DNA of 51,372 nt. Origin: Planctomycetota bacterium (lineage in GTDB: Bacteria; Planctomycetota; UBA1135). Of this stretch, positions 1 to 51,372 are shown one piece after another. The stretch's first letter is position 1; every line of letters starts with the position of its first letter. The position numbers were made by a program, and so were the translations under genes. The stretch covers positions 1 to 51,372 of the forward strand of contig RFGR01000022.1 in assembly GCA_003696625.1 (NCBI GenBank), given 5' to 3'. Under the pieces are notes generated by a model. That model worked only from the letters and a program-made list of their open reading frames with translations. It ran no database searches and was not told where the DNA came from.

Positions 1-41
1 CCCCGGACCGCCGCGGACGGACCGCGGGCGCCGCGGAGAAG

Positions 42-90
42 GGTGGAAAACCAGGGGCTGCTTCCCCGGTTTCTTTCCCGGTTTTCCACC
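42..90. promoter_or_regulatory. inverted pair of DnaA-box-like sites near dnaA (candidate oriC element)
   Basis: A perfect 11-bp inverted repeat is present: GGTGGAAAACC at 42-52 and GGTTTTCCACC at 80-90, separated by 27 bases. Each arm contains TTTTCCACC, two mismatches from the classical DnaA box TTATCCACA. The pair lies in the gap beyond the 3' end of dnaA, a common place for oriC. No U-tract follows, so a terminator is less likely. That this is an origin element is inference; more boxes may lie to the left, outside the window. Confidence 0.45.
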
Positions 91-157
91 GGTTGTTCCG
101 GCCGCGGCCGGCCGCCGCCGAGGCCCGCGAGGGCGCTCGGCGGGGCCGCGGGAAAGC

Positions 158-1543
158 TCATTCCCCGTTCTGGGCGCGGCGGCGGATCTTCCGCTCGAGT
201 TCCGCCAGGACCAGGCCGAACTCGCCGTCCACGCGCCGGCGCTTCTGGAGCTTTTCGATCGCGTAGAGCACGGTGGAGTGGTCCCGACCGCCGAAGTGGC
301 CGCCGATCTCGCCGAGCGAGAGCGGAGTGAGCTGGCGGGTGAGAAGCATCGCCACCTGGCGCGGGAAGACGATCGACTGGGTGCGCCGGCGGGACTGGAG
401 ATCTCCGATCTTCACCGCGAAGTGGTCGCAGACCACTTCCAGGATGTCGTCCATCCGGATGCCCCGGCCGGGGTCGCCGCTGCTCGTCGCCAGCACCCGC
501 CGGGCCAGGCTCAGGTCGACCGGGTGGTTGAACAGGGCCGCCATCGCGGTGAGGCGGGTCAGCGAGCCCTCGAGTTCGCGGATGTTGTCCTCGACCTGCT
601 CGGCGATGTGGCGGGCGACCTCGTCCGGCAGCTCCAGGCCGATCCGGTCGGCCTTGGCGCGCAGGATCGCCATCCGCGTCTCGAAGCAGGGCTTCTCGAT
701 CTCGGCCACCAGCCCCCACTTGAAGCGGCTGACCAGGCGGGCCTGGAGCTGCGGGATCTCCTCCGGCGGCGAGTCGCTGGACAGGACGATCTGCTTGTGC
801 GCGTTGTGGAGGGTGTTGAAGGTGTGGAAGAACTCCTCCTGAGTCCGGGCCTTGTTGGCCAGCAGGTGGATGTCGTCCACGACCAGCACGTCGGCGTTCC
901 GATAGCGGTGGCGGAAGGCTTCGAGGTCGCCGCGCTGGAGGGCGCCGATGAAGTGGTTCACGAAATCCTCGCAGGACAGATAGACGATCCGGCAGTGGGG
1001 ATCGTTGCCCAGCAGGTCGTGGGCGATGCCCTGGAGGAGGTGGGTCTTCCCGAGGCCGACGGAGCCGTGCAGGAAGAGTGGGTTGAAGGCGGTTGCGGGG
1101 CGGTCGGCGACGCCGCGGGCGGCGGCGTGGGCGAAGCGGTTGCAGGGGCCGACGATGAAGCTCTCGAAGGTGTAGTCCGGATTCAGACGAAGGTCCGGAT
1201 CCGGAATGCGCTCGACCGGGGCCGCCGGGGCGGGCTCGGGAGCGACCGGGACCGGTTCCGCCTCCTCGGGCGAGGAGACCGCCGGATCGGGAAGGAACGG
1301 ATCGCGCGGCCGGACCTCGAAGCGGCATTCTTGGGAACCCAGGGCCTCGAGGAGCGGCGGCAGGAAGTTCTCGCGGATCCAGTCGCGGTGGAGCGCCGAG
1401 GGCACGATCAGGATCGAACACTCGGGGCTCCGGGAGAGCAGATCGACATCGCTCAGCCACCGGCCCACCTCGTCCCGGCCGATCCGATCCGCCAGCCGGT
1501 CGAGGACCAGCTGCCAGGAGTCGGGATCAGTCTTGACGGGCAT
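158..1543 (-). CDS. dnaA: chromosomal replication initiator protein DnaA
   Basis: DnaA binds DnaA boxes at oriC, oligomerises with ATP and opens the origin. The 461-residue length is normal. The N-terminal domain (about 1-80) is followed by a Pro/Ala/Glu linker (about 85-115), then the AAA+ domain with Walker A GSVGLGKT near 160-167 and Walker B VLVVDDIHLL near 219-228. The C-terminal helix-turn-helix carries the DnaA signature GGRDHSTVLYAIEKL. The ATG at 1543 gives a normal N-terminus. The gene is transcribed leftward with a 160-base leader region that contains a hairpin. Nearby parA and parB support an origin-proximal location. Confidence 0.98.
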   Translation of the reverse strand: MPVKTDPDSWQLVLDRLADRIGRDEVGRWLSDVDLLSRSPECSILIVPSALHRDWIRENFLPPLLEALGSQECRFEVRPRDPFLPDPAVSSPEEAEPVPVAPEPAPAAPVERIPDPDLRLNPDYTFESFIVGPCNRFAHAAARGVADRPATAFNPLFLHGSVGLGKTHLLQGIAHDLLGNDPHCRIVYLSCEDFVNHFIGALQRGDLEAFRHRYRNADVLVVDDIHLLANKARTQEEFFHTFNTLHNAHKQIVLSSDSPPEEIPQLQARLVSRFKWGLVAEIEKPCFETRMAILRAKADRIGLELPDEVARHIAEQVEDNIRELEGSLTRLTAMAALFNHPVDLSLARRVLATSSGDPGRGIRMDDILEVVCDHFAVKIGDLQSRRRTQSIVFPRQVAMLLTRQLTPLSLGEIGGHFGGRDHSTVLYAIEKLQKRRRVDGEFGLVLAELERKIRRRAQNGE

Positions 1544-1581
1544 GAGGGAACCAGGGAAAGGAAGTCTCGGCTGGGGGCGTT

Positions 1582-1610
1582 CCTAAGTCTATTGCTCAAA
1601 GCAACTTAGG
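1582..1610. other. bulged stem-loop in the dnaA upstream region
   Basis: CCTAAG (1582-1587) pairs with CTTAGG (1605-1610) and TTGCT pairs with AGCAA around a CAA loop, leaving a 4-base bulge on one side. A second GC-rich hairpin, arms GGCCCG/CGGGCC at 1638-1653, lies further upstream of dnaA. The whole 1544-1703 gap separates the desulfurase stop from the dnaA start, both on the minus strand. Neither hairpin has a U-tract, so intrinsic termination is not well supported. The AT-containing stem could be a regulator site or a leader structure of dnaA. Confidence 0.35.
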
Positions 1611-1703
1611 GATCGGCCCGGAAGGACTTCCAAGCTAGGCCCGCCGCCGGGCCGGCCGCCAAGAAAAAGATTTCGACCCGCTCAAGTCGTTGAAAACCTA
1701 GGG

Positions 1704-2873
1704 CTAGCGATTTGCAGATTTGTAGAGGCGGGCGAGCACCCGGACCAAGCGGCGGCCCGCCTCGGTCCCGACCGCCGCCCCGGCCGGGCGCCCGAAACTG
1801 ATCCTGAGGCTTGCGCGAGCGAGGTTTGCGTCCATCCCGGAGGCCAGGAGGACCGGGGAGGGCTGGGACGAGCCGCTGGAGCAGGCCGAGCCGGAGGCCA
1901 CCGCCAAGCCCTCGGCGTCGCAGGCCGGCAGCAGCGCCCGGCCGTCGATGCCGGGGAAGCTCAGGTTGAGCGTGTTCGGCAGCCCCTGGCCGAGCGGAGG
2001 TTGGTTCTCCTGGAATCCGGACGGGTCGGACCCGAAGAAACCGCGCAGTTCCTCGAGCAGGGCCCCAGCGGCGGCGGCGGTTTCCGCAGCGAAGGCCTCC
2101 TGCTCGGCCAGGGCCAGCCGGAGGGCGTGGGCGAAGGCGGCCGCCAGCGCCGGCGCCTCGGTGCCGGGGCGGACGCCCCGCTGGTGCCCGCCGCCGGCGA
2201 TGACCGGGTCGAAGGGCCGGTCCTCGGCCAGCCGCAGCACCGCGATCCCCTTCGGAGCGCCGATCTTGTGGCCGGACAGGACCAGGCCGGCGGCGGTCGC
2301 CAACCGCGGATCCCAGGGCAGCTTGCCGATGCCCTGGACCGCGTCGCAGTGGAAGTGGACCCGGCCCGGCACCCGCTCCGGCAGCGGCTGGATCGCCCCG
2401 GTCTCGTTGTTGGCCCATTGCAGGGCCAGCAGCACCGGATCCTCGTCCTCGGCCAGGGCCTCGGCCAGGGCCTCGGCTTCGATCCGGGCGTGGCGGTCGA
2501 GCGGCAGGGTGCGCAGCGGGAAACCCTCCTGCTGGAGGAGCCGCAGCGGCGACAGCACCGCCGGGTGCTCGGCCCGGGAGGAGATCAGGCGCGGCGGCCG
2601 CCCCTCCAGCCGAGCGATCGCCCGGGCGGCGCCGAGGACCCCCAGGTTGTTCGCCTCGGTGGCGCTGCCGCAGAACACCACCTCGCGCGAGTCGCAGTGG
2701 AGCAAGGAGGCGACCTCGTCCCGGGCCTGCTCGAGCAGGGCCTGGGCGTGGCGGCCGGGGCGGTGCAGCGCGGCCGGGTTGGCGCCGGCCTCGCGCTCCA
2801 CCCGAACGAAGGTCTCCAGCACCTCCGGCCGGACCGGCGCGCCGGCGTTCCAGTCCAGGTAGAGGCTAGCCAG
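1704..2873 (-). CDS. cysteine desulfurase (IscS/NifS family), probable CTG start
   Basis: This PLP enzyme removes sulfur from cysteine as a persulfide for Fe-S clusters and other thio-cofactors. The PLP lysine motif SGHK (Lys about 203) and the catalytic-cysteine loop SGSACSSGS (Cys about 331) are present. The ORF track starts at GTG 2822, but the in-frame DNA upstream encodes LYLDWNAGAPVRPE, the conserved N-terminal strand of this family. No ATG, GTG or TTG exists upstream in the part of the frame I read. CTG at 2873, behind a GGGAG-like sequence and overlapping the parA stop, gives 389 residues, the usual length. The start is inferred; the family call is firm. The overlap suggests translational coupling to parA. 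Confidence 0.9.
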   Translation of the reverse strand: MASLYLDWNAGAPVRPEVLETFVRVEREAGANPAALHRPGRHAQALLEQARDEVASLLHCDSREVVFCGSATEANNLGVLGAARAIARLEGRPPRLISSRAEHPAVLSPLRLLQQEGFPLRTLPLDRHARIEAEALAEALAEDEDPVLLALQWANNETGAIQPLPERVPGRVHFHCDAVQGIGKLPWDPRLATAAGLVLSGHKIGAPKGIAVLRLAEDRPFDPVIAGGGHQRGVRPGTEAPALAAAFAHALRLALAEQEAFAAETAAAAGALLEELRGFFGSDPSGFQENQPPLGQGLPNTLNLSFPGIDGRALLPACDAEGLAVASGSACSSGSSQPSPVLLASGMDANLARASLRISFGRPAGAAVGTEAGRRLVRVLARLYKSANR

Positions 2874-3771
2874 CTTCCAGCTCCCGCAGCGGCGCGGATT
2901 CGGGCGACGGCGTGGCTTCGGCGGCGGCGGTCGGCTCCGCCGCCGGCTCCTCGGCGGGCGGTTCGGGCGAGCGCTCGGGCTCGGCCTGCTCCGGCCGCAG
3001 GCCGAGCCGGCGGGCCATCTCCTCCGCCACCGCGGCGAAGTCGGCGGCGCCGCCCGATTCCGGCGCGTAGTCGAAGATGGTCAGGCCGTGGCTGGGCGCC
3101 TCGGCCAGGCGCACGTTCATCCGCACCAGCGTCGGGAAGAGCAGCGGACCGAAGTGCCGGTGCAGCTCCTGCAGCACCTCCCGCGACAGGTTGCGCTGCT
3201 TCTGAAACATCCCGACGACGATGCCGAGCAGGTCCAGGCCGGGGTTCAAGCGCCGCTTGACCCGCTCGATCACGTCCAGGAGCTGGGCCATCCCCTGCAG
3301 CGCGAAGAACTCGGCCTGAAGCGGGATGACGACGTGGCGGGAGGCCACGAGGGCGTTCAGCGACAACAAGCCGAGCGACGGCGGACAGTCGAAGAGGACC
3401 ACCTCCGGCGGCTCGGGAATCCGGCGGGCGTAGCCCTCGAGCGCGTCGCGAAGGAGGGTCTCGCGGCCGATCTCGGCGGCGAACTCGGTCTCGGCCCCGG
3501 TCAGGTCCAGGTTGGTCGGGGCGATCGTCAGGCCGGGCACACTGGTGGTCTGGACGACCTCCTCGAGCCGGTGGCCGGCGCCGAGCAGGGTGTAAACCGA
3601 AGGCTCGCCCGGTTCCGGCAGCCGGTCGAAGCTGATCGACAGGTGAGCCTGCGGATCGAGGTCGAAGAGCAGCACCCGGTGCCCGGACCGGGCGAGGGCG
3701 GCGCCGACGTTGGCGCAGGTGGTCGTTTTGCCGACCCCGCCCTTCTGGTTGATCACCGAGACGATCTGCAC
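2866..3771 (-). CDS. parA: chromosome-partitioning ATPase ParA (Soj-like)
   Basis: ParA is a deviant Walker ATPase that binds DNA non-specifically and moves ParB-parS complexes during chromosome segregation. The deviant Walker A motif KGGVGKTTT is at residues 10-18, followed by LLFDLDPQAH and, later, VLFDCPPSLGLL. The core of about 250 residues is typical, with an extra Pro/Ala/Glu-rich tail of about 50 residues. The ATG at 3771 gives the standard start MQIVSVINQKGG. Its stop overlaps the inferred start of the cysteine desulfurase. The partner parB is about 7 kb away on the other strand, which is unusual. Confidence 0.95.
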   Translation of the reverse strand: MQIVSVINQKGGVGKTTTCANVGAALARSGHRVLLFDLDPQAHLSISFDRLPEPGEPSVYTLLGAGHRLEEVVQTTSVPGLTIAPTNLDLTGAETEFAAEIGRETLLRDALEGYARRIPEPPEVVLFDCPPSLGLLSLNALVASRHVVIPLQAEFFALQGMAQLLDVIERVKRRLNPGLDLLGIVVGMFQKQRNLSREVLQELHRHFGPLLFPTLVRMNVRLAEAPSHGLTIFDYAPESGGAADFAAVAEEMARRLGLRPEQAEPERSPEPPAEEPAAEPTAAAEATPSPESAPLRELEAG

Positions 3772-3804
3772 GCCGCCGAGGATAGCGACGGGAGCGGCCG
3801 ATTC

Positions 3805-4764
3805 CTATGCCATGACCCGGAAAGCAGCCGCTTCTACAAGGATCCTGTCTTGATCCAAGGCCGCCTGCCAGGACGGGATCGCTTCCTCCAGGCGATCCAG
3901 GTCGAGGCCGAAGAGGGCGGCGGCGGCGACCAGGCCGAGGCCGTCCTGCTGCGGACCGTCGAGCGGCCGCAGGCCCTGAGCCAACGCCCGAAGGCGGGAG
4001 CCGCGGATCCCGTCGCGGTTGCGGAGGCTCCGGTCCACCCGGCGATGGAAGGCCTTGGTGCTGCGCCGGACCTCCCGGCGGAGCCGGCACCATGCCCCGA
4101 ACAGGGCCGGTTCCTCCTCCTGGACGGCCTGTTCCAGCTCGGCCAGGATCCGGTCGCTCGCGCGGTCCAGTTCGTCCAGGGCGGCGGCCAGGCGGACCGG
4201 CGGCGGCGGCGTCAAGGCGGCGCGGAGACTTTCCTCGCCGGCCAGGGCGGCCGCCGGCTCCACCCCGAAGCGGGCCAGCGCCTCGAGGTGGCGCGGTCCG
4301 AACCAGGTCGCCTCCGGCAGCGGCGGCGGTTCGCCGGCGGGCGGCGGGCCGGCGGCGCCGGCCGGGCGGGTCTCGACCCAGAGGCCGGCCGGCCCGAGCA
4401 GCTCGCGCCAGAGTTCGGCCTCGGCCGCGAGCGGCTCCGCGCCGGGCGCCGGCAGCAGGCGGTCCACCACCGCCGCCGCCTCGGCGGTCGGGGGCATCGC
4501 GTCCACCGCCGCCGCCGCCAGCGCGGCTCGACCGGCCGAATCGAAGCGGCCGTTCTCCGGACCGGGCAGGCGGACCGGATTGCCTTGGGCGTCGATCAGG
4601 AGCAGCTTGCGGTCGAGCGGCCGCAGCAGCTCCTCGTCCAGGAGCAGCACCGCCTCGGCGTCGCCGCCCCGCCGCCGGGCCTCGGCGAGCGCGGCCAGGC
4701 AGCCGTTGAGCAGCCGGAGCGGACCGCCCGCGAGCGACGGCGCGTGCCGGAAGAGGATCCTCAC
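3805..4764 (-). CDS. shortened BshC-like protein (putative bacillithiol cysteine-adding enzyme)
   Basis: BshC adds cysteine to glucosaminyl-malate in bacillithiol synthesis. This 319-residue protein begins around a GGPLRLLN segment that resembles the family's GGPLYTLYK motif. It ends with a coiled-coil/helical region (LDELDRASDRILAELEQAVQ) and a C-terminal tail like BshC. Full BshC is about 500-540 residues, so roughly the first 80 and part of the middle are missing or too diverged to see. GTG at 4764 overlaps the pyrF stop as GTGA, which supports the start and coupling. It may be a degenerate BshC or a new function; no bshA or bshB is visible here. Confidence 0.5.
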   Translation of the reverse strand: MRILFRHAPSLAGGPLRLLNGCLAALAEARRRGGDAEAVLLLDEELLRPLDRKLLLIDAQGNPVRLPGPENGRFDSAGRAALAAAAVDAMPPTAEAAAVVDRLLPAPGAEPLAAEAELWRELLGPAGLWVETRPAGAAGPPPAGEPPPLPEATWFGPRHLEALARFGVEPAAALAGEESLRAALTPPPPVRLAAALDELDRASDRILAELEQAVQEEEPALFGAWCRLRREVRRSTKAFHRRVDRSLRNRDGIRGSRLRALAQGLRPLDGPQQDGLGLVAAAALFGLDLDRLEEAIPSWQAALDQDRILVEAAAFRVMA

Positions 4765-5660
4765 GCCCGGCGGCGGCCGCCGGCCAGCGGCGCCAGGGCG
4801 GCGATCATCTCGTCGAGCGCCGCCGCCACCCGGTCCTCCCAGCGCGGCAGATGGGCGAGATCCTCCCGCTCGTGGGCCCAGAGGATCGAGCGGCTGGCGT
4901 TCACGATCGCGCCCCGTCCCTGGGCGTCGAAAGCGGCCTCCAGCCCTTCGGCGGTGCCGCCCTGGAAGCCGAAACCGGGCAGGAGCAGCGGCGCCCGCGG
5001 CATCAGCCGTCGAAAGTGGGCGAGTTCGTCCGGGCGGGTGGCGCCGACCACCGCGCCGATCGGGGACCAACCGTCCGGGCCGACGGCCTCCTCGCCCCAT
5101 TCCCGCACCATCCCGGCGACCTGGTCGGCCAGCGGCGGTTCGCCGTGGTCCTGGAAACGACCGGCGCCCGGGTTGCTCGTCTTGACCAGCACGAACAGGC
5201 CGGCGTCGTGGCGGCGGGCGGCGGCGAGGAACGGCCGGCAGGCGTCCTCGCCCAGATACGGGTTGATCGTCAGCGCGTCCGCGGCCGGGAAGAAGCGGCC
5301 GGCGAGGAAGGTTTCGGCGTAGGCCTCGCTGGTCGAGCCGATGTCGCCGCGCTTGGCGTCCATCACCACCATCAGGCCGCGGGCTCGGGCCTGCTCGACC
5401 GCGTCGGCCAGGGCGCCGAAGCCGGCCGGGCCGAGGCGCTCGAAGAAGGCGGCCTGCGGTTTGACCACCGCCACCTTCGCCGCGACCACGTCGAGCAGGG
5501 CTCGGTGGTAGTCCACGGTGGCCGCGACCGCCGCCGGGCCGCCGCCCTCGGCCCGGCTCCGGAACGGCTCGGGGAAATGGTCCGGCCGCGGGTCCAGCCC
5601 GACCATCGCCGGGGTGCCGCGTTCGGCCGTGGCCCGCCAGAGGCGCTCCGGGAAGCTCAT
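4761..5660 (-). CDS. pyrF: orotidine 5'-phosphate decarboxylase (type 2)
   Basis: PyrF decarboxylates OMP to UMP, the last step of pyrimidine synthesis. The protein has 299 residues, longer than the E. coli type and matching the longer type-2 family. The catalytic motif MDAKRGDIGST is at about 100-110, with VGLDPRPDHFP near the N-terminus and ending in a short Arg-rich tail. The ATG at 5660 overlaps the DUF502 stop by ATGA, and its own stop overlaps the BshC-like start, so this is a tightly coupled minus-strand operon. Confidence 0.95.
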   Translation of the reverse strand: MSFPERLWRATAERGTPAMVGLDPRPDHFPEPFRSRAEGGGPAAVAATVDYHRALLDVVAAKVAVVKPQAAFFERLGPAGFGALADAVEQARARGLMVVMDAKRGDIGSTSEAYAETFLAGRFFPAADALTINPYLGEDACRPFLAAARRHDAGLFVLVKTSNPGAGRFQDHGEPPLADQVAGMVREWGEEAVGPDGWSPIGAVVGATRPDELAHFRRLMPRAPLLLPGFGFQGGTAEGLEAAFDAQGRGAIVNASRSILWAHEREDLAHLPRWEDRVAAALDEMIAALAPLAGGRRRA

Positions 5661-6454
5661 TCCACTTCCTCCTTCTCTTGCGTCGGGCCGCGGCCGGCGA
5701 CCAGTTCGGCGATCCGCGGCTCGAGCCGGGCCGCCTGGGCCGGCGGCACCAACACGCCGCCGGAAACGACCATGCGCAGGGCCTCGTCCACGCTGAGGTC
5801 GAGCAGGACCAGGTCATCGACCGGGGCGAAGATGGTGTAGCCGGTCATCGGCATCGGCGAGGAGGGAATGAACACGGAGACGGTCTCGGTGCCGGTGGCG
5901 CGGTTCAGGCGGTCGATCGAGCCGCCGGTCAGGAAGCCGATCGACCACAGACCCCGGCGCGGGTAGGGCAGGGCGACGACCCGGTCGAAGGGCAGCTCCC
6001 GCTCGTCGGCGCCCAGGAAGAAGTCGACCACCTGTTTGATGTGCGGATAGATCGCTCCGACCAGCGGCAGCCGGTTCAGGCCGCGCTCGAGGAAGGCGAT
6101 CACCCGGCGGCCGAGGAAGCCGCTGAACCACCAGCCGACCAGCAGGACGAGCAGGGCGCTGACCGCCACCGAGATGCCGAGCCGGACCGGTTCCGGCACG
6201 GTCTCCTCGATCAGCCGGCTGATGTCGTCGCTCGGAACGCCGTTCGAGGTCCCGCGCACGATCAGCTCCACCACCCAGCGGACGAAGGCGTCGACGTGGG
6301 TGAAGACCGTCCCGGAGAGAAAACGCCAGACCCAGATCAGCGCCGCCAGGGTGAGCAACAGCGGCAGAACCAGCGCCAGCCCACGCAGGAACAGTCGGCC
6401 GGCGGTCGAGCGGGGTTTCACGGCGGCTGGGGGGCGGTCGCCCGGCCGAATCAT
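5657..6454 (-). CDS. DUF502 family membrane protein
   Basis: The 265-residue protein matches the DUF502 pattern. It has two transmembrane helices (about 21-45 and 92-113) separated by an external loop, then a conserved soluble half with LNRLPLVGAIYPHIKQVVDFF, a GLWSIGFLTGG-like segment and VFIPSSPMPMTGYT. The family has no established biochemical role; plant and bacterial members are membrane proteins of unknown function. ATG 6454 overlaps the HemW-like stop by ATGA. The ORF-track entry extends far upstream, but that part is a shadow of hemW. The family call is fairly sure and the function unknown. Confidence 0.85.
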   Translation of the reverse strand: MIRPGDRPPAAVKPRSTAGRLFLRGLALVLPLLLTLAALIWVWRFLSGTVFTHVDAFVRWVVELIVRGTSNGVPSDDISRLIEETVPEPVRLGISVAVSALLVLLVGWWFSGFLGRRVIAFLERGLNRLPLVGAIYPHIKQVVDFFLGADERELPFDRVVALPYPRRGLWSIGFLTGGSIDRLNRATGTETVSVFIPSSPMPMTGYTIFAPVDDLVLLDLSVDEALRMVVSGGVLVPPAQAARLEPRIAELVAGRGPTQEKEEVE

Positions 6455-7704
6455 ACCGGCGTTCCCGGAGCGAGCCGGGTGAGCACCGAGTCGAGCAGCA
6501 CGAAGCCGCGGGCGGTGGCGCGCAACCGCTCGCCGGCCAGCTCGACCAGGCCTTCCCGCTGGAGCCGCTCCAGTTCCTCCGGCCAGACCCGGCGCGGATC
6601 GACACCGGCGATCCGCTCCACCCGCGGCAGCCAGACGCCTTCTTCTTCCAGCCGCAGCCCCATCATCAGGCAGTCGAAGGCGATGGTGCGAGGGTCCGGG
6701 CGCTCCCGCTCGGCGGCCGGATCGCGGCCGGCGAAGACCGCGGCCTCGTACTCCTCCGGGCGCTCGAGGTTGCGGCGGCGCTCGCCGTCGCGCCAGCCGG
6801 CGGCGCCGGCGCCGAGGCCGACCCAGTCGAGGCTGCGCCAATAGGCGAGGTTGTGTCGGCACTCCGCCCCCGGCCGGGCGAAGTTCGAGACCTCGTAGCG
6901 GCGCAGTCCGGCCTCCGCGCAGAGGCGTCGGGTCTGCTCGAAGAGTTCCAGTCGTCGCTCCTCGGGGTCGGCCGGCGGGAAGCGGCCGGCGTCGCGGGCA
7001 CGGGTGAGCGGGGTGCCGGGCTCGAAGCTCAGCTCGTAGCAGGAGAGGTGCTCGGGAGCCAGCGCCACCGCTCGGCCCAGGTCGGCGGCCAGGTCGGCCG
7101 GGTCCTGGCCCGGGAAGGCGAAGATCAGGTCCAGGTTCAGGCGCCGGAAACCGGCGGCCCGGGCGGCGGCGACGGCGGCCACCACCTCTTCGGGACCGTG
7201 CGCCCGGTCGTAGGCGCGCAGCACTTCCGGTCGAAACGACTGCACCCCGAGCGAGAGCCGGTCGGCGCCGTGCTCCCGCGCCGCCTGGGCGGTGGCGGCG
7301 TCGAGCGACTCCGGATTGGCCTCGATCGTCGTCTCGATCGAACCGCCGCGGAAGCCGGTGATCTCCGCCAGTCCGTCCAGCAGTCGGGCGAGTTCCTCGG
7401 CCGGCAGCAGGGACGGGGTGCCGCCGCCGAGGAAGACGGTCTGCGGCGCCAGCTCGGCGGCGCGGAGCCGGGCCTCGGCCAGGATCGCATCGACGTGCCG
7501 GCCGAGATCCTGCCCGCGCCAGGCCCAGGCGTTGAAGTCGCAGTAGCGGCAACGCGAGACGCAGAACGGCAGGTGCACGTAGAGCGAGACCCCGTGCTCG
7601 TCCAGGGACGGGCACGGGGCGGCGGCCGCTTCGGGCTCAGGCCGGGCGTCGCTTTCGCCGACGGGCGCGGAGGGGCTCGAGGATCTGGTCGGGCGGGACA
7701 CCAT
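6451..7704 (-). CDS. hemW: HemW-like radical SAM protein (coproporphyrinogen III oxidase-like)
   Basis: HemW proteins are radical SAM enzymes, related to HemN, that bind heme and act in heme delivery. The CxxxCxxC motif CVSRCRYC (Cys 48, 52, 55) binds the [4Fe-4S] cluster. FLGGGTPSLLP and the C-terminal YEVSNFARPG follow, as in HemW. The annotated ATG at 7704 would overlap the sigma-factor gene by 68 bases and adds about 33 low-complexity residues. Homology begins at about LDEHGVSLYVHLPFC, where an in-frame CTG (7605) lies 31 bases past the sigma stop and could be the real start. The family is sure and the start is not. Confidence 0.9.
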   Translation of the reverse strand: MVSRPTRSSSPSAPVGESDARPEPEAAAAPCPSLDEHGVSLYVHLPFCVSRCRYCDFNAWAWRGQDLGRHVDAILAEARLRAAELAPQTVFLGGGTPSLLPAEELARLLDGLAEITGFRGGSIETTIEANPESLDAATAQAAREHGADRLSLGVQSFRPEVLRAYDRAHGPEEVVAAVAAARAAGFRRLNLDLIFAFPGQDPADLAADLGRAVALAPEHLSCYELSFEPGTPLTRARDAGRFPPADPEERRLELFEQTRRLCAEAGLRRYEVSNFARPGAECRHNLAYWRSLDWVGLGAGAAGWRDGERRRNLERPEEYEAAVFAGRDPAAERERPDPRTIAFDCLMMGLRLEEEGVWLPRVERIAGVDPRRVWPEELERLQREGLVELAGERLRATARGFVLLDSVLTRLAPGTPV

Positions 7705-8506
7705 CGACGACGTAGGCGTGCAACTTGCGCAGGGCCAGCCGTTCGATCTGCCGCACGCGCTCGCGGGAGATGCCGAGCGCCTTGGCGATCGCCTCGAGGG
7801 TAGCGGGCTTCTCGTCGTCGATGCCGTAGCGCATCCGCAACACCGCCGCCTCGCGCTGGTCGATCAGGTCCAGGATATCCCGCAGCGTTTCGAGCGCGTC
7901 CCGTTTCAGCGCGATCTCGTCCGGCGGCAGGCGCTCGGCGGCGACGCCGGGGTGGTCCTCGGCGATGTTGTTCAGGATCTCGTCGCCGGTGCCGGTGCTG
8001 GTGGCGGTGGTCAGGGCCTGCTTCACGACCTTGACGTTGGCGGGCGACAGGCCGAGCTGGTCGGCGATCTCCTGGGCGGTCGGCCGCCGGCCGAGGGAAT
8101 GCTCGAGGTCGGCGGCGACCCGGCGCCACTTGCTGAGGATCTCGACCATGTAGGACGGCACCCGAACCGTCTTGGCCTGGTTGATCAGCGCCCGTCGGAT
8201 CGTCTGCTGGATCCACCAGGTGGCGTAGGTCGAGAAGCGGAAGCCGGCCTCGGGGTCGAACTTCTCGATCGCCTTGAGCAGGCCGAGGTTGCCTTCGGCG
8301 ATCAGGTCCGGCAACGCCAGGCCGCGGCCGGTGAAGCGCTTGGCGACGCTGACCACGAGCCGAAGGTTGGCGCGGATCATGTGCTCCCGCGCCTTTTGGT
8401 CGCCCTGCTGGACGCGGCGCCCGAGCGCGACCTCCTCCTCGGCGGTGAGGAGGGGCACCTGGTCGATGTCGCGCAGGTAGGTTTCGAGGCAGCGGTCGGA
8501 AGCGAT
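7637..8506 (-). CDS. RpoD-family sigma-70 factor, probable ATC start
   Basis: This sigma factor directs RNA polymerase to -10/-35 promoters. Region 2 (DLIAEGNLGLLKAIEKFDP, FSTYATWWIQQTIRRAL), region 3 and region 4 (ISRERVRQIERLALRKL) are all present. Region 1.1 is absent, as in short primary or group 2 sigmas. The ORF track starts at GTG 8458, but the 16 upstream codons encode a region 1.2-like sequence (CLETYLRDIDQ) that runs straight into VPLLTAEEE. The frame closes with TGA 8510-8512, and no ATG, GTG or TTG occurs between that stop and GTG 8458. ATC at 8506 sits 7 bases after GGAGGA, giving 289 residues. The start is inferred. Confidence 0.92.
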   Translation of the reverse strand: MASDRCLETYLRDIDQVPLLTAEEEVALGRRVQQGDQKAREHMIRANLRLVVSVAKRFTGRGLALPDLIAEGNLGLLKAIEKFDPEAGFRFSTYATWWIQQTIRRALINQAKTVRVPSYMVEILSKWRRVAADLEHSLGRRPTAQEIADQLGLSPANVKVVKQALTTATSTGTGDEILNNIAEDHPGVAAERLPPDEIALKRDALETLRDILDLIDQREAAVLRMRYGIDDEKPATLEAIAKALGISRERVRQIERLALRKLHAYVVDGVPPDQILEPLRARRRKRRPA

Positions 8507-8513
8507 GGTTCAA

Positions 8514-8519
8514 TCCTCC
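8514..8519 (-). promoter_or_regulatory. strong ribosome binding site GGAGGA for the sigma factor
   Basis: GGAGGA on the minus strand is followed by 7 bases and then ATC (8506-8504), which opens the sigma reading frame. This spacing is optimal for a Shine-Dalgarno, and it is too far (about 55 bases) from the GTG at 8458. It therefore decides in favour of the upstream, non-canonical start. The rest of the 8507-8686 gap holds a T-rich stretch near 8590-8612 but no convincing -35/-10 pair for this gene. Confidence 0.6.
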
Positions 8520-8660
8520 GGACGAACGTGGGACGGGGGGAGACGGGGGTTCGTTCCCGGCTGTCTTTTGCGGGTCGATTGCGCACGACTTGATTCTTTT
8601 CTCAGGTTTTTTCGGTCCCCGTCGCAGGAGGTTCGGCCGACCCGTCCTCGGGAACTGCGG

Positions 8661-8666
8661 TAAAAT
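8661..8666 (+). promoter_or_regulatory. -10-like hexamer TAAAAT before the HPr-fusion gene
   Basis: TAAAAT lies 20 bases before the ATG at 8687 in otherwise GC-rich sequence. The predicted start of transcription would leave a leader of about 14 bases with no clear Shine-Dalgarno. No good -35 hexamer is visible 17 bases upstream, so this is only a moderate promoter call. Confidence 0.4.
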
Positions 8667-8686
8667 CCGGCCGTCACCTCTGCGCG

Positions 8687-10015
8687 ATGGATTCTTCGAC
8701 AACTGGGACCGACCGCCGCCGGCGCCGCCGCGTGATCTCGGTCGAGGAGTTCCGGCCGCTCCTGGCGGCCCGGGCCCAGGACTTCCTGAAGCTCGCCAAC
8801 GGGCTGTTCGAGGCCAGTCCGGAGCAGTGGAACCAGCGCCAGCTCTACCACCTCTACCAGTCCACCACCGACCTGGAGAGCTACCTCGACAACTACGGCG
8901 CGCGCGAGAACCGGACCTACTTGCCGATCCGGGAGCTGATCGCGATCGCCCGCTGGCTGTCGGTCGGGATGAGTTCCCTGGTCCACCTGGACTCCCGGCT
9001 GCCGAGCTACTCCTTCCCGGACCCGGCCTGGGTCGGAGAGCGCCTCGCCCCCACGGTGCGAACCAGCGCCCTGCGGCTCGGGGAGATGATCCTTCGTTCG
9101 CTCGAGGCTCTGCGGGAGACCTGGACCGAGACCGGCCTCTCTTGGCCGGACGGGGTGATGCGGGTGGATTCCCTGGCCGCCGCCGGGGAGACGGTCCGGC
9201 TGCCCCGGGATGCGGTCGATCAGGTCGGCAACGAGGAGAGCCGGGCCCTGGTCTCCCGGGCGGCCCTGGTCGCTTCCCGCTTCCTCCGCCTCCAGAAGCA
9301 CATGGCACGCTCCAACCCACGTCGGATCAATGGTTTGGAGCGATTGGAGGAGGTCGTCCAGGTGCACTGCTCGGAAGCCCAGAGCCGGCGCTTCGAGGCC
9401 CGGCTGCACAACCTCCAGAGCACCTATGACAGCCTGGTCGCCGGCAGTCCCGAGGAGGAGAAGCACCCTGTGCTTCCGCGGATCCGTTCGGCGGCCAGCA
9501 CCGCCTTCCACCTCTTCGAGGCCACCACGGCCCTGGTCCACCTCGACGAGCGCCACCGGCTGGACCGCTTCCGCGGCGCCGACGGGGAAGCTCTCCTGGA
9601 CCGGGAGGCCTTCCTTTCTATCGCCATAAATGACTGCTCAGTTATGGCTTATGAATGTATGACGAGCGTCGCCCCGGAGGCCGAGGCCTTCCTCGCCCAG
9701 GTCTCGGAGCGCTGCTCGCGGGTCTTCCGGGTGCCGGACGGGGTCTCCCTGCACGCCCGGCCGATCTCCCTGATCGTGTCGGTGGTGAACCACTACCGCT
9801 CGGCCGTCGAAGCCGAGATCGACGGCGACCGCTGCTCGGCCGCGAGCATCATGCAGCTTCTCGTCCTGGTCGGCGGCCACTCCTCGACCCGGGAGATCCG
9901 GTTCTACGGCGACCAGCGGGTCCTCGACGATCTCCAGGTCCTGTTCGAAGCTCGCCTGGGCGAGGACGGCCTCGACGGCCTGCCCGAATCGCTCTCCTAC
10001 CTGGTTCAGCGCTGA
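8687..10015 (+). CDS. uncharacterised protein with C-terminal HPr-like phosphocarrier domain
   Basis: The last about 100 residues look like HPr: VSLHARPISLIV with His 356 and CSAASIMQLL with Ser 387, the same 31-residue separation as His15 and Ser46 of HPr. Both possible phosphorylation sites are therefore kept. The first about 345 residues are mostly helical, begin with an Arg-rich run and match no family I recognise. Residues about 306-330 are encoded by an AT-rich stretch with unusual codons that holds a 26-bp palindrome. No PTS enzyme I or HPr kinase is in the window. The protein may be a regulatory target of a PTS-like phosphorelay; its function is unknown. Confidence 0.75.
   Translation: MDSSTTGTDRRRRRRVISVEEFRPLLAARAQDFLKLANGLFEASPEQWNQRQLYHLYQSTTDLESYLDNYGARENRTYLPIRELIAIARWLSVGMSSLVHLDSRLPSYSFPDPAWVGERLAPTVRTSALRLGEMILRSLEALRETWTETGLSWPDGVMRVDSLAAAGETVRLPRDAVDQVGNEESRALVSRAALVASRFLRLQKHMARSNPRRINGLERLEEVVQVHCSEAQSRRFEARLHNLQSTYDSLVAGSPEEEKHPVLPRIRSAASTAFHLFEATTALVHLDERHRLDRFRGADGEALLDREAFLSIAINDCSVMAYECMTSVAPEAEAFLAQVSERCSRVFRVPDGVSLHARPISLIVSVVNHYRSAVEAEIDGDRCSAASIMQLLVLVGGHSSTREIRFYGDQRVLDDLQVLFEARLGEDGLDGLPESLSYLVQR
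9623..9648. repeat. 26-bp interrupted palindrome inside the HPr-fusion gene
   Basis: Arms GCCATAA (9623-9629) and TTATGGC (9642-9648) are perfect inverted copies, and inner TGA/TCA triplets extend the symmetry, so 10 of 13 half-site positions pair. The surrounding 9613-9665 is AT-rich and uses codons rare elsewhere in the window (CTT, TCT, ATA, AAT, TCA, GTT, TAT, TGT). It could be an operator for a dimeric regulator, a recombination site or a translation pause element. Function unknown. Confidence 0.55.
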
Positions 10016-10046
10016 CCGGACCGGCCGAAAGGGCCCGCCGAGGCGC

Positions 10047-10790
10047 TCAGATCCCGTGGACCAGACGGTCACCCAGGATCTGGGGCAGGCCGGCCCGGCG
10101 GATCCTCTTCTGCTCCTCGGCGATGTTGTAGGGTGTGCGGAGCAGGCGGAAGCGGCGCGCCGGCAGCTCGTAGAGGCAGACCGGCGCCTGTGGGTTCTCG
10201 TCCCGGGGCTGCCCGACGCTGCCGACGTTCACCACCGCCCGATCCTGGTCCTCCAGGCACCAGTCGGTCTGGAAGTGCCACTCCAGCTCGGTCGCCCTCG
10301 GATGCTGGATGAAGTTCATCGGCACGTGGGTGTGACCACAGAAGCCGACCGGGGCGGCGAACTCGGCCAGCGAGGCCCGGGCCGCCGGGAAGCTCTGGAG
10401 GTAGTTGAACGCCTCCGGCTCCGGCAGGGAACCGTGGAAGACGCAGAACTCCGGGTCATCGATCCGAAGCGGCAGCTCGGCCAGGAAGTCGCGGTTCTCC
10501 GCCGTCAGCTCCTTGCCGGTCCACTCCAAGGCGGCCTGGGCATAGGGGTTGAAAGTCCGGGCGTCGATCCGGCCGAGCAGCGCCCAGTCGTGGTTCCCGG
10601 CCACGCAGCGGACCCCCGCCTCCCGGATGCGTTCCACGACTTCGTTGGGGCGCGGGCCATAGCCGACCACGTCCCCGACGCAGTACAACTCCGAAACCTG
10701 CTCCAGCTCCAGGACGGCCAGGACCGCCTGGAGCGCGGACAGGTTCGCGTGAAGGTCGCCCAAGACGGCGATCGTGCGGGTCGCGGGCAT
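10047..10790 (-). CDS. YfcE/MJ0936-like calcineurin-type metallophosphoesterase
   Basis: This 247-residue metallophosphoesterase probably hydrolyses a phosphodiester or phosphomonoester. Metal-binding motifs are in order: GDLHAN near the N-terminus, GDVVGYGPRP, GNHD, FHGS and GHTHVP, all typical of two-metal phosphoesterases. ATG 10790 places GDLHAN about 10 residues in, as usual; the longer ORF upstream is a shadow of parB. It is divergent from parB with a 66-base gap, and its 3' end faces the end of the HPr-fusion gene. The substrate cannot be told from sequence. Confidence 0.88.
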   Translation of the reverse strand: MPATRTIAVLGDLHANLSALQAVLAVLELEQVSELYCVGDVVGYGPRPNEVVERIREAGVRCVAGNHDWALLGRIDARTFNPYAQAALEWTGKELTAENRDFLAELPLRIDDPEFCVFHGSLPEPEAFNYLQSFPAARASLAEFAAPVGFCGHTHVPMNFIQHPRATELEWHFQTDWCLEDQDRAVVNVGSVGQPRDENPQAPVCLYELPARRFRLLRTPYNIAEEQKRIRRAGLPQILGDRLVHGI

Positions 10791-10856
10791 GTTTGGTCGT
10801 CGGCGGCCCCGGGAGTAGGCTGGAGCGGCCGGATCGGCAGAGACTACGCGCAACCC

Positions 10857-11750
10857 ATGGCAACCCGCAAGCTCGGCAAAGGACTCGACAGTCTTCTCTC
10901 CCATACGCACGCCCGGGACGAGGCATCCTCCGGCGGCCCGACCTGGGTTCCGGTCGAGAGGCTCAGCCCGAACCGGGTCCAGCCTCGGACCGACCTGGAA
11001 CGGGGCCTGGCTCGGCTGACCGAGTCCATCCGCCGGCACGGGATCATGCAGCCGATCCTGGTCACCGAACGGGAGACGGGCGGCTACGAGATCCTCGCCG
11101 GGGAGCGGCGCTGGCGGGCGGCGCAGGCCGCGGGCCTGAAGAGCGTGCCCGTCCTGGTACGGCCGCCGGTTCGGAACGACGCCGAGCGCCTCGAGCTGGC
11201 GTTGATCGAAAACGTCCAGCGCGAGGATCTGGATCCGATCGAGCGGGCCCGGGCCTGTCGAGCCCTGCTGGACGACTTCGGACTGACCCAGGAGGAGGTC
11301 GCCCAAGGCCTGGGCTACGATCGCTCGACGATCGCCAACCTGGTTCGGCTGCTGGACCTTCCCCCGGAACTCCAGGACGCTGTTTCACGTGAAACGATCA
11401 CCGCCGGGCATGCCCGCGCCCTCCTGCGGCTGAACGGAGCCCCGATCCAAGCCGAGGTCTTCCGCCGAATGGTGACCGAGGAGTGGTCGGTTCGCCGGGC
11501 CGAGGCCGAATGCCGTCGGGCGGCCGAGAAGGGGCTGGAGCCGGCCCACAAGCCGCGGCCCCGGCAGCCGGCCTGGGTCTCCGACCTCCAGGAGCGGATC
11601 ACCCGAGGCCTCGGCCTGCGGGCCGAGATCCGGCTGCGGCGGGGCGGGGGCGGCCGGATGATCCTCCACTTCCAAGACCTGGACGAACTCGACCGCTTCG
11701 CCCAGAGCCTCGACCTCGAGGACGAGGCCTCCGAACTGCTCGAATCCTGA
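10857..11750 (+). CDS. parB: chromosome-partitioning protein ParB (Spo0J-like)
   Basis: ParB binds parS, spreads on DNA as a CTP-dependent clamp and recruits ParA and SMC. The N-terminus MATRKLGKGLDSLL is the usual ParB start. It is followed by the ParB/Srx fold with GGYEILAGERRWRAA and LIENVQREDLDPIE, the helix-turn-helix (GLTQEEVAQGLGYDRSTIANLVRLL), and a C-terminal dimerisation region. The length of 297 residues is typical. ATG 10857 is chosen over the longer ORF, whose upstream part is antisense to the phosphoesterase. A parS sequence lies inside the gene at the codons for VSRET. Confidence 0.96.
   Translation: MATRKLGKGLDSLLSHTHARDEASSGGPTWVPVERLSPNRVQPRTDLERGLARLTESIRRHGIMQPILVTERETGGYEILAGERRWRAAQAAGLKSVPVLVRPPVRNDAERLELALIENVQREDLDPIERARACRALLDDFGLTQEEVAQGLGYDRSTIANLVRLLDLPPELQDAVSRETITAGHARALLRLNGAPIQAEVFRRMVTEEWSVRRAEAECRRAAEKGLEPAHKPRPRQPAWVSDLQERITRGLGLRAEIRLRRGGGGRMILHFQDLDELDRFAQSLDLEDEASELLES
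11381..11396. promoter_or_regulatory. parS: parS centromere-like site within parB
   Basis: TGTTTCACGTGAAACG matches the canonical bacterial parS TGTTTCACGTGAAACA at 15 of 16 positions and has the complete 14-bp palindrome GTTTCACGTGAAAC. It lies in the parB reading frame. B. subtilis likewise carries a parS inside spo0J. It supports an origin-proximal location and a working ParABS system. Confidence 0.93.
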
Positions 11751-11780
11751 GCCGGCGGCGAGCCGACCTCGGTCCGGCGA

Positions 11781-12773
11781 CTACTCGAGGACCTCGATCG
11801 AGGTCAGGATCATCGAGTCGATCGGGTCCGGCTGGTCCGGTCCCTGGTAGGCGAACCCGGCAAGCTGTTCGGCCCCGGAGGTCAGGTGGCCGAAGACCGT
11901 CGTCTGCCCGTCCAGGTGGGGCGCGTCCATGATCCCGAGTTCGAAAGCGCCGGCCTTCATTTCGGTGGGCTTGCCGCCGGTGTCCCGACTCAGCCAGAGA
12001 GCCCCCTGGAGGTGGAAGAAACCCCACTGGACCTCGAGCGGAAGGGACTTCGCTTCAGAGCCTTCCGGTTGCTCGGCGCTGAACTGGAAGCTGAACGAAC
12101 CCTGGCGGGTACCCGGGCGGCCGACCAGGTCGCCGTTCCGGGCCGCCTCGAGGAACCAGGCGCAGGCCTCGGGCGCCGCCTCGGGATAGAGGCCGGCCTC
12201 GAAGGTGTAGTCGTCTTGGCCGTTCACCTGTACCGTGAAGCGGACCTTAGGTCCTGTCGGAGCTGGATTTACAAACTCTCGGGTGGAGTTCGGGTCGAGC
12301 GCCTGGTCAACCCGGGCCAGGGTATGGGCGAAGAGCGGCTCCAGCCCGGCATCGCCCACGACCCGGAATCCTTCCAGGTCGGGATCCTGGGCCAGCTTCT
12401 CCAGCTCACCCCGAAGGATGCGGAGGGCGTCCAGATCCTCTTGCTGGATCGCGGCGCTGACGCCGGTCTGAACCAGCCAGGGGAAGATCCGCTCGTCGCC
12501 GCGGGCTCGGGAGAGGGTTTCTTCGATCTTGTCGGCGGTGAAGTTCGCCGGCTGGGCGAGTTCCTGGTAGAGCGACCAGGAAGCGCCGAGGTCCTGGCGC
12601 TTGTAGCGAGGCCAGAAGTAGTTCCAGGAGGCCGTCACCGTGATGACCAGGAGCAGGAAGGCCAGATAGCCCTTGTTCTCCTTGGCCCAGGTGACCGCCG
12701 GGTTCTCCGGGCTCAGATCCGGGATGTGAGCCCCGGCCTCGTGGCTGGGGAGGTTGGTCTTGGCGGCGCTCAT
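11781..12773 (-). CDS. membrane-anchored cyclophilin-like protein
   Basis: The 330-residue protein has one transmembrane helix (about 37-53), a helical middle region, and a C-terminal domain resembling cyclophilin peptidyl-prolyl isomerases. Signs of the fold are the early strand pattern with YPEAAPEACAWFLEAA and the late motif PHLDGQTTVFG. The usual catalytic FHR and GSQFF segments are not recognisable, so it may fold proteins weakly or only bind them. ATG 12773 overlaps the preceding lipoprotein stop by ATGA. The soluble part is probably outside the cytoplasmic membrane. Family moderately sure, activity uncertain. Confidence 0.7.
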   Translation of the reverse strand: MSAAKTNLPSHEAGAHIPDLSPENPAVTWAKENKGYLAFLLLVITVTASWNYFWPRYKRQDLGASWSLYQELAQPANFTADKIEETLSRARGDERIFPWLVQTGVSAAIQQEDLDALRILRGELEKLAQDPDLEGFRVVGDAGLEPLFAHTLARVDQALDPNSTREFVNPAPTGPKVRFTVQVNGQDDYTFEAGLYPEAAPEACAWFLEAARNGDLVGRPGTRQGSFSFQFSAEQPEGSEAKSLPLEVQWGFFHLQGALWLSRDTGGKPTEMKAGAFELGIMDAPHLDGQTTVFGHLTSGAEQLAGFAYQGPDQPDPIDSMILTSIEVLE

Positions 12774-13186
12774 CGGGAGGTCAGGGGCGTGCGCTCGGAG
12801 CGCATCCGGAGGGTCACGACGACCTTGTTGAAACCTTCGTAAACTTCTTTGGGCGCGTTGGTTACGGTCACAGTCAGGCGCCAGGGGCCCTTCTTCCAGA
12901 CCCCGTCCGGAGCTTCCTGCCAGCCGTGCACCGGCAGCCGCCCGCGGTAGTACTCCTCGACCCCTTCGACGGTGCCGAGGCCGAGGTAGGACAGCTCGCC
13001 GTGCCGGAACTCCCCGATCTGGAAGGCGGCCTTGGCGGCGACGGTCTCGAGCGGTTCGAAGCCCTGCGGCACCGGCACGTCCGGCCAGGCCGTGAGCACC
13101 GGCGGCGGGGCCTGCCGGGGGGCGCTCTGGCAGGCCGCGGCCAGGAGCGGGGCCAGAAGAAGGATGGGGAAGGCATTCAGCGGCAT
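12770..13186 (-). CDS. small predicted lipoprotein
   Basis: The protein has 138 residues. A hydrophobic signal segment ends in the lipobox LAAAC, so it should be lipidated at Cys about 19. The mature part contains short strands and a conserved-looking segment (VEEYYRGRLPVHGWQ, GPWRLTVTVT) of the kind seen in small secreted domains of unknown function. ATG 13186 is chosen because it places the signal peptide at the start; the longer ORF upstream lies in the promoter region. It is cotranscribed with the cyclophilin-like gene through an ATGA overlap. Function unknown. Confidence 0.7.
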   Translation of the reverse strand: MPLNAFPILLLAPLLAAACQSAPRQAPPPVLTAWPDVPVPQGFEPLETVAAKAAFQIGEFRHGELSYLGLGTVEGVEEYYRGRLPVHGWQEAPDGVWKKGPWRLTVTVTNAPKEVYEGFNKVVVTLRMRSERTPLTSR

Positions 13187-13235
13187 CGGACCTCCGTGGC
13201 TTGCGCCGGGCGGCCGGCACCCTCGGGCGCGGCAG

Positions 13236-13264
13236 AGTTTATCCACGAAAAGCGGTCCCAACAA
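13236..13264 (-). promoter_or_regulatory. promoter of the lipoprotein-cyclophilin operon, overlapping a DnaA-box-like 9-mer
   Basis: On the minus strand TTGTTG (13264-13259) and TAAACT (13241-13236) are separated by 17 bases, a reasonable -35/-10 pair. On the plus strand the same DNA contains TTATCCACG (13239-13247), one mismatch from the DnaA box TTATCCACA, overlapping the -10 and spacer. DnaA could therefore influence this promoter. This is inference from sequence only. The gap 13187-13326 holds nothing else clear. Confidence 0.5.
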
Positions 13265-13326
13265 TGGATTGCTCGAGCGTAGGATGCCGCCAACCTCCGC
13301 CCTGGGCGGAATGAAGTCGGAAAACC

Positions 13327-15531
13327 ATGAGTCGCATCGCACCCCTCCTCCTGGCCACGGCCGCCCTGGCCCCTGCGGCCCCTGCCCAACAGGGCCTGGC
13401 CGAGACCCTCCCGGACAGCACCCTCTTTTACCTCGAGATCCCGGACGTCCAGGCCTTCGCCGACGGCTTCGCCGGCTCCTCCCTCGGCCGGATCTGGGCC
13501 GACGACGCCCTCCAGGAGTTCCTCGCTCCGGTTCTCCCGATGATCGACGGCGCCTTGATGCAGGCCCGGTCGGGCCTCGAGGCCCAGGGAATCCCGGGCG
13601 CCCTGCTCGATCCAGCCACCTATGGTCGGGTCGAACTGGGACTGGCCATGTCCGGCTTCGATCCGGTCACCGGCCCGAACGCGAGCTTCGGCGCCCGGCT
13701 GACCTTCCACGATCCGGCCGTCGCGCAGTCCCTGTTCCAGCTCATCGGCGGCTACGGCGCCGCGATGGGGGCCGAGGTCTCCGACGATCTGGTCCGGATC
13801 CAGGACGAGGACTCGCTGATCGCCGTCCGCTTGACCGGCTCCACTCTGGCCGTCGACGGCGGCAAGGGCGAGGTCGCCGGCGGCCCACTGGCCGCGGCGC
13901 CGGGCTTCCAGGAGGCGCGCCAGGCCCTGCCGGACGGGCAGATGTTTCTGCACCTCGACCTCGGTCGGTTCGTCGATCTCGGCCTCGCGGCCCTGAACCA
14001 GTTCGCCCCCGAGGAGGCGCGGGCGATGGTGCCGATGGTCCTCGGCGGCATCGGTCTCGACTCCCTGGCCACCCTCAGCGTCACCACCGGCTGGCGCGGC
14101 GGCGACAGCTTCGGCGAAGGAGTGATGACCTTCCGCCAGGGCGGCCCGACCGGGCTGATCGGCGCCGGCCTCCACGGCGCCCACGCCGACAAGTCGCTGG
14201 CCGAATACATTCCGGCCGACGCCACCTCTTTCTCGATCGGCGCCGCCGACCTGAGTGCGGTCTGGAACTTCATCACCACCACCGCCGATCAGCTCATCGA
14301 CCTGGCCGAGAGCCAGGGCCAGGCCATCGACCGCGGCATGCCGGAACTCGCCTGGCTCTACGGGGAGGACCGGGCGATGTATGACCAGGCCTTCGCCGCC
14401 ATCGGCCCCGAGACTTTCAGCTGGCAGAAGGCCGAGTTCAGCATGATGGGCGGCGGGGGCAGCGGTGGTTCCTTCGTCCGCGTCCGCGACGTCGAGGCGG
14501 TCCGGAAGATGCTCGCCGGCGTCATGCCCCAGCTCGCCGCGATCCTGGCCGACGTCGATTTCCTCGACCTTCAGATCAAGGACGCCACCGATCGCAAGAA
14601 GAACGCCGACGGCGAATGGACCACCGTCAAGCTCGGCGAGTACTACCAGTTCCGCTTCAACCTGAACGCCCTGCCGATGCCCGACGAAGCCAAGATGCAG
14701 ATGGGCATGATGGCCAACATGTTGCCGAAGCCGGCCTTCGGCGTCACCGACGACGGCTGGCTGGTGTTCTCGCTGCAGGGTTCGCCCGCCGTCCGCAAGG
14801 CGATGAAGGCCGGGGTCCAGAAGCCGGCCGAGAACATTCTCGCCAACGAAGAGGCGGCCGACTTCCTCGGCCGGGTGCCCGACGACGCCTCCGGCATCCG
14901 CTGGAGCGACCCGCGGCCGGTGGTCGCCGGCGCCGTCACCATGATCCAGGGGATGCTGCCGATGGTCACCGCCCAGATGGGCGACCAGTTCCCCCTCGAC
15001 CTGGAGAAAATGCCGGGGCCGGATGTGTTCACCAGCCACCTGCGGACCTCCGAGGCGCTCTCCTGGTTCGACGGCGACAAGGCTCGAATGACCAGCGTCG
15101 GCAGCTTCAACGGCGGCGAGGCGATGGTTCTGGTCGGCCTGGGCTTGGCCACCTTCGCCGGTGTCACGGCTCTGGTCGAAGAGGAGCAGGCCACGGAACT
15201 GGAGATCGAGTCGGCGCCGACCGAACCGGAAGTGATCGCCGACGAAGGCGACCCGATGGAGGCGACCCGGATGGAGTTGCTGCGGCTGGACACCGGCCTG
15301 ATGCTCTACAACGCGGTCAACTCCGCCTACCCGGACAGTCTCGAGGTGCTGCTGCAGCCGCAGCCGGACTGGGACGAGGGCTTCCTTGCCGACCCGGAGG
15401 CCGGGATCCAGCCCGACGGCTGGGGCAACCCCTTCGTCTACAAACTGACCGCCGCCGGCTACCAGCTCTACTCCTGCGGCCCGAACGGGGTCGATGACGG
15501 CGGGAACGGCGACGACGTCAAGCTGCAGTAG
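13327..15531 (+). CDS. large secreted DUF3352-like protein with C-terminal GspG-like domain
   Basis: The 734-residue protein begins with a signal peptide (MSRIAPLLLATAALAPAAPAQQ). The long middle resembles DUF3352-type secreted proteins, with an early LPDSTLFYLEIPD and repeated alpha/beta segments. The last about 90 residues look like the C-terminal domain of type II secretion major pseudopilin GspG: DGWGNPFVYKLT, then YQLYSCGPNGVDDGGNGDD, which supplies a calcium site in GspG. There is no N-terminal pilin helix, so it is not a pseudopilin. The next gene overlaps its end or starts 4 bases later. Function unknown. Confidence 0.7.
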   Translation: MSRIAPLLLATAALAPAAPAQQGLAETLPDSTLFYLEIPDVQAFADGFAGSSLGRIWADDALQEFLAPVLPMIDGALMQARSGLEAQGIPGALLDPATYGRVELGLAMSGFDPVTGPNASFGARLTFHDPAVAQSLFQLIGGYGAAMGAEVSDDLVRIQDEDSLIAVRLTGSTLAVDGGKGEVAGGPLAAAPGFQEARQALPDGQMFLHLDLGRFVDLGLAALNQFAPEEARAMVPMVLGGIGLDSLATLSVTTGWRGGDSFGEGVMTFRQGGPTGLIGAGLHGAHADKSLAEYIPADATSFSIGAADLSAVWNFITTTADQLIDLAESQGQAIDRGMPELAWLYGEDRAMYDQAFAAIGPETFSWQKAEFSMMGGGGSGGSFVRVRDVEAVRKMLAGVMPQLAAILADVDFLDLQIKDATDRKKNADGEWTTVKLGEYYQFRFNLNALPMPDEAKMQMGMMANMLPKPAFGVTDDGWLVFSLQGSPAVRKAMKAGVQKPAENILANEEAADFLGRVPDDASGIRWSDPRPVVAGAVTMIQGMLPMVTAQMGDQFPLDLEKMPGPDVFTSHLRTSEALSWFDGDKARMTSVGSFNGGEAMVLVGLGLATFAGVTALVEEEQATELEIESAPTEPEVIADEGDPMEATRMELLRLDTGLMLYNAVNSAYPDSLEVLLQPQPDWDEGFLADPEAGIQPDGWGNPFVYKLTAAGYQLYSCGPNGVDDGGNGDDVKLQ

Positions 15532-16567
15532 GCCCCTGGCGGCCCTCGCCCTGTTCGCGGCGCTCCTGGTTCCGCCGGGGGCGCCGCCCGCTTCTGCGGG
15601 GGCGCCACCGGCTCAGGAGGCAGTCGGCGCCGGCGTCGGCTTCACCTGGCGGGCGCCGGCCGGCCTGGCCGATCTGGCCGAGCGCTACGCCGGCGAGATC
15701 GGACGCGGTCTGGCCGAGGCGCGGGAGTGGACCGGCCTGCCGCCGGACCCGCGGCCGTTCCAGGTCGAGTGGGTGGCCGACCGGCGCGGCCTCGCCCGCG
15801 CCCTCGGGGTCGGCCGGGTGCCGGAGTGGTACGCGGCGGTCGCGCTGCCCGACCAGCGACGGCTGGTGATCGCGACCGAAGTGGCCGGCTCCCGGGCACG
15901 GCTGCTGACTACTCTTCGCCACGAACTCATGCACCTGGCGATGGCCGACCTCGGGCCGCCGGCCTGGGACCGGCTGCCGGCCTGGTTCCACGAGGGCTGC
16001 GCCGAGGTTTTCTCGGGCGAGGTCTATCTGGGCGAGGTCAAGGTGTCGCTCTCCTGGCGGGCGGTGGTCGGCGACCTCGAACGCCTCGGCGAGTACCACG
16101 ACGGCTTCCCCGACGACACGGTCGGCGCCGCGATCGGCTACGCCCTGGGCGAGAAGTTCGTCTCCTCCTTCCTGCGCTGGTATGGGCTGCCCGCCCTGCA
16201 GGAGACGCTGGCCCGGGTCCGGGCCGGGGATTCGCTCGACCAGGCCCTGCTGGCGGTGACCGGCGCCGGTCTGATCGACCTCGAGGAGCGGATGCGGCGG
16301 GAGCTGGTCAACCCGTCCGGCCTGCTCGGCGACATCTACCCGCAGCTCTTCCTCGGCCTGGCCCTGTTCGCGGTCCTGGTGCTGCCGTTCGTGCGCGCCG
16401 CCCGCCGCCGCCGCCTGGCCGAGTTGGAAGAGCGGTGGGCGCGGGAGGAGCAGACCGCCGATCTCGATCCGGTGCTGGCGAGCGGGCAGTGGCGGCAGGT
16501 AGAACAGGAGGAGTCCCCGGGCGAGGAGGCCGAGCCCTGGGAGGACTGGGACGACGAGGAGTTTTGA
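15494..16567 (+). CDS. MA-family zinc metallopeptidase-like membrane protein
   Basis: A HELMH zinc motif (His 143, Glu 144, His 147) and a following WFHEGCAEVF (Glu 167) match gluzincins of the peptidase MA type. An N-terminal signal segment, a C-terminal transmembrane helix at about 275-295 and an acidic tail (EEAEPWEDWDDEEF) suggest a domain outside the cytoplasm anchored at its C-terminus. ATG 15494 overlaps the upstream gene by 38 bases. An in-frame CTG at 15536, 4 bases past the upstream stop, would also give a clean hydrophobic signal. The substrate is unknown. Confidence 0.78.
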   Translation: MTAGTATTSSCSRPLAALALFAALLVPPGAPPASAGAPPAQEAVGAGVGFTWRAPAGLADLAERYAGEIGRGLAEAREWTGLPPDPRPFQVEWVADRRGLARALGVGRVPEWYAAVALPDQRRLVIATEVAGSRARLLTTLRHELMHLAMADLGPPAWDRLPAWFHEGCAEVFSGEVYLGEVKVSLSWRAVVGDLERLGEYHDGFPDDTVGAAIGYALGEKFVSSFLRWYGLPALQETLARVRAGDSLDQALLAVTGAGLIDLEERMRRELVNPSGLLGDIYPQLFLGLALFAVLVLPFVRAARRRRLAELEERWAREEQTADLDPVLASGQWRQVEQEESPGEEAEPWEDWDDEEF

Positions 16568-17301
16568 GCAAGCGCCCGCAACCGCTGCGCAAGCGGATCC
16601 TGCGCCGGGTCAGCGCCGCCCTGGCCGGCGGCCTCGGGCCGTGGTTCCTGCGCGCCCTGTCCGCCACCTGGCGGGTGCGCCGGGTCGGCGCCGAGGAGAC
16701 GATCGAGTCCGGCCGGCCGCTCACCTACGGCCTCTGGCACGAGAGCATCCCGGCCGGGGTGGCGCTGCATCGTCGGTACGGGCTGACGGTGATGATCAGC
16801 AGCCATCACGACGGCGAGCTGATCACCCGGATCGTCGAGCGCCTCGGCTTCCGGACCGCCCGCGGCTCCTCGACCCGCGGCGGCAGTCGCGCCCTGCGCG
16901 AGATGCTGGCCGCGTCCCGGCACTCGAACGGGCTGGTGCTCACCCCGGACGGACCGCGCGGGCCGGCCCACTCGATCGCGCCGGGGGTCTTCTTCGTCGC
17001 CGGCGCCACCGGCCGGCCGCTCGTGGCCACCGGCTTCGCCGCCTCGCGCGCCTGGCGGGCCCGCTCCTGGGACCGGATGATGCTGCCCAAACCCTTCGCC
17101 CGGGTGGTCGTGGCCTACGCCGAGCCGATCCCGGTCTCCCGCGCCGCCGCCCGCGAAGAGGAACTGCTGGCTCCGCTCCGGGAACGGCTCGCCGCCGCCT
17201 TCGACTCGGCCCACGCGGCGGCGGCGGCGACGCTGCAGCGGTGGACCGGCCGACCGGGGGTGGTCGGCGGCCGGCCGCGGCCGACCGAGGGGGCGGCATG
17301 A
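16564..17301 (+). CDS. DUF374 lysophospholipid acyltransferase-like protein
   Basis: DUF374 proteins are relatives of LpxL/acyltransferases and are often found near lipid A genes. The WHESIPAGV segment holds a His near the acyltransferase HX4D position, ISSHHDGELI follows, and the family hallmark LTPDGPRGP is present. TTG 16564 overlaps the peptidase stop (TTGA) and gives 245 residues; no better start exists. Its stop overlaps the RNase HIII start by ATGA. It probably modifies a lipid or lipid A precursor at the inner membrane, but the substrate is not known. Confidence 0.85.
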   Translation: MSKRPQPLRKRILRRVSAALAGGLGPWFLRALSATWRVRRVGAEETIESGRPLTYGLWHESIPAGVALHRRYGLTVMISSHHDGELITRIVERLGFRTARGSSTRGGSRALREMLAASRHSNGLVLTPDGPRGPAHSIAPGVFFVAGATGRPLVATGFAASRAWRARSWDRMMLPKPFARVVVAYAEPIPVSRAAAREEELLAPLRERLAAAFDSAHAAAAATLQRWTGRPGVVGGRPRPTEGAA

Positions 17302-18284
17302 GCCCGCACGGCACCCGCGTCCTGGTGCTCGATGAGGCGGCCGGCCAGCGCCTGGCCGACGACCTGAACCGGGCCGGCTACCGGTTCCGCCACGTCGCCA
17401 ACGCCCGCTACCAAGCCCGCGGCGAGGGAGTGGTCGCCACCCTCTACCGGAGCGGCAAGCTGGTCGTCCAGGGCGCCGGCCTCGACTCCTGGCTCGAGCG
17501 TCACCTCGGCCCGGTGCTGGCGGCGCGGGCCACCGGCCGCGACCGGCCGCCGCCGGGCAAGGCCGAGGTCGAGCCCCGCAACGGCAACGGACGCAACGGC
17601 GGCCTCGACCCGGAGGAGGAGCGGCGCCTGGCTTCCTTGCCGGCGGCGGCGATCGGCTCCGACGAGGCCGGCAAGGGCGACACCTTCGGCCCGCTGGTGG
17701 TCTGCGCGCTGGCCGCGCCGGAAGACGGCCTGGCCGCCCTGCGCGAGGCCGGCGTCTGGGACTCGAAGCGCCTGACCGATCAGCGCGTCCGGGTGCTCGC
17801 CGGCTGGCTGCGGCGCGAGTACGCTCACCTCGAGCGGGTGATCGGTCCCGATGAGTACAACCAGCTCCACCGTGAGCACGGCGGCAACCTGAACCACCTG
17901 CTGGCGGCGGTCCACGCCGAGCTGGTGGCCGAACTGCACCGGCGGACCGGCCTGAAGGCAGCGATCGTCGATCGCTTCAGCGCCACGGCGCCGGTCGGTC
18001 GGTTGTTGCGGCAGAGTCTGCCCGATCTGGTGGTGCACGAACTGCCCCGGGCCGAGGTCCATCCCGCCGTCGCCGGCGCTTCCGTCCTGGCCCGCGACCG
18101 CTTCCTCGAGAACCTGCAGCGCCTGAGCGAGGTCATGGCGGTCGATCTGCCCCGCGGCAGCGGCTCCCCGGTGCCGCCGGCCTTGCGCCGCTTCCTCGAG
18201 ATCCACGGGCCGGAGCAGATCGGCCGGGTGGCCAAGCTCCACTTCAAGAACGTCCAGGCAGCGCTCGAGCGCTGGTCCCCATGA
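17298..18284 (+). CDS. rnhC: ribonuclease HIII
   Basis: RNase HIII cuts RNA in RNA/DNA hybrids. The 328-residue protein has an N-terminal TBP-like substrate-binding domain (about 1-85) and a catalytic domain starting with GSDEAGKGDTFGPLVVCA at about 120, the sequence that separates HIII from HII. Later VDRFSATAP and LARDRFL fit the active site region. ATG 17298 overlaps the DUF374 stop. The family is widespread but not universal; no other RNase H is in the window. Confidence 0.95.
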   Translation: MSPHGTRVLVLDEAAGQRLADDLNRAGYRFRHVANARYQARGEGVVATLYRSGKLVVQGAGLDSWLERHLGPVLAARATGRDRPPPGKAEVEPRNGNGRNGGLDPEEERRLASLPAAAIGSDEAGKGDTFGPLVVCALAAPEDGLAALREAGVWDSKRLTDQRVRVLAGWLRREYAHLERVIGPDEYNQLHREHGGNLNHLLAAVHAELVAELHRRTGLKAAIVDRFSATAPVGRLLRQSLPDLVVHELPRAEVHPAVAGASVLARDRFLENLQRLSEVMAVDLPRGSGSPVPPALRRFLEIHGPEQIGRVAKLHFKNVQAALERWSP

Positions 18285-18820
18285 ACCCCACCTCCAGCCG
18301 AGCCCACGGCCACAGTGACCGACCCTTCCGTTCCCTTGGGGTCTGCGTGCTGGCCGTCTCCGACACCCGCGACCTGCAGAGCGACGAATCCGGCGCCTGG
18401 TTAGCCGACACCCTCGCCGGAGCCGGTCACCTCTTGATCGAACGCGACCTCGTCCGGGACGAGGTCGAGCAGATCCGCGAGCGGGTCGCGACCTGGGCCG
18501 AGGACGAACGGGTGCAGGCGATCGTGGTCACCGGCGGCACCGGCCCCTTCGCCCGCGACGTCACCCCGGAAGCCCTCGAGCCGCTGTTCGACAAGCACCT
18601 GCCCGGCTTCGGCGAGCTGTTCCGGATGTTGAGCTGGGAGGAGATCGGCACCGCCGCGATCGAGTCCCGGGCCGTCGCCGGCGTGATCCGAGGGACGCTG
18701 GTCTTCGCCATCCCCGGTTCCCGCGGCGCCTGCCGGACCGCGCTGGAGAAGCTGATCCTGCCCCAGCTCGACTCGCGCACCCGGCCCTGCTCGCTGGGCG
18801 GGATGATCGACCGGCTCTAG
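18281..18820 (+). CDS. moaB: MoaB/Mog-like molybdopterin biosynthesis protein
   Basis: This 179-residue protein belongs to the MoaB/MogA fold that adenylates molybdopterin. Motifs are VLAVSDTRDLQSDESGAWL near the N-terminus, VVTGGTGPFARDVTPEAL in the centre and a C-terminal AIPGSRGACRTALEKL. ATG 18281 overlaps the RNase HIII stop by ATGA. Its TAG stop overlaps the tatA TAG on the other strand in the palindrome CTAG. It need not mean a full cofactor pathway nearby; no other moa genes are present. Confidence 0.93.
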   Translation: MNPTSSRAHGHSDRPFRSLGVCVLAVSDTRDLQSDESGAWLADTLAGAGHLLIERDLVRDEVEQIRERVATWAEDERVQAIVVTGGTGPFARDVTPEALEPLFDKHLPGFGELFRMLSWEEIGTAAIESRAVAGVIRGTLVFAIPGSRGACRTALEKLILPQLDSRTRPCSLGGMIDRL

Positions 18821-19167
18821 TCCTCGACGCCGCCCTGCTCCGGCAGCGAGCGGCGCTCGACCGGGCCGTCGTCCTCACCCGTCCCGCCCTCGTCGTCCGT
18901 CTCCTCGGCTTCCGGCGGCCACTTCTGGTAAGGGCGGGCGTTCAGATCGACCACCGGCCGGGCCTCCTCGATCTCGCGCTGGAGATCGCGGATCGTCTCG
19001 TCGATGCCGCTCTCGCGTCGCAGGTCGTTCATCGCCCGGCGCATCTTGAAGAAAGTGCGCCCGAGATCCTTGGCCACCTCGGGCAGCCGGCCGCCGAACA
19101 GCAGCAGGCCGATGATCAGGGCGACCAGGATTTCGCCTCCGGACGGGAGGATGGCGAACACGCTCAC
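18817..19167 (-). CDS. Sec-independent translocase TatA/TatB-family protein
   Basis: TatA-family proteins form the twin-arginine translocase with TatC. The protein has one N-terminal transmembrane helix (about 10-28) followed by FGGRLPEVAKDLGRTFFKMRRAM, the typical hinge and amphipathic helix, then a charged acidic C-terminus of about 50 residues. GTG 19167 overlaps the lptD-like stop by GTGA. The 116-residue length suits TatA or TatB; the two cannot be separated here. No tatC is in the window. It is the last gene of the envelope operon. Confidence 0.9.
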   Translation of the reverse strand: MSVFAILPSGGEILVALIIGLLLFGGRLPEVAKDLGRTFFKMRRAMNDLRRESGIDETIRDLQREIEEARPVVDLNARPYQKWPPEAEETDDEGGTGEDDGPVERRSLPEQGGVED

Positions 19168-21596
19168 ATTCTAGCCCTGGTCGCGCCCGCCTTCGTCGCC
19201 GCCGGCCGATCGGCCAGGAAGCGCGGCATCAGGCGGAAGAAAACGCCCCGGCTGCCGCCGGCCTGGTCGTATTCGGCGCCGAACTCGAAGACGAAGTCGT
19301 GGCCGTAGCGGAGCAGCGCCGCCTCGCTGCGCTTCGTCGCGCCGGGCCGGAAGTTCCAGGGCTGGCGCAGCCGCAGGCCCCACTCGCTGCTCAACCGCCA
19401 GTCGATCGTGCCTTCGAGCTGGCTGACCAGCCCCTCGACCCGGCGGAAGGCGAGGCCGTACTCGACCCGCTCGTGCGGCCGGACGCTCAGCCGGGCGAAC
19501 TGCTCGACCCACTTCGCTCGGTGCAGGTCCTGGCGGATCCGGGTCTCCACCCGCACCCCGGCGAGCGCCTCGCCCTGAACCCCCGGCGTCCAGGTGGCGC
19601 GGAGTTCGGCCGGGCCCCAGGAGCGGGCCGGCTCGCCCGGCCGCCGGACCGGGAAGACCGGGTCGAGCAGGGGCTCCCGCGGGTCCGGGTAGTAGGGCAG
19701 CAGGAATTCGACGTCGGCCCAGAGCCCGCCGGAGGGGGCGATCCACTGCTGGCGGAGGCCGAGTTCCAGGGCCTCGCCGGCGCGGAGGCCGTCCCAAGTG
19801 TCGAAACCGGGCAACCGGCCGGCCGGGTCGCCGCCGGTGCTCAGCTTCCGCAGCCGCGCCTGCGGCAGCACTCGGTGCTGCCAGCCGTGTTCCCAGTCCC
19901 GCAGCAGGACGAGGCCGGCCTCGACGAAGCCCTCGGCCAGCGTCCGGTCGGCGGCGCCGCCGACGGCCGGGCCCTGGTCGTAAGCGAGGCCCTGGAAGCG
20001 GGCGCCGGGCCGCAGGAAGACCCCGCCGAGGTGGAGGGAGAGGCTGGTCTCCAGCCAGGCCCGCAGCCGGTCGCGTTCCAGCGCCGGCCGGCTGCGGAAA
20101 GCGGGCCGGCCCGCAGCCGCCAACAGGTCGCGGTCGCGGAGGCGGAAGCGGCCGACCTCGGCGCCCCAGGCCAGGTGGAGCGCCGCCCGGCCGTCGGCCC
20201 CGCCGAGCGGACCGGCCGGCAGAGTGGCGACCGTGCGCGGGAAGGCCTGCCAGCGGACCACCGGCAGCGACTCGAGGATCCGGGGCGGGTTGCCGCCGGG
20301 CGGACCGAAGCCTTGGAGCGGCGTGAACCCGACCCTGTCGAGCCGTCCTTCGGCCCGGGCCTCGAACAAGCTGCCGGCACCGGCGTGGTGGAGGTAGGCC
20401 TCGCTCAGGGCGTCGTCCTGCTCGCGCCAGCGCGCCTCGAAGAACTCGGGATCGACCAGCGGATCGCTGGTCAGGGCCAGGTCGAGGTCCAGCCGCCAGG
20501 AGTCCCCGAGCGGAAAGCGGTTCCAGAGGCGGGCGCGGTAGCGGGTGTCGTCCGGGCGGCGGACGGTCCGGGCCAGCCGGTGGCGGTCCTCACCCTGGTC
20601 GCGGAGGCCGAACAGCTCCCAGTCCGCGGTCCACTCCGGGGTCCGCAGGGCGAGTTCGGCCGCCAGCGGCAGGCCGCGGCGGGAACGCCAGCCGGGCAGG
20701 AGTCGCCAGTCGGCGCGGCCCTCCCCGCCGACCGGAGCGCCGCCCCGCAGGTCCAGCTCGACCGACTGGCCGTCGCGGCTGTTCGACCCCAGCCGCACGC
20801 CGTGCAGGCTGAGCAGGGAATCGCCAGCACCGCCGCCGAAGGCGGGGGTGGGCAGCGGCAGCAGCCGCCGCCCGCCCAGCGCCAGCCAGCCGCCCTCCGG
20901 ATCCCAGGCGTAGCTGCCGCCGGCCGGGCGGCCGCGCAGGACGGAGACCTGCAGGGCGTAGTGGGGAATCTGCTCGTCGCAGGTGGTCAGGGCCGCCTCG
21001 CGGGCCTCGAGGGAACCGTCTTCGGCTTCGGTGAGCGCGGCGGCGATCACCCGCAGCGGCCAGCCGTTCGGCCCCTGCCCGACGGGGAGGAAGAGGTCGG
21101 CGTCGGTCAGGGCGGTCGTGCCCCGCGGAGGCTCGTGGACCAGCTCCGCGCAGGCCAGCTCGAGGCCGCCGGCCTCGATCCGGACTGACCCGCTCAGGCG
21201 GGCCTCGAGCAGGGCGGACCGGACGCCGGCCGGCAGGCCGAGCCGGTCGAGCAGCCGGTCGGACCAGAGCCGGGCGAGCAGGCCGGAGACCGGCGGCGGT
21301 TCCGGGAGCGGATGGGCGGCGCGTTCGGCCGCGGCCTCCGGGTCGCCGAGCAGCGCCCGCCAGGAGAGGCGGTCGAAGGAGAGGTCGAGCCGGTCGGCCC
21401 GCAGCCGGAAGGGCTCCTGCTCGTCGGCGGAGGCGGCCGCGAGCCGGTGGAAGCGGTAGATCACCCGGTCGCCCTCCTCGGTCGATTCGAGCCGCTCCCA
21501 TTCCGCCCGCAGTTCGACCCGGACGGGTTCGGGAGCGGGTTCTTGGGGCTCCTGGGGCGGCCCGGCGCACCCGAGCAGGAGGGCGAGCAGGATCAA
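19164..21596 (-). CDS. LptD-like outer membrane LPS-assembly protein
   Basis: LptD inserts LPS into the outer membrane. The 810-residue protein starts with an OstA-like segment and continues as a long amphipathic strand-rich region suited to a beta-barrel, ending in FFRLMPRFL. Here the signal peptide carries a lipobox (LLLGCAG) at the very N-terminus, which is unusual because LptD is normally not a lipoprotein; its partner LptE is. TTG 21596 overlaps the previous stop (TTGA) and is the only start giving this signal. The call rests on strand pattern, length and operon context, not on a strict signature. Confidence 0.72.
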   Translation of the reverse strand: MILLALLLGCAGPPQEPQEPAPEPVRVELRAEWERLESTEEGDRVIYRFHRLAAASADEQEPFRLRADRLDLSFDRLSWRALLGDPEAAAERAAHPLPEPPPVSGLLARLWSDRLLDRLGLPAGVRSALLEARLSGSVRIEAGGLELACAELVHEPPRGTTALTDADLFLPVGQGPNGWPLRVIAAALTEAEDGSLEAREAALTTCDEQIPHYALQVSVLRGRPAGGSYAWDPEGGWLALGGRRLLPLPTPAFGGGAGDSLLSLHGVRLGSNSRDGQSVELDLRGGAPVGGEGRADWRLLPGWRSRRGLPLAAELALRTPEWTADWELFGLRDQGEDRHRLARTVRRPDDTRYRARLWNRFPLGDSWRLDLDLALTSDPLVDPEFFEARWREQDDALSEAYLHHAGAGSLFEARAEGRLDRVGFTPLQGFGPPGGNPPRILESLPVVRWQAFPRTVATLPAGPLGGADGRAALHLAWGAEVGRFRLRDRDLLAAAGRPAFRSRPALERDRLRAWLETSLSLHLGGVFLRPGARFQGLAYDQGPAVGGAADRTLAEGFVEAGLVLLRDWEHGWQHRVLPQARLRKLSTGGDPAGRLPGFDTWDGLRAGEALELGLRQQWIAPSGGLWADVEFLLPYYPDPREPLLDPVFPVRRPGEPARSWGPAELRATWTPGVQGEALAGVRVETRIRQDLHRAKWVEQFARLSVRPHERVEYGLAFRRVEGLVSQLEGTIDWRLSSEWGLRLRQPWNFRPGATKRSEAALLRYGHDFVFEFGAEYDQAGGSRGVFFRLMPRFLADRPAATKAGATRARM

Positions 21597-24088
21597 GAGG
21601 GGTTGTGGTCGTTGCCGGGGAGGAGGCGCACCGGCCCGGACTCGTGCAGCCGGGTGCGGAAGTTGTAGCGGAACCAAGCGCCTTCCAGGATCCGGCCGTC
21701 CGGCAGGCGCAAGCGGGCCGGGCGGCTCTCGCCCCCCTCCAGCTCGAGCCGAGCCGGTTCGAGAACGCCGTCGGCCGCCGGCCGGGCTTCGAGTCGGATC
21801 CGGTCGCCCTCTCCCCGAAGGCGGCCGGCCTCCAGCCAGGCCCCGCCGGCCGTCAGGTCGAGTTCCAGGCCGCCGTCCTCGGTGCGGCGCCAAGCCAGGC
21901 GTTCGGCACCGCCGCGCAACGTCTCGGCGGCGCCTTCGGGAGCGTCGGCGGCCACCTTCTCGAACGATGCCCCACGCTCGAACACGCCGGCGTCGGGGCC
22001 GACCTCCGCCCGCCGACCGGTGAGTCGAAGGAGCCGGCCGTCCCCGGCGTCCAGGTTCGTCTCGGCCCCCCGGTCCAGCCGGGCGGTCCGGGCCGTCGGG
22101 TCGATGACCATGCCGCCGGCGCGGAGATCGAATCGCAGCGGCCCGCCCTCCGGGCGGAGAAGGGCGCCGCGGAGCCGCACCTGCTCCTGCGGAAGCGGAA
22201 CGAGGTCGAGGAGACGACGGCCGTCCTCGTCGGTCCGCATCCGGACGGTGTCGGCGGTCAGCTCCAGGGCGCCGTCGGCCCGGACCTCGCCGCGCAGCAG
22301 GGCCGAACTCCCGTCGGCGGCGAACCGACCGTGGTCGGCGCGCAGCCGGATCGTTTCTCCGTCCAGACCGAATTCCTTGGCCGGCCACTCGATTTGCGGG
22401 GAACCACTCGGGATCACCTCGTTTTCGAACCAGATCAGACGGTCGGCCCGAACGGTCGCCCGGCCGAGCACGGAGCCGTCGGGCGCGAGCCGGGGCATCT
22501 CGGCGCCGGCGGGACGGCCGCGCAGCTCGAGGCCGGACTCGCCGTGGAAGGCGAAGTGGTCGCCGCGCATCCGGGCTCCGCCGCGGTCGATCACCACGTT
22601 CCGGCGGGCGTCCAGGCGCAGGCCGCGGTCGCCCTCGAGGAAACCCTGGGCCTCGAGGGCTTCGCTCCGCATCACCGCCGGGGCGCCGCGCAGGGTGGTT
22701 CGGGTGAGCACGCCGCCGCCGGCGCGGAAGTGGGCGTAGTCCGGCTTCAGGGGATCGGCGGCGGCCATCTCGAGCCAGGGGGCGCCGAGACCGACCCCGT
22801 CGGTCGGGCGGAACACCACCGCCCCGTCCAGGCGCCGCCGCCCGTCCGGGAAGGCCTCGAAGCGGTCGGCCTGGATGCGGCCGTCCTCCAGGGCGACCGC
22901 TCCTTCCGCCAGCAGGTGGCCGTCCTCCAGCCGGAAGCGGTCGGCCTCGAACCGGCGGCCGTCTTCCTGGCCGAGGACGCCGCCGCGCAGGGCCAGCACG
23001 GGGCCGGGGGGATCGGCGCCTTCCGGGGCCGGGCGGGTCTCGATCCAAGCCCCGCCCCGAGCGGCCAACCAGGAGGCGGAGTCGTCCTCGGTCCGGCGGA
23101 AGGCCTGGAGCGGACCGAGCAGGTCCAGGCCGAGCAAGCGGCCGTCGGCCCAGACTAGGGTGGCGTCGCGGCCGAAGACCGCGGCCGGCCGCCGGTCGGC
23201 TAGCAGTCCGCTCCAGGCCGCCGGACCGAGCCCGCGGGCGACCCGGGGGATCCAGCCGGCTCCGCCGCCGTCAGGGGCGAAGTCGGCAACCAGGCCCCGG
23301 CAGCGGAAGGTGCCGGCGAGACCGCTCCCCGGCGGCAGGACCAGTTCGCAGCGTTCCCGGGCAGGGAGTTCCAGCCGGCGGCCTCCGTCCTCCAGCCGGC
23401 GCAGGGCGCCGCCGCCGTCCGAGCCCCCCTCGGCCCGCTCCCCGCTCGCCAGCGGAAACGACCAGGTCAGGGCCCCCCCTTCTCCGAAGCGGGCCTCGCC
23501 CCGGGCGAGGTCGAAGGCAAGATCTTCTCCGCGGACGAGAAGTCCGCCGGTCTGGAGCGAGAACAAGCCGTGGCCCTGGATCCGGCGTTGATCCGGCCAG
23601 AGTTCGGCCGCGGCCACGCTCAGGACCTGTTCGCCCTGGGGGTCGGGCCGGGACAGACGCGGCGATTCGAGCGACCAAGGCCGGGCCGGGTCCGGGCGCG
23701 GAACCGACTCGCCCGCCGCCAGGGCGACTCTGGCGGAGGGCGCCTCGATCCGCCAGGCGGTGGTGGCGCCGTCCTCGGCGAAGGCGGTCAACACCACCGA
23801 ACGGAGCCGCATTCCTCCTTCCTCGGGGCGCGGGTCGCGGCCGGCGATCCGCAGCCGCGGCACCGACCGGCCGGCGCCGGCGGGTTCCTCGGCCGGGCGG
23901 GGGATCAGGATCTCCACCGGTCCCCGGATGCCGAGTTCGACCCGGCCGAGATCCTCCAGTTCGAGGACGAAGCCGGCCGGCGGCTCGTCCACGGTCGGCG
24001 GCGCCGGCCGGCGCACGAGGAGGCGGCCGCCGAAGACGAGCGCCCCGGCGGCGACCGCCCAACCGATGAGCCGGCCCCGCCCGCTCAC
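21593..24088 (-). CDS. LptC/LptA-like fusion protein of LPS export
   Basis: The 831-residue protein has an N-terminal transmembrane helix (about 5-23) and a LptC-like region (about 40-150) with strands such as AWRIEAPSARVAL. It then has many short repeats of LptA/OstA type, for example VVIDRGGARMRGDHFAF and ATVRADRLIWFENE. In other bacteria LptC and LptA are separate proteins of about 190 and 180 residues, so this looks like a fused and extended version able to span the periplasm. GTG 24088 overlaps the kdsC stop (GTGA). Its neighbours kdsC and the lptD-like gene support a role in LPS export. Confidence 0.72.
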   Translation of the reverse strand: MSGRGRLIGWAVAAGALVFGGRLLVRRPAPPTVDEPPAGFVLELEDLGRVELGIRGPVEILIPRPAEEPAGAGRSVPRLRIAGRDPRPEEGGMRLRSVVLTAFAEDGATTAWRIEAPSARVALAAGESVPRPDPARPWSLESPRLSRPDPQGEQVLSVAAAELWPDQRRIQGHGLFSLQTGGLLVRGEDLAFDLARGEARFGEGGALTWSFPLASGERAEGGSDGGGALRRLEDGGRRLELPARERCELVLPPGSGLAGTFRCRGLVADFAPDGGGAGWIPRVARGLGPAAWSGLLADRRPAAVFGRDATLVWADGRLLGLDLLGPLQAFRRTEDDSASWLAARGGAWIETRPAPEGADPPGPVLALRGGVLGQEDGRRFEADRFRLEDGHLLAEGAVALEDGRIQADRFEAFPDGRRRLDGAVVFRPTDGVGLGAPWLEMAAADPLKPDYAHFRAGGGVLTRTTLRGAPAVMRSEALEAQGFLEGDRGLRLDARRNVVIDRGGARMRGDHFAFHGESGLELRGRPAGAEMPRLAPDGSVLGRATVRADRLIWFENEVIPSGSPQIEWPAKEFGLDGETIRLRADHGRFAADGSSALLRGEVRADGALELTADTVRMRTDEDGRRLLDLVPLPQEQVRLRGALLRPEGGPLRFDLRAGGMVIDPTARTARLDRGAETNLDAGDGRLLRLTGRRAEVGPDAGVFERGASFEKVAADAPEGAAETLRGGAERLAWRRTEDGGLELDLTAGGAWLEAGRLRGEGDRIRLEARPAADGVLEPARLELEGGESRPARLRLPDGRILEGAWFRYNFRTRLHESGPVRLLPGNDHNPS

Positions 24089-24603
24089 GGGCCGGCCGGA
24101 TGCCCTTCGCGGGCCCGGAGCAGCAGGTCGGCGACCTCGCGCAGGGCGCCGCAGCCGGCGCCGGCGCGGGTCACCCAGTCGGCCGCCTCGCGAACCGCCG
24201 GGACCGCCTCGGGTGGAGCGAAACGGAGGCCGGCGCAGGCGAACATCTCCAGGTCGGGCAGATCGTCGCCGATCGCCGCGACCTCTTCGTGGATCAAGCC
24301 GCGCTCGCGCAGGATCTCCTCCGCCAGCGGGCCCTTGGCGAAGCTGCCCATGCGCAGGGTCTCGATGCCGAGGCGGCGGACCCGGGCCGCCACCGCCGGG
24401 TTCTCGCGGCCGGTGATCACCGCGATCTCGACGCCGGCGCGCTGGAGCAGGACGAGGCCGTAGCCGTCGTGGACGTGGAAGTCGGCGCTCTCCGAACCGT
24501 CGGCGTGAACGGTGATCCGGCCGTCGGTCCAGACTCCGTCCACGTCGGTCAGCAGGAGCCGGATCCGGGAAGCGCGGTCGAGCAGTTCCGGGGGAGGGTT
24601 CAG
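24085..24603 (-). CDS. kdsC: 3-deoxy-D-manno-octulosonate 8-phosphate phosphatase, probable CTG start
   Basis: KdsC removes phosphate from Kdo-8-phosphate in Kdo synthesis (HAD superfamily). The ORF track starts too late, inside the catalytic motif. From CTG 24603 the protein reads MNPPPELLDRASRIRLLL then TDVDGVWTDG, with Asp 20 and Asp 22 as the catalytic pair, exactly as in KdsC. Later VITGRENPAV and IGDDLPDLEMF complete the HAD motifs. CTG overlaps the upstream stop as CTGA and lies about 5 bases after AGGTGA. No ATG, GTG or TTG is available nearby in frame. It gives 172 residues, the usual size. Confidence 0.92.
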   Translation of the reverse strand: MNPPPELLDRASRIRLLLTDVDGVWTDGRITVHADGSESADFHVHDGYGLVLLQRAGVEIAVITGRENPAVAARVRRLGIETLRMGSFAKGPLAEEILRERGLIHEEVAAIGDDLPDLEMFACAGLRFAPPEAVPAVREAADWVTRAGAGCGALREVADLLLRAREGHPAGP

Positions 24604-25583
24604 AGTCTCACCTCGAGCAGGTCCTGGATGTCGACGAGCCCGACCACGGTATCGCCTTCGTCGGCCAGCACCGGCACCTGATCGACGTGGGCCTCGTGGA
24701 TCAGGTGCAGCGCCTCGCCGACGAGCTGGCCGGCCCGGACGAAGCGCGGCGAGGCGGCCATGAAGGTCTCGATCGGCTGCTCCAGGTCGAGACCGCCGCC
24801 GGCCCGGGCCAGCCGGCGCAGGTCGCCGTCGGTGAAGATCCCGCGCAGCTCCCCGTTCGGGCCGACGACCACCGCGGCGCCGGGGCGGCCCGGGGTCTCG
24901 GTCATCACGACCAGGGCGTCGCGCAGACTGGCCCCGGCCGGTACCCGCGGCACTTGCTCGTCGCGGCGCATGATCTCGCCCACCTTCATCAGGCTCCGGC
25001 CGAGTTCGCCGGCCGGATGGAAGGCGGCGAACTCCTCGCGGGTGAAGTCGCGCCCTTCCAGCACCGCCATCGCCAGGGCGTCGCCGAGCGCCAGCATCGC
25101 CGTCGTGGTGACGGTCGGCGCCAGGCCGAGCGGACAGGCCTCGCCGAGGGGGCCCATCGCGATCACCAGGTCGGCGTGGCGGCCGAGCGGGGAGTCGGCG
25201 GACTCGGTCAGGGCCACGACTCGGGCGCCGATCGCCTTCAGCGAAGGCAAGAGCCGAACCACCTCCCGGGTCCTGCCGCTCTTGGAGAGGGCGAGGACCA
25301 GATCGTCGGGCCGCACCCGGCCGAGATCACCGTGCAGGGCTTCGGCCGGATGGAGGCAGAAGCTGGGGGTGCCGGTCGAGGCCAGGGTGGCCGAGATCTT
25401 CTGGCCGATCAGCCCGGCCTTGCCCATCCCGGTGACCACCACGCTGCCGCGGCAGTCCAGGACCCAGGCGACCGCCTGTTCGAAGTCGGCGCCCAGCCGG
25501 CGGCTCAGGGTGCGGATCGCCTCCGCCTCGAGCGCGAGCACCTCGAGACCGCGTTCCAGGGCGGGCTTGCCTTCGACGGGCAT
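24600..25583 (-). CDS. kdsD: D-arabinose 5-phosphate isomerase (SIS and CBS domains)
   Basis: The enzyme interconverts ribulose 5-phosphate and arabinose 5-phosphate, the first step of Kdo synthesis. The N-terminal SIS domain includes VVVTGMGKAGLIGQKI and ALSKSGRTREV, with HPAEALHGDLGR. Two CBS domains follow (about 200-325), giving the KpsF/KdsD architecture at 327 residues. ATG 25583 is 46 bases after a TACAAT -10-like sequence. It heads the operon kdsD-kdsC-lptCA-lptD-tatA. kpsF is an alternative name if it serves capsule synthesis; the Lpt neighbours favour kdsD. Confidence 0.95.
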   Translation of the reverse strand: MPVEGKPALERGLEVLALEAEAIRTLSRRLGADFEQAVAWVLDCRGSVVVTGMGKAGLIGQKISATLASTGTPSFCLHPAEALHGDLGRVRPDDLVLALSKSGRTREVVRLLPSLKAIGARVVALTESADSPLGRHADLVIAMGPLGEACPLGLAPTVTTTAMLALGDALAMAVLEGRDFTREEFAAFHPAGELGRSLMKVGEIMRRDEQVPRVPAGASLRDALVVMTETPGRPGAAVVVGPNGELRGIFTDGDLRRLARAGGGLDLEQPIETFMAASPRFVRAGQLVGEALHLIHEAHVDQVPVLADEGDTVVGLVDIQDLLEVRL

Positions 25584-25629
25584 GGCGGTCGGGGCGATTT
25601 CAGGCGGGAGACGCGCCCCGGGCGGGCTT

Positions 25630-25635
25630 ATTGTA
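25630..25635 (-). promoter_or_regulatory. -10-like hexamer TACAAT for the kdsD envelope operon
   Basis: TACAAT on the minus strand is 46 bases before the ATG of kdsD, so the leader would be about 40 bases. No clear -35 is seen. The 110-base gap to the M50 gene on the plus strand has no comparable plus-strand -10 sequence that I can support. Confidence 0.4.
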
Positions 25636-25693
25636 GGGAGCCGCGGCGGCCCGTCCCGGGTAGGGGCGCCGGCTGCGCGCCGCCCCTGCCCGA

Positions 25694-26356
25694 ATGGATT
25701 TCGTCACCGTCGGCACCATTCTCGCCCTGGTGATCTCGATCACCAGCCACGAGGCCGCCCACGCCTGGACCGCCGACCGGCTCGGCGACCCGACCGCCCG
25801 TCAGCTCGGCCGGGTGACCCTCAACCCGCTGCCGCACATCGACCTGTTCATGACGGTCCTGCTGCCGGCGATGCTCTATCTGAGCGGCGGCGTGCTCTTC
25901 GGCGGCGCCAAGCCGGTGCCGGTGGCGGTCCACCGCCTGCGCCGGCCGGCGCGGGACTGGGCCCTGGTCGCCCTGGCCGGCCCGGGCATGAACCTGCTGC
26001 TGGCCCTGGTCTTCGCCGCCCTGCTCTCCGCCCTGCTGCACGCCGGCGTTTTCGTCCCCCGCGACCAGGGGGTGGAGGTCCTGGTCAACGCGGTGATCTT
26101 CAACGTCCTGTTGGCAGTGTTCAACATGGTCCCGGTGCCGCCGCTCGACGGCTCGCGGGTGGTCATGTACGGCCTGCACAAGGCCGGTCTGCGCCAGGCG
26201 CTCGCCTCCTACGTCCAGCTCGAGCGCTTCGGCCTGATGATCCTGATCGCGCTCCTGTTCTTGGTGGACGGTTTCTGGGCCTTCCTCTCCTCGATCATCA
26301 GCCCGATCTACCATTTCCTGCTGACCGTGGTCGGCCTCGGTTCCTACCTCGGCTGA
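25694..26356 (+). CDS. M50 family site-2 protease-like membrane metalloprotease
   Basis: This 220-residue membrane protein carries the zinc motif HEAAH at 19-23 in the first helix and a C-terminal conserved NMVPVPPLDGSRV, whose Asp is the third ligand. Several hydrophobic helices surround them, and it lacks PDZ or CBS domains. It belongs to the short YwhC/SREBP-type M50 group. The substrate is unknown. ATG 25694 is used. scpA follows 14 bases after the stop; M50 and scpA genes occur together in several phyla. Confidence 0.9.
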   Translation: MDFVTVGTILALVISITSHEAAHAWTADRLGDPTARQLGRVTLNPLPHIDLFMTVLLPAMLYLSGGVLFGGAKPVPVAVHRLRRPARDWALVALAGPGMNLLLALVFAALLSALLHAGVFVPRDQGVEVLVNAVIFNVLLAVFNMVPVPPLDGSRVVMYGLHKAGLRQALASYVQLERFGLMILIALLFLVDGFWAFLSSIISPIYHFLLTVVGLGSYLG

Positions 26357-26370
26357 CCCTTGGCGCCGCC

Positions 26371-27303
26371 GTGATCGAGCCCGTCGATCCCTCGCTCATC
26401 CCCGCCGCCCGGGTGCCGGCGCCCGAGCCGCCGCCGTCGGCATCGCCGGCCGACTTCACGGTCCGCCTCGAACGGGTCTTCCACGGCCCACTCGACCTGC
26501 TGCTTCAGCTCGTCCGCGACCGGGAACTCGAGATCCACGTCGTTTCCCTGGCCGAGGTCTGCGACGCCTATTGCCGCTACGTCCGGTCGCTGGAGGAGGT
26601 GGACGTGGACGAGGCGGCCGACTACCTGGTCGTCGCCGCCACCCTGCTGGCGATCAAGAGCCGCTCCCTGCTCCCGCAGGAGGAGCTGGACGAGGATGAG
26701 GACCCCTTCGATCCGGGCGAAGAGCTGGTCCAGCAGCTCCTGATCTACAAGGAGCTGCGCCAGGCCGCCGACCGCCTCGGCGCGGCCTGGCGCCGTCGCG
26801 CCCGCCTGCTTCCGGCCGGCGGCCGCTGGCTCGGCCGCTACCAACAGGAGGAGGACGAAGAGGAGCAGGAGTGGGACCTGGGCGAGGTGTCGGTCTGGGA
26901 TCTGCTCCAGGTCTTCCGCCGTCTCGAAGAGGAGACGGGTTTCCTGCGTCCGCACCGGGTGCGGGAGAGCGGTCGGCCGCTCTCCTGGTACGTCGAGGAG
27001 GTCTGGCGCCGGATCGAATCCGGCGGCCGGCTGAGCCTGCTGGAGGTGTTCGGCGAAGGCAAGATCGATCGCGCCGACGCGGCTTACTACTTGGTCGCCC
27101 TGCTCGAGTTGGCGCGCCAGCAGGCGATCGACCTGGAGCAGACCGAACCCTTCGGCGACGTCTTCGTCTCTCGGGCGGCCGAAGCCGGCGAGATCCGCCT
27201 GGACGAGCTGGACCAGTGCTTCGACCACCCGGCCGGAGAGGGCGAAGCCGAGGTCGAAGATTTGCTGGCCGAGGAGCCGGGTTCCGCGCCGGAGGAACCC
27301 TGA
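26371..27303 (+). CDS. scpA: segregation and condensation protein A (kleisin)
   Basis: ScpA links SMC heads in the bacterial condensin. The N-terminus has the family signature VFHGPLDLLLQLVRDRELEIHVVSLAEV (partly shown), followed by EAADYLVVAATLLAIKSRSLLP. An acidic, Glu/Asp-rich linker comes next, then a C-terminal winged helix with RLSLLEVFGEGKID. GTG 26371 gives 310 residues; the longer ORF starts in the shadow of other genes. The usual partner scpB is not adjacent. Confidence 0.92.
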   Translation: MIEPVDPSLIPAARVPAPEPPPSASPADFTVRLERVFHGPLDLLLQLVRDRELEIHVVSLAEVCDAYCRYVRSLEEVDVDEAADYLVVAATLLAIKSRSLLPQEELDEDEDPFDPGEELVQQLLIYKELRQAADRLGAAWRRRARLLPAGGRWLGRYQQEEDEEEQEWDLGEVSVWDLLQVFRRLEEETGFLRPHRVRESGRPLSWYVEEVWRRIESGGRLSLLEVFGEGKIDRADAAYYLVALLELARQQAIDLEQTEPFGDVFVSRAAEAGEIRLDELDQCFDHPAGEGEAEVEDLLAEEPGSAPEEP

Positions 27304-27364
27304 CTCCAGGTCTGGAAGCGGAGGCCGCCGTCGCCTACATTGAGCCCCCGCCCGCCTCCCACCG

Positions 27365-27688
<324 letters not shown>

Positions 27689-27697
27689 GTCCGCACC

Positions 27698-28633
27698 CTG
27701 CGCCTCGCCTTCCTCGGTTCGCCTCCGTTCGCGGCGCCGGCCTTCGCCGCCCTGTGCGCGCGGCCGGAGCCGCCGGTGGTCCTGGTCACGGCGCCCGCCC
27801 GCCGCGCCGGGCGCGGCCGCCGGGAGGCGCAGAACCCGCTCGTGGTGCGGGCGCAGGCCGCCGGGATCCCGATTCTGCGGCCGGAGCGGGCCTCCGATCC
27901 GGGTTTCCTGGTTGATTTGGCCCGTTTCCGGCCGGACCTAGGGGTGGTCGTCAGCTACGGCCAGCTCCTCCGCCGGGAGCTTCTCGACCTGCCGCGGTTC
28001 GGCTGCATCAACCTGCACGCCTCGCTGTTGCCCCGCTGGCGCGGCGCCAGCCCGATCCAGGCCGCGATCCTGGCCGGGGACGAGCGCACCGGGGTCTGCC
28101 TTCAGCGGGTGGTGCTGGAGCTGGACGCCGGGCCGGTCCTGGCCGCCCGCGAGACCGCGATCGGCCCGCGGGAGACCGCCGCGGAACTCGCCCCCCGCCT
28201 GGCCGAGCTGGGAGCCGAGCTGCTCCGCGACTTCCTCGACGGGATCGGGGCCGGCCCGCTTCCGCCCGGGCGGCCGCAGGACGAGGAGGCGGTCACCGTC
28301 TGTCGGCGGCTGAAGCGGTCGAGCGCCCGGATCGACTGGACCCGGTCGGCCACCGAGATCGACCGTCTGGTCCGGGCGATGGCCGGCTGGCCGGTCGCCT
28401 TCACCACCCTGCCGGACGGCGAGGAGCTGCGGATCCACGCCGGGGAGCCGGAGGCGCGGGGCTCCCGAGAGGCCGACCCGGGTACGATTCTGGGGGTCGA
28501 GGCCGGCATCACCGTCGCCTGCGGCGAGGGGGTGTTCCGAATCCAGCGCCTCCAGCGGCCGGGCCGGGCGGTGCTCGCCGCGGCCGAGTTCCTGCGCGGC
28601 CGGACGCTGCGGCCCGGGGAGATCTTGGGATGA
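27698..28633 (+). CDS. fmt: methionyl-tRNA formyltransferase, probable CTG start
   Basis: Fmt formylates the initiator Met-tRNA. The formyl-folate binding motif LHASLLPRWRGASPIQ is present, and the N-terminal domain needs the conserved FLGSPPF (family FxGTPxF). The ORF track starts at GTG 27776, which would delete it. The frame upstream reads TGA (end of trxA), then GTC CGC ACC CTG, so the only start giving this motif is CTG 27698. It yields 311 residues, the standard Fmt length. Its stop overlaps the rsmB ATG as ATGA. The family is sure and the CTG start is a strong inference. Confidence 0.94.
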   Translation: MRLAFLGSPPFAAPAFAALCARPEPPVVLVTAPARRAGRGRREAQNPLVVRAQAAGIPILRPERASDPGFLVDLARFRPDLGVVVSYGQLLRRELLDLPRFGCINLHASLLPRWRGASPIQAAILAGDERTGVCLQRVVLELDAGPVLAARETAIGPRETAAELAPRLAELGAELLRDFLDGIGAGPLPPGRPQDEEAVTVCRRLKRSSARIDWTRSATEIDRLVRAMAGWPVAFTTLPDGEELRIHAGEPEARGSREADPGTILGVEAGITVACGEGVFRIQRLQRPGRAVLAAAEFLRGRTLRPGEILG

Positions 28634-29991
28634 GGCGCCGCCCCGCTTCCGGCGGCCGCCCCGACCCGCGCCGGGCGGTGCTGGCGCTCCTGCTCGAACG
28701 CGGCGACTTCCCGACCCGCCGTTTCCCGGCCGCGGCCGACGCCGCCGGGCTGGAGGGGCGCGACCGGGCCTTCGCCCGCCAGCTCTTGGCCGGGGCGATC
28801 CGCCACCGCCGCACCCTGGATGCGGTCTTCCGGCCGTTCTGCGCCCGCCGACGGGTGGACGAAGCCGTGCTCTGGACCCTCCGGCTGGCGCTCTATCAGC
28901 GCTTCTGGCTGGCGCAGGTCCCGCCCTACGCGGCGATCGCCGGCACCCTCGACTCCGGGCGACCGTTCCTCAAGAAGGCGGTCGGATTCTGCAACGCGGT
29001 GCTGCGGGCGGTCGAGCGGGCGGTCGAGGAGGCTGCGGCCGACTCCCCGCCGGCGGCCGACCTGCTCGTCGCCGGCGGCCGCGCCTGGCGCTGCGATCGC
29101 CCCCTCTTTCCCGACCCGGCCCAGGATCCGGTCGGGTACGCCGCCGTCACTCTTTCCTATCCGGACGAGCTGGCTACACGCTGGGCCGAGGCCGCCGGGC
29201 TGGAGACGGCGCGGGCGCGGATGGCGTGCTTCGATCGCACGCCGCCGCTCGGCCTGCGGGTGAATCCGCTCCGGGCCCGGCCGGAGGAGGTCCTGGCCGA
29301 ACTTGCCGCGGCCGGCTTGGCCTGCCGCCCGGGCCCGGTCGAGGGAACCATCCTGCTCGAGCAGCCGGCCGGCGACCTTCGGCACCTGCCCGGTTTCGCG
29401 GCCGGCCTCTGGGCGGTGCAGGATCTGTCGGCGCTGGAGGCGGTCCGCCTGGCGGCGCCGCGGCCCGGCGAACGGGTGCTCGACTGGTGCGCCGCTCCCG
29501 GCGGCAAGGCCTTGGCCTGCGTCGAGCTGGCCGGCGGCGACCTCGAGCTGCACGCCTGCGACGTCGATCACGCCCGGCTGGCCCGGCTCGGTCCGGAGGC
29601 GGCCCGCCTCGGCCACTCCGGGCGGGTCCACGAGCACGTGATCGGTCCGGACGGCGCCGGCGCGCCGGAGGGGCCGTGGGATCTCATCCTCCTCGACGTG
29701 CCCTGCACGAACACCGGTGTGCTCGGCAAGCGGCCGGAGGCGCGCTGGCGCTTCAGCTCCGAGGCGCTGGAACGGACGGTGGCGCTGCAGCGGCGCATCG
29801 CCGCGGCGGCGGCGGCGCAGGTCGGCCCCGCCACCCGCCTGCTCTGGTCCACCTGTTCGCTCGAACCCGAGGAGAACCGCGCCGGGGCCGAACACCTGGC
29901 CGAACGGACCGGCCGGCGGATCGCCGCAGAGCGCCTGGTCGAGCCGGCCGCCGACCGCTCGGGCGGCTACGCGGCGCTGTTGGTACCCTGA
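28630..29991 (+). CDS. rsmB: 16S rRNA (cytosine-967-C5) methyltransferase RsmB-like
   Basis: RsmB methylates C967 of 16S rRNA. The N-terminal NusB-like RNA-binding domain (about 15-150) is followed by the SAM domain with LDWCAAPGGKALAC and the catalytic-cysteine motifs VPCTNTGVLGKRPE and WSTCSLEPEENR. The length of 453 residues is typical. ATG 28630 overlaps the fmt stop. fmt-rsmB is a common bacterial pair. Family sure; the exact target position is by homology only. Confidence 0.93.
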   Translation: MRRRPASGGRPDPRRAVLALLLERGDFPTRRFPAAADAAGLEGRDRAFARQLLAGAIRHRRTLDAVFRPFCARRRVDEAVLWTLRLALYQRFWLAQVPPYAAIAGTLDSGRPFLKKAVGFCNAVLRAVERAVEEAAADSPPAADLLVAGGRAWRCDRPLFPDPAQDPVGYAAVTLSYPDELATRWAEAAGLETARARMACFDRTPPLGLRVNPLRARPEEVLAELAAAGLACRPGPVEGTILLEQPAGDLRHLPGFAAGLWAVQDLSALEAVRLAAPRPGERVLDWCAAPGGKALACVELAGGDLELHACDVDHARLARLGPEAARLGHSGRVHEHVIGPDGAGAPEGPWDLILLDVPCTNTGVLGKRPEARWRFSSEALERTVALQRRIAAAAAAQVGPATRLLWSTCSLEPEENRAGAEHLAERTGRRIAAERLVEPAADRSGGYAALLVP

Positions 29992-29996
29992 GACCG

Positions 29997-30509
29997 ATGG
30001 CGGCCGCGAAGAAGAAGCGCAACCGGAAGGATCCGGGTTTTCTGCCGGGCACGGCGGCGGCGGTTTTCGTGCTCTGCATCTGGGGGGTGGTTTCTTTCCA
30101 GGCCGAGCGCGCCCGCGTCAATGCGCAGGAACCGCCGGCTCCGGCCGAGTCGGTCGGAGCGCCCGCCGAACCGGCCGCGGCTCCGCCGGCGACCACCCCG
30201 CCGCGCGTGCCGGAGGCCGCCCCGCCGCCGGCGGTGCCGGCCTGGAAGCAGGACGAACGCTGGCGACGGGCCGGCGAGCTGGGCGAGGACGCGCTCGACC
30301 GGATCGAGAAGGAATACGTCCGGCACGAGAAGGAGGGCGACCCCTTCCGCTTCCGGGCCGAGATGGACGCCTGCCGGCACCAGCTCGAGGAGGCGATCGA
30401 CCTGCTCGACGAGCTGGCCGCGGCCTACGCCGCCGACGAGGCCGCGACCCGCTCGATCGAGGTCCGTCGTCGTCGCTTCGAGCGCAGCCTGCGCAACACC
30501 CGCAAGTAA
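29997..30509 (+). CDS. small predicted membrane protein with helical tail
   Basis: The 170-residue protein has a basic N-terminus (MAAAKKKRNRK), one hydrophobic helix at about 20-36, a Pro/Ala-rich linker (about 45-90) and a charged helical tail with possible coiled-coil character (LDRIEKEYVRHEKEGD, IDLLDELAAAYA). No family is recognised. ATG 29997 follows the rsmB stop by 5 bases and precedes the TIM-barrel gene by 8, so it is probably cotranscribed. The function is unknown; a periplasmic or cytoplasmic anchor role would be a guess. Confidence 0.6.
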   Translation: MAAAKKKRNRKDPGFLPGTAAAVFVLCIWGVVSFQAERARVNAQEPPAPAESVGAPAEPAAAPPATTPPRVPEAAPPPAVPAWKQDERWRRAGELGEDALDRIEKEYVRHEKEGDPFRFRAEMDACRHQLEEAIDLLDELAAAYAADEAATRSIEVRRRRFERSLRNTRK

Positions 30510-30517
30510 CACCGGCC

Positions 30518-31336
30518 ATGGTGCGGTTGGGCTACAACTCGAACGGCTTCCCGCACCACCGGCTCGAGGACGCGCTTCCCTGGCTGGCCGAGCTGGGCTA
30601 CCGGGCGGTGGCAATCACTCCGGACGTGCCGCACCTCGATCCGCGCTACGCCGCCGCCGCCGAGGTGCGCCGCATCGGTCGCCTGTGCGCCGAGCTGGAC
30701 CTGGCGGTGGTGCTCGAGAGCGGCGCCCGCTACCTGCTCGACCCGCGGCGCAAGCACCGGCCCAATCTGCTGGAGCCCGACGACGCCCGCGACCTCCGGC
30801 TGAAGTTCCTGCGCCACATGGTCGAGTGGTGCGACCTGCTCGGCGCCCGCGTCCTCTCCTTCTGGTCCGGGGTGGTGCCGGCGGGCCAGAGCGAGGCCGG
30901 CGCCCGCGCTCGTCTGGCCGATGGCTGCGCCAATCTGGCGGCGTTGGCCGAGCGCTACGGCGTCACCCTGGCGCTCGAGCCCGAGCCCGGCCATTTGATC
31001 TCCACGGTGGACGACTGGCTCGGCTTCCGCGCCGAGGCGCCGGCGGGGCTGCGGCTTTGCCTGGACCTCGGCCACCTGCTGGTCACCGGCGAGCGCGAGC
31101 CGGCGGCGGCGCTGCGCGAGCTGGCCGGCGAGATCGCCACAGTCCAGCTCGACGACATGCGCCGCGGCGACCACGTCCACCGCGCGCCCGGCGAGGGCGA
31201 GATCGACTTCCTATCCGTTGCCGCGGCGCTGAGGGATCTGCCGGAGGATCTCTGCGCCTGCTGGGAGCTGAGCCGGGACGGTCACCGTTTCCATGAACTG
31301 GCGCCACGGCTGGCGACGCTGCCGCCCGCGCCCTGA
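30518..31336 (+). CDS. sugar phosphate isomerase/epimerase-like TIM-barrel protein
   Basis: The 272-residue protein has the AP endonuclease 2/xylose isomerase-like TIM-barrel fold: RLGYNSNGF at the start, a central VTLALEPEPGHLISTVDDWLGF, then LCLDLGHLLVTGE and VQLDDMRRGDHVHRAPGEGEIDF. Conserved Glu, Asp and His residues fit a divalent-metal site. ATG 30518 lies 8 bases after the upstream stop. Related proteins are epimerases, inosose dehydratases or uncharacterised, so the substrate cannot be assigned. Confidence 0.82.
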   Translation: MVRLGYNSNGFPHHRLEDALPWLAELGYRAVAITPDVPHLDPRYAAAAEVRRIGRLCAELDLAVVLESGARYLLDPRRKHRPNLLEPDDARDLRLKFLRHMVEWCDLLGARVLSFWSGVVPAGQSEAGARARLADGCANLAALAERYGVTLALEPEPGHLISTVDDWLGFRAEAPAGLRLCLDLGHLLVTGEREPAAALRELAGEIATVQLDDMRRGDHVHRAPGEGEIDFLSVAAALRDLPEDLCACWELSRDGHRFHELAPRLATLPPAP

Positions 31337-31349
31337 GCCCTTCAAGTGG

Positions 31350-31380
31350 TATCCTGGCGGGCGGTCAACCAGCCCGGAGG
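31350..31380 (+). promoter_or_regulatory. -10-like TATCCT and ribosome binding site of the DUF2007-like gene
   Basis: TATCCT (31350-31355) would start transcription near 31362, leaving a leader of about 24 bases. That leader ends with GGAGG (31376-31380), 5 bases before the ATG at 31386. Unlike several genes here, this one has a leader with a good Shine-Dalgarno. No convincing -35 is visible. Confidence 0.45.
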
Positions 31381-31385
31381 AGCCC

Positions 31386-31640
31386 ATGACCCATATCGAG
31401 ATCGCACACGGCCTGCGCCCGCCGGAAGCGCTCGCATTCGAGGCCCGGCTGCGCGAGGCGCGCATCCCCTTCCTGAAGGAAGCCGGCTCGCTCCGCCACC
31501 ACGACCCCTTCCCCGCCGCCGCGGGCATGGAACTCGAACCCGAGCCCTGCACCCGCTTCCGCGTGCGGGCCGAACACGCCGCCGCCGCCCGCGCCATCCT
31601 CGCCCGGATGATGGAGGAACGCGTGGCGGGGGCGCATTAG
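31386..31640 (+). CDS. small DUF2007-like protein
   Basis: This 84-residue protein looks like the DUF2007 (putative signal-transducing) fold: LRPPEALAFEARLREARIPFLKEAG near the start and FRVRAEHAAAARAILARMM at the end, an alpha/beta ferredoxin-like pattern. It is preceded by a clear ribosome binding site. The family function is not established. Its end faces the sulfatase gene on the other strand with a gap of 9 bases. Confidence 0.6.
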   Translation: MTHIEIAHGLRPPEALAFEARLREARIPFLKEAGSLRHHDPFPAAAGMELEPEPCTRFRVRAEHAAAARAILARMMEERVAGAH

Positions 31641-31649
31641 ACCGGCCGG

Positions 31650-34388
31650 CTACCCACCCGCCGCCCAGTCCGCCGGCGGTGTCCAGCCCGGCGGCGGGGA
31701 CGGGCCGCGGTCGCCGGCGTCGGCTGAGCCACCGCCGGCCGGCGCCCGCCGGCGCCAGGCGTCCACTGCGGCCGAGAGCTCGGCCAGGATGTCCGGCTCG
31801 TCGGCGGCGCGGTCGTGCTGCTCGCCGGGGTCGGCGGCCAGGTCGAAGAGCAGGTGGCGCTCGACCGAGCCGTCCAGGGCCTGGCGGCGGACGTACTTCC
31901 ACGGCCAGCGCACGGCGGCGTAGTTGCGCCAGTCCTGGGTGTGGGCGGCGCTGAAGAGGATCCGCGGCGGCGGCAGGCCGGCGAGCAGGTCGTGGCCGGG
32001 AAGCGGCGGCGCGGGCGCCATCCCCGCCGCCGCCAGCAGGGTGGGGGCGACGTCCAGCACCGACCGCCGTTCCGCCGCCACCGCGCCGGCGACCGCATGG
32101 CCGGGCCAGCGCAGCGCCGCCGGCACCCGCAGGGCGCCCTCGAAGGGGCTGCCCTTGCCGCCGCGGAAGGGGCCGTTGACCCCCGGCTCGTCGCGGGCGT
32201 TGCCATTGTCGGAGAGGAACAGCACGAGGGCCTTCTCCAGCCGGCCGGTCTCCTCGAGCGCGGCCAGGACGCGGCCGACCGCGTCGTCCAGCTCGGCCAC
32301 CATCGCCAGATAGGCGCGGCGGTCCGGGTCCGCCTCGGCGGCGAAGCGCTCGAGGGTGGCGCCGGGGGCCTGCAGCGGCAGGTGCGGGGCGGTGAAGGGC
32401 AGGTAGAGGAAGAGCGGCTGCTCGGACGGGCGGTTGCGGATCCAGCGCTCGGCTTCGGCCGCCAGCAGGCGGGTGGCGTAGCCGCGCACGACCACCGGCT
32501 CGCCGTCGCGCTGCCAGTCGTGGGCGCCGTCGCGCGAGCGGTGGCTGCGGTAGTCGACGTAGCCGTTCAGGCAGCCGTAGAAGCGGTCAAAGCCGCGCGC
32601 GTTCGGGTGCTGCTCCGGCCGGGCGTGGCCGAGGTGCCACTTGCCGATGCAGGCGGTGGCGTAGCCGGCGGCGCGCAGCCGCTCGGCCAGGGTCGGCACC
32701 CCGGGCGGCAGGCCGTCCTCGTCCCAGGGGCGGAGCGGCGAGGAGGCCAAGCCCAGCTCCATCGGATCCACCCCGGTGAGCAGCGCCGCCCGGGTCGGCG
32801 TGCACAGCGCCATGGCCTGGAAGTTCTCGAAGCGGACGCCCTCGGCGGCGATGCGGTCGATCGCGGGCGTCGCCGGGCCGCCGTGGAAGCCGACGTCCCC
32901 CCAGCCGAGGTCGTCGGCGACGATCAGGACCAGGTCCGGCCGCGCCGCCGGCGGCCGCGAGGCGTCGCCCCAGTCGCGCGGCGGCTCCCAGCCCGGCGGC
33001 GGGGCCGAGCGGATCTCGGGCGGCGGGCCGACGTCGAGGGCGGCGAAGCGCTCCAATTCGGCCGCCAGGCGGTCGCGGACGGCGGCCAAGGCGGGATCCG
33101 CCGCCGCGGCCGGGGCCAGGTTGGTCCGCTCGTGCGGGTCGGCGGCCAGGTCGAGCAGCCACTCCTCGGCCGGGCCGCGCGGCCGGCCGACCCCCTCGGC
33201 GTCCACCGCCAGCGGCACCCGCCGGACCAGCTTGTGGTCGCCGAGGACGACCGCGGTGGAGAGGAAGCGCTCGTCCAGGGCGCCGAAGAAGAGCGGCCGC
33301 GGCGGCAGCGAGCCGGCCGCCGGCGGTTGCCGCCAGCGGGCCCGGAGGTCCACCCCATCGGACCAATCCGCGGGCAGCGCCGCGCCGGCCGCGGCGGCCA
33401 GGGTCGGCAGCAGGTCGATCACCGCCGCCGGCTCGGGATCGTGCCCGCCGGCCGGGGTCACGCCCGGCCAGCGGACGATCGCCGGCACCCGGATGCCGCC
33501 CTCGAAGCAGGTGCCCTTGCCGCCGCGCCGGCCGCCGTTGCGCGCGCCTTCGCGCCGGGCGCCGCCGTTGTCGTTCAGGAACAGGACCAGCGTGTGGTCG
33601 GCCGCGCCGGCTCGTTCGAGCGCCGCCAGTACCCGGCCGAGGGCGCGGTCCATCGCGTCGACCATCCCCAGGTAGGCACGCCGGGCCGGATCCTTCTCGT
33701 CGGCGTGCGCCGCCTCGTCCGCCGGCGGCGCCTGCAAGGGGGTGTGCGGGGCGTTGAAGGCCAGGAGCAGGAAGAAGGGCGGCCGCTCGCCGCCGTCGGG
33801 CGGCGGGGCGGTCGCCGCGGCGATCCAGCGCTCGGCCTCGGCGGCGAGCAGGTCGGTGGCGTAGCCCTCCTCCTGCACCGTCACGCCGTTGCGCTGCCAG
33901 TCCGGCGCGTCGCCGCGGCGGTGGCTCCAGTAGTCCACCGCGCCCGTCAGCAGTCCATAGAAGTGGTCCACCCCGCGGCGGTTCGGGTGCTGGCCCGGGT
34001 CGCCGTGGCCGAGGTGCCACTTGCCGATCACCGCGGTGCGGTAGCCGGCCGAGTGCAGCACCTCGGGCAGGATCGGCACCTCGGCCGGCAGACCGCGGGT
34101 GTCCCACGGGCGGAGCGGCCGGTATTGCAGCCCGAAGCGGATCGGCCACCGGCCGGTCATCAGCGCCGCCCGGGTCGGCGTGCAGAGGGGCTGGACGTAG
34201 AAGCGGTCGAGCTGCAGTCCCTCGGCCGCCAGCCGGTCCAGGTTCGGGGTGTGGGCCGGTCCGCCGCGGAAGCCGGGGTCGCCGGCGCCGAGGTCGTCGC
34301 TCAGGACGACCAGGATGTCGGGCCGGTGCGGCGGCTCCTGGGCGCCGACGCAGCCGGCCAGGATCAGCGCGGCGAGGACTGCCCACAT
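31650..34388 (-). CDS. tandem two-domain arylsulfatase-like lipoprotein
   Basis: Two complete sulfatase domains are in one 912-residue protein. Each has the DDLG metal start, the LCTPTRAAL active-site motif whose Cys can become formylglycine, GKWHLGH, and a D-N near LSDNGNA or LNDNGGA. The first covers about 20-470 and the second about 483-895. The N-terminus carries a lipobox (LILAGC), so it should be a membrane-anchored lipoprotein. ATG 34388 fits this signal. Both active sites appear intact, so both halves may cleave sulfate esters; the substrate is unknown. A formylglycine-generating enzyme is not in the window. Confidence 0.93.
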   Translation of the reverse strand: MWAVLAALILAGCVGAQEPPHRPDILVVLSDDLGAGDPGFRGGPAHTPNLDRLAAEGLQLDRFYVQPLCTPTRAALMTGRWPIRFGLQYRPLRPWDTRGLPAEVPILPEVLHSAGYRTAVIGKWHLGHGDPGQHPNRRGVDHFYGLLTGAVDYWSHRRGDAPDWQRNGVTVQEEGYATDLLAAEAERWIAAATAPPPDGGERPPFFLLLAFNAPHTPLQAPPADEAAHADEKDPARRAYLGMVDAMDRALGRVLAALERAGAADHTLVLFLNDNGGARREGARNGGRRGGKGTCFEGGIRVPAIVRWPGVTPAGGHDPEPAAVIDLLPTLAAAAGAALPADWSDGVDLRARWRQPPAAGSLPPRPLFFGALDERFLSTAVVLGDHKLVRRVPLAVDAEGVGRPRGPAEEWLLDLAADPHERTNLAPAAAADPALAAVRDRLAAELERFAALDVGPPPEIRSAPPPGWEPPRDWGDASRPPAARPDLVLIVADDLGWGDVGFHGGPATPAIDRIAAEGVRFENFQAMALCTPTRAALLTGVDPMELGLASSPLRPWDEDGLPPGVPTLAERLRAAGYATACIGKWHLGHARPEQHPNARGFDRFYGCLNGYVDYRSHRSRDGAHDWQRDGEPVVVRGYATRLLAAEAERWIRNRPSEQPLFLYLPFTAPHLPLQAPGATLERFAAEADPDRRAYLAMVAELDDAVGRVLAALEETGRLEKALVLFLSDNGNARDEPGVNGPFRGGKGSPFEGALRVPAALRWPGHAVAGAVAAERRSVLDVAPTLLAAAGMAPAPPLPGHDLLAGLPPPRILFSAAHTQDWRNYAAVRWPWKYVRRQALDGSVERHLLFDLAADPGEQHDRAADEPDILAELSAAVDAWRRRAPAGGGSADAGDRGPSPPPGWTPPADWAAGG

Positions 34389-34403
34389 GGCCGGGAAAGC
34401 GGG

Positions 34404-34409
34404 ATGATA
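34404..34409 (-). promoter_or_regulatory. -10-like hexamer TATCAT before the tandem sulfatase
   Basis: TATCAT on the minus strand lies 15 bases before the sulfatase ATG, so the leader would be about 9 bases. The same DNA precedes the divergent lipoprotein gene. No -35 match is seen. Confidence 0.4.
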
Positions 34410-34439
34410 GGTTCCTCCGCCCGTCGCCGCCGGTCCGCC

Positions 34440-34994
34440 GTGCCCCGCCCCCGTCCGATTCGTCTTCTGTCTGTGTCGTTGCTCCTTGGCGCGGCTTGCT
34501 CGCCCACCGAGGAGCCGGCCGCGCCGACCAGTCCGCCGCCGCCGCTGCCCGAGCTGGGCGGCGAACAGGGGCTGCCGGCGGCGACCGTCGGCGGGCTGCG
34601 GCCGCCGCTGCCCGATGGAGTGCCGCGGATCGAGTACGAACTCCCGAGCGGCGCCAGGATCGTGCTGGCCGAGATCGCTGCGGCCCCGGCGCTGCCGGTC
34701 GACCGGCCCGGCTTCCACCTCCGTCTCGGAGCGGACGAGGAGCCCCGCCTGGCGGCGGTGGACTGGGGCGAGGGGCCGCCCCCGCCCGTCTTGGCGGCGC
34801 CCCCGGCCGCGGGCGAGGAGGACTTCCGCGCCGGCTGGCTGGCCCTCGGCCGGGTCGAGGCCGGCCGGGCGGCGGTCCTCTGGCTGGACGAGGGGATCAC
34901 CCTCGGCCAGGCCGAACCGGTGTTCGAGGTGCTCGTCCGGCGCGGCGTCCAAGTCCTTCTCTGGGGCTTCGCCGGGCCCGCCGACGGGAATTGA
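34440..34994 (+). CDS. small predicted lipoprotein, divergent to the sulfatase
   Basis: From GTG 34440 the protein has a short basic start, a hydrophobic stretch and the lipobox LGAAC, giving 184 residues. An in-frame ATG at 34404 would add 12 residues before the signal. The mature part is Pro-rich then globular, with a C-terminal end (LDEGITLGQAEPVFEVLVRRGV) vaguely like ExbD/TolR periplasmic domains, too weak to name. The oxidoreductase operon follows after 113 bases that contain no clear feature. Function unknown. Confidence 0.6.
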   Translation: MPRPRPIRLLSVSLLLGAACSPTEEPAAPTSPPPPLPELGGEQGLPAATVGGLRPPLPDGVPRIEYELPSGARIVLAEIAAAPALPVDRPGFHLRLGADEEPRLAAVDWGEGPPPPVLAAPPAAGEEDFRAGWLALGRVEAGRAAVLWLDEGITLGQAEPVFEVLVRRGVQVLLWGFAGPADGN

Positions 34995-35107
34995 GCACCT
35001 CGGAAAAGCGATTTCCTGCCCCGGCAGCCACCCGTTGCGTCGGGCCGGATCCGGGTTTATTTCCTCTCCACAGGGGCCGGAGTGCGCCCCGGCGGAGCAG
35101 TCCATTC

Positions 35108-37321
35108 ATGGAGATTCGACTACACGGACGGGGCGGACAGGGCGGCGTCACCTGCGCGAAGATTCTTGCCGCGATCTATGCCCGCGAAGGCAAGAGCGTG
35201 CAGACCTTCGGCGACTACGCCGGTGAACGGTCCGGCGCCCCGGTGCGGGCCTACACCCGGGTCGAGGACGGCCGGATCACGAACCGCAACAAGGTCTATC
35301 GCCCCGACCACCTGCTCGTGCTCGACCCGACCCTGCTCGGGGATGAGGTGGTGACCGGTCTGAAACCCGGCGGCACGCTTCTGATCAACTCGCCCGAGCC
35401 GCTGGAGACCCACCGGGCCCGCTTCGGCGCCTTCCGGGTGGCGGTGGTCGATGCCACCTCGATCGCCCGCGCCCACGGCATCGGCACCCGCTCGGTGGTG
35501 ATCGTGAACACCACCATCGCCGGCGCCTGGGCGAAGGTGATGAACGTGCCTCTGGACCGGGTCGAGGAGGTGTACCGCGACCTCGGCCTGCTCAGCAACT
35601 TCCCGGCCGCCCGGGACGCCTACGAGTCGGTCCGCTTCGACGGCGCGCCGAGGGCGGCGGACGCCACCGCGGCGGACGCCGCCGCGCCGCCGGCCGAGCT
35701 GCCGAAGGTCGAGCCGTTGGTCGAGCACCGGTCCAGTCCGCCGACACCGCTCAAGACCGGCTCCTGGCGCACGCAGACCCCGGTCTACACCGAGCATCTC
35801 GCTCCGTGCAGCGCTTGGTGCCCGGCCGGGAACGACGCCATCGGCTTCGTTCAGGCCCTGGCCCGCGAGGGCGAGGAGCAGGCGGCCGCGGTCCTGGGCG
35901 GCACCACCCCGCTGGCCGCGGTCTGCGGCCGGGTCTGCCCGGCGCCGTGCATGGAGGGCTGCAACCGGGCCGAGCTGGACGGCGCGGTGAACATCCGCGG
36001 CATCGAGCGCTGGATCGCCGACCACGTCCCGGTCGCCCGCCGCCGGCCGGCCGCCTGCGCCGACTCGAAACGGATCGCGATCGTCGGCAGCGGCCCGGCC
36101 GGGCTGAGCGCCGCCTACCAGCTCGCCCTGCTCGGCCACGCGGTCACGATTTTCGAGGGCGAGGATCAACTCGGCGGCGTGCTGCGGACCGGCATCCCTA
36201 CCTACCGCCTGCCGCGCGAGGTGCTCGACCGCGAAATCGACGCGATCCTGGCGCTCGGCGTCGAGGCACGCTGCGGCGAGTTCCTCTCGCGCGAACGCCT
36301 GGCGGCGCTGGCCGAGGAGTACGACGGCCTGATCCTGGCCACCGGTCTGCAGAAACTGCGCACCCTGGCGGTGCCCGGCGCCGATCTCGTCGGCATCGAG
36401 CAGGGCATCCGCTACCTGCACCGGGTGAACCTGGAGGGCGGAGCGCCGCTGTCGGGCGAGGTCTTCGTGCTCGGCGGCGGCAACACGGCCATGGACTGCG
36501 CCCGCTCGGCGCTGCGCAGCGGCGCCGACCGGGTGGTGGTCGCCTACCGGCGGACGCGCAAGGAAATGCCGGCCATCCGCGAGGAGATCGAGGAGGCCGA
36601 ACTCGAGGGGATCGAAATCGAGGAGCTGGTCGCGCCGGTCGCCTTTCACGGCGACGGCCGGGTGGCGGAGATCGAGTTCGCCGAGGTCGACCTCGGCGAA
36701 CCCGACGAGAGCGGCCGGCGCCGGCCGTTGATCTCGGAGCGGACCTTCCGCGTGCCCTGCGACCACGTCCTCCTCGCCCTCGGTCAGAGCGGCGACCTGT
36801 CGCTGCTGCCGGAGGGCTGGGAGCTGGCCGAGGACGGCCGCCTCGTCGCGCCGGACCGGGCACCGGTCGCCTACGCCGCCGGCGATCTCGCCACCGGCGA
36901 CGGCACCGTCACCCACGCGATCGGCAGCGGCCGCCGCGCCGCCGGCCTGCTGTTGCGCGCACTCGGCTTCGAGGCGGAGGTCTTCGAACGGCCGGACCGG
37001 AGCAAGGCGGTCCCGGTGACCGACATCCGCCTCGACCACTTCGGCCGCGCCGCCGCCGCCGCCGATCGCCACCTGCCGGTGCCCGAGCGCCTGAACGGCT
37101 TCGCCGAGGTCAACCGCGGCCTGGCCGACGGCCTCGAGGCGCACCGCTGCTTCTCCTGCGGCCACTGCACCGAGTGCGATACCTGCCTGGTGTACTGCCC
37201 GGAGGGGATCATCCGCCGCCGGACCGAACGCGGCTACGAAGTCGACTACAGCTACTGCAAGGGCTGCGGGATCTGCGTGACCGAATGCCCGCGCAGCGCG
37301 ATGGAGATGCAATCCTCATGA
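35108..37321 (+). CDS. 2-oxoacid:ferredoxin oxidoreductase gamma subunit fused to GltD-like and ferredoxin domains
   Basis: Three parts are fused in 737 residues. Residues 1-185 are the gamma subunit (LHGRGGQGGVTCAKIL). About 215-640 resemble the NADPH-dependent glutamate synthase small-chain family, with an Fe-S region (CSAWCPAG, CGRVCPAPCMEGCNR), FAD motif VGSGPAGLSAAY near 325 and NAD(P) motif VLGGGNTAMDCA near 453. The C-terminus carries two [4Fe-4S] motifs (CTECDTCLVYCPEG, CKGCGICVTECP), like the delta subunit. The fusion could pass electrons between NAD(P)H and the oxoacid enzyme. Start ATG 35108; its stop overlaps the alpha-subunit ATG. Confidence 0.92.
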   Translation: MEIRLHGRGGQGGVTCAKILAAIYAREGKSVQTFGDYAGERSGAPVRAYTRVEDGRITNRNKVYRPDHLLVLDPTLLGDEVVTGLKPGGTLLINSPEPLETHRARFGAFRVAVVDATSIARAHGIGTRSVVIVNTTIAGAWAKVMNVPLDRVEEVYRDLGLLSNFPAARDAYESVRFDGAPRAADATAADAAAPPAELPKVEPLVEHRSSPPTPLKTGSWRTQTPVYTEHLAPCSAWCPAGNDAIGFVQALAREGEEQAAAVLGGTTPLAAVCGRVCPAPCMEGCNRAELDGAVNIRGIERWIADHVPVARRRPAACADSKRIAIVGSGPAGLSAAYQLALLGHAVTIFEGEDQLGGVLRTGIPTYRLPREVLDREIDAILALGVEARCGEFLSRERLAALAEEYDGLILATGLQKLRTLAVPGADLVGIEQGIRYLHRVNLEGGAPLSGEVFVLGGGNTAMDCARSALRSGADRVVVAYRRTRKEMPAIREEIEEAELEGIEIEELVAPVAFHGDGRVAEIEFAEVDLGEPDESGRRRPLISERTFRVPCDHVLLALGQSGDLSLLPEGWELAEDGRLVAPDRAPVAYAAGDLATGDGTVTHAIGSGRRAAGLLLRALGFEAEVFERPDRSKAVPVTDIRLDHFGRAAAAADRHLPVPERLNGFAEVNRGLADGLEAHRCFSCGHCTECDTCLVYCPEGIIRRRTERGYEVDYSYCKGCGICVTECPRSAMEMQSS

Positions 37322-38475
37322 CCGTCGAACTCCTGAGCGCCAACCACGCCGCCGCCCGGGCCGCCGCTCTGGCCGGGCGCGCCAACCGCGCCGGCCGCGG
37401 TTTCGGCGGCGGCGTCTACCCGATCACCCCGCAGACCGAGTGCATCGAGCTGCTCTGCCGACAGGAGTTCGAGAAGGGCGAGATCGTCCGGGTCGAGTCC
37501 GAGCACTCGGCGATGGCGGTCTGCATGGGCGTGTCGCTCGGCGGCGCCCGCGCCTTTACCGCCTCGTCCTCGAACGGCCTGGCCTACATGGCCGAGAACG
37601 TGGTCTCGGCCGCGCTCTACCGGCTGCCGATCGTGATGATGGCGGTGAATCGCACCCTCGGGCCGCCGTGGAACATCTGGGTCGACCACGGCGACACCCT
37701 GATGCTGCGCGACGCCGGCTGGATCCAGTTCTACTGCGAGGACAACCAGGAGGTGGCCGACACCATCCTCCTCGCCTACCGCCTGGCCGAGGACGCACGT
37801 GTGTTGCTGCCGGTGATGGTCTGCCAGGACGCCTTCGTCCTCTCCCACACGATGATGCTGACCGACCTGCCGAGCCAGGAGGAGGTCGACGCCTTCCTGC
37901 CGCCGCTCGAACTGCCGCACGCGGTCGGCGGCAAGCCGGTGACGGTCGGCGGCCTCGACTTCCCGCACGAGACCGAGGTCCACCGGCGCGAGCACCACGA
38001 GGCGATGCTGCGGGTACCGGCGGTCTACGGCGAGATCCAGGACGAGTTCGAGCGGCGCTTCGGCCGCCGCCCGGCCGACCGGGTCGAGGCCTACCGGATG
38101 GACGACGCCGAGGCGGTGTTCGTCTCGATGGGCACCACCGCCAGCACCGCCAAGGCCGTGGTCGACGCCGCCCGCGAACGGGGCGTCAAGGCCGGCTCGC
38201 TGCGGGTGCGGATGTTCCGGCCCTTCCCGGAGGACCTCCTCGCCACCTGGCTGCGCGGGCGCGAGCGGGTCGCGGTGCTCGACCGCGACCTCTGCCCGGG
38301 CCTCGGCGGCGTCCTCTGGAGCGAGGTGCGCGGCGTCTGTCCCGGTTCCCTGGTCCAGAACTACATGCTCGGTCTCGGCGGCGGCGACATCCGCCCCGAG
38401 CACCTCGAGCAGGTGCTGGACGACCTGCTGGCGCGCGCCGCCGCCGGCGAACCCCGGATCGTGGAGGTGGGCTGA
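37318..38475 (+). CDS. 2-oxoacid:ferredoxin oxidoreductase alpha subunit
   Basis: The alpha subunit holds part of the thiamine diphosphate active site of pyruvate/2-oxoisovalerate ferredoxin oxidoreductases. It begins NHAAARAAALAG, then YPITPQTECIELL, the family signature. MVCQDAFVLSHTM and VSMGTTASTAKAVVDAARERGVKAG (domain II) follow. It has 385 residues, normal for the alpha of multi-subunit enzymes. ATG 37318 overlaps the upstream stop by ATGA. The sequence does not separate pyruvate from branched-chain or other oxoacid substrates. Confidence 0.94.
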   Translation: MTVELLSANHAAARAAALAGRANRAGRGFGGGVYPITPQTECIELLCRQEFEKGEIVRVESEHSAMAVCMGVSLGGARAFTASSSNGLAYMAENVVSAALYRLPIVMMAVNRTLGPPWNIWVDHGDTLMLRDAGWIQFYCEDNQEVADTILLAYRLAEDARVLLPVMVCQDAFVLSHTMMLTDLPSQEEVDAFLPPLELPHAVGGKPVTVGGLDFPHETEVHRREHHEAMLRVPAVYGEIQDEFERRFGRRPADRVEAYRMDDAEAVFVSMGTTASTAKAVVDAARERGVKAGSLRVRMFRPFPEDLLATWLRGRERVAVLDRDLCPGLGGVLWSEVRGVCPGSLVQNYMLGLGGGDIRPEHLEQVLDDLLARAAAGEPRIVEVG

Positions 38476-39383
38476 TGCGCTCCGAACCCCTGCTCTGCGG
38501 TTTGGCCCAGTCCGAGGACGATCGGCCGGAGCCGGTGCTGCGGGCCGGCAACACGAACTGCGGCGGCTGCGGCATGTCGATCGCGCTGAACATGTTCAGC
38601 CGGGCGATCGGCCGCCGCCGGGTGCAGATGGTCATCCCCGCCTGCTGCGGCATCGTCACCGCCGGCGCCTACCCGTTCTCGGCTTACGGCGCCCCGGTCG
38701 TCGCCTCGACCTTCGCCTCGGCCGCGGCGGTGGCGAGCGGCCTGGCCCGAGTGGCGAGGATGAACGGCGAGCCGACCCGGGTCGTGGCCTGGGCCGGCGA
38801 CGGCGGCACCTACGACATCGGCATGGCCACCGTCTCGGCCGCCGCCGAACGCAACGAGGACGTGCTCTTCGTCTGCTACGACAACGAGATCTACGGCAAC
38901 ACCGGCGGCCAGCGCTCCTCGGCCACTCCGGCCGGGGCCACCACCACGACCACCCCGCGCGGCAAGGAACTGGAGAAGAAGGACATCGTCGGCATCCTGG
39001 CCGCCCATCGCGTGCCCTACTGCGCCACCGTCTCCCTGGCGCACCCGGAGGACGCACTGCGCAAGTTCCAGTACGCCCTGGACGCGCCCGGCTTCCGCTT
39101 CCTGCACGTGCTCTCGCCCTGCCCGACCGGCTGGAAGTCCGAACCGGCCGAGGGCATCGAACTGGTGCGGCTGGCGATCAGGGCCGGGCTGTTCCCGGTC
39201 TACGAGGTCTTCGACGGCTTCCGTACTGTCATCAACGTCGAACCCGAGCTTTCGCCCACCGCCCTGGAGCGCTACTTCGCCCTCCAGGGCCGCTTCCGCA
39301 AGAACGCCGTCGACCTGGGGCGGATCCAGGAGATGATCGAGCGCAACTGGAAGCACCTGCGCGCCCGCGCGCGCGACGCCTGA
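38475..39383 (+). CDS. 2-oxoacid:ferredoxin oxidoreductase beta subunit
   Basis: The beta subunit binds thiamine diphosphate through GDGGTYDIGMATVSAAAERN and NEIYGNTGGQ, the GDG-to-N motif. Cys motifs include TNCGGCGMS near the N-terminus and IPACCGIV, in keeping with a [4Fe-4S] cluster near the active site. The length of 302 residues is typical. ATG 38475 overlaps the alpha stop (TGATG). It works with the alpha and fused gamma proteins; the three together make a complete enzyme. Confidence 0.95.
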   Translation: MRSEPLLCGLAQSEDDRPEPVLRAGNTNCGGCGMSIALNMFSRAIGRRRVQMVIPACCGIVTAGAYPFSAYGAPVVASTFASAAAVASGLARVARMNGEPTRVVAWAGDGGTYDIGMATVSAAAERNEDVLFVCYDNEIYGNTGGQRSSATPAGATTTTTPRGKELEKKDIVGILAAHRVPYCATVSLAHPEDALRKFQYALDAPGFRFLHVLSPCPTGWKSEPAEGIELVRLAIRAGLFPVYEVFDGFRTVINVEPELSPTALERYFALQGRFRKNAVDLGRIQEMIERNWKHLRARARDA

Positions 39384-39616
39384 TGGACCAAGAACCCAGA
39401 CCGCCCGAGGAGCCGGCCGAGCCGCCCACGAGGGTCTTCTGCCGCCGTACCGAGCAGGAACTGCCGGTGGACGAACACCGCCGTTGCCCGTACTGCTTCG
39501 GCCAGGAGAGCGAGATCGTCTCCGGTGAGCACAAGGCCTTCTGCGACTTCCGGCCCGGGGTGGACCCGATCCACTTCGGCTTTCCCGAGGACGCCGGCCG
39601 CGACCTGAAGGCCTAA
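39383..39616 (+). CDS. small zinc-ribbon-like protein following the oxidoreductase genes
   Basis: This 77-residue protein has Cys residues in FCRRTEQELPVDEHRRCPYCFG and later FCDF, a pattern compatible with a zinc ribbon, after a Pro/Glu-rich start. ATG 39383 overlaps the beta-subunit stop (TGATG), so it belongs to that operon. I recognise no family. It may be an accessory or assembly factor of the oxidoreductase, but that is inference from position only. A TAGAAC sequence before the next gene marks the likely operon end. Confidence 0.65.
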   Translation: MDQEPRPPEEPAEPPTRVFCRRTEQELPVDEHRRCPYCFGQESEIVSGEHKAFCDFRPGVDPIHFGFPEDAGRDLKA

Positions 39617-39636
39617 GCGCCGGCGGCCGACGGCGC

Positions 39637-39642
39637 TAGAAC
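39637..39642 (+). promoter_or_regulatory. -10-like hexamer TAGAAC placed for leaderless transcription of the aldehyde dehydrogenase
   Basis: TAGAAC ends 7 bases before the ATG at 39650. Transcription would begin about one base before the start codon. The hexamer lacks the final T of the consensus and no -35 is clear, so support comes mainly from the same spacing at other genes here. Confidence 0.4.
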
Positions 39643-39649
39643 GGGGGCC

Positions 39650-41269
39650 ATGGAACCCCTCCAGGCCCTCGCGCGGGTGGCGGACCGGGCGGAGGCATGG
39701 CGCCGCCTGGCCTGGCCCGAGCGGGCGGCGCTGCTGCGCGCTTGCAGCCGGTCCGCGGCGCGCCGGATCCGGGTCTGGGCGGAGGTCTCCTGCCGGCTCA
39801 AGGGCGCCGACCCGGCCTCGCGCTGGTTGGGCGAGGAAGCCCTGCTCGGTCCGGCCATTACCCTGCGCCACCTGCGGCTCTACGCCGCCACCTTGGCCGC
39901 GGGTCCGGGAACGCCGCGGGCGGCGGCGGCGCGCGAGGCGGCGCCCGGGCAACTGGCGCTGCCGGTCTTTCCCGGTGACCGCTGGGATGGCTGGTTGCAT
40001 CCCGGGGTGCGGGCCGAGGTCTGGCTCGCCCCGGCTGCCGCGCCGGCCCGACGGTCGGGCGGACCGGGCGGGGTGGCGGCGGTGCTCGGCGCCGGCAATG
40101 TCAGCTCGATTCCGCCGCTCGACGCGCTGCACCAACTCCTCTACGAAGACCGGGTCGCGGTGGTGAAGCTGAACCCATTGATGGCGCCGCTGGCGCCGGT
40201 CTTCGCCGCCGCGCTGGCGCCGCTGGTCGAGCGCGGTTTCCTCGCCTTCGTCGCCGGCGGGGCCGAGGAGGGGGCGGCGCTGCTCGGCGACGAGCGGGTG
40301 GACGCGGTCCACCTGACCGGCAGCCACCGCACCTTCGACGCAATCGTCTGGGGCGCGGGGGAGGAGGGCGAACGGCGCCGGGCCGCCGGCGAGCCGCTGC
40401 TGCGCAAACCGGTCACGGCCGAACTCGGCTGCGTCTCGCCGCTGCTGGTGGTGCCCGAACGCTGGGACCGCGCCGACCTGCGCCAGCAGGCCTTCGCCGT
40501 CGCCGGCATGGTCGTGAACAACGGCAGCTTCAACTGCAACGCGCCGAAGCTGATCCTGACTTCCCGCCACTGGCCCCAACGCCAGGCCTTCCTGCGCGAG
40601 CTGCGCGCGGCGCTGGCGGCGGCGCCGCCGCGGCCGGCCTGGTATCCCGGCGCCGCCGAGCGCTGGGCCCGCTTCGCCGAGCGCTACCCGCAGGCTGAGT
40701 CCTGGGGCGAGGCGGGGGCGGGCGAGCTGCCCTGGCTGCTGGTGCCGGAGGTGCCGGCCGAGCCGGGACAGCCGGCCCTCAGCGAGGAAGCCTTCTGCGG
40801 CGTCGTCGCCGAGTGCCCGCTCGACGCCGCCGGCAGCGAGGAGTTCCTCGACCAGGCAGTGCGCTTCGCCAACGACCACGTCTGGGGCTCGCTCTCCTGC
40901 ACGATCCTGGCCGCCCCGACCACCCCACGGCCGGCGCTCGAACGGGCGCTGGCCGGACTGCGCTACGGCGGCGTGGCGGTGAACGCCTGGGCGGCGCTCC
41001 TGTTCGCGCTCGGCCAGACCACCTGGGGCGCCTTCCCCGGCGAGCCGCCTGAGGACATCCGCTCCGGCCGCGGCCACGTCCACAACACCGGCCTGCTCGC
41101 GCAACCGCAGAAGTCGGTCCTGCGGGCGCCGTTCCGGCCGCCGCTGCGGCCGCTGTGGGACCCGCGCCACCGCTTCCTCCGCGCCGCCGGGTTGCGCTTG
41201 GCCCGCTTCGAGGCCCGACCCTCGCCGGCCCGGCTGCTGTCCTTGGCGGCGGCCGCGGTGCTGGGCTGA
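39650..41269 (+). CDS. aldehyde dehydrogenase family protein
   Basis: The 539-residue protein has the NAD-binding region (VLGAGNVSSIPPLDALHQLL), HLTGSHRTFD, an active-site TAELGCVSP segment with the general-base Glu, and NNGSFNCNAPK containing the catalytic Cys. It is unlike standard aldehyde dehydrogenases in its N-terminus and in its C-terminal extension of about 60 residues. Motifs are intact, so it is probably active, with an unknown aldehyde. It follows the oxidoreductase operon by 33 bases but may have its own promoter. Confidence 0.88.
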   Translation: MEPLQALARVADRAEAWRRLAWPERAALLRACSRSAARRIRVWAEVSCRLKGADPASRWLGEEALLGPAITLRHLRLYAATLAAGPGTPRAAAAREAAPGQLALPVFPGDRWDGWLHPGVRAEVWLAPAAAPARRSGGPGGVAAVLGAGNVSSIPPLDALHQLLYEDRVAVVKLNPLMAPLAPVFAAALAPLVERGFLAFVAGGAEEGAALLGDERVDAVHLTGSHRTFDAIVWGAGEEGERRRAAGEPLLRKPVTAELGCVSPLLVVPERWDRADLRQQAFAVAGMVVNNGSFNCNAPKLILTSRHWPQRQAFLRELRAALAAAPPRPAWYPGAAERWARFAERYPQAESWGEAGAGELPWLLVPEVPAEPGQPALSEEAFCGVVAECPLDAAGSEEFLDQAVRFANDHVWGSLSCTILAAPTTPRPALERALAGLRYGGVAVNAWAALLFALGQTTWGAFPGEPPEDIRSGRGHVHNTGLLAQPQKSVLRAPFRPPLRPLWDPRHRFLRAAGLRLARFEARPSPARLLSLAAAAVLG

Positions 41270-41301
41270 GCCGGGCTCGTTCCGCCTCGGGACACCGCGG
41301 C

Positions 41302-41307
41302 TATCCT
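41302..41307 (+). promoter_or_regulatory. -10-like hexamer TATCCT placed for leaderless transcription of the symporter
   Basis: TATCCT ends 8 bases before the GTG at 41316, so transcription would begin about 2 bases before the start codon. No Shine-Dalgarno is possible on such a message. The 46-base gap after the aldehyde dehydrogenase holds no other clear signal. Confidence 0.45.
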
Positions 41308-41315
41308 GAGCCGCC

Positions 41316-42986
41316 GTGGGCACCTTCACCGCGCTCGATCTGGCGGTCTTCCTCGGCTTCATGGGCCTGGTCGTCGGCGTCTCGCTCTGGGCCGGGCGGC
41401 GCGAGCGCGACGCCGAGGACTACTTCCTGGCCGGCCGCCGGCTCACCTGGTGGCTGGTCGGTTTCTCGCTGATCGCCTCGAACATCTCGACCGAGCACTT
41501 CGTCGGCATGGCCGGCTCGGCTTTCGGCCGGGTCGGCCTGGCGATCGCCAGCTACGAGTGGATGGCGGCGGTGACCCTGGTGATCGTCGCCGTCTGGTTG
41601 CTGCCGAAGTTCCTGCGCGCCGGCATCTACACGATGCCGGAGTACCTCGAGCACCGCTACGACCACGGCACGCGGGCGATCATGGCCGTCTACCTGCTGG
41701 CGGCCTACGTGATCGTCTTCTTGGCCACGGTGGTCTACAGCGGCGCCATGGCCCTGAACGGTATCTTCGAGCTGCCGGCGCTGTTCGCCGACCGCTTCGG
41801 CCTGTCGCTGGCGGCCGACGCGCCCTGGCGGGAGAGCGCCGAGTTCTGGTCCACCGTCGCCGGCATCTGGCTGATCGGCCTGGTCGCCGGCGCCTACACC
41901 GTTTACGGCGGCCTGACGGCGGTGGTTTGGTCCGACCTCCTGCAGGGCGCGGCGCTGCTGCTCGGCGCCGCCCTGGTCACCGGCCTGGCCCTGGCCGAGC
42001 TGGGCGACGGCAGCGTCCTCGCCGGCTGGTCCAGCTTCACCGCCGCCAACGAGGGCAAGCTGCACACGGTGCTGCCGTGGAACGACCCGGACGTGCCCTG
42101 GCTGGCGGTCTTCGTCGGCGGCCTCTGGATCCCCAACCTGTTCTACTGGGGTCTGAACCAGTTCATCACCCAGCGCACGCTGGGAGCGAAGAGCGTCGCC
42201 GAGGGCCAGAAGGGGATCCTGTTCGCGGCCCTGATCAAGCTGGCGATCCCCTTCGTCATCGTCATGCCGGGGATCATGGCCTGGCAGCTCTACGGGCCGC
42301 AGATCGAGGCCCTGGGCGGCAACGCCGGCGACAAGGCCTACCCCTACATGATCGCCCACCTGCTGCCGCCGCAACTGCGCGGGGTGATGTTCGCGGCGCT
42401 GTGCGGGGCGGTGATGAGTTCCTTCAACTCGGGCATCAACTCGGCCTCGACCATCTTCACCATCGACCTCTACAAGCGCTACCTGCGGCCCGACAGCACG
42501 CCCGAGAACGACGTCCGGGTCGGCCGCTGGGCGACTGCGGCGATCGTCCTGGTGGCCTGCCTGTGGGCGCCGGTGATCTCGAGCTTCGAGGGGGTCTTCG
42601 CCTACATCCAGGAGATCTGGGGCTTCATCAGCCCGGGCATCCTGGCCGTGTTCGTGGTCGGCATCCTCAACCCGCGCACGCCGCCGGCCGCCGCCCGCGC
42701 CGCCCTGCTGCTCGGGGTGCCGCTCTACGCCGTGGCCCGCTTCGGCGCCGCGGTGGTGGACAGCGAGTGGATGCGGGCCTTCAACGGCATCGCCTTCCTC
42801 CACCACATGGCGATGATCTTCATCGTCCTGGTCGGGGTCATGCTGGCGATGACGGCGCGGGCGCCGCTGGCCGCGCCGCGGCAACTGCCGGTCGGCCGCA
42901 TCGACTGCACGCCGCACCCGCGGGTCAAGCTCTACGGCGGCGCCGTCGTCGCCCTGACCGCGGCGCTCTACGCCGTCTTCTGGTAG
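41316..42986 (+). CDS. sodium/solute symporter (SSS family)
   Basis: SSS proteins import sugars, amino acids or other solutes with sodium. The 556-residue protein has about 13 hydrophobic helices. It starts with YFLAGRRLTWWLVGFSLIAS and NISTEHFVGMAG, as in SGLT-type members. YGGLTAVVWSDLLQG and SSFNSGINSASTIFTIDLYKR are other family segments. GTG 41316 is the only suitable start. Its 3' end overlaps the opposing DRE-TIM gene by 19 bases. The solute cannot be inferred; the nearest related proteins are glucose/galactose-like transporters. Confidence 0.92.
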   Translation: MGTFTALDLAVFLGFMGLVVGVSLWAGRRERDAEDYFLAGRRLTWWLVGFSLIASNISTEHFVGMAGSAFGRVGLAIASYEWMAAVTLVIVAVWLLPKFLRAGIYTMPEYLEHRYDHGTRAIMAVYLLAAYVIVFLATVVYSGAMALNGIFELPALFADRFGLSLAADAPWRESAEFWSTVAGIWLIGLVAGAYTVYGGLTAVVWSDLLQGAALLLGAALVTGLALAELGDGSVLAGWSSFTAANEGKLHTVLPWNDPDVPWLAVFVGGLWIPNLFYWGLNQFITQRTLGAKSVAEGQKGILFAALIKLAIPFVIVMPGIMAWQLYGPQIEALGGNAGDKAYPYMIAHLLPPQLRGVMFAALCGAVMSSFNSGINSASTIFTIDLYKRYLRPDSTPENDVRVGRWATAAIVLVACLWAPVISSFEGVFAYIQEIWGFISPGILAVFVVGILNPRTPPAAARAALLLGVPLYAVARFGAAVVDSEWMRAFNGIAFLHHMAMIFIVLVGVMLAMTARAPLAAPRQLPVGRIDCTPHPRVKLYGGAVVALTAALYAVFW

Positions 42987-44215
42987 TCGCCGGCGACGCC
43001 GGCCGCGGCCAGGACCTCGTCCTCGCTCAGCAGCCGGTCGCTGTGCTTGGCCCGCTCGAGGACGGCGGCGATCCGCTCCTCGGTCGGTTCGATGCCGCGC
43101 TTCTCGAGGAACCAGATCACGTTCGACTTGCCGCTCATCGGCCCGACGCTGATCTTCTGCTCGAGGCCGAAGTCGTCGGCCGGGACGCCGGAGTAGACCC
43201 GGTTGGCCAGCCAGGCGTCGCCCTTGCGGAAGGCCTTGATCACCGCCGCGGCGTGGACGCCGGTGCCGGTCTCGAAGGCGTCGGCGCCGAAGACCGGGTA
43301 CTCGTTGCGGACCGGCCGGCCGACCGCCTCGCCGGCGGCGCGGACGTACTCGCCGAGCCGGGACAGGTCGCGCTCGATCCAGCCGAGCAGGTGCAGGTTG
43401 ACCAGCAGCAAGTCCATCTCGGCGTTGCCGGCCCGCTCGCCGACGCCGAGGGCGCAGCCGTGGGCGCGCTCGACTCCGGCCGCGAGGGCGGCGATGGTGT
43501 TGATCAGGCCGAGGCCGCGGTCGCGGTGGCCGTGCCAGTCGAGGCCGGCCTGGTAGCCGCGCTCGCTCAGGAAGCCGCGGATCCAGGTGACCAGGTTGCG
43601 CACCGAAGCGGGCGTGGCGCAGCCGACCGTATCGCACAGGCAGATGCGGTCGGCGCCCTCGTCCAGGGCGGCGCCGTAGAGGGCGCTCAGGATTTCCGGC
43701 GTCGAGCGGATCGTGTCCTCGGTCACGAACAACACCGGCAGCTCGTGGCGCTTGGCGAAGCGGACCGACTCCCGCACCTTGGCGACCATGCCGTCCAGGT
43801 CCCAGCCCTCGGCGTAGGCGCGGATCGGGCTCGAGCCGATGAAGGCGCAGACCTCGATCGGGGCGCCGACCTCCTGGACCATGTCCACCACCGGTTCGAT
43901 GTCGCCGACCACCGTCCGGCAGGCGACGTTCGGGGTGATGTGCAGCGGTTTCATCACCCGCGCCAGCTCGCGGATGTGCTCGCGCGCCACCGGGCCGGCG
44001 CCGGGCAGGCCGACGTCGGCGGTGTCGATGCCGAGAGCGTCCATCAGGTGCACCAGCTCGATCTTCTTGTCGAGCGGCGGATCGACCACCGACGGGCACT
44101 GGAGGCCGTCGCGCAGGGTCTCGTCGTCGAGCTGGACCGGCTTCTCGGGCGGCGCCAGCCGGTGCGGACCGTGGTCCTCCCAGTCGTAGATCAGTCGTTC
44201 GCGGTCGTCAGTCAT
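42968..44215 (-). CDS. DRE-TIM metallolyase/2-isopropylmalate synthase-like protein
   Basis: The 415-residue enzyme has LDDETLRDGLQ near its start (the DRE-TIM metal and catalytic region), CLCDTVGCATP, and GLDWHGHRDRGLGLIN with the metal-binding His residues. This family condenses acetyl-CoA with oxoacids (isopropylmalate, homocitrate or citramalate) or cleaves similar compounds. The N-terminus has an extra segment before the motif. A C-terminal allosteric domain is not evident. The start ATG 44215 overlaps the previous gene's end by 8 bases, so the two are probably cotranscribed. The substrate is not assigned. Confidence 0.88.
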   Translation of the reverse strand: MTDDRERLIYDWEDHGPHRLAPPEKPVQLDDETLRDGLQCPSVVDPPLDKKIELVHLMDALGIDTADVGLPGAGPVAREHIRELARVMKPLHITPNVACRTVVGDIEPVVDMVQEVGAPIEVCAFIGSSPIRAYAEGWDLDGMVAKVRESVRFAKRHELPVLFVTEDTIRSTPEILSALYGAALDEGADRICLCDTVGCATPASVRNLVTWIRGFLSERGYQAGLDWHGHRDRGLGLINTIAALAAGVERAHGCALGVGERAGNAEMDLLLVNLHLLGWIERDLSRLGEYVRAAGEAVGRPVRNEYPVFGADAFETGTGVHAAAVIKAFRKGDAWLANRVYSGVPADDFGLEQKISVGPMSGKSNVIWFLEKRGIEPTEERIAAVLERAKHSDRLLSEDEVLAAAGVAGDYQKTA

Positions 44216-45242
44216 CGCCGTTCAGGAATTCGTCGATCTCGCCGGCGTCGAAGCGCGGCGGCAGGCCGATGCCGGCCAGCATCTCCTCGGCGGCCCAGTC
44301 GGCCAGGCTCAGGTCGGTGGCCAGCGCCTTGGCCAGTTCGGGATGCTCGGCGGCGACGACGATGCCGGTGGCGCGGAGGCGGCCGTTCGGCCCGATCGTG
44401 CGCCGCTTGGCGAACAGGTCGGTTCGGTTCTCGGCGATCACCCGCAGGCACTCGAGGGCGGAGATGAATGGCTCGCCCTCGATCAGCTCGCTGAACAGGA
44501 GATGGACGGCGACCAGGAGCTGATCGGCCCCGAGCCGGTGGCCGCGGCGGAAGCGCTCGAGGCGGAACTCGCGCCCGCCGGGGGTGATCTGCAGGCGCCG
44601 GCGCAGCTCGACCAGGGCGGCGCGGGCGGACTCCCGTTGTTGGCGGAAGCGCGGGCCGGGGCCGCCGATCGAGCCGTCGGCCGGGAACAGCGACTCGGCC
44701 CGGGCGAGGCAGAGGTTGCGCCAGCGGAGCAGATCCCAGAGCAGCTCCTCCTCGTCGCGGTAGGGCCGAGGCGCGGGCGGCCGCTCGGCGTCGTCGGCCT
44801 CGCCCGGCGACCAGAACAGGGAGAGCGCCGCCGGCGTGGCGCTGAACCAGGTGTCGATCGGCTCGTGGCCGCGGGCCTGCCGGGTGGCGTGCAGCCAGCG
44901 TTCGCGGCGCAGGCGGCCGTCCGGTCCGAGCGCGGCCAGGGCGTGGGTCCGCGGGAAGCCCGCGTGGCGGAGCAGCGCGACCAAGCTGCCGCCGGTGACC
45001 GGGTCGGTGGCCCCGGCCAGGCGGCGGTGGAAGAGCAGCGCCAGAAGCAGCAGTTCGGCGTCGTCGAGGCTGCCGGCCGCCGGGTGGCGACGCAGGCTGG
45101 GCAGCTCGGCGAAGAAGCGGGAGCGGATCTCCCGCACCTCGGCCCGCGTGCTCGCGGCGGCCTCGGCGTCCGGCCCGGCGTTCCGAGCCTGGAGTTCGCC
45201 GATCCGGTCACAGAGCTGGAGGAGGCCTTCGAGCGCGGACAT
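44208..45242 (-). CDS. uncharacterised 344-residue protein paired with the DRE-TIM gene
   Basis: I recognise no firm family. The protein is helix-rich, with a leucine-rich segment DDAELLLLALLFHRRLAG, a segment LVALLRHAGFPRTHALAALGPDGRL like a winged-helix found before some AAA+ ATPases, and several Arg-rich regions. No Walker motif is present. The gene starts at ATG 45242, just 9 bases after a TACAAT hexamer, so it may be leaderless. It overlaps the downstream enzyme gene and is divergent from mgtE. The function is unknown. Confidence 0.6.
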   Translation of the reverse strand: MSALEGLLQLCDRIGELQARNAGPDAEAAASTRAEVREIRSRFFAELPSLRRHPAAGSLDDAELLLLALLFHRRLAGATDPVTGGSLVALLRHAGFPRTHALAALGPDGRLRRERWLHATRQARGHEPIDTWFSATPAALSLFWSPGEADDAERPPAPRPYRDEEELLWDLLRWRNLCLARAESLFPADGSIGGPGPRFRQQRESARAALVELRRRLQITPGGREFRLERFRRGHRLGADQLLVAVHLLFSELIEGEPFISALECLRVIAENRTDLFAKRRTIGPNGRLRATGIVVAAEHPELAKALATDLSLADWAAEEMLAGIGLPPRFDAGEIDEFLNGDD

Positions 45243-45251
45243 GGAGGCGAC

Positions 45252-45278
45252 ATTGTAGGGCGGCGCGAAACCTATAAT
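45252..45278. promoter_or_regulatory. divergent promoters with both -10 hexamers next to start codons
   Basis: For the minus-strand gene TACAAT (45257-45252) ends 9 bases before ATG 45242. For mgtE TATAAT (45273-45278) ends 8 bases before ATG 45287. Both predict transcription starting 2-3 bases before the start codon. The two -10s are 15 bases apart, so the promoters must face each other and compete for polymerase. No Shine-Dalgarno exists for either gene. This is the clearest leaderless pair in the window. Confidence 0.6.
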
Positions 45279-45286
45279 CCCCGGCC

Positions 45287-46672
45287 ATGGCGCGGACCCG
45301 CAGGCGGGAGCGGCGGCACCGGGTTCTCCAGGCTCTCCGGGAGCACCTCGAGCGGCCGGAAGGCGAACGCTTCGTGCCGGACGAATCCGCCCACGTGGCC
45401 GACATCGCGGACGTCCTCTGGCTGGATTTCAGCCCCGAGGAGGCCCGCCGCCTGTTCCGCAGCTTCGACCAGGAACTGGCGGCCGAGGTCCTCGAGGAGG
45501 TCGAGCCTAAATTCGCCGCCAAGCTGCTGGAAGGGGTCGATCCGACCGAGCTGGGCGACCTGCTCGAGCGCCTGCCGGCCGACGACGGCGCCGACCTGCT
45601 CGAGGAGCTGCCCGACCGCCTCGGCGAGGAGGCCCTGGCCCACGTCGACGCCGAGGACGCCTCCGACCTGCGCCACCTCGGCGCCTACGACAGCGACAGC
45701 GCCGGCGGCCTGATGACCACCGAGTACCTCGAGGCCCGGCCCGAGGAGAAGGTGGGGGACGTGCTCAAGCGGATCAAGAGCGGCCAGGAGGGCGACGCCG
45801 AGACCATCGACACCCTCTATGTGGTCGACGCCCAGGGCGGGCTGGAGGGGGTGATCTCGGTCCGCGAACTGATCGAGGCCAACATCCACCAGGCGGTCGG
45901 CGAAATCGCCAATCCGGACGTGATCCACGCCCGGGTCGACGAGGACCGCGAGGAGGTCGCCCACCGGCTGCTCCACTACAACCTCTCGACCATCCCGGTG
46001 GTCGATCCCCGCGGCCAACTGGTCGGCATCGTCACCGCCGACGACGCCCTCGAGGTGCTGGAGGAGGAAGGCTCCGAGGACGCCCTGCTCCTGGCCGGCG
46101 CCAGTGGCGCCTCCGAAGCCTCGGAGACGCTCTGGGAGAAGGTCGTCCACCGGGCGCCGATGCTGCTGGTCACCGTCTTCGGCGGCCTGCTGATGTCACG
46201 GGTGATGGAGCTGTTCGTGCCCGGCAGCTCCGGCGGCGCCGGCGGCGGCGGATTCGCGACCATCCTGCCCTACGTGCCGATGGTCCTCGGCCTCTCCGGC
46301 AACGTCGGCTCGCAGACCTCGGCGGTCATGGTGCGCGGCTTCGCGGTCGGGGTCATCCGGCCGGGGCGGCGGCTGGCGATCCTCCTCGGCGAGATCCAGA
46401 TCGGCCTCACCCTCGGCTTCCTGAGCTGCTTGGTCGCGGTGCCGGCGATGGCCCTGTTCAACGGCGGCGACTGGCATCTGGGCCTTTCGGTCGGCATGGC
46501 CCTGCTGGTGGCCATGACCTGGTCCGCCACCGCCGCCAGCTCGATCGCCATGGGTTCGCACGGGCTCGGCCTCGACCCGGCGCTGGTCTCCGGCCCGGTC
46601 ATGATGGCCGTCAGCGACCTGTCGGCGCTGCTGCTGTTCTTCGGCGTCTCGGAGCTGCTCCTGGTCGCTTGA
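45287..46672 (+). CDS. mgtE: magnesium transporter MgtE
   Basis: MgtE is a magnesium channel/transporter in the inner membrane. The N-terminal domain (about 20-130) has repeated LLERLPADDGADLLEEL-type helices, followed by CBS domains (about 135-270; LMTTEYLEARPEE, TIPVVDPRGQLVGIVTADDAL). The C-terminal transmembrane half holds LSGNVGSQTSAVMVRG, the conserved pore region. The length of 461 residues is normal. A TATAAT lies 8 bases upstream. The signal peptidase gene overlaps its stop (TTGA). Confidence 0.96.
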   Translation: MARTRRRERRHRVLQALREHLERPEGERFVPDESAHVADIADVLWLDFSPEEARRLFRSFDQELAAEVLEEVEPKFAAKLLEGVDPTELGDLLERLPADDGADLLEELPDRLGEEALAHVDAEDASDLRHLGAYDSDSAGGLMTTEYLEARPEEKVGDVLKRIKSGQEGDAETIDTLYVVDAQGGLEGVISVRELIEANIHQAVGEIANPDVIHARVDEDREEVAHRLLHYNLSTIPVVDPRGQLVGIVTADDALEVLEEEGSEDALLLAGASGASEASETLWEKVVHRAPMLLVTVFGGLLMSRVMELFVPGSSGGAGGGGFATILPYVPMVLGLSGNVGSQTSAVMVRGFAVGVIRPGRRLAILLGEIQIGLTLGFLSCLVAVPAMALFNGGDWHLGLSVGMALLVAMTWSATAASSIAMGSHGLGLDPALVSGPVMMAVSDLSALLLFFGVSELLLVA

Positions 46673-47718
46673 AGCGCCGCCCGCTCTTCCTCCTGGCCTT
46701 GCTGGCGCTGGCCGCCGTCGGCCTGCTGTTCCAGCCGGTCCGGGTCTCCGGCCCGTCGATGGCCCCGACCCTGCTCGACGGCGAAGTCCGCCTGACCCGG
46801 CCGCTCTGGCTCGGCGCTCCGGAGCGCGACGACCTGGTCGTCTTTCGGGAGCCCGATACCGAGCAGGTGGCGGTGAAGCGGGTCGCCGGCCTGCCCGGCG
46901 AACGGATCCGACTCGCCGGCGGCGACCTGTTCATCGACGGCCGCCGCCGCCGGCGCGAGGTCTCCGGGCTGGCCGACCTGGTGCCGCTGGTGGACGCGGC
47001 GCCGGCGGCGATCCCGGAGGAGTTCCACCTGCCGCCGGAGGACGAGGAGCCCGCCGCCCGGCCGCCCGCCGACGGCTTCCTGCACGCCGCCGGCCGGGCC
47101 TTCCTGCGGGCGGTGCCCCTCGACGGCTGGCTTGGTCCGGACGGCCTCGTGCTCGGCTCCCGCCCGGCCGCCGACCTCGGTGTCGCCGCCGACTTCGAGC
47201 TGCTCGCCCCGGACAGCCGCCTCGAGCTGTTGCTGGTCGAGGGCTCCTCGACCTTCGCGCTGGCGGCCGGCGGGGGAGCCTGCGTCCTGAGCCGGGACGG
47301 CGCCGAGCTGGCACGGGCGCCGCTGCCGCCCGGCTTCCGCCGCGGCCGCCTGTTCCTGGCCAAGGTGGACCGGCGGCTCACCGCCCGCCTCGACGGCCGG
47401 GAGCTGTTTCCGCCGGTCTCCTATACCCCGGCCACGGCGGTGCCGCTGGCCGACGGCTTGGAGGGTCCGCCCTTCGAGCAGGCCGGCTTCGGCGGCCGCC
47501 AGGTGCTCCTGCGCCGAATCGGGGTCGGGCGCGACATCTTCCGAGAAGCGACCGGAACCTGGGCCTGCAGCAGGGAGTTGCAACTGAAGGAGGACGAGTA
47601 CTTCCTGCTCGGCGACCACCCTGACGCAAGCCGAGACTCCCGCCACTACGGACCCGTGTCCCGCGAGCGCCTGCTCGGGGTGGTCGGGCCCCGGCTCTGG
47701 GGAGGGACCGGTGGCTGA
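46669..47718 (+). CDS. lepB: signal peptidase I with a large inserted domain
   Basis: Signal peptidase I removes signal peptides. The catalytic Ser 30 is in SGPSMAPT and Lys 70 in VAVKRVAGLPGE, and the C-terminal GDHPDASRDSRHYGPV is box E. Between about 100 and 305 lies an inserted domain with strand-rich, ConA/LamG-like character (FALAAGGGACVLSRDG and similar). Usual signal peptidases of this type have about 200 residues or less in this segment. TTG 46669 overlaps the mgtE stop. The insertion is placed outside the membrane and may alter substrate choice. Confidence 0.92.
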   Translation: MKRRPLFLLALLALAAVGLLFQPVRVSGPSMAPTLLDGEVRLTRPLWLGAPERDDLVVFREPDTEQVAVKRVAGLPGERIRLAGGDLFIDGRRRRREVSGLADLVPLVDAAPAAIPEEFHLPPEDEEPAARPPADGFLHAAGRAFLRAVPLDGWLGPDGLVLGSRPAADLGVAADFELLAPDSRLELLLVEGSSTFALAAGGGACVLSRDGAELARAPLPPGFRRGRLFLAKVDRRLTARLDGRELFPPVSYTPATAVPLADGLEGPPFEQAGFGGRQVLLRRIGVGRDIFREATGTWACSRELQLKEDEYFLLGDHPDASRDSRHYGPVSRERLLGVVGPRLWGGTGG

Positions 47719-48298
47719 AGCGGGGCGCGACCGCGGCGTCGAGCTGATGCTGGCCTTTCAGGCCGGCGACGAGGCCGCCTTCGACGAAATCGTCGCCCTC
47801 CTTTCCGGCCGGGTCTTCAGTCTGCTTCGCCGTTTGCTCGGGCCGGGGGAGCCGGTCGAGGACCTGGCCCAGGAGGCCTTCCTGCGCCTCTACCGGGCCC
47901 GGGCCAGCTATCAGCCGCGTGGCAAGCTGAGCACATTCCTTTACCGGATCACCTACAACCTCGCCCTGAACCGGATCCGGGATCGGAGCCGGCGCCCGGA
48001 GGTCGGGATGCCGACCGGAGCCGAGGGGGAGGCGATCGACCTGGCCGACCGGAGGGCGGAGGCGCCCTGGGCAGCCTCGGACCGGCGGAGCTGGGCCGAG
48101 CGGATCGAAGCCGCCCTGGCCCGGCTACCCGAGAACCAGCGCGCCGCGCTGGTGTTGCAACACTACGACGGCCTGGACCTCGAGCAGATCGGTGGCATCC
48201 TCGGGATCAGCGCCAAGGCCGTGAAATCCCTCCTCCATCGGGCCCGGACGCGGATGCGCGAGATCCTGGCCCCCTACCGGGAGGCGGAACATGACTGA
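47711..48298 (+). CDS. ECF-type sigma-70 factor
   Basis: This 195-residue ECF sigma has region 2 (EDLAQEAFLRLYRARASY, FLYRITYNLALNRIRD) and region 4 (LPENQRAALVLQHYDGLDLEQIGGILGISAKAVKS). The GTG 47711 start overlaps the signal peptidase gene by 8 bases. Its stop overlaps the next gene, a probable anti-sigma, by 8 bases. Such pairing suggests a regulated envelope or stress response, with the membrane protein as the sensor. The target promoters are not known. Confidence 0.94.
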   Translation: MAEAGRDRGVELMLAFQAGDEAAFDEIVALLSGRVFSLLRRLLGPGEPVEDLAQEAFLRLYRARASYQPRGKLSTFLYRITYNLALNRIRDRSRRPEVGMPTGAEGEAIDLADRRAEAPWAASDRRSWAERIEAALARLPENQRAALVLQHYDGLDLEQIGGILGISAKAVKSLLHRARTRMREILAPYREAEHD

Positions 48299-48746
48299 CG
48301 ACTGGATCGACGACCTGCTCGACCGGCATCCGGGCGAGCCCGTGCCGGACGGCTTCGCCGCCCGGCTCCGGCGGCGGATCGCCGCCGAGGCCGAGGGCCG
48401 GACCCGGGCCGGGGCCGAGACGGCGCCCGGCCGCCTGCTGCGGCCGCCGGCCTGGCGCTGGTCGGCGCGGTTGGCGGCGGCCGCCGCCCTGCTCGTGCTC
48501 GGCTTCTGGCTCGGCCGCGGCGCCCCGCCGGTCGAGGTCGGCCCGAGCGGCCCGGACGGCGAGGCCGTGACCGCCGCCGGCGGCCTGGTGGATTCCGAGC
48601 TTCTCGAGGAACTCTACGAGTACCAGGACTTGCTCGAGAGCTGGGACCTGGCCTCCGACGCCGAGGCCGAACTCGCGCTTCGCGACGCCACCACCGGCAC
48701 CTGGCTGCTCGAGGAGGAGGGCCGGGAGGAGGGCGAGGGCCGATGA
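48291..48746 (+). CDS. probable membrane anti-sigma factor
   Basis: This 151-residue protein has a short N-terminal cytoplasmic part, one transmembrane helix at about 58-76 and a short acidic C-terminal region. The order and overlap with the ECF sigma gene suggest an anti-sigma, but the zinc-binding HxxxCxxC motif of ZAS anti-sigmas is absent. ATG 48291 overlaps the sigma gene by 8 bases, and its stop overlaps the next gene by ATGA. The role is inferred from context. Confidence 0.6.
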   Translation: MTDDWIDDLLDRHPGEPVPDGFAARLRRRIAAEAEGRTRAGAETAPGRLLRPPAWRWSARLAAAAALLVLGFWLGRGAPPVEVGPSGPDGEAVTAAGGLVDSELLEELYEYQDLLESWDLASDAEAELALRDATTGTWLLEEEGREEGEGR

Positions 48747-49639
48747 TCGCCGTGGTCTTGCTGGCCCTGGCGCCCCAGGCGTTGCCGCTCGACCGGGCTC
48801 CGGCCGGGAACGCGGCCCAGGAGCTGGAGACCTCTCGACCGGAGCAGGCCCGGGAGTGGTGGCGGTCCCTCAGCCCCGAGGAACGCGAACTCTACCGACG
48901 CCGGTTCGAGGAGCTGCGCCGGCTCGATCCCGAGGAACGAATCGAGATGCAGCGCCGGGCCGAGGCCATCCAACTCCACCGCCGGCGGGTCTGGGCCGAG
49001 CTGCCGGAGGAGGAGCGGAAGCGGCTCGCCGCCCTGCCGGAGTCGGAGCGCTTGGCCGAGCTGGACGGGATCGTCCGCGAACGGCTGCGCCGACGGCACG
49101 AGGAACTGCGCCGCCGCTTCGGCCCTGTCCCTCCCGGCGCCGGCCCCGGTCCCGAGGAGCTGCCGCGCCGGCCGCTGCCGGAGCGGCTCGACGCCTCCGG
49201 CCGGATCTTCGAGCGTCTCGCCGGCGAGGATCTCGACCAGGAACTCGCCCGCCTGCACGAGGAGGGCTGGATCGGCGACCGCGCCGCCGAGTGGCTGGCG
49301 CAGGCGCCGGTGGCCGAACGGGCGGCCGCCCTGCTCGACGCCCGCAAGTGGCGGCTGCTGGCCGAGGCGGCCCGCGACGGGCTCTTCGAACGCTGGGGCC
49401 TGGCCGAGGCCGACCGCCGCCGCTTGGCCGAGATGCCCTCGCGGGAGTGCCTGGTGGCGATGGGCGAACTCCGCCGCGGCCTGCCCAAGGAGCAGGTCTT
49501 CGCGCCGCGAGGGCCGCTTGGGCCGCCGCCCTTCCCCGGAGAGCGCTTCCCGCGCCGGGGCGCCGGCTGGCGGCCCGGTCAAGGACCGCCGCCGGATCGT
49601 GGGGCCACGCCGCCCCGGCGCCGGCGGCCGGGGCGGTAG
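48743..49639 (+). CDS. DUF3106-like exported protein
   Basis: This 298-residue protein has a weak signal peptide, then Glu/Arg/Leu-rich repeats such as WWRSLSPEERELYRRRFEELRRLDPEERI, in keeping with DUF3106. Similar proteins often accompany ECF sigma operons, and some heavy-metal sensors have this periplasmic helical form. It ends in a Pro/Arg-rich tail. ATG 48743 overlaps the anti-sigma stop. Possibly a sensor or partner of the anti-sigma; function unknown. Confidence 0.6.
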   Translation: MIAVVLLALAPQALPLDRAPAGNAAQELETSRPEQAREWWRSLSPEERELYRRRFEELRRLDPEERIEMQRRAEAIQLHRRRVWAELPEEERKRLAALPESERLAELDGIVRERLRRRHEELRRRFGPVPPGAGPGPEELPRRPLPERLDASGRIFERLAGEDLDQELARLHEEGWIGDRAAEWLAQAPVAERAAALLDARKWRLLAEAARDGLFERWGLAEADRRRLAEMPSRECLVAMGELRRGLPKEQVFAPRGPLGPPPFPGERFPRRGAGWRPGQGPPPDRGATPPRRRRPGR

Positions 49640-49651
49640 GACCGGAGCCGC

Positions 49652-51372
49652 TCAGGGCCGGATGATCAGCGTCTCCACGAGGGAGTGGAGGTAGAGGCCG
49701 GTCGCGCCGGCGGTGTCGTCGCAGACCGCCTGCAGGTGGAGCGGTTGGTCGTACAGCGCCGGGTTGTTCGGGATCGTGCCGGTGACCACGGCGGCGCCGC
49801 TCGGCCCGAGGTTGCCCACGGTGAGCAGCTTGGCGCCGGCGATCTCGAGGGTGCCGTAGACCCCGATCGAGGTGCTGCCGAGGGTCCAGCCGTAGAACAG
49901 GCCGAAGTCCTCGTCGGCCGGGCCGGTCACGGTCACGCTGGTCGTGCCGCCCGCCTGCGGCTCGAGGTCGCTGGCGGTGACCAGACAGATCACGCGCAGG
50001 CCGGCGTCATAGACCTTGGCGACGCCGCTGCCCCACTCGGTGTCCTTGCCGGCCGGGCCGCGGTCCTCGGCGTTCTCTTGCAGGGCCTGCGAGATCTGCC
50101 TGGGCAGGATGGCCGGGTTGGCCGAGATCAGCAGGGCGTTGGCGCCGCCGATGTGCGGGGTGGCGCAGGAGGTGCCGCTGAAGGTGGTGTAGCCGCCGCC
50201 GTCGGAGGTGGTGTAGCAGCCGTCGGTGTAGCCGGCGATGTCCGGCTTGAGCAGGCCGGGCAGGGGCAGGGACCAGCCGCCGGCCGGGTAGTCCCACATC
50301 GCCGGGTCGTTCACGTGCGGGTAGGCCGGGTCGTAGATCGTGATGTCCTCCCATGCCGAGGGCCCGCGCCCGCTCGGGCTGTAGTAGCCGTCGTTCTGGA
50401 TGCTGACGCCGGCGCAGCCGAGGACGGCGGCGACGCCGCCCTGGACCTGCTGCGGATGCACCCACGGCCCCGGCACGTTGCCCGGCGTCGAGATGTTGAA
50501 GGGAATCGGGTAGCCGGACAGGCCGCCCTGGTTGCCGATCGAGTTGGCGTGGATCTGGCCGGCGGCCAGGACCGCTTCGCTGACGGCGCGGTGGGTGAAG
50601 TAGTCCGGCCGCGGCGAGAAGGGCCACTTGTAGGAGTAGGACGAGGAGGAGCAGTCCACCCCGACCGAGATGCCCCACTGGAAGGAGGCCCAGTGGTCGG
50701 ATTCGTTGCCGAGCTGGCAGGCCGCCAGCGACACGCCCGGCGCCATGCCGGTGGCGCGGACGCCGGAGCTGCCGTCGCCGCACATGATGCCGGCGGTGTT
50801 CGTGCCGTGGCCGCCGCCGCTCGGGTTGTTGTTGTTGGCGGCGAAGTTCCAGCCCCAGTAGTCGTCGACGAAGCCGTTGCCGTCGTTGTCGATGCCGTCG
50901 ACCGGATCGAGCGGGTTGGTCCAGATCCGGTTGGCCAGGTCGGGGTGGCTGCGGTCGGTGCCGGAGTCGATGTTCAGCAGCAGCACGCCGCTGCCGTCGA
51001 TGCCGAGGTTCCACAGGTCGGGCGCCTGGTGCTTGATCAGGTTCGGTTCCGGGGTCGGCGGCGGCGGCGGCGGGAAGGAGTCGGCCAGCTCGACGACGTC
51101 GATCCCGAAGCCGTCGGTGTTGGCCGAGTAGTTGTCGTACCAGCGCCAGCGGAGCATGAAGTTGGAGACGTAGGACAGGCCGAGCGGGTCCAGGTCGTGG
51201 GTCATCAGCATGTAGGTCCCGTTCGTGCCCGTCAGGTCGGCGACCTTGGTCCAGGTCAGACCGCCGTCGTCGGAGGCCTCGAGGATGTCCGAGCCGACGT
51301 TGAACTCGTCGTTCATGTCGAGGAAGGCGTAGCGCAACTGGACCGTGGTCGCCGCGCTGAGATCCACCGTCA
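49652..51372 (-). CDS. subtilisin-like serine protease (partial, cut at window edge)
   Basis: The subtilase catalytic triad is complete: Asp in NIDSGTDRSHPDL, His in GGHGTNTAGIM and Ser in FSGTSCATPHIGG. Before the protease domain is a strand-rich region (VGSDILEASDDGGLTW, LRWRWYDNYSANTDG) of MAM or jelly-roll type, then a Pro-rich linker. A strand-rich C-terminal domain of about 140 residues follows. The reading frame is open past 51372, so the true start and any signal peptide lie outside the window; the GTG at 51367 is not the real start. It is probably a secreted protease. Confidence 0.92.
   Translation of the reverse strand, partial: TVDLSAATTVQLRYAFLDMNDEFNVGSDILEASDDGGLTWTKVADLTGTNGTYMLMTHDLDPLGLSYVSNFMLRWRWYDNYSANTDGFGIDVVELADSFPPPPPPTPEPNLIKHQAPDLWNLGIDGSGVLLLNIDSGTDRSHPDLANRIWTNPLDPVDGIDNDGNGFVDDYWGWNFAANNNNPSGGGHGTNTAGIMCGDGSSGVRATGMAPGVSLAACQLGNESDHWASFQWGISVGVDCSSSSYSYKWPFSPRPDYFTHRAVSEAVLAAGQIHANSIGNQGGLSGYPIPFNISTPGNVPGPWVHPQQVQGGVAAVLGCAGVSIQNDGYYSPSGRGPSAWEDITIYDPAYPHVNDPAMWDYPAGGWSLPLPGLLKPDIAGYTDGCYTTSDGGGYTTFSGTSCATPHIGGANALLISANPAILPRQISQALQENAEDRGPAGKDTEWGSGVAKVYDAGLRVICLVTASDLEPQAGGTTSVTVTGPADEDFGLFYGWTLGSTSIGVYGTLEIAGAKLLTVGNLGPSGAAVVTGTIPNNPALYDQPLHLQAVCDDTAGATGLYLHSLVETLIIRP

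Follow-up and report, generated by a model that had tools for sequence, protein, structure and literature searches.

Bacterial genes that begin at non-standard codons have been described in several settings. CTG is reportedly among the non-canonical starts of Deinococcus deserti. Such starts were identified in that organism by N-terminal proteomics (Baudet et al. 2010, as cited in PMC3305630). The Streptomyces sigma factor gene sigR combines a strong Shine-Dalgarno with a GTC start at which IF3 acts as a repressor (PMC5472188), while E. coli infC and pcnB start at AUU and Staphylococcus aureus uses AUU/AUA starts together with an extended Shine-Dalgarno (PMC13009471). ATGA and GTGA overlaps with coupling of termination and re-initiation are also known (PMC10666635). 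The kdsC gene analyzed here resembles the D. deserti cases in that it begins at a codon that gene finders ignore, but its start was deduced by comparing sequences and not from peptides. As in the ATGA/GTGA systems, its start shares 4 bases with the stop of a functionally linked gene, here kdsD; it differs from them in having CTG as the start codon. Unlike sigR, kdsC is no regulator, and in contrast to the infC, pcnB and S. aureus starts its codon lacks conservation and follows GC as it drifts. Non-standard starts are thus of a kind already known, to which the kdsC CTG very likely adds one more.

The window, a stretch of 51,372 nucleotides with a GC content of ~73%, comes from a draft Planctomycetota genome (G000). 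On its minus strand the 3' end of kdsD reads CTC GAG GTG AGA CTC TGA, and from 24603 the kdsC frame reads CTG AAC CCT CCC CCG GAA, so that a CTG overlaps the kdsD stop as CTGA, just as a first-pass annotation of the window had described (Table 1). Translation from this CTG gave MNPPPELLDRASRIRLLLTDVDGVWTDG, as stated in that annotation. The GAGGTGA in front of it pairs with ACCUCCUUA at -7.2 kcal/mol. An AGGTGA had been placed about 5 bases upstream of the CTG; the site is present, but the actual spacing is 4 bases, and 7 bases for the GAGG core. This motif is evidently not independent of the protein, as GAG GT encodes the conserved E-V of kdsD. The CTGA by itself is weak evidence for a start because an NTG at this place is automatic once the kdsD stop is TGA.

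Table 1. Coordinates of the kdsD-kdsC junction and of other window genes with non-standard starts
Feature	Position	Strand	Remarks
kdsC start codon (proposed), CTG	24601..24603	-	overlaps kdsD stop as CTGA
kdsD stop codon, TGA	24600..24602	-	
Shine-Dalgarno-like GAGGTGA	24608..24614	-	within last kdsD codons (LEVRL)
kdsC, KDO-8-phosphate phosphatase (HAD), 172 aa from CTG	24085..24603	-	TIGR01670; solved KdsC relatives
kdsD, arabinose-5-phosphate isomerase (KpsF/GutQ family)	24600..25583	-	upstream of kdsC, presumably coupled; TIGR00393
fmt, methionyl-tRNA formyltransferase	27698..28633	+	proposed CTG start 27698-27700; TIGR00460
NifS/IscS-like cysteine desulfurase	1704..2873	-	probable CTG start 2873-2871
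RpoS/RpoD-like sigma factor	7637..8506	-	apparent ATC start 8506-8504; GGAGG ahead; in-frame TGA 8512-8510

The product of kdsC scored 131.7 bits against TIGR01670 (cut-off, 106.95), and that of kdsD scored 289.8 bits against TIGR00393 (cut-off, 203.7). The score of the kdsC product against the equivalog model PRK09484 (KdsC) was 139.1 bits, below the cut-off of 208. The HAD motif DxDG is present as DVDGVWTDG, residues 20-28 of the CTG-started protein. By its match to the subfamily model, the window protein is assigned as a KdsC phosphatase (YrbI family), acting on a lipopolysaccharide sugar, without the narrow equivalog, and the adjoining kdsD supports this function.

The first catalytic Asp codon, GAC, occupies 24546-24544 on the minus strand and is followed by GTG at 24543-24541. 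Over the 260 open codons that precede this Asp in the window, the kdsC frame contains no ATG, GTG or TTG. Its first standard codon is the GTG at 24543, which is the automatic start and lies inside DVDG; a protein started there would lack the nucleophilic Asp of its DxD motif, and the earlier rejection of this ORF-track start was correct. Under annotation limited to ATG, GTG and TTG, KdsC therefore loses its catalytic Asp, and gene finders so restricted shorten or miss such genes in general. CTG 24603 had also been called the sole candidate, which is true with respect to ATG, GTG and TTG; other non-standard codons do occur in frame, namely CTG 24585 and ATC 24564 (13 and 6 codons before the Asp, i.e. 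-13 and -6) and further CTGs at -3 and -2.

We therefore considered whether kdsC might start further in, chiefly at CTG 24585 or ATC 24564. Leader length is of limited help here. The leader of about 20 residues expected by the first-pass annotation fits CTG 24603 but is not decisive, as leaders in solved KdsC relatives range from ~13 residues (H. influenzae) up to 28. Those of the H. influenzae and Aquifex proteins measure only ~13-16 residues, and with a start at -13 the window protein would have a leader as short as that of H. influenzae KdsC. Several relatives moreover carry TTG at -13 or GTG at -6, and the GTG at -6 in the same-genus genome G001 and in G021 could serve as a start that leaves a very short leader. 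On the other hand, TTG at -19, the codon that aligns with CTG 24603, is all that G025 (L013) and G009 (L008) have by way of a standard start ahead of the Asp; three relatives have ATG at -19, which in G019 (L004) is again the sole standard start before the Asp. Inspection by eye revealed no Shine-Dalgarno ahead of -13 or -6.

Substitution patterns also argue against a start further in. We measured substitution periodicity in a gapless alignment of ten genomes, with values given by kdsC codon position 1/2/3. Upstream of the start the values were 0.59/0.26/0.12, the variable base being the kdsD wobble, while from the first codon past the start they were 0.45/0.27/0.64, with position 3 the most variable, and in the kdsC core they were 0.16/0.13/0.54. 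The first six kdsC codons, which precede -13, had a third-position diversity of 0.59 versus 0.38/0.38, indicating that kdsC-frame constraint is already visible there. Since the periodicity switches at the CTG codon, kdsC-frame coding begins at that codon. A start at one of the inner non-standard codons thus appears quite improbable, and kdsC very probably starts at the CTG that overlaps the kdsD stop.

Since CTGA alone is weak evidence, it is the relatives that carry the argument for this start. CTGA is found at the kdsD TGA in G000 and G001, in both 19 codons before the Asp, and in G021, where it lies four codons further out. Seven family genomes have a TTGA overlap (including G003, two codons further out), three have ATGA, and GTGA occurs at the same codon in G014 and further out in G018. 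The occurrence of ATGA, GTGA and TTGA in the more distant family members, a comparison that the first-pass annotation had proposed, confirms the place of the start, with the qualification that NTGA conservation is partly trivial, its TG being forced by the kdsD TGA. In family members whose kdsD ends in TAA or TAG, kdsC has a start of its own further downstream, at ATG or another codon. Outside the family, NTGA overlaps that act as the kdsC start are almost always ATGA, and the CTGA cases found there have a usable ATG, GTG or TTG elsewhere.

The same comparison bears on two other readings. The window comes from a draft genome of 186 contigs, and the C of the CTG could in principle be a sequencing or assembly error for A, G or T, as the earlier annotation had itself allowed. 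This is highly improbable because the same-genus genome G001, a separate assembly whose KdsC is 81% identical, also carries CTGA; G021 likewise has CTG at the overlap, and the kdsD codon CTC that supplies the C is normal at the GC content of the window. Alternatively, kdsC might be produced solely as a fusion to KdsD by frameshifting, which would be in keeping with the long stretch without stops that precedes kdsC in its frame in the window. Around the junction, the kdsD frame contains no slippery heptamer of the form X_XXY_YYZ, and a +1 shift at CTC TGA of the prfB type does not fit because kdsC sits in the -1 frame. Four relatives (L006, L010, L013 and L018) have a stop in the kdsC frame ~22 codons before the Asp, and their protein therefore starts after that stop; other relatives carry plain ATGA or GTGA. 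Production by fusion alone is scarcely credible in view of these observations.

With the start at the overlap, the first base of the kdsC start codon is also the third base of the last kdsD codon, a relation that goes beyond the original annotation. CTC, CTT and CTA at the end of kdsD all encode Leu and give CTG, TTG and ATG, respectively, as the kdsC start. The three genomes with CTG had a locus GC of 73-75%, and the two with GTG had 76% and 68%. Genomes with TTG or ATG ranged from 51-61%, except for one TTG genome at 70%. The CTG of kdsC looks like GC-driven drift at this shared wobble base that would be tolerated through translational coupling. In a tree of KdsD plus KdsC, the three CTG genomes fell into one supported clade together with TTG genomes, and CTG may for this reason have arisen once. 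The start thus drifts among ATG, TTG, GTG and CTG at one place and offers a natural series on the tolerance of initiation within a coupled overlap. We regard the CTG start as very likely real; it soundly corrects the annotation and illustrates cleanly how a base shared by two genes can drift.

These observations fit a model in which ribosomes that end kdsD would halt at TGA 24602-24600, where the GAGGTGA in the last kdsD codons would stay near the anti-Shine-Dalgarno. The ribosomes would then slip back by one base and re-initiate with the ordinary initiator tRNA (CAU), which would mispair with the first base of the codon, and the first residue of KdsC would be Met. Synonymous drift of the last kdsD codon would yield an ATG, TTG or CTG start, with C as the endpoint in GC-rich genomes, and the ribosome delivered by kdsD would make this drift tolerable. 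We consider translation of kdsC from CTG 24603 by re-initiation after kdsD, with a synonymously drifting start base, to be highly likely. The Shine-Dalgarno would help this start but is apparently dispensable, because conserved residues of kdsD dictate its sequence and G024 and G025 have only a weak one.

Also beyond the first-pass annotation, fmt, the cysteine desulfurase gene and the sigma factor gene of the window likewise lack ATG, GTG or TTG starts, so that, with kdsC, probably no fewer than three or four window genes start at codons ignored by gene finders. The fmt product scored 240.8 bits against TIGR00460 (cut-off, 201.5). An in-frame TGA (27686-27688) lies a few codons upstream of the proposed CTG, and the frame has no ATG, GTG or TTG up to +12 codons and no standard start before codon +29. 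Among 24 relatives the start column contained 10 ATG, 10 TTG and 4 CTG; T and G were invariant and, as at kdsC, only the first base varied, here at a start free of any gene overlap. The DNA upstream of it was without codon periodicity (0.74/0.73/0.73), and neither the window nor G010 has an alternative to the CTG. The desulfurase gene probably starts at CTG 2873, a codon that is CTG in 9 of 21 relatives, but this assignment is less certain because other relatives start two codons upstream.

The clustering of three or four such genes in one window, together with the unusual frequency of TTG at the fmt and kdsC starts, could reflect lineage-wide relaxation of start codons through an altered initiation apparatus (IF3 or initiator tRNA). 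This would be a possible cause behind the kdsC CTG and not an alternative to the CTG start. The initiator tRNA (L381 1501-1576, plus strand), however, looks normal, with anticodon CAT and three G-C pairs in the anticodon stem, and infC is present with its usual ATT/ATC/ATA start. Each window gene was compared with its orthologues in the family, at most 12 per gene, and in many of them an ATG or GTG start is conserved in position. We consider relaxed initiation an unlikely cause. Genome-wide counts of genes with no standard start close to where coding begins had a noisy background, 6-14% in control genomes, owing to onset errors. A census of codons that follow Shine-Dalgarno sites showed these sites to be weakly used (17% of ATG positions in G000 and 5% in G025), too weakly to gauge CTG use.

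The start of the sigma factor gene seems more surprising than that of kdsC and resembles those of infC and Streptomyces sigR. A single codon, ACC, separates the in-frame TGA from ATC 8506. The start column of 44 orthologues of the order comprised 20 ATT, 19 ATC, 4 ATG and 1 TTG, so that ATT or ATC is found in 39 of 44 and the non-standard start is conserved; in 16 of these 39, no ATG, GTG or TTG is available. The DNA upstream was aperiodic (~0.7 at all positions), and downstream it showed a coding pattern beginning with the first codon (family values, 0.12/0.02/0.53). The Shine-Dalgarno had a median of -6.6 versus a background of -2.3 and was absent in the three family members with ATG. Of 20 genomes from elsewhere in the phylum, outside the family, roughly half had ATC at this codon. 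The infC gene of G000 (L329) also has an apparent ATT start, preceded within a few codons by an in-frame stop, and its family mates use ATT, ATC or ATA, as in other bacteria.

A conserved non-AUG start with a strong Shine-Dalgarno likens the sigma gene to infC, pcnB and the S. aureus genes. The nearest precedent appears to be sigR, which likewise encodes a sigma factor, pairs a non-standard start with a strong Shine-Dalgarno and has had its start misannotated; the window gene differs in that it uses ATC/ATT and is RpoS/RpoD-like, and control by IF3 is suggested for it by analogy. If control were of the infC/sigR type, it would carry that control to another phylum. A literature search found no report of a start of this type in a Planctomycetota sigma factor, but this argues only weakly for novelty as subscription papers were mostly outside its coverage. 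We lean slightly towards the view that Planctomycetota retain the AUU/AUC sigma start as a translational control, probably via IF3, while kdsC, fmt and the desulfurase gene, ordinary housekeeping genes, drifted in the GC-rich members of this family to CTG starts that standard annotation misses.

Two further candidates in the window were rejected. The scpA-like gene at 26353-27303 (plus strand) has a CTGA that overlaps the upstream stop at 26353, but a GTG six codons on matches ATG or GTG in 11 of 12 genomes; this gene is a warning that CTGA alone is untrustworthy as a start. The peptidase-like gene at 15623-16567 (plus strand) at first appeared startless, but has an ATG ~43 codons upstream that would give a plausible signal peptide. 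That ATG is its nearest standard start and makes a ~40-base overlap with the preceding gene. As a separate observation, the acceptor end of the initiator tRNA seemingly has a C-U mismatch instead of C-A.
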